21,013 nt of DNA from Pigoraptor vietnamica (lineage: Eukaryota; Opisthokonta; Filasterea), in NCBI GenBank assembly GCA_943704525.1, contig CALSCQ010002741.1, positions 1 to 21,013 of the forward strand. The letters are read 5' to 3'. A model generated the notes under the pieces. That model was not told the origin of the DNA and did no database searches. It worked only from the letters and a program-made list of their open reading frames with translations. The stretch's first letter is position 1. Each line of letters begins with the position of its first letter. Shown piece by piece: positions 1 to 21,013 of the stretch. The position numbers and the translations under genes are program-made.

Positions 1-53
1 TACCGACGATATCCGACGCACTATCCCTCCATGTCAGTGCCGATGTCCGTGTC

Positions 54-1589
54 TCATTGCACCCCATATTTAAACCGCAGTACCGCGGCTCGGCCGCCGC
101 CCACAACCGCCTCGTCCACCACGAACGCGACAAACGCCGCACCAGTGATGCCGCTGCCGTCGACGCCCCCGAGCGCCATCAGGAGGGGGCGGCGCTGCGG
201 TGTGCAGACGGCGATGCCCGGGATGTCGGCGTAGTCGCACGGGACCGCCTTGGCGCTCTGGTTAAAGACTACGAGCGCGTGCGCCTGCGTCGGCTTCGGC
301 AGGGCACGCGACTCCCCCGCGACCCACTCGTTGCGCGCAATGTTGTACACGACCACGTCGCCGAGAATGGCGTCGCTGCTGATGCCGCCCGCGAACAACA
401 GACGGCGCGTTCCGAGCACAGCGCCCGCCGCGCCCCACGCCGGCTGCGGCGCCTTGCCCGCGGGCGAGAGGAGCGTCCATGTGCGCGCCGCTGCAGGATG
501 GGCAGCAAATCGCACGTACGTGAGTGGACTCCACCAAGGGGGGGGGGGGGGGGGGGGGGGACGAGAACGCACACACACACGCAGAACCAAACACAGCACG
601 AGCGCCCGTACCGATGTTGAATGCGTAGAGGCTGCTTGACACGCCGGTCGCGTCCTGTCCGCCGAAGAGGTAGAGTTTGCCGTCGCCGGGCGCAAGCAGC
701 ACGGGGCCGCGGAGGGGCGGCGGGTGCATCACGGACAGCGGACCGTACTGCTGCCACGCGAAGGTCACAAGATTGAGGCTCCTGCACGCGCCGAAGAGTG
801 AGCAGGGCTCTAACGAAAATCATGTGTGCAGTGTGCACATTCCGTTATTTGCAACACCGCAGACACGTACCATAGCTCGGAGACGAGCGTGAGGGAGCTG
901 AGGCCACCGTACACAAACATTTCCGCGCCGTCAAGCGCCGTCGCGTGCGATGTCCGCCCCGCCGGCGTTGCGATCGTCGGCACAGCAGACCACGTGCGGT
1001 TGACTGCAAGGCACACGGTGCGATCACGTGAGCAGTACGCACAGGCGGGATGCATGCTCTGCACGTGATCATTACGCAGGCAGGGTGCATTCACTGCGCG
1101 CACGCACACGCACCTGTGTTGTACGCCCACGTGTCGCCCAGCGCAGTGTGCGACGGCGAAAAGCCGCCATACACAAAAACGCGGCCGCCAAAGTACACCG
1201 ACGTGTGTCCCGTGCGCGCGGGCGGCGACAGCGGCGGCGTAATGCGGCGCCACTCGAGATTGTCTGCACCCCAACCGGCGTCGTCAGTGAAACGGGCGCA
1301 ATGAAGGCACACGGTCGCACGCAGGCGCAGTCGTGCCACAGGCCCACGACTGAGCACCGGAGCAGGCGCACTCACCATAGTCGAGTTCGTACGTTGTTGC
1401 GGTGATGGCGTCCTCCGTTTCGCCGCCAAACATGACGAGGACATTGTCCGGCGTGACGACGACCGTGTGGCCCTTGATGGGCGGCGGGTTGAGACCAAAG
1501 GGACGCAGCGGCGCCCAGTCGCGGGAGCCTGCAAGGAAGGGGAGGGAGTTAGAACAACAATTTTTGCTTTTCCGTACAACACACACCCA

Positions 1590-1652
<63 letters not shown>

Positions 1653-3125
1653 GCACGCACGCACGCACACACACAGACAGGCGGGCTTCGCACCAGTATC
1701 CACGAGATCGAGTATGTTCCCCGACGCGTCCACGCCCGTCGACAGCTGGCGGTTGGCGAGCTGCGACTGTATTGTCTTGATGCGCTGGTCGCGGCTCTGC
1801 AGCCGGATGACCGTGCAGTCCGTGCCTTCCACCGCCTGCGTCGTCGGAATTTGTTCCGCGTACAGCGCGCACGTGCGATTGCTTGAGCAGGGGGAGAGCA
1901 GGAGGCCGTCCACCGACACGTCGATGAGCTTCGTCCCGCCGTTGAAAGCGCCCGAAAACTTGTCCTTCAGCGAGAGATATGCGGCGACGTCCGTGCGCTT
2001 CTCGGACGATGTGATGAGCATCTGCGTGCGTGGGTCGCTCGAGTTGCGAAATGACGTCAGGCGGAAGTCGCTGTCGACGCCAATGACGTACGCCCCGCGG
2101 CCTGCTGCGTACAGCGCGCTTGGTTCGCTCACACCACCGGCGGCCGCAAAGAACACGTCGGCGCCCTGGTCCAGTTGCGCTGGAGCGACGAAATGACATC
2201 AGGTGTCAGCGCGTGTGAAAGACCGGGTACTGCAACGCCAACGCCCAGTATGACGACGTGGACAGTGACGCACGAAGGAGGCAGACCCTACCTTTGGTGG
2301 CGGCAAGCGCGACAGTCGTGTCTGCGAACGTCGGAATGTACGTTCCGAGGACGTTGCAGAAGGGACACACAAACAGTGCGCCGCGAAGAAAGCCGTTGCG
2401 GAACTTGCGCAGGGACGCAAAGGGGATGCCTGCGATCACGCCCACAGTGCGCGACTGCGTGAAGAGCCCCGCAACGAACCCCGCCATGAAGCCCCCCTGG
2501 TCTTCCGCAAAAACAATGCCCTGCACGTTCGGAAGCGGCGTCGAGGGCTGCGTGTCGACGATCGAGTACGTCATGGTCGTGTAATTGTGCGCCGCGGCGA
2601 CGATTGCGTCCAGCCACTCGAAGCCGATCCCGAAAATGTGGGCGTAGTTGGCCGCTATTGCGTTGCGTGGAAGGAAAGGCGGCGAAATCAGACGATAAAC
2701 ACAGACACGACGCGAGCCACCGCGCACAAGTAGAATGATGGCGCTGTGCTTGCAGTGTCACCCACGGACAGAGTACTTGCTGACGGCGGTGGGATCCCCG
2801 GGGCTCTCCACGTGGAACACGCAGCTGTGCATGGCGCTGCTGAACACCTCAAGCACGGCCCGCTCGCACCCGTCCTTCACGCGCGAGAAGAAGGCATTCG
2901 ACGAGCCATCTGGCGACGGGCAAGTGTCAGCATCAGACCATGCGTAATGTAGCGATTACGGAGCAACCCAGACAACATACCAGCCGCAACGACTGGCGAC
3001 GAAATGAGGAGAGCAATCTCCTTTCCTTCCACCAACGGCGCCGCAACCAATACGCACGCGAATATGCACACGAGCGTGCGAGTGCGTGCTTTCGCGGCGC
3101 GTACTGCCGCACCGACGCACGCCAT
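54..3125 (-). CDS. Secreted Bmp/PnrA-like binding protein fused to a kelch propeller
   Basis: Nine exons: 3125-2981, 2909-2766, 2654-2292, 2179-1694, 1528-1376, 1263-1114, 1003-871, 781-612 and 490-54, giving 726 residues. Residues 1-34 look like a signal peptide with a basic start (KARTRT) and a hydrophobic core (LVCIFACVLVAAPL). Residues 35 to about 379 match the Bmp family of periplasmic substrate-binding proteins (PnrA, nucleoside binding). Landmarks are ALLISSPVVAADGSSN, HIFGIGFEWLDAI, GFMAGFVAGL, VGVIAG, FRNGFLRG, GADVFFAAAG and YVIGVDSD. From about residue 380 six kelch motifs follow, each with a Gly-Gly pair (VMFGG, FVYGG, FVYGG, YLFGG, LLFAGG, LMALGG), which suggests a six-bladed propeller. 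No membrane anchor is seen after the propeller. It probably binds a small ligand outside the cell or in the secretory lumen; the ligand is unknown. The stop lies only 53 bases from the window edge, so a further 3' exon cannot be fully excluded. Confidence 0.85.
538..560. repeat. 23-base G run in intron 8 of the Bmp-kelch gene
   Basis: An unbroken G tract on the plus strand, C on the sense strand of the gene, sits in the intron 491-611 beside a short CA tract. Its length may be unreliable because such runs slip in sequencing. Confidence 0.9.
1591..1676. repeat. (AC)n microsatellite with (ACGC)n end, in intron 4 of the Bmp-kelch gene
   Basis: Pure AC runs from 1591 to 1648 and then changes to ACGC and AC units up to 1676. 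It lies in intron 1529-1693. On the sense strand of the host gene it reads (TG)n. Confidence 0.95.
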
Positions 3126-3523
3126 GATTCAAAATTGCACACGGAGTGTCCTATTCGGCGCGGCAGCCAGTAGCAGCAGAGAGAGGGTGCATGTGTGTGC
3201 GCGTGCATGCAGCGCGGCACCTTAGGGCTGTGAGTGCGGTGGCTGGCGAGCGCGTTTTTTTGAATATAGAGCGCTGCGTCGCACGATTGGCGCCAGACAT
3301 GGCAACCGGGCGCCGTCGCTAGGCAGAAGCTATGACCGTATGTGGTAAAAGACGAATTTAATTGCCTAATAAGGAATTATATATGTCCATATTTAGATAC
3401 AACAAGTTTGTTTTATCCTATAATAGAAAAGGAGATCTGTCTGGACTCACTGGAACACAACAGGCGTGCCCCGAACGCGCACCATGCTTGCCAATGCAGT
3501 GTATTTGCATAATACCGTAACGT
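3126..3523. promoter_or_regulatory. Intergenic region: 3' flank of the Cys-repeat gene and promoter of the Bmp-kelch gene
   Basis: No gene is seen in these 398 bases. Both flanking genes run on the minus strand, so the stretch must hold the 3' end of one and the promoter of the other. An AT-rich island at about 3340-3430 stands out from the GC-rich surroundings and contains TATA-like runs (ATTATATAT near 3376, CCTATAAT at 3417-3424). An ATTGG (inverted CCAAT) lies near 3285. Similar AT-rich islands lie 150-300 bases upstream of the genes at 8404 and 12499, so this is probably an open promoter. No AATAAA is visible after the stop of the upstream gene. Confidence 0.45.
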
Positions 3524-6500
3524 TCAGTGCATAAACTGCAGCGCACTGCGGTCATCGCGGGCGCAGACAAAGAAGTCTTCCTGGTCCTCCGCCACTCCCT
3601 CGATGGTATCAAACTCGTCGGAGCCGGCACGCAGCGGCGACATGGGCTCCGCCGAGTCATCGCGGGCCGGAGTGTCGTTGACGAGCTGCAGGAAGCTGTC
3701 AAGAAGAGACGGGCGCCGCTTGATCGACAGCTCGCGCCGCAAAAGCGGCTTCTCGGGATCTGACGGGCGCGGACTCACTGACAAAGGTGCTTCATGATCC
3801 GCATCGTGTGCGTGCACGGAGAGCTCTGCGGCAGAGTCGTCCTGAATCGAGCGAGCACGCACGAGCATCGCGGACACGGACGCCATGCCTCCACTCGCGA
3901 CCACTGCGACCGAGGCACCGGTCGCGACGTATGCGGGACTCGCGGGCGATATGCCGCCAGGGGTGTCGTCGCCGAGCGTTCGGAGAGAGCCCGGGCTGCC
4001 CGTGACGCTCTCCTGCGAGCCCAGCGAGGTGTAGCTGTTGGACCGCGCCGGCTTCGAGGGCGTGAAAATGTTGCCAATGGCGCTGACAATGCTGCTGCGG
4101 CGACGGGGCGAGTCGTCGGGAAGGTCGCACGAGTCGTCGCCGCAGACAAAGTAAGCGAGCGTTCGCCCGCCGCCGAACGACGCGATGCGCTCGTCCAGCT
4201 GCCGCCCCGCCGCCGTCATGATCAGCACCGAGGGAAAGAGGCGCGAAAACGACGTGCCAAAGAGGAGGTGCAGCACGTCCCAGAGCAGAAACACGCCTGC
4301 CACGACGGCGAGCACCACGGACGTCGCCACGAGCACCTCCCCCGCGACCGCAAAGCCCATCGACAGAGCAATCTGCGACGACTCAACAAGCGCCAGCTGG
4401 ATGCCGACCGTCGCCGCCTGCGAGACAAGCGAGTCCGCCGTGAACTTGCCGCTCGTGTCTACCGACTCACTGGTTGTGGACAGGTCACCCGTTGCCATGC
4501 CCACGGCGTCGTCCACGAGCGACGAGCGGCGCGCACGGGGCATGGGGGGCGCCTCTCCCCGCCCGGCAGACCACGTGAGCGCCCGCCACACAGCTTCACG
4601 GAAGGCCTCACTGCACCGCGACGACGATGACCCCTCGCGAGCGGGCGACGACTGCTTGCTGTCGCCCTCGCCCGCCTCGCCGCCGTCCGAGAGTTTCTGC
4701 GCTCACACGAAATCTTCAGCATGCGCACACGGCAAAAACGGAGTGTGCCGGTGGTTCAGCAAGACAGCCACGCACCTTTGCCACCTCGACCCATCGGTTC
4801 ATGCGGCCAAAGCGCTCCATGATTTCGGCCTCGAGCTCCTGCACGCGCGCGTCCGACGCATTCAGACACCTGCAAACAGAGGACAAAGGATTGCCATGTG
4901 AGATGACTGCGGCTGCCGCTGCAAGGGATCCGGAGAGCGGCGCCAATTCACTCACCGCCGCATCGACTCCTTGTGGCGCAGCTCGAGCTTCCTGCAGGCC
5001 GTGTTGAAGACGGTGCGGCACACGCCCGTGAGGGTTTCGTCCCAGTTCGCATTGAACGTCTGGTAGAACTCGTTGCTCCTCGCCTGTCGACGGGGCGGTC
5101 AGAAGAGCGCAGGAGAATGGCGGAAATAATGCACCAACCACGCTCTGGCGGACGACAACTGCAATAGGACCAAAAAAAAAAAAAAAAAGAAAAAAAAAAA
5201 AAGTGCGTGCGAGAGCGCATCAGGGCAGACTGCTACTGCGATGCGATGTACCTGGATCCCCGAGAAGTCCGCGCCGATGATGTGCCACGCCTCCTTGTGC
5301 GCAAGGCTGTCGACGGCATCCGCAGTCAAGAGCTCCGCCATGTCCTCAAGCCCCGGCGAGCCCACAAGCCTGTGCGGGACGCGGATCAGGGGGATTGAAG
5401 GCGCACATGGTTCGACATGCACACACGCGTTCACACGCACGCACGCACACATACACGGACATGACACGCAAAATGCACGCACGCCTACACCTCACAACAC
5501 ACACACACACTCTATCTTAAATCGCTGAAAACGTACCTGTACGAGTGCACAAAGAGATTGAAGTCAAGAAGGGAGGCGACACGCGCGCGCTCCGTGCTGG
5601 ACATCGACACGAGCACCATGAACGGGCGGATCATGCCTGCCTCAAACGCGCGGCGTTTTTCCTCCGTCTGCAGCCGCAGCACCCGCTCGAGGCGCGCGAA
5701 TGAAGGCGGGTCGACGGCAGACTGCGCGCTAATTTCCACGCGGCTGCGGCAGAGCATAAAGTAGTGCAGCGTGTCCCACGGAATGCCCTCGCTGCACATG
5801 GCGCAGCGCCAGTCGGCGGGTGCCATGCCGGGAGAGCTCCTGTCCGACGCAAAGCAACGGGCGGTCGTCAGCACTGCGACACGAATGCAAGTGGCAGGGC
5901 GGTCGTAACAATTTCAAGAACGGTCGTAACAATTCAAAAGCGGTCGTCAGCACTGGGACACATATGTAAGTGGAAGGGCGCTCATAAGGCAAAGGAAGTG
6001 CACGTTCAAATGTCTCTGTGCACAGGCGCCTTTGCGCAAACACGCGCCAACGCACCGCGCCATGCCCACGTCGCACGACCGGCACTGCGTGGTGCGGCAG
6101 TGGCACTCCAGGCACTTGTACACGTGGCGCGTCACCGAATTGTGCTGCTGAAGCACGTGCGTCCCCATTTCAAGGCACCACGAGCACCGCCGCTCCGGGA
6201 GATTCATCGTCGCCTCCGGTATCCCCACGCAACGCGAACACCGCTCGTCGTCGTACGAGCCGTGCCCGCGCGCAAACGACGGACACTTGCGGCACGGCAA
6301 CTGCGGCGGCGAACCCAATAAGAACCAGTTTGGCCCTCGTGCGACGCAGCGATGAGCAAGCAAATACCCACCGTACGCCGGTTGCAGTTGAGGCAGCGGT
6401 AAATGTCGCGCACGCGAATTACCCCAAAGCCCTGCGAGAGGCCAAACAGCGGTCAACAGGGGTGTGCAGTGGATTGCCGCCGACAATCACCACTCCAACC

Positions 6501-7050
6501 GCCCCATTCGTGGATAAGAAGGCATATGAACCCACCGACTTCTCGAGGACGTGCACGGCGTCCGTGTCGCACCAGTCGCAGCGCCCCTTGGCCGTCTTGG
6601 CCTCGGCGTTCCAATCGGACACTTCGTTGCTGCACACGATGCAGCTTTCCTCGTCCCACGTGGCGTGCCCGCGTGCAAGGTTACTGCGAACAAGACGCGC
6701 TTGCATGAGCCTTGCGTGCTCTCGACACAGTACTTTTTGCCAACAACAGCGACACAAGTCCGCCGCACCCACCCGCACGTGCCGAACGCGGCATTCCTGC
6801 ACGCGACGGTGCGGTTGTTGCACGACAGGCACGTGTACACGTTGCGCCGCACGAGGTTGAACTGCTGCAAAATGTGCATGCAGTACTTGCGGCACCACGA
6901 GCACCGCCCAAGCACGCTCTCGCGAATCTCCTCAGCGAGAATGCGCAGCCCCTCGCTCTCGACTTGCACATTCGCCACGTCAATCTCACTCCTCTGCAGC
7001 ACCTCCATCAACTGCAGCGGGGAATTGCATTTGTCAGCACTGCATGCACG

Positions 7051-7097
<47 letters not shown>

Positions 7098-7619
7098 AGA
7101 GTAGACAAACAGGGAGTGCACCCGCCTCATGTCGACGAATAACGTCCGGATCACGCACATGCATCGCCTTCTCCGGCACATGCATGCACGCGAGCTCAAA
7201 GAGGATGGCGTTGAGGCGCGACGTGTCGCCCTGCCGCAGCACCGTGCAGCAGAGGCTGTCAAAGTCGAGCGGCGTCAGATCGACCTCGGGCAGTACCGGC
7301 TGCATGGTCACGAGGCGCCAGAGGTCCTCTGCTGCGGGCTTGTGCGAGCGCAGGAAGCGGATAATCCACCGCCGGCACATCACGTTGAGGCCATTGTTTG
7401 CGACAATCATGCGCAGCTCCGCATCCGAGAGCGTGCACAGCCGCGACATCTCCTCCTGCGACGGAACAAGGCGCACGTGTGTGAGAACACCCCATCTCAC
7501 ACAACCGAGAATGCCCTCTAGCACATGCTCCATTGAGAGCGACGCACCGCCGTGGGCAAGAAATTGCGTCTGCGCGTGAGCAGCCGCGGCGGGGGCAGCA
7601 CGGGCGGAAGCGCAGCCAT
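3524..7619 (-). CDS. Triple Cys/His-repeat protein with C-terminal hydrophobic hairpin, family unknown
   Basis: Eleven exons: 7619-7548, 7455-7159, 7011-6773, 6683-6536, 6431-6372, 6300-6056, 5839-5537, 5369-5252, 5083-4956, 4869-4776 and 4696-3524, giving 958 residues. Three tandem units of about 60 residues (160-220, 238-296, 311-369) share the pattern C-x2-C...H-x-L...R...Y-x-C-x2-C...T-x2-C...ARGH/MAR...C-x2-C, probably zinc-binding. Examples are GRCSWC, YTCLSC and MARSSPG. A helical middle section follows. A hydrophobic stretch at about 665-713 (IALSMGFAVAGEVLVATSV and on to LLWDVLHLL) looks like a membrane hairpin, faintly like apolipoprotein L. The tail is Ser-rich and acidic. I do not recognise the family. 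The first exon is the least certain: an alternative start at 7533 with a donor at 7500 would give 11 other N-terminal residues. The third exon could instead end at the nearby GTGCGG, which would drop two residues including one Cys. Confidence 0.75.
5172..5202. repeat. A tract in an intron of the Cys-repeat gene
   Basis: Seventeen A, one G and thirteen A lie within intron 5084-5251. On the sense strand this is a T tract about 90 bases before the acceptor. No flanking target-site duplication or other retrotransposon sign is seen. Confidence 0.9.
5861..5980. repeat. Intronic minisatellite with four CGGTCGT cores
   Basis: A 41-base unit at 5861-5901 recurs at 5940-5980 with about five differences. 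Between them are two shorter related units (5899-5920 and 5921-5939) that begin with (G)CGGTCGTAACAATT. All sit in intron 5840-6055 of the Cys-repeat gene, close to its acceptor. On the sense strand each long unit carries GTGCTGACG, a branch-point-like string. Confidence 0.8.
7061..7095. repeat. (CA)n microsatellite in intron 2 of the Cys-repeat gene
   Basis: A pure CA tract of 35 bases in intron 7012-7158. It reads (TG)n on the sense strand of the gene. Confidence 0.95.
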
Positions 7620-8403
7620 CTTATCAAAGTGCGTGGCCCCCAAGTCCGCGTGCGTCCCCCCAACGGGAGGGCGTCGTGGCGCGTCAGGCGCCGCTGTGCG
7701 GACGGGTCGCCAGTTGCGAACGCCGAAGGGGATGCGCAGTGCCGATCGCGAGTACTGTTCGGTGTTTGTTGCACACTTCGGAGTCGCTGAAGCAAGGCAG
7801 CGCGTCGTGCGCCGGGACAAGGAGTCGATCGTGTGCCTGTCTCGCGGCACGCGCACAAACGCAAGGCACTCTCGCGTCGCTTTCCCTTCAGTATGATGGC
7901 GATGGCGCAAACGGGGCCGTGCTTGTGCGAGAGAGAGCGATTGGTGGCTGTTTCACCTCCCACCGCGCCCTGTCCGCGCGTTCATTGGCCCATAGTGAGC
8001 CCATAGTGAGCGCATTTATTACGCGGCTTTGGACTCACTACTGGGAGGAGGGTGAGGGGTTGCGCTATTTTGGGACACTGACGGCAAGCTGAAATGGGCT
8101 CAAAAAAGTGTGGGAAAATGGAGAGATTTTCAATTTAATTGCCCCTGTCCTTGTTCCCGCAGAAGGTGAGTGGCTACTCTCCCAACTCTCAATTGAGCCT
8201 TCGGAATTTGTTGGCTTTTTACCTTCATCTGTCAATTTGATGGCACCTCCGCCCGGTCACATGAGCAGCACGTCAGCTGACCTTCTTTGCGGCAAGCGCC
8301 AAACAACGCACGCACGCACACGCACGACGCACCTAAGATTAAGACAGCAGAACCTACCGTTTAGAGTGTGCACTTCGTCCCCTGTGCGATCCGAGGTCAA
8401 AAA
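7620..8403. promoter_or_regulatory. Divergent intergenic promoter region between the Cys-repeat gene and the bacterial-like secreted gene
   Basis: These 784 bases hold no supported gene, although several frames stay open because of the high GC content. The flanking genes point away from each other, so two promoters are expected. Visible elements are inverted CCAAT boxes (ATTGG near 7939 and 7984), an 11-base tandem duplication CCCATAGTGAG at 7989-8010 with an imperfect inverted copy at about 8035-8046, and an AT-rich stretch at about 8095-8245. The 12-mer AATTTAATTGCC in this AT-rich stretch also occurs in the AT-rich island near 3356. No experimental support is available. Confidence 0.45.
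7989..8046. repeat. Tandem CCCATAGTGAG pair with inverted third copy
   Basis: CCCATAGTGAG occurs exactly at 7989-7999 and again directly at 8000-8010. The sequence CTCACTACTGGG at about 8035-8046 is its reverse complement with one extra base. Three related sites within 58 bases of a divergent promoter look like a transcription factor cluster rather than chance. Confidence 0.5.
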
Positions 8404-9746
8404 ATGGCGCGCAGTGCTCTCTCTCTCGCCGTGGCGCTCTACGTCGTGGCCGCGGCTGTTGCGATGCCGTCCACGCGCTTCGCCGTCAAGGCCGACGCCA
8501 CCGTCACCGTGACCCTGCGTCTCATGTCGGGCACCCGCGATCCCTCGTGGCTGCTCAATGCCACGCAGGCGGCCGACGTGGCGAACCTCCTCGGCGAGCA
8601 CTTTGCGATGCCCGCACCGACGAACCGCGTCGTGGGATACCTTGGGTTTGTGCTCACCGTCAACGGCAACAACCGCGGCATCCTCGTGCGCGGCATTCCT
8701 CCGATTGAGAACTACCTTCTTGCGACCATGCCGGAGGGCCTCGTGTCGGCATCCGCGCGCCAGCATGTTGCGGACACGATCGAGGTCTACCAGTCTGCGC
8801 GTCTGGGCACGTGCAGCGCGGACGGGGAAGCGTGCGGCATGGGCAAGGCATGCTGCGGTGGGCTCGGGTGCGAGGCGGACGCGAACGGCGTGACGACGTG
8901 CAAGCGCATGGACATATCCGCAGTGTTTGGCGACGGCGACTGCTCGTCGACGGTCGTTGGGCCCGACACGGTCCCCTCGTACGATCCGAACACGGACGAC
9001 GACGGCTGCTTCATCACGGAGGAGGGCGAGAACAACTGGTGCGCGGCAGCATGTTCCTGTGTTGTGCGCGTGTCATGCGACTCGTTACTGCACGAAGGTT
9101 GTCATGTGGTTTTCTGTCCAATTACTCGCGTGTATGGCGCGCTGACAGTCCTTGCTCTGTGTCTCAGCTACGACTATGGCAACGACATCGTCACCAACAC
9201 GTTCGCGCAGCCGGGGCGCGGCTCTGGGCACAAGTGGACGGCGAACACGTGCGATGCCATCCAGACGGCCGCAGTGTATGACGGCCTGCAGTGGATTGGC
9301 ACGACGCTCCCGTCCGATGCACCCGCCAAGGGCCACTACGTCGCCATGCTCATCTGGCCCGACTCAAATTTCCACTGGATCCGCAAGGTGTGTGGCGCGT
9401 GCGTCTGTGTTGTGTGTTGTGTTGTGTGTGTGCTCGTATTTTGGTGTGCGTGTTTGTGTTCGCATTGTGTGCTTGCCTGTGCGCTGTGTGCGCGTGTGTT
9501 CTGTCTGGACGGCGTGATTTGTGCTCTTCGGCTTCGCTTGTCGTTTTGCTAATATTGAGCCCCCTTTTCCCTTTGTGCGAGCAGGACAGCAGCGGCTACT
9601 GGTCGCACAAGCCCGGCGGCACCCCCGTGCGCAACGTCGACAACAACTCGCAGCCCATCACCGACCCCAGCAAGTCTGACTTTGCGCCGTGGACGCAGTT
9701 CTGCGGGTACTTCCTTACTGTCCCTTCGAACGTCACCATCAACTGA
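8404..9746 (+). CDS. Secreted protein with cystine-knot-like module and bacterial-like C-terminal domain
   Basis: Three exons: 8404-9038, 9168-9387 and 9585-9746, giving 338 residues. The start AAAATGG is in good context and begins a signal peptide (about residues 1-20, ALSLAVALYVVAAAVA). Residues 137-166 hold six cysteines spaced C-x6-C-x5-C-C-x4-C-x9-C, the layout of an inhibitor cystine knot. The C-terminal domain has ENNCYDYGND (Cys212), TFAQPGRGSGH, GHYVAMLIWPDSNFHWIRK (His268, His281), WSHKPGGTPV and a final FCGYF. From memory, very similar strings occur in bacterial proteins of unknown function. The Cys plus GHYVA arrangement resembles papain-like or NlpC/P60 enzymes, but a catalytic role is only inferred. 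The first intron is 129 bases with no in-frame stop, so its removal rests on restoring the NNCY motif. Confidence 0.85.
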
Positions 9747-10174
9747 ACTGAGATGTGCCGCTGCATCTACTAAATGCAGTGTGCTATGCGTTGATGGCTT
9801 TCAATGCTCCAAGCGGCCAAAGGTCTGCTGCACAACCGAACAACCCACCTGCAGTGCAAGCAGCTAATGACCGGCAGTACGACATGGCTCGAAGTCAAGT
9901 TGACAGACGCATTCATTTTGGCGGGCGCGTGCACAGCATCAGCGCCCTGCGTAAAGTACAGCCCGGCAACACAGCCACCGGGCACACGCGCAGCAAGCGA
10001 TTGCGGCAAGTGACGCAGAGAACGACAACGGCGCGAGCGATAAAGGCGAACGCACGCGGAGGACAACGGCGCGCGCGGCGAATTGAAAAAAAAAAAAAAG
10101 CGGTCTTGCAAGCGAGGCGCGATACGCAGCGGTTGGACGCTCAATAGAAGGGCATATACGGGCAGCGGGGGCGC
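9747..10174. other. Convergent 3' intergenic region
   Basis: This 428-base stretch lies between two stop codons facing each other. It contains a run of about 14 A at 10086-10099 and no canonical AATAAA on either strand. I see no gene, RNA or mobile element here. The open frames in it have no recognisable protein features. Confidence 0.5.
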
Positions 10175-10923
10175 CTAATAGAAGCGCTTGTTGGCACGCT
10201 CGCGCAGCTTCATGCGCACAAACACGACACCAACGCCCAAAACGGCGACGGCGACCGTGCAGTAGAGCACGATCGTCAGGATGCTGCCAATGGCATCGCC
10301 AATCGCCGAAGGGGCCTGGTCGTCAACGCGCTCTGCGGGCGGTCATGGGGTGTGTGAGCATGTTATCAGACACATGCAGCACATCACAGAGACACAATGC
10401 GCCGTGCGAGAGCAACGCACCGCGGAGGGGCGCATGGAACTCGGCGTGGGGCGCCTTGACTTCCTGCGCGGGCTGGTGCGTCGGCAGCTCGACAGCCTTG
10501 ATGGAAATGATGTCGTGGTTGTCTGTGCGCACGAAAGAGGCGGGTCAATGGGGATTGTGAGGACGCACACACACGGCCTCAGGTGACCTTGCTTGCTAAG
10601 AGAAGTGCAAAGTGGACCCACCGGCGACCTGGCCCGTCGCCGCAGAGAAGCCAAAGTAGTAGCCGGTGGGGATGTCCACGCCACCGACGACGAAGCACTG
10701 CCGCCACTCGTTGCGGTTGTTCGTGTCGAGAAACACCTGCGACAGAGCACATGTGTCAGCCGCTGTTCAGTGCGTGTGTCTATGGAGCGGCACGAGTGGC
10801 CCACCTGCACAGTCCGGTCGATGTACATGATGCGAACGCGCGTCGGGTGATCGACATTGCGGAATTGGCTCTGTGGAAAACGACGCCGTGCCAGTGAGAA
10901 CTGCGCACACGCACACACGCACG

Positions 10924-10989
<66 letters not shown>

Positions 10990-11886
10990 ACGCAAGCAGC
11001 CGTCAGAAATTAGAGTGCCCACCTCGCAGCCGGCAAGCTCCGTGAGGGTGCCATCGGCGTCGTGGTCGTAATGCAGCGAGCCGTCGTTCACCATGGCCGA
11101 AATGTACGGGTGGCCGTGCTGTAATGTCCGCACGCACGCTGTGAGCAGTGGCACAAGTCGCGAGCGAGACACATCGCACACTCACGTTGTGGTGCCCGTT
11201 GTGGTTGCTGTACGTGTCAAAGAACACGCCAAGGCCCGTGAAGTAGTCCTTCGAGCCAAACACAGGCCCTGTGCAGCGCATGTGGTCAGCGACCAGCCAA
11301 ATTCACAGCAGCGCCCTCAAGCATAAAACAGCGCAGTCATTATAAACACACACGACACGCGCAACTTACCGAGCTCCGTGCGGTCCTTCGTGTACCAGAA
11401 CGCCCAGCCGTCGCCGAACAGGCGCTTGCCCTGGCCCCACACCTTGAAGTCGATCGTCAGCTCCCAGGCCGCCATGTGGTTCGGCTGCGTGGTGTAAAGT
11501 GTACAGTCAGTCAGCATTAACGCACGCGCACTCGCACTCACGCGCATAAGCGCACGCACAGACACATGCACTCGCTAACAGCCGCGCTTTTACACGTTTC
11601 ACGCACACACGCACATATACATTCACGTACAGATGAACACCCATGCACTCACGAGTTTTGCCCAGAGGTAGCCCTGCTTGCTCTGGCGGTCGGGCGTGAG
11701 GCGCACATAGTCGTCGGCGACAACGGTGCTGCCACCAAAGTCCCAGTACGGGATGTCGAGGCCCGCCCCAATGTACGGCTTGTGCAGCGAGAACGAGCGC
11801 TGCACCGCCTGCGCGGCACCGGGGACGGCGAGCACGGCGGCGGCGACAACCGCGCACACGAGCGCAATGCGCAGTGCGCCGGACAT
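10175..11886 (-). CDS. LMAN2: VIP36/LMAN2-type L-type lectin cargo receptor
   Basis: Eight exons: 11886-11653, 11484-11370, 11268-11186, 11118-11023, 10870-10805, 10736-10622, 10522-10421 and 10332-10175, giving 322 residues (human VIP36 has 356). This is a type I membrane lectin that binds high-mannose glycans on cargo between ER and Golgi. A signal peptide (residues 1 to about 26) is followed by the L-type lectin fold: FSLHKPYIG, AWELTIDFKVWGQG, GDGWAFWYTKDR, GVFFDTYSNHNG, PYISAMVNDGSLHYDHDADG, ELAGCE, NEWRQCF, GVDIPTGYYFG and DNHDIIS. The paired cysteines of the family are kept. A short stalk, one membrane segment (about 286-309) and the tail KLRERANKRFY follow; the KRFY end is identical to that of VIP36. 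The residue matching VIP36 Asp261 is Gln (ATGQVADNHD). Confidence 0.95.
10929..10988. repeat. (AC)n microsatellite in intron 4 of the lectin gene
   Basis: Sixty bases of pure AC follow a shorter ACGC-rich run starting near 10905. The tract lies in intron 10871-11022 and reads (GT)n on the sense strand. Confidence 0.95.
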
Positions 11887-12076
11887 TCTCACTCGCACAC
11901 GACCGTGGACGACTGAAACGTGCAACGTTGAACAGCAGCAGTAGTACGGCGCAGCGGCTGCTGCCTTTTGCTGTGTGTGCGTTGCGTGGGCAGTGGCCAC
12001 GTAGACTGAAGCGAGGAATGTGTGTGGTTGCGACAGGGGGAGGAGTCGCTGTCCGGCAAGGGCGAGTGCGTGGAGG

Positions 12077-12101
12077 GTGTGTGTGTGTGTGTGTGTGTGT
12101 G
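12077..12101. repeat. (GT)n tract upstream of the lectin gene
   Basis: A 25-base GT tract about 190 bases upstream of the lectin ATG, in the divergent promoter region. It is the only sizeable dinucleotide tract in the window that is not inside an intron. Confidence 0.9.
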
Positions 12102-12331
12102 CACGCATGTCGTACACCTGACAGCTGGGGTCATGTGGACGCACCCTCGCAGGGAATGTGAGCGCGACATGCGCAATGGTGCTATGGGCCCGCATATCAT
12201 GACGAGCCTATAATGAGTTTGGCGCAATCGTGTTCTTTAATATGCTAACTCTCACTATTAAAAATTTGCTACACATATAACAATTTGATTTTGATTCCTT
12301 CAAGCCAAATAATGTATTGAAGTCGTTATTT

Positions 12332-12349
12332 CACGTGGCGTCACGTGAC
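12332..12349. promoter_or_regulatory. Paired CACGTG E-boxes, one in a 10-base palindrome
   Basis: CACGTG occurs at 12332-12337 and at 12342-12347, so the two centres are 10 bases apart, about one helical turn. The second lies inside GTCACGTGAC (12340-12349), a full palindrome that matches the preferred site of bHLH-zip factors such as TFEB/MITF (CLEAR motif) and yeast Cbf1. Which factor binds in this organism is unknown. Confidence 0.5.
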
Positions 12350-12498
12350 TATCCTGTTTTCTTTTTCGGAACAGTTTTGAACGGCCGAATCTGCTTGGAG
12401 ATGCACCAACATTACCTATTCCTGCTGAGATCGCACTATTACAGGCGCGAAGTGGGATGTGCTGCTGAGGGACGTTGGAGTGCGCCGCAGCCGACCCC

Positions 12499-13059
12499 AT
12501 GGCGGCCGTGGCCGACGCGCCCCTCGAGACGACCTCGGGGCGGGTGCGTGTGCCGCCGATGCTGGTTTGTGTGGTGCCCTGCTTACTTACTCAATGCCAC
12601 GTGCAGTTCCGCTTGACCGACGTTGCCACGGAAGATGTGGCCAATGACATACTGAAGAAGGCTGGGCCGCTGGAATTGCTCGCCTTTTCCAAGTGGGTGG
12701 GCGGCGAATTGGTGTGCGTGGTTGCGCTGCGACTCACGTGTGGCTCCGTCCCAGGCTTGCGGACCTTGTGAAGAAGGGCGTGCTGAAGAAGGACCAGGAC
12801 AATGACAAGGACGTCTCGTTCGTCTTCAGCAACAGTCCCGCGGACCTGTTTGATGCGGAGATCGACGAGTTCTACAGCTACGCCGAGAACGCCGAGTTCC
12901 TCGCGGGGCATGCGGACTTCCGCAGCGAGTTTGGGCGCGGTGGGTGAATTTGCGTGCTTGTCGAGGATGTAGTTGTTGGTTTATTCTTGTACCAAGTACT
13001 AATACGTTGTGTGTGTGTGTATGTGCGTGTGTGTGTGTGTGTGTGCGTGTGTGTTTGTG

Positions 13060-13109
<50 letters not shown>

Positions 13110-15837
13110 GTGTTTTGTGCATATTTATGTGTGCTTCGCCGAATAGACTGGAAAAGCGCGTCCCAATCCGATCGCCACGCGTTCATCGACACGTGCCTCG
13201 ATGCCGTGGAGAGTGCGACACCGGCGCGGAGGCATAGGAAACTGCGCGCCCTGTGCTACGTGGCGCAGGGCGTGTTTATGGAAGCAGCCACCCGCCAGGA
13301 ACAGATCGACCACTGGCGCGCGAACTGCAGCGCCATCTACGCGCGCGGTGGGCTCGACGTGCTCGGGCGTGCGGCCATAGCGGAGATTGGGCGGGTGCGG
13401 GACGAGTGCGCGGCGCAGTTGGCTGCGGCACAGGAGGAGTTTGAACGGGAGAAGGAGAAGGAGAAGGACCAGGCCGCGGGAAGGCGACGCCCGTCCATGA
13501 CGAAGAAGGACTCGCGCACACACCCTTCCGTGAAGGCGCCGACCATGGCGTCCAATGCGCCCCTCCGCACGCTGCTCAATCTGCTGCACGGCGTTGTCCA
13601 CGCCGCGTCGATCGTCGCCCCGGAGGACCTCGCCGCCGACCTCGCCAAGCCCATCGCGGGCACGGCGACCGAACCCGTGCTGCTCGGTGCCGCGCTCTTT
13701 GAGGCCGTCGCCGGCTTCGACGTGGCACAGGCGCTTCCCGTCCGAAAGCTCGTGCTGTTGTTCCAGCGCTGCGTCACGGCGATGCTCGGCGGGGACGACG
13801 GCCGGGCGGAGCGGCGGGCGCAGTTGCAGCGCGAGGCTGGCCTGCCCGAATCGCGGCCGCACGTGCCGAAGGCATCGCGCGAGGCACTAGATGGCTTTGC
13901 GGCGCACACAAGCGAGCGGTTCTACGGATACTTTGGCCCGCAGGATGCCGCGTCCAAGCTGCGCGCCGCGGCCGCCGCTGCAGTGTTTGCGGGCGTGGCA
14001 CCCCCGCCGCTGGCGCCGCTGCCCCCGCCAATTTCGGAGGGCCTAGCCGTGATGCAGGAGCACCTGCAGCTGACGCTGGCGGACCACCAGCTCGCGCAAG
14101 AGGGGTGTGCGTACGCAAAGAACCGGCTGCTGTCTGCGCGGTCGCAGGCGTCGCTCGAGCCGCGGGAGCGGAGGGGCGCCGACCCCGAGCCCCACCCGGC
14201 CGAGGCGCTGTACGCCGCCCTCCTGCCCCGCCTCCCGCGCGGCGTGATTGTCGTGCTCAAGACGGTCCTTGCGTGCGCGCCCCCGCCGTCGTCGTCACAG
14301 TTGCACCTCACGTCCGAAGTCGGTGGGAGAATGCGTCAACGAAGGATTGTGAATGTGCTTGTGTGTGGTTCCACTGTCGCTGATGCGACGGCGGCTTTGC
14401 AGACAGCGGCGCCCAGTCGCGGTCGGTTGTGCAGGCGATGGAGTTCAACATCGACATGGCGCGACACCGCGAGATCATCATGCGCACCTGCGTGGAGGTC
14501 CTGCTCTTGCTGTACCGGCACTGGAAAGTGAATCGTATCCGAAGACTGTCTCTGTGGTGTGCGTGCGCATGCGTGTGTGAGCGTGTCGAATGGCGTTGTT
14601 GGCCCCCTTGTCCCTTGGGATTCTCCTTGACCGCCCGCGCAGACGTGCTGCAAGCGGAGTATCTGTCGCAGCTGTTGGTCGACGCCAACGGCATTGTGCT
14701 TCTCCTGAGGATAATCAACACGGACATTCTCGCCTACGTCACTACGAAGAACGAGCTGCCGTTCTACAGGTGCGACGCAGGCGTATATGTCGGTTCTGAG
14801 TGCTTGTCGCCATTCGCTTAATGGCGCATGTCGCGACGTTTTCTTCTGCCGTGTGCTGACGTCACTCTTCCGCAGCTTCATGGGTTGGGCACGCCATGCC
14901 TTTGCGGGGGTTACGGAGCCGCAGGTCGAGGACGAAGGTTCGTCCATGCTTGTCTAACACCGGAGTCGTCGCAGCGAGCGCGTCGTGTTTCTCTTATGCT
15001 CAACTGCTTGTCGCCTTCGCAGAGGCCGGCGAGCAGAAGCCCGCGCCGTACCGCAACATGGGCGCAGTGATTGCGATGCTGCGCCTGCTGCAGAAGGCGA
15101 CGAAGAACAAGGCCGTGCGCATCCAGACGATGGTGCACTTTAAAGCGCCGGTGGGTGGCTGCGATGCCTCCCGCGACTTGTTTTGGCGCTTCGCTGACTG
15201 TTCCCACCGTTCGCAGGCGATTTTGAAGCGGCTTCTTCCTCTTCCCGACGCACAGCTGCAATTGTACGCGTTGAAGCTTGTCAAGAGCCAAATCAAGTTC
15301 CTCGGCCGCAAGTGGCGGCAGGGTGCGTACGGGTGGCACGTGACGCTCTGCCCGTGTGCTGTGTGGGCGCTTGCTCAACTCCCATGTACGCCGGCAGGCA
15401 ACATGAGGGTGCTTTCTGCCATCTATCTTCGCGTGCGCCAGAGCCTCCACGACGATTGGGCGTACGCTGCGGAGACGGATGTGGATGCGAGCGAGATGAA
15501 GGTGCGTTCCATTCTCGGCGTGCTGCGCACGGACAGCTGTTTGCTGACACAGCATTCGGCGCCTCTCCCACAGTTGACCGAGTCTACGCTGCGGGATGGC
15601 ATTGAGCTGTTCAACCGCCGCCACTATGCCGAGGCCGAGCCCGGGGCGCGCAGCAGCGTGACGTTCGTTCCCGCAGGTCTCGACGAGCTCGACGTCGACA
15701 TTTTTGCCGCGTGCGCCGACGAGGCCGCGCAGCTGCCGCGGGACGAAGCGGCCGCGCTCTTTGCTACATTGGGAGGGGAGGCGCTGACGCGCGATGTGGA
15801 CGGCGTTGAAGGGGACTGGTGGCAAGACTACGAGTAA
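12499..15837 (+). CDS. STRIP1: STRIP1/2 (FAM40/Far11) STRIPAK scaffold protein
   Basis: Eleven exons: 12499-12543, 12607-12692, 12755-12939, 13147-14322, 14403-14534, 14643-14769, 14876-14937, 15023-15150, 15217-15322, 15398-15501 and 15574-15837, giving 804 residues (human STRIP1 has 837). STRIP proteins scaffold the PP2A-striatin-GCKIII kinase complex. The N-terminal N1221-like part shows EFYSYAENAEF, ALCYVAQGVFMEA, LRTLLNLLHGVVH and VRKLVLLFQRCVTAMLGG. The C-terminal DUF3402-like part shows ALYAALLPRLPRGVIVVLK, VNHVLQAEYLSQLLV, TDILAYVTTKNELPF, LYALKLVKSQIKFLGRKWR, VLSAIYLRVRQSLHDDWAY and ELFNRRHY, all close to human STRIP1 in order and spacing. A charged, Lys/Glu-rich insert follows EEFERE in exon 4. 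The GTATCC donor of exon 5 is weak but is the one that restores the conserved NHV. Confidence 0.95.
13008..13113. repeat. (TG)n microsatellite in intron 3 of the STRIP gene
   Basis: An interrupted TG tract of about 105 bases in intron 12940-13146. TACTAAT, a perfect-looking branch-point string, lies just before it at about 12997-13003, some 145 bases from the acceptor. Confidence 0.95.
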
Positions 15838-15946
15838 ATTGTTTGCGATTTCAATATGCATCAAAATATTTCCGCCCCAACCGACTGTGAATGAAGTACC
15901 GTCACGATTCAATTGCATCCCTGTTCTGTCTTTTGTAACATTCGCA
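15838..15946 (+). promoter_or_regulatory. Short intergenic spacer between STRIP and profilin genes
   Basis: Only 109 bases separate the STRIP stop codon from the profilin ATG on the same strand. The spacer is AT-richer than the neighbouring exons and has to hold the 3' end of one transcript and the promoter or leader of the next. No AATAAA is present. Confidence 0.4.
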
Positions 15947-17042
15947 ATGTCTCAGGGCGACATAGTACCCGCGCCGTCGCCGCCGGGCGAGCGTCTTCTT
16001 GAGGCGCTGCGCGAGCGTCAGCGCGTGTGGACTGTCGCCGCCGTGTACGACGCCCAAGGCCGCGTGCTCGCCGCCACTTTTGACGTCGACCCGCTTGAGA
16101 TTGAGTGAGCAAGCGCGCCTTGTGCGTGGTTTGGGAGTGAGAGGGGGCAGGAGGGAGGACAGCGAGGGCACGCACCCACGGAGCGCTGGGCTCTGAGTGA
16201 CTGAATCGAAGACGCCGCTCATACTCCACCGCCGCAGCCAACTCGTCCGTGCATTCGAAGGGCACGACATTACTGTGACGCGAGGGATTGATTTTGACGG
16301 CGCGCACTTTGACGTTCACCGGTGCGTGCGTGTTCTTTGCGCCTTCTCTGTGTCTCTGCTTGTGTTGCATGCCCCCTTTGAAGCTGATATGTTCGTTAGA
16401 TGACCTGATGAACTTTGACACAGTGTCTGTCTTGTTGAACGTGTGTCGTGTGTTCGCAATGCGCGTGCAGAACCGTTGCGCGCTGACTGTGCTGTAGCAG
16501 ACAGTGCGCGTGCTTTGCTTCGTCTCACTCTTTTTCCGATCAACAGCTACTACGATGGCGTGATGTACGGCCGCGAGCCCTTTGGGTCCGAAGGGGACGG
16601 CTTTGCACTCTGCAAGGTGAGCATGCCGCCGCAGGGGGTGCACGACAGCGTAGAGACAGCCGGGATTGCGCGGGGGGAGAGCCTGCGGGTTTTGGCGGCC
16701 TTGGGGACTAGTGGCCGGAGAAAAAGAGTGCCCCGTAATTGTGGAAGACGGAGAGACGCAACTTGCTGTGAGCAAGGCTGTGGGAAGGCGGACCGGCCAC
16801 ACTGACGCTGCCGCACGCGCACAGACGACGACAGCGTCCAAGCAGACCGTCTTCACGATCGTGTCGTTCCCCTCGTCCGTGCTCACCACGCAGGCCGTCC
16901 CCGAACTGCGCCGCTTCTGCGAAAAGTACGGTGGGTGTTTCGCAAAGTGCGCGCGAGTGCTGCGAGTGTGCCATCCACCCTCATCTCACATTCGATCGTC
17001 TTTCTTGTTTGCACACGGGTGTCCGCAGTTGAGCCGCTGTGA
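15947..17042 (+). CDS. Divergent profilin
   Basis: Five exons: 15947-16104, 16238-16321, 16547-16616, 16825-16930 and 17029-17042, giving 143 residues, near the usual profilin length of 125-140. Profilins bind actin monomers and feed filament growth in the cytosol. The fold order can be followed: VWTVAAVYDAQGRVLA (first strands), FDVDPLEIDQLVRAF (helix after the F-x(3)-P-x-E-I pattern), GIDFDGAHFDVHRYY (matching the G-hydrophobic-x-GxK/HY strand), GFALCKTTT (matching the G-x(3)-K-T strand), TIVSF, and the C-terminal helix AVPELRRFCEKYVEPL. Sequence identity to classical profilins is low, more like the profilin-4 type. The last exon has just 14 bases and encodes four residues plus the stop. 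Confidence 0.75.
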
Positions 17043-17056
17043 CGCACCCGCACACC

Positions 17057-17884
17057 TCACTCGTGCATGGGGCTGCCGGGGTCTTCGCCGCCCCCCCCTC
17101 CCCCAACATCGTCCTCGTCCTCGTCGTCAAAGTCGCGCCGCATGAGCGCCGCGCGCATGTTGTAGTGCTCGCGGCGGTGGCGCTCAAACTCGGCGTGCTT
17201 CTCCCGCTTGTCGTCGTCATCCTCGTCAGTGCGCTCGTCGCCGTCGCTCTCGGACGTAACGGACACTGCGCAGTCCGCCTTTTGAGACTAGAAGAAGCGT
17301 GCGCGAACAGTAAAACGCAGCACACAACACACGACAAAAGGTCTGCCGCACGCACACACACACACACAAACACACACGAACCCACCTCTTCGTTGGCGCA
17401 TTTCACCAAGCCGCTCTACCACTTCTTGCGCATTGAGGTGCTCTGTGCTGCATGTGCGCGAGCGCGGCTCAAGAGGGGCTGCGCGTCGAATCAAGGTTTT
17501 GGAACATGAGCGCGAACCACACATTTGGCGCACGGATGCACGTGCACGCACCGCCCAGCTCCAGTGCGGGCATATCCGCATCCACGGGCTCCACATACGA
17601 CTGGAACGGCGTTTTCGGCTCGTCTATTTTCATGGTGCCGTACTCCACGCCCGCGGCGGCCTCGTGTTTCTGTATGTTTTCCTCGTCCCATTGGAGGCTG
17701 CGCCCGTGCATCATGTCAGGCGACTCACATTTTTGCTCCCTCAACCCCACCAGCCCCCGCCAACGGCCACCACTTTCTTCACGCACAGCACATGTCCACA
17801 AGTCACATCCCCACACACTCACTGTTTTCGTGAAATGTCCTCGTGCCGTGCAGCGTTTTTCAGAATGCCGTGCGGGCGGTCCAT
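17057..17884 (-). CDS. PPP1R2: Protein phosphatase inhibitor 2 (PP1 regulatory subunit)
   Basis: Four exons: 17884-17823, 17697-17552, 17442-17386 and 17265-17057, giving 157 residues (human 205). Inhibitor 2 binds and regulates the catalytic subunit of protein phosphatase 1. All signature motifs are present in order: GILKN at residues 6-10, LQWDEENI at 22-29, MKIDEPKTPF at 43-52 with Thr50 matching the GSK3 site, an acidic SESDGDE segment, and REHYNMRAALMRRD at 120-133 matching the HYNE helix. The tail is acidic and then Gly-rich. Its stop codon lies 14 bases from that of the convergent profilin gene. Confidence 0.95.
17353..17377. repeat. (CA)n tract in intron 3 of the inhibitor 2 gene
   Basis: A short CA tract in intron 17266-17385 that reads (TG)n on the sense strand. 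Confidence 0.85.
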
Positions 17885-18206
17885 GGCGCCACCCAGTGCA
17901 CGCACACCACCAACCAGTGCCAAGGGAGGAATTGGCCCCCAAAGGCGCGGTGCCGGGGAAGCGAGCAGGGGAAGAGACAAAGGCGGTGGCGCAGCGCGGT
18001 ATTCGCACGCTTGCTGCGGCACGTGCTGTAGAAATGACGGTCGCGCACTCGCAGTGCCGCCAAGTGTGCCGTGAACGGGCGGCTGCGAGCCATGTCACCT
18101 TACCCGGACATGATGTCACTTCGCTTGTCGGCACGTGGTGAAAGGGGCGATCACCTTTTTTTAAAAGTGCAGAGCAAGGAGTGTTCTTCGCACGGCACAG
18201 TCGACC
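17885..18206. promoter_or_regulatory. Divergent promoter between inhibitor 2 and SURF2 genes
   Basis: The 322 bases between divergent start codons hold no gene. A TTTTTTTAAAA run at 18155-18165 lies about 42 bases upstream of the SURF2 ATG and is the only TATA-like stretch. A CACGTG occurs at 18131-18136. The SURF2 start ACCATGG is in strong context. Confidence 0.4.
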
Positions 18207-19464
18207 ATGGATGCCGCCTTGAAGCGCCTCGTGGAGGAGCGCAAGGACGAGCTCTCGGTGCTTGAGTCTGGCAAGGTATGGCAAGTCGCAACGGGGTGCA
18301 ATGCTGTGCTTTTGGGCCGACCAAAACGCCCATCGCAGGTACGCGCTACACTCACAGGACACGAACTGCCACCCCGCGCCGATGCGGTGTCGGCATACCT
18401 GGCGTCCGCCAAGTACATTCGTGCGAAGGAACTGTCGTCGTATGACTACGACAAACACCTGCCGCACGTCGTGCCCCACCAGACCAACAGGTGGGTCGCC
18501 GCGCTTCGGATCTGGCGTTTCATGAGGCTGACTGTTGTGCTGCAGTCGGCTGCTGTTCTGCAAGCTCACCAAGAGGGTGATCAACCGGCGCCCGGACGAA
18601 GTGGAGCGGCACGTGACAGGAAAGCGCTACAAGCGGCTCCTTCAAAAATGTAAGGTTCTCCATTTGAGCTGTTCGTTTCAATGCATTGCGTTGGGCTCAA
18701 TGAATTTCACGCCGCGCAGTCCAGGCAGGCGGGGGTGTGGGCAACGACGACGAGGACGAAGAGGGGGACGAGGACGGGCTTTGGGTTCCGGACGAGTTCA
18801 TTGGTGCCGAGCGCAAAGCAAAGCGCCGGGAGCTTGCGCGTGAGTGATGCAGTGGCGGAGAATTGTGCACTGTGTTGATGTCTCACATGTTCGCATGCGA
18901 CTGTTGCAGGCATGGGCATGGCTGACATGATGGAGGACGGGAGCGAACACGAGGGGGATGGGGACGCGAGCGACAGCGCGGGCGAGGGCAGCGGCAGCAC
19001 AAGAGGTGTTGACGACGACGAGGACGATGACGCCGACATTTATCCTCCCGATGGACCCCTGTTGCCTCCGCGAAAGCGCAAGGCGCGCGACGATGGCGAG
19101 GAAGAGGACTCTGGCGAGGAAATGGAGGAAGATGATGGTGGGGAGAGCGAGGGCGAAGAATTCGACGACGAAGTAATGAACGGCGGTGAGGGGAGTGAGA
19201 ACGGGGATGGTGACAGCAATGACGACGGCCCAAGTGACGATGCGAAGCCGGCAAAGAGAAGGGGCCCGCAGCGGTGCGTTGTTGGGACACACTGGCACAT
19301 GCCAGTCTAAGCTTGCCGGCTATGGTGCTATGCATGTTCGGCTGACCGAGCACACTTATTGACGCAGGAGTGTGCAAAAGGGCAATCGTGGGAAGTTGCC
19401 GCGGCAGCCTCCCGCGAAGGTTGCGAGGACGGACAAGGGAAAGGGCCGCGCGAAACGGTCGTGA
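18207..19464 (+). CDS. SURF2: SURF2 (Surfeit locus protein 2) homologue
   Basis: Six exons: 18207-18275, 18339-18490, 18546-18649, 18720-18839, 18910-19273 and 19368-19464, giving 301 residues (human 256). SURF2 is a nuclear/nucleolar protein linked to ribosome production. The N-terminal domain matches closely: KVRATLTGHELP, YIRAKELSSYDYDKHLPHVVPH, RLLFCKLTKRVINRRPDEVERHV and TGKRYKRLLQ. The C-terminal half is long and highly acidic (Asp/Glu/Gly/Ser), includes DADIYPPD, which matches the YPPE motif of human SURF2, and ends in a basic tail (GKGRAKRS) as expected for a nucleolar protein. The acidic part is longer than in the human protein. Intron 1 is 63 bases and stopless, so retention would add 21 residues. 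Confidence 0.93.
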
Positions 19465-19762
19465 ACACTAAAATATGGCCTGAATGTAACACATCAGGGG
19501 TAACACATTTAATCCGAGATATCGGCAGATTGCACAACACCTGACGAGGCCGACTGGCCTCTGCTTCCACGACACTCTGCTGACGACAGAAAAGAAAGTC
19601 TCGCCGCAGCAGCACAAGCACGCGCGGTTACGACGCTCTTCCTCCCGCATTGCTTCAGCAAGGACGCTGCGCCACACCAAAGGACGGTCCCTGTCGTGCG
19701 TGACCTGAGCGCGCAGCAGACGAGAGGGCCCGCCGCCGGGCTGAGCGGCGGGCAGAGGCACG
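19465..19762 (+). promoter_or_regulatory. Promoter and leader of the HRD1 gene
   Basis: These 298 bases lie between the SURF2 stop and the HRD1 ATG. They hold a direct repeat GTAACACAT at 19486-19494 and 19500-19508, a small inverted repeat GAGGCC/GGCCTC at 19546-19561, and a GC hairpin just before the start codon. I found no CCAAT-N9-CCACG unfolded-protein-response element. Confidence 0.4.
19728..19753 (+). other. GC hairpin in the HRD1 leader
   Basis: GCCCGCCG at 19728-19735 and CGGCGGGC at 19746-19753 are perfect reverse complements around a 10-base loop. The 8-bp all-GC stem ends 9 bases before the HRD1 ATG at 19763. If transcribed it would form a stable structure in the mRNA leader close to the start. 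Confidence 0.5.
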
Positions 19763-20786
19763 ATGAACTTTGCGACGTTTGCGGGCCTGAGCACGGCGCT
19801 TGCTGTTGCGGTGATGGCGCACTCGCTGACGCAGAAGGAGCAGTTCTATCCCGCGGTGGTCCACCTCACGCGGTCGAGTGGCAGCATGATGGTGCGTGAC
19901 GTGGCACGACTGATCCCTTCGTTGTTTTGTCCCTGCGTGCCGGCTCTTTAACGCCCCTTCGCGCAGGTGCTGTACAACATGGGCCTGGTGCTCGTCATTC
20001 TCTTCGGCAAACTCATGCAGCGCATCTTTTTTGGTCAGCTGCGTGCCATTGAGGTCGAGGTGTGTGTTTCGAGTGGGCGCCAAATGTTTGCTTGTAGAAG
20101 TTGTGTGTTTCGTGTGCTGTGCGTGTGTGCTGTGCGTGAGTGCTGTGCGTGCGTGCTGTGTGTCGTGCTGTGCGCCCGTCGAAGTGCTCCTGACGCCCTG
20201 TCCCCAGCACCTCTACGAGCGGTCGTGGTATGCCGTGACGGAGACGTGCCTTGCCATGTCCATCTTCCGCGACGAGTTCAACGCGAATTTTGTGGTTTTC
20301 TTCACCGTCCTCCTCTTCCTCAAGATATTCCACTGGCTCGCCCAAGACCGCGTGGACTTTGTGAGTCGTTTTGTGCGCGCGTTGATTGTTGTGTGTGGCT
20401 GTGTGCTCAACGCAGTCGTGCCGTCGCAGATGGAACAGAGCCCCGGCGTGTCGTGGGTTTTTTACACGCGCATAACGAGCATCGTCACGCTGCTTGCGCT
20501 GCTTGACGGCGCGTTCATCTACCACGCCGTCATGCACTCGATCGCCAAGGGGCCTTCCATGCAGCTGCTCTTTGGCTTTGAGGTGCGTGCAGGGTCTCGC
20601 CACTGGCAGCGCTGCCGTGCCTTGTGGTCGTTTCTTACGCTCGTGTCCCTCGGCCGCAGTTTATTGTGCTAGCGACATTGCTAGTGACGACGGTGGTCAA
20701 GTTTGTGCTGCACACCATCGACCTCCAGAGTGAGCACCCGTGGGACAACAAGTCGACCTATGTTTTCTATCTGGAGCTCACGATGG
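19763..20786 (+). CDS. SYVN1: HRD1/synoviolin ER-associated E3 ubiquitin ligase, N-terminal membrane domain (partial)
   Basis: Five exons lie in the window: 19763-19891, 19967-20059, 20208-20360, 20430-20582 and 20660-20786, giving the first 218 residues. HRD1 forms the ER-membrane channel and ligase of ERAD. The match to synoviolin is very close: SLTQKEQFYPAVVHL, LFGKLMQRIFFGQLR, ERSWYAVTETCLAMSIFRD, LKIFHWLAQDRVDFMEQSP, SMQLLFGFEF, and KFVLHTIDLQSEHPWDNK followed by the start of the sixth membrane segment. Five membrane segments are complete. The catalytic RING domain and the tail lie beyond the right edge. The last visible donor, GTGCGT at 20787, opens an intron that runs out of the window. 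Confidence 0.96.
20114..20166. repeat. 13-base tandem repeat in intron 2 of the HRD1 gene
   Basis: Units of GTGCTGTGCGTGN repeat with period 13 about four times inside intron 20060-20207. It is again GT-rich on the sense strand. Confidence 0.8.
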
Positions 20787-20822
20787 GTGCGTGACACTCT
20801 GCGTCGTGTCTGCGTGCCGGCT

Positions 20823-20892
20823 GTGCTGGCTTGTCCCTGTGTTGGGCTGGCCTGTGTTGTGTGCTGGCTTGTCCCTGTGTTGGGCTGGCCTG
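20823..20892. repeat. Exact 32-base repeat with period 38 in HRD1 intron 5
   Basis: The 32 bases at 20823-20854 (starting GTGCTGGCTTGTCCC) recur without change at 20861-20892. They lie in the intron that opens at 20787. The identity points to a recent duplication. Confidence 0.9.
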
Positions 20893-20978
20893 GTTGTGTG
20901 CTGCCTGTGTCCCTGGCCACGTCTCTGTGGTTTGGCTGTGTCCAATATGCCTTCGCTGGCACTCTTCACTTTCTGACC

Positions 20979-21013
20979 CCTCCCTCCCTCCCTCCCTCCC
21001 TCCCTCCCTCCCT
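20979..21013. repeat. (CCCT)n tract at the window edge
   Basis: CCCT units run from 20979 to the last base of the window, inside the HRD1 intron. The tract continues beyond the edge. Confidence 0.9.

Follow-up and report, generated by a model that had tools for sequence, protein, structure and literature searches.

Gene structure at the contig edge

The window, 21,013 nucleotides long, is the complete contig C1143 of a Pigoraptor vietnamica assembly; the assembly searched here comprises 32.5 Mb in 1395 contigs. A gene on the minus strand occupies one edge of the window. It was modelled with nine exons and eight GT-AG introns, which together give a single frame of 726 codons. Its features, in window coordinates and in the order of transcription, are the following.

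2981..3125, minus strand: exon 1; ATG, signal-like start and first Bmp strand
2766..2909, minus strand: exon 2; Bmp, with pocket residue F55 (codon 2892-2890)
2292..2654, minus strand: exon 3; Bmp core, with D130 (codon 2556-2554), F181 (2403-2401) and F206 (2328-2326)
1694..2179, minus strand: exon 4; second lobe of Bmp, with V252, D253 (2075-2073) and K278 (2000-1998); 486 nt
1842..3023, minus strand: Bmp (PnrA-like) domain, residues about 35-330, split by introns; assigned by Pfam PF02608 and by PDB relatives
1376..1528, minus strand: exon 5; kelch motif 1 and the opening W strand
1114..1263, minus strand: exon 6; kelch motif 2
871..1003, minus strand: exon 7; kelch motif 3
612..781, minus strand: exon 8; kelch motif 4
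54..490, minus strand: exon 9 as modelled; the genuine part, 94..490, contains kelch motifs 5 and 6 and ends ...VVDEAVVGG
1..93, no strand assigned: inverted copy of C712:10507-10415, 93 of 93 bases identical; covers the last part of an intron and the first part of the 'YRGSEV' kinase exon on C712

The modelled frame of exons 2 to 9 is preferred by a coding-frame model, which was trained on the open frames of the fetched loci, the window among them. Exon 1 is the weakest exon in this model: its modelled frame ranks first of three, yet has a score of −5.9. The end of exon 1 (KEIALLISS) aligns with the first strand of the paralogues. The signal-like start is a hydropathy peak at residues 17-35 and is named on hydropathy only.

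In its first run, a simple gene finder returned exons 2 to 9 exactly, but fused them to upstream genes in a model of 2709 codons. A second run, with different penalties, produced a variant of 702 residues, in which exon 1 is split (3125-3113 and 2992-2981), with the loss of most of the signal-like start, and exons 4 and 8 are extended at their 3' ends to 1679 and 579, respectively; the remaining exons are the same.

Elsewhere in the window, the plus-strand region 12948-15834 contains matches to N1221 and DUF3402, a pair of domains known from STRIP proteins. A legume-like lectin match is located at 11623-12207 on the minus strand, and a synoviolin/HRD1-like match at 19914-20669 on the plus strand.

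Fusion of a Bmp domain to a kelch propeller

The Pfam Bmp profile PF02608 matches residues 99-301 of the predicted protein with an E-value of 1.9e-26 (93.2 bits, against a curated cut-off of 24.1). Further along the chain, residues 372-548 match kelch with an E-value of 6e-50, and the kelch profiles above cut-off are PF24681 (170 bits) and Kelch_1, 2, 3, 4 and 6. Kelch propellers consist of five to seven kelch repeats with a GG motif; here, six motifs were placed at residues 414, 463, 513, 565, 616 and 689, chosen among eight GG pairs.

The fusion of the two parts is real. The paralogue on contig C507 has one open frame, 740 codons long, that aligns to the window protein on both sides of the boundary between Bmp and kelch without a stop codon (query positions 180-663 of 692, 36% identity). 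Because C507 carries both domains in one uninterrupted frame, the fusion is independent of the splice model, and the possibility, raised in the preliminary description, of Bmp exons and kelch exons belonging to separate mRNAs is answered in favour of the fusion. The exon preceding the boundary is 486 nt long in the window gene, in C1349 and in the plus-strand gene of C712 (hereafter C712 plus), and the genuine part of exon 9 is homologous to C712 plus 3274-3669. The window gene thus shares its exon structure and the order of Bmp and kelch with the Bmp-kelch receptor family of this genome. A single spliced frame had been described as comprising a signal peptide, a Bmp domain and six kelch motifs; the Bmp domain, the kelch motifs and the frame stand, the start is signal-like by hydropathy and the 3' end is in doubt, as set out below.

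Bmp genes of this genome

The search yielded at least 19 Bmp genes on at least 18 contigs; C1193 has two of the genes. Twelve of the 19 are of the Bmp-kelch type: C1143 (the window), C1349, C507, C126, C422, C1095, C1200, C1015, C542, C446, C712 plus and C54. Eleven of these were counted by Pfam kelch matches beside Bmp, and C54, which has no Pfam kelch match, by eye from its model. With 12 such loci, the earlier suggestion of a rare fusion does not hold within this genome. Five genes are of a Bmp-EGF type (C555, C1193 twice, C325 and C1008), four of them scanned with Pfam and the second C1193 gene assigned by eye. In the last two, C533 and C619, the sequence breaks off close to a contig end, ahead of any next domain. 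No relatives were found in viral contigs, where eight stretches fitted a pattern and none was confirmed.

Three of the 12 Bmp-kelch loci, namely the window, C126 and C54, are cut at contig edges before the membrane part. The other nine, which have enough sequence, all contain hydrophobic segments after the kelch part, as judged by a simple hydropathy scan that flags some stretches elsewhere too. In seven of these nine, a Pfam kinase follows (C1349, C422, C1095, C1015, C446, C542 and C712 plus), recovered in part for C542 and C1015. The C1200 sequence runs into N after its hydrophobic segment. C507 shows several such segments and neither a kinase match nor a 7TM/GPCR Pfam match; that part of the protein matches no Pfam profile. 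The C446 kinase has the motif HRDLAARN, and its matches are receptor tyrosine kinases (FGFR4, E-value 4e-59, ranking below an entry named EGFR with 1e-86); over 346 columns, it shares 68% identity with the kinase of C1015.

Several further genes were observed in the fetched loci. The minus strand of C188:36000-43581 (L029) encodes a kelch-TM-kinase-like-cyclase gene, the Bmp end of which, if any, lies off the contig; for its kinase-cyclase part, a match to natriuretic peptide receptor 1 was obtained (E-value 3e-96). C325 (L018) and C1008 (L023) encode Bmp-EGF-TM-kinase-like-cyclase receptors. One open frame at L028:6045-7571 (C791) joins a T-box DNA-binding domain (E-value 1.6e-58) to a response-regulator receiver domain (E-value 1.1e-9), an odd combination of an animal-type and a bacterial-type transcription factor. 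C1015 (L019 1-200) and C868 (L041 1-200) both start with a stretch of actin C-terminus, 99.5% identical over 200 bases; therefore, actin repeats may break the assembly.

The putative nucleoside pocket

The PDB relatives of the window Bmp domain are 7x0r, 6yab, 2fqw, 6shu and 9q1u, and nucleoside binders are among them (cf. PMC7093131, PMC13325309). In PMC13325309, the conserved pocket residues of B. burgdorferi BmpA are given as Phe27, Phe151, Phe176, Val224, Asp225 and Lys242, and Asp98, together with Lys242 and Asp225, is described as positioned to engage the ribose; after replacement of Phe27 or Phe176 by alanine, thymidine binding was no longer detectable. In our alignment, to which the BmpA numbering was transferred by motif and spacing, all seven residues are kept in the window protein, with F55, D130, F181, F206, V252, D253 and K278 corresponding to BmpA Phe27, Asp98, Phe151, Phe176, Val224, Asp225 and Lys242, respectively. 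This conservation suggests a putative nucleoside-type pocket, making the previously proposed function of ligand sensor a likely one.

The pocket alignment covers nine of the 12 kelch-type loci (all except C422, C446 and C1200), and the full set is present in seven of these nine rows, the window included. In C712 plus, Ile replaces Val and the contig does not reach the first site; in C507, two sites are changed. Two EGF-type Bmp rows retain the first Phe only, and neither keeps an equivalent of D130, D253 or K278. As these two rows lack the pocket set, Bmp domains of this genome can change ligand. The cleft of the window protein might then bind another small molecule or a peptide instead of nucleosides, with the kelch propeller as the main binding face. 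This reading competes with the ligand part of our interpretation only, and the seven of seven residues kept in the window, together with the full set in most aligned kelch-type rows, make it the less likely one.

A foreign 3' end

The apparent TGA stop codon of the modelled gene is located at 54-56, and the last 13 codons (residues 714-726) all fall inside the inverted stretch of 93 bases. When window bases 1-700 were compared with the genome at the DNA level, three matches were obtained: the window itself, C712:10407-10507 in reverse orientation (97% over window bases 1-101) and the C712-plus paralogue (71%). The 93-base match has an alignment score of 187, compared to at most 26 in 50 shuffles, and is above chance. 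Twenty contig ends were also compared with 224 kb of loci (overlaps counted), and the link between the window and C712 was the sole inverted one; the same search returned one pair of ends sharing a direct stretch (counted both ways) and one 94-base fragment matching itself.

Given the 93 of 93 identical bases in inverted orientation, we attribute residues 714-726 and the TGA to an inverted join at the edge of the contig. An exact inverted copy in such a position is a pattern typical of an assembly or library chimera. The join may be a chimera of this kind or a real inversion. With its stop codon inside a foreign stretch, and with hydrophobic segments after the kelch part in every readable Bmp-kelch paralogue, the reading of the protein as soluble and secreted, given in the preliminary description, is not supported. 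A contig-edge join can produce a false 'secreted' protein.

A candidate for the missing half

The inverted stretch derives from an orphan kinase gene, located on the minus strand at the right end of C712. This gene encodes a TM helix and a TKL-type kinase, for which the best PDB match is CTR1. No ectodomain was seen in the 131 bases between the TM match and the contig end. The gene finder opens the orphan with a tiny, doubtful first exon, and the arrangement suggests that the gene enters from an intron. Its strand and its edge are as expected if C712 precedes C1143.

In trees, the ectodomain of the window gene is sister to that of C712 plus, its closest relative, with support of 100/100 and 51% identity over 623 columns. 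The kinase of the orphan and that of C712 plus form a sister pair as well, with support of 99/98 and 43% identity, in a tree of nine rows, two of which are flagged as long branches. We infer that this orphan transmembrane-kinase gene of C712 is the half that the window gene lacks. The orphan is best matched by the window, but other candidates exist, as contig edges also cut off the ectodomains of C126 and C54.

The splice sites were inspected on both sides of the proposed join. The genuine sequence of exon 9 stops at base 94 and does not show the true donor. The most plausible visible donor is GTGGGC at 104, with a score of 1.2 (20th-30th percentile of predicted donors) and phase 0. Before the TM exon of C712, two acceptors are free of stops, one in phase 1 (10994) and one in phase 2 (10975), each with a low score; the phase-0 acceptors run through stops. 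The corresponding introns of the paralogues C712 plus and C542 are in phase 1 in the models. Splicing from the donor at 104 to C712 was dropped for want of a stop-free acceptor of matching phase; a donor at 142 (phase 1, score 0.67) was also dropped, as its use would cost the protein its conserved last kelch strand. With the visible splice phases in disagreement, either the join is wrong or the exon truly ends beyond the contig.

Taken together, we consider it likely that the window gene encodes the ectodomain of a single-pass, nucleoside-sensing Bmp-kelch receptor kinase that is cut at the contig edge, with the orphan kinase of C712 as its other half. Alternatively, a truncated receptor gene, for instance one left by a real inversion, might encode a genuine soluble, secreted Bmp-kelch protein acting as a scavenger, a decoy or a soluble sensor; the sequenced frame does close with a TGA, there is no membrane helix past the kelch part and the visible donor is out of phase with the stop-free C712 acceptors. 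Against these points, the 93 bases that bear the stop form an exact, chimera-like inverted copy at a contig edge, and hydrophobic segments follow the kelch part in nine of nine readable paralogues, so we find a soluble product improbable. Still less probable is a Bmp-kelch receptor with a different missing half, made of several membrane segments as in C507 or of a kinase and a cyclase as in C188: such outputs exist in the family (C188 having the order kelch-TM-kinase-cyclase) and the splice phases lend the C712 join no support, but the window's closest relative is a TM-kinase receptor, to the kinase of which the orphan kinase is sister.

If the window gene does encode the ectodomain of a receptor kinase, a nucleoside or similar small molecule would enter the Bmp cleft, which would close as a Venus flytrap. 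The kelch propeller, situated between the flytrap and the membrane, might relay this event by pairing receptors or by retaining a partner protein; the kinase in the cytoplasm would then be turned on. A grazing protist could thereby sense nucleosides of its prey or neighbours.

Comparison with known receptors and binding proteins

The window protein resembles the bacterial Bmp/PnrA lipoproteins (PnrA/TmpC, 2fqw; BmpA, 9q1u; BmpD, 6shu; S. pneumoniae PnrA, 6yab) in its PF02608 domain, its seven pocket residues and its sequence homology. It differs in that its gene is eukaryotic, spliced and fused to a kelch propeller. There is no lipobox cysteine after its signal-like start, with no Cys between residues 25 and 62.

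Among eukaryotic receptors, the amoebozoan Grl (class C-like) GPCRs have an N-terminal BMP domain as receptor ectodomain, according to the available part of PMC10445921. They share with the window protein, if it is indeed membrane-bound, the use of Bmp as the outer domain of a membrane receptor in a eukaryote. In contrast, the Grl proteins are GPCRs, with kelch unmentioned in that part of the article. No seven-helix domain is seen in the window sequence as far as the contig edge. The Venus kinase receptors of invertebrates, as far as the accessible accounts go, combine a flytrap ectodomain with a single TM segment and a kinase, the latter two being probable for the window protein. Their flytrap resembles the ligand domain of class C GPCRs and kelch is not mentioned in those accounts, whereas the flytrap of the window protein is of the Bmp type. 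Their kinase is a tyrosine kinase, whereas that of the window gene, if the link to the C712 orphan is correct, is of TKL type; the C446 kinase is of tyrosine-kinase type.

The likeness to natriuretic peptide receptor 1 (GC-A) concerns the kinase-like and cyclase part of C188, of which the ectodomain seen is kelch, and not the window gene. In Acanthamoeba, receptor nucleotidyl cyclases form a large protist family with an ectodomain, a single TM segment and kinase and cyclase domains, as given in the accessible part of PMC4053784. Their receptor layout is similar to the one proposed here, but the words 'Bmp' and 'kelch' are absent from the main text of that article as available; both are also absent from PMC4758236. 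Among the matches listed, no description of a Bmp-kelch receptor appears in open-access titles or the starts of abstracts. A known sensor fold is combined here with known outputs, and the combination is absent from those open-access matches.

Implications

The bacterial-type head of Bmp and kelch may be shared by TKL kinases, tyrosine kinases (C446, C1015), the kinase/cyclase half of C188 and the multi-helix part of C507, which would then constitute a modular receptor superfamily. Nucleoside receptors would then number about a dozen, the window gene among them, and there would be receptor tyrosine kinases that sense nucleosides. We put this forward tentatively, at slightly less than even confidence. 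Most protist receptor kinases have, to our knowledge, no known ligand; nucleosides would provide a concrete, testable class of ligands for them. If the proposal is true, a bacterial nutrient-binding domain would have become the sensing part of an entire family of eukaryotic receptors, in which the outputs (TKL kinase, tyrosine kinase, cyclase or multi-helix part) have been swapped.
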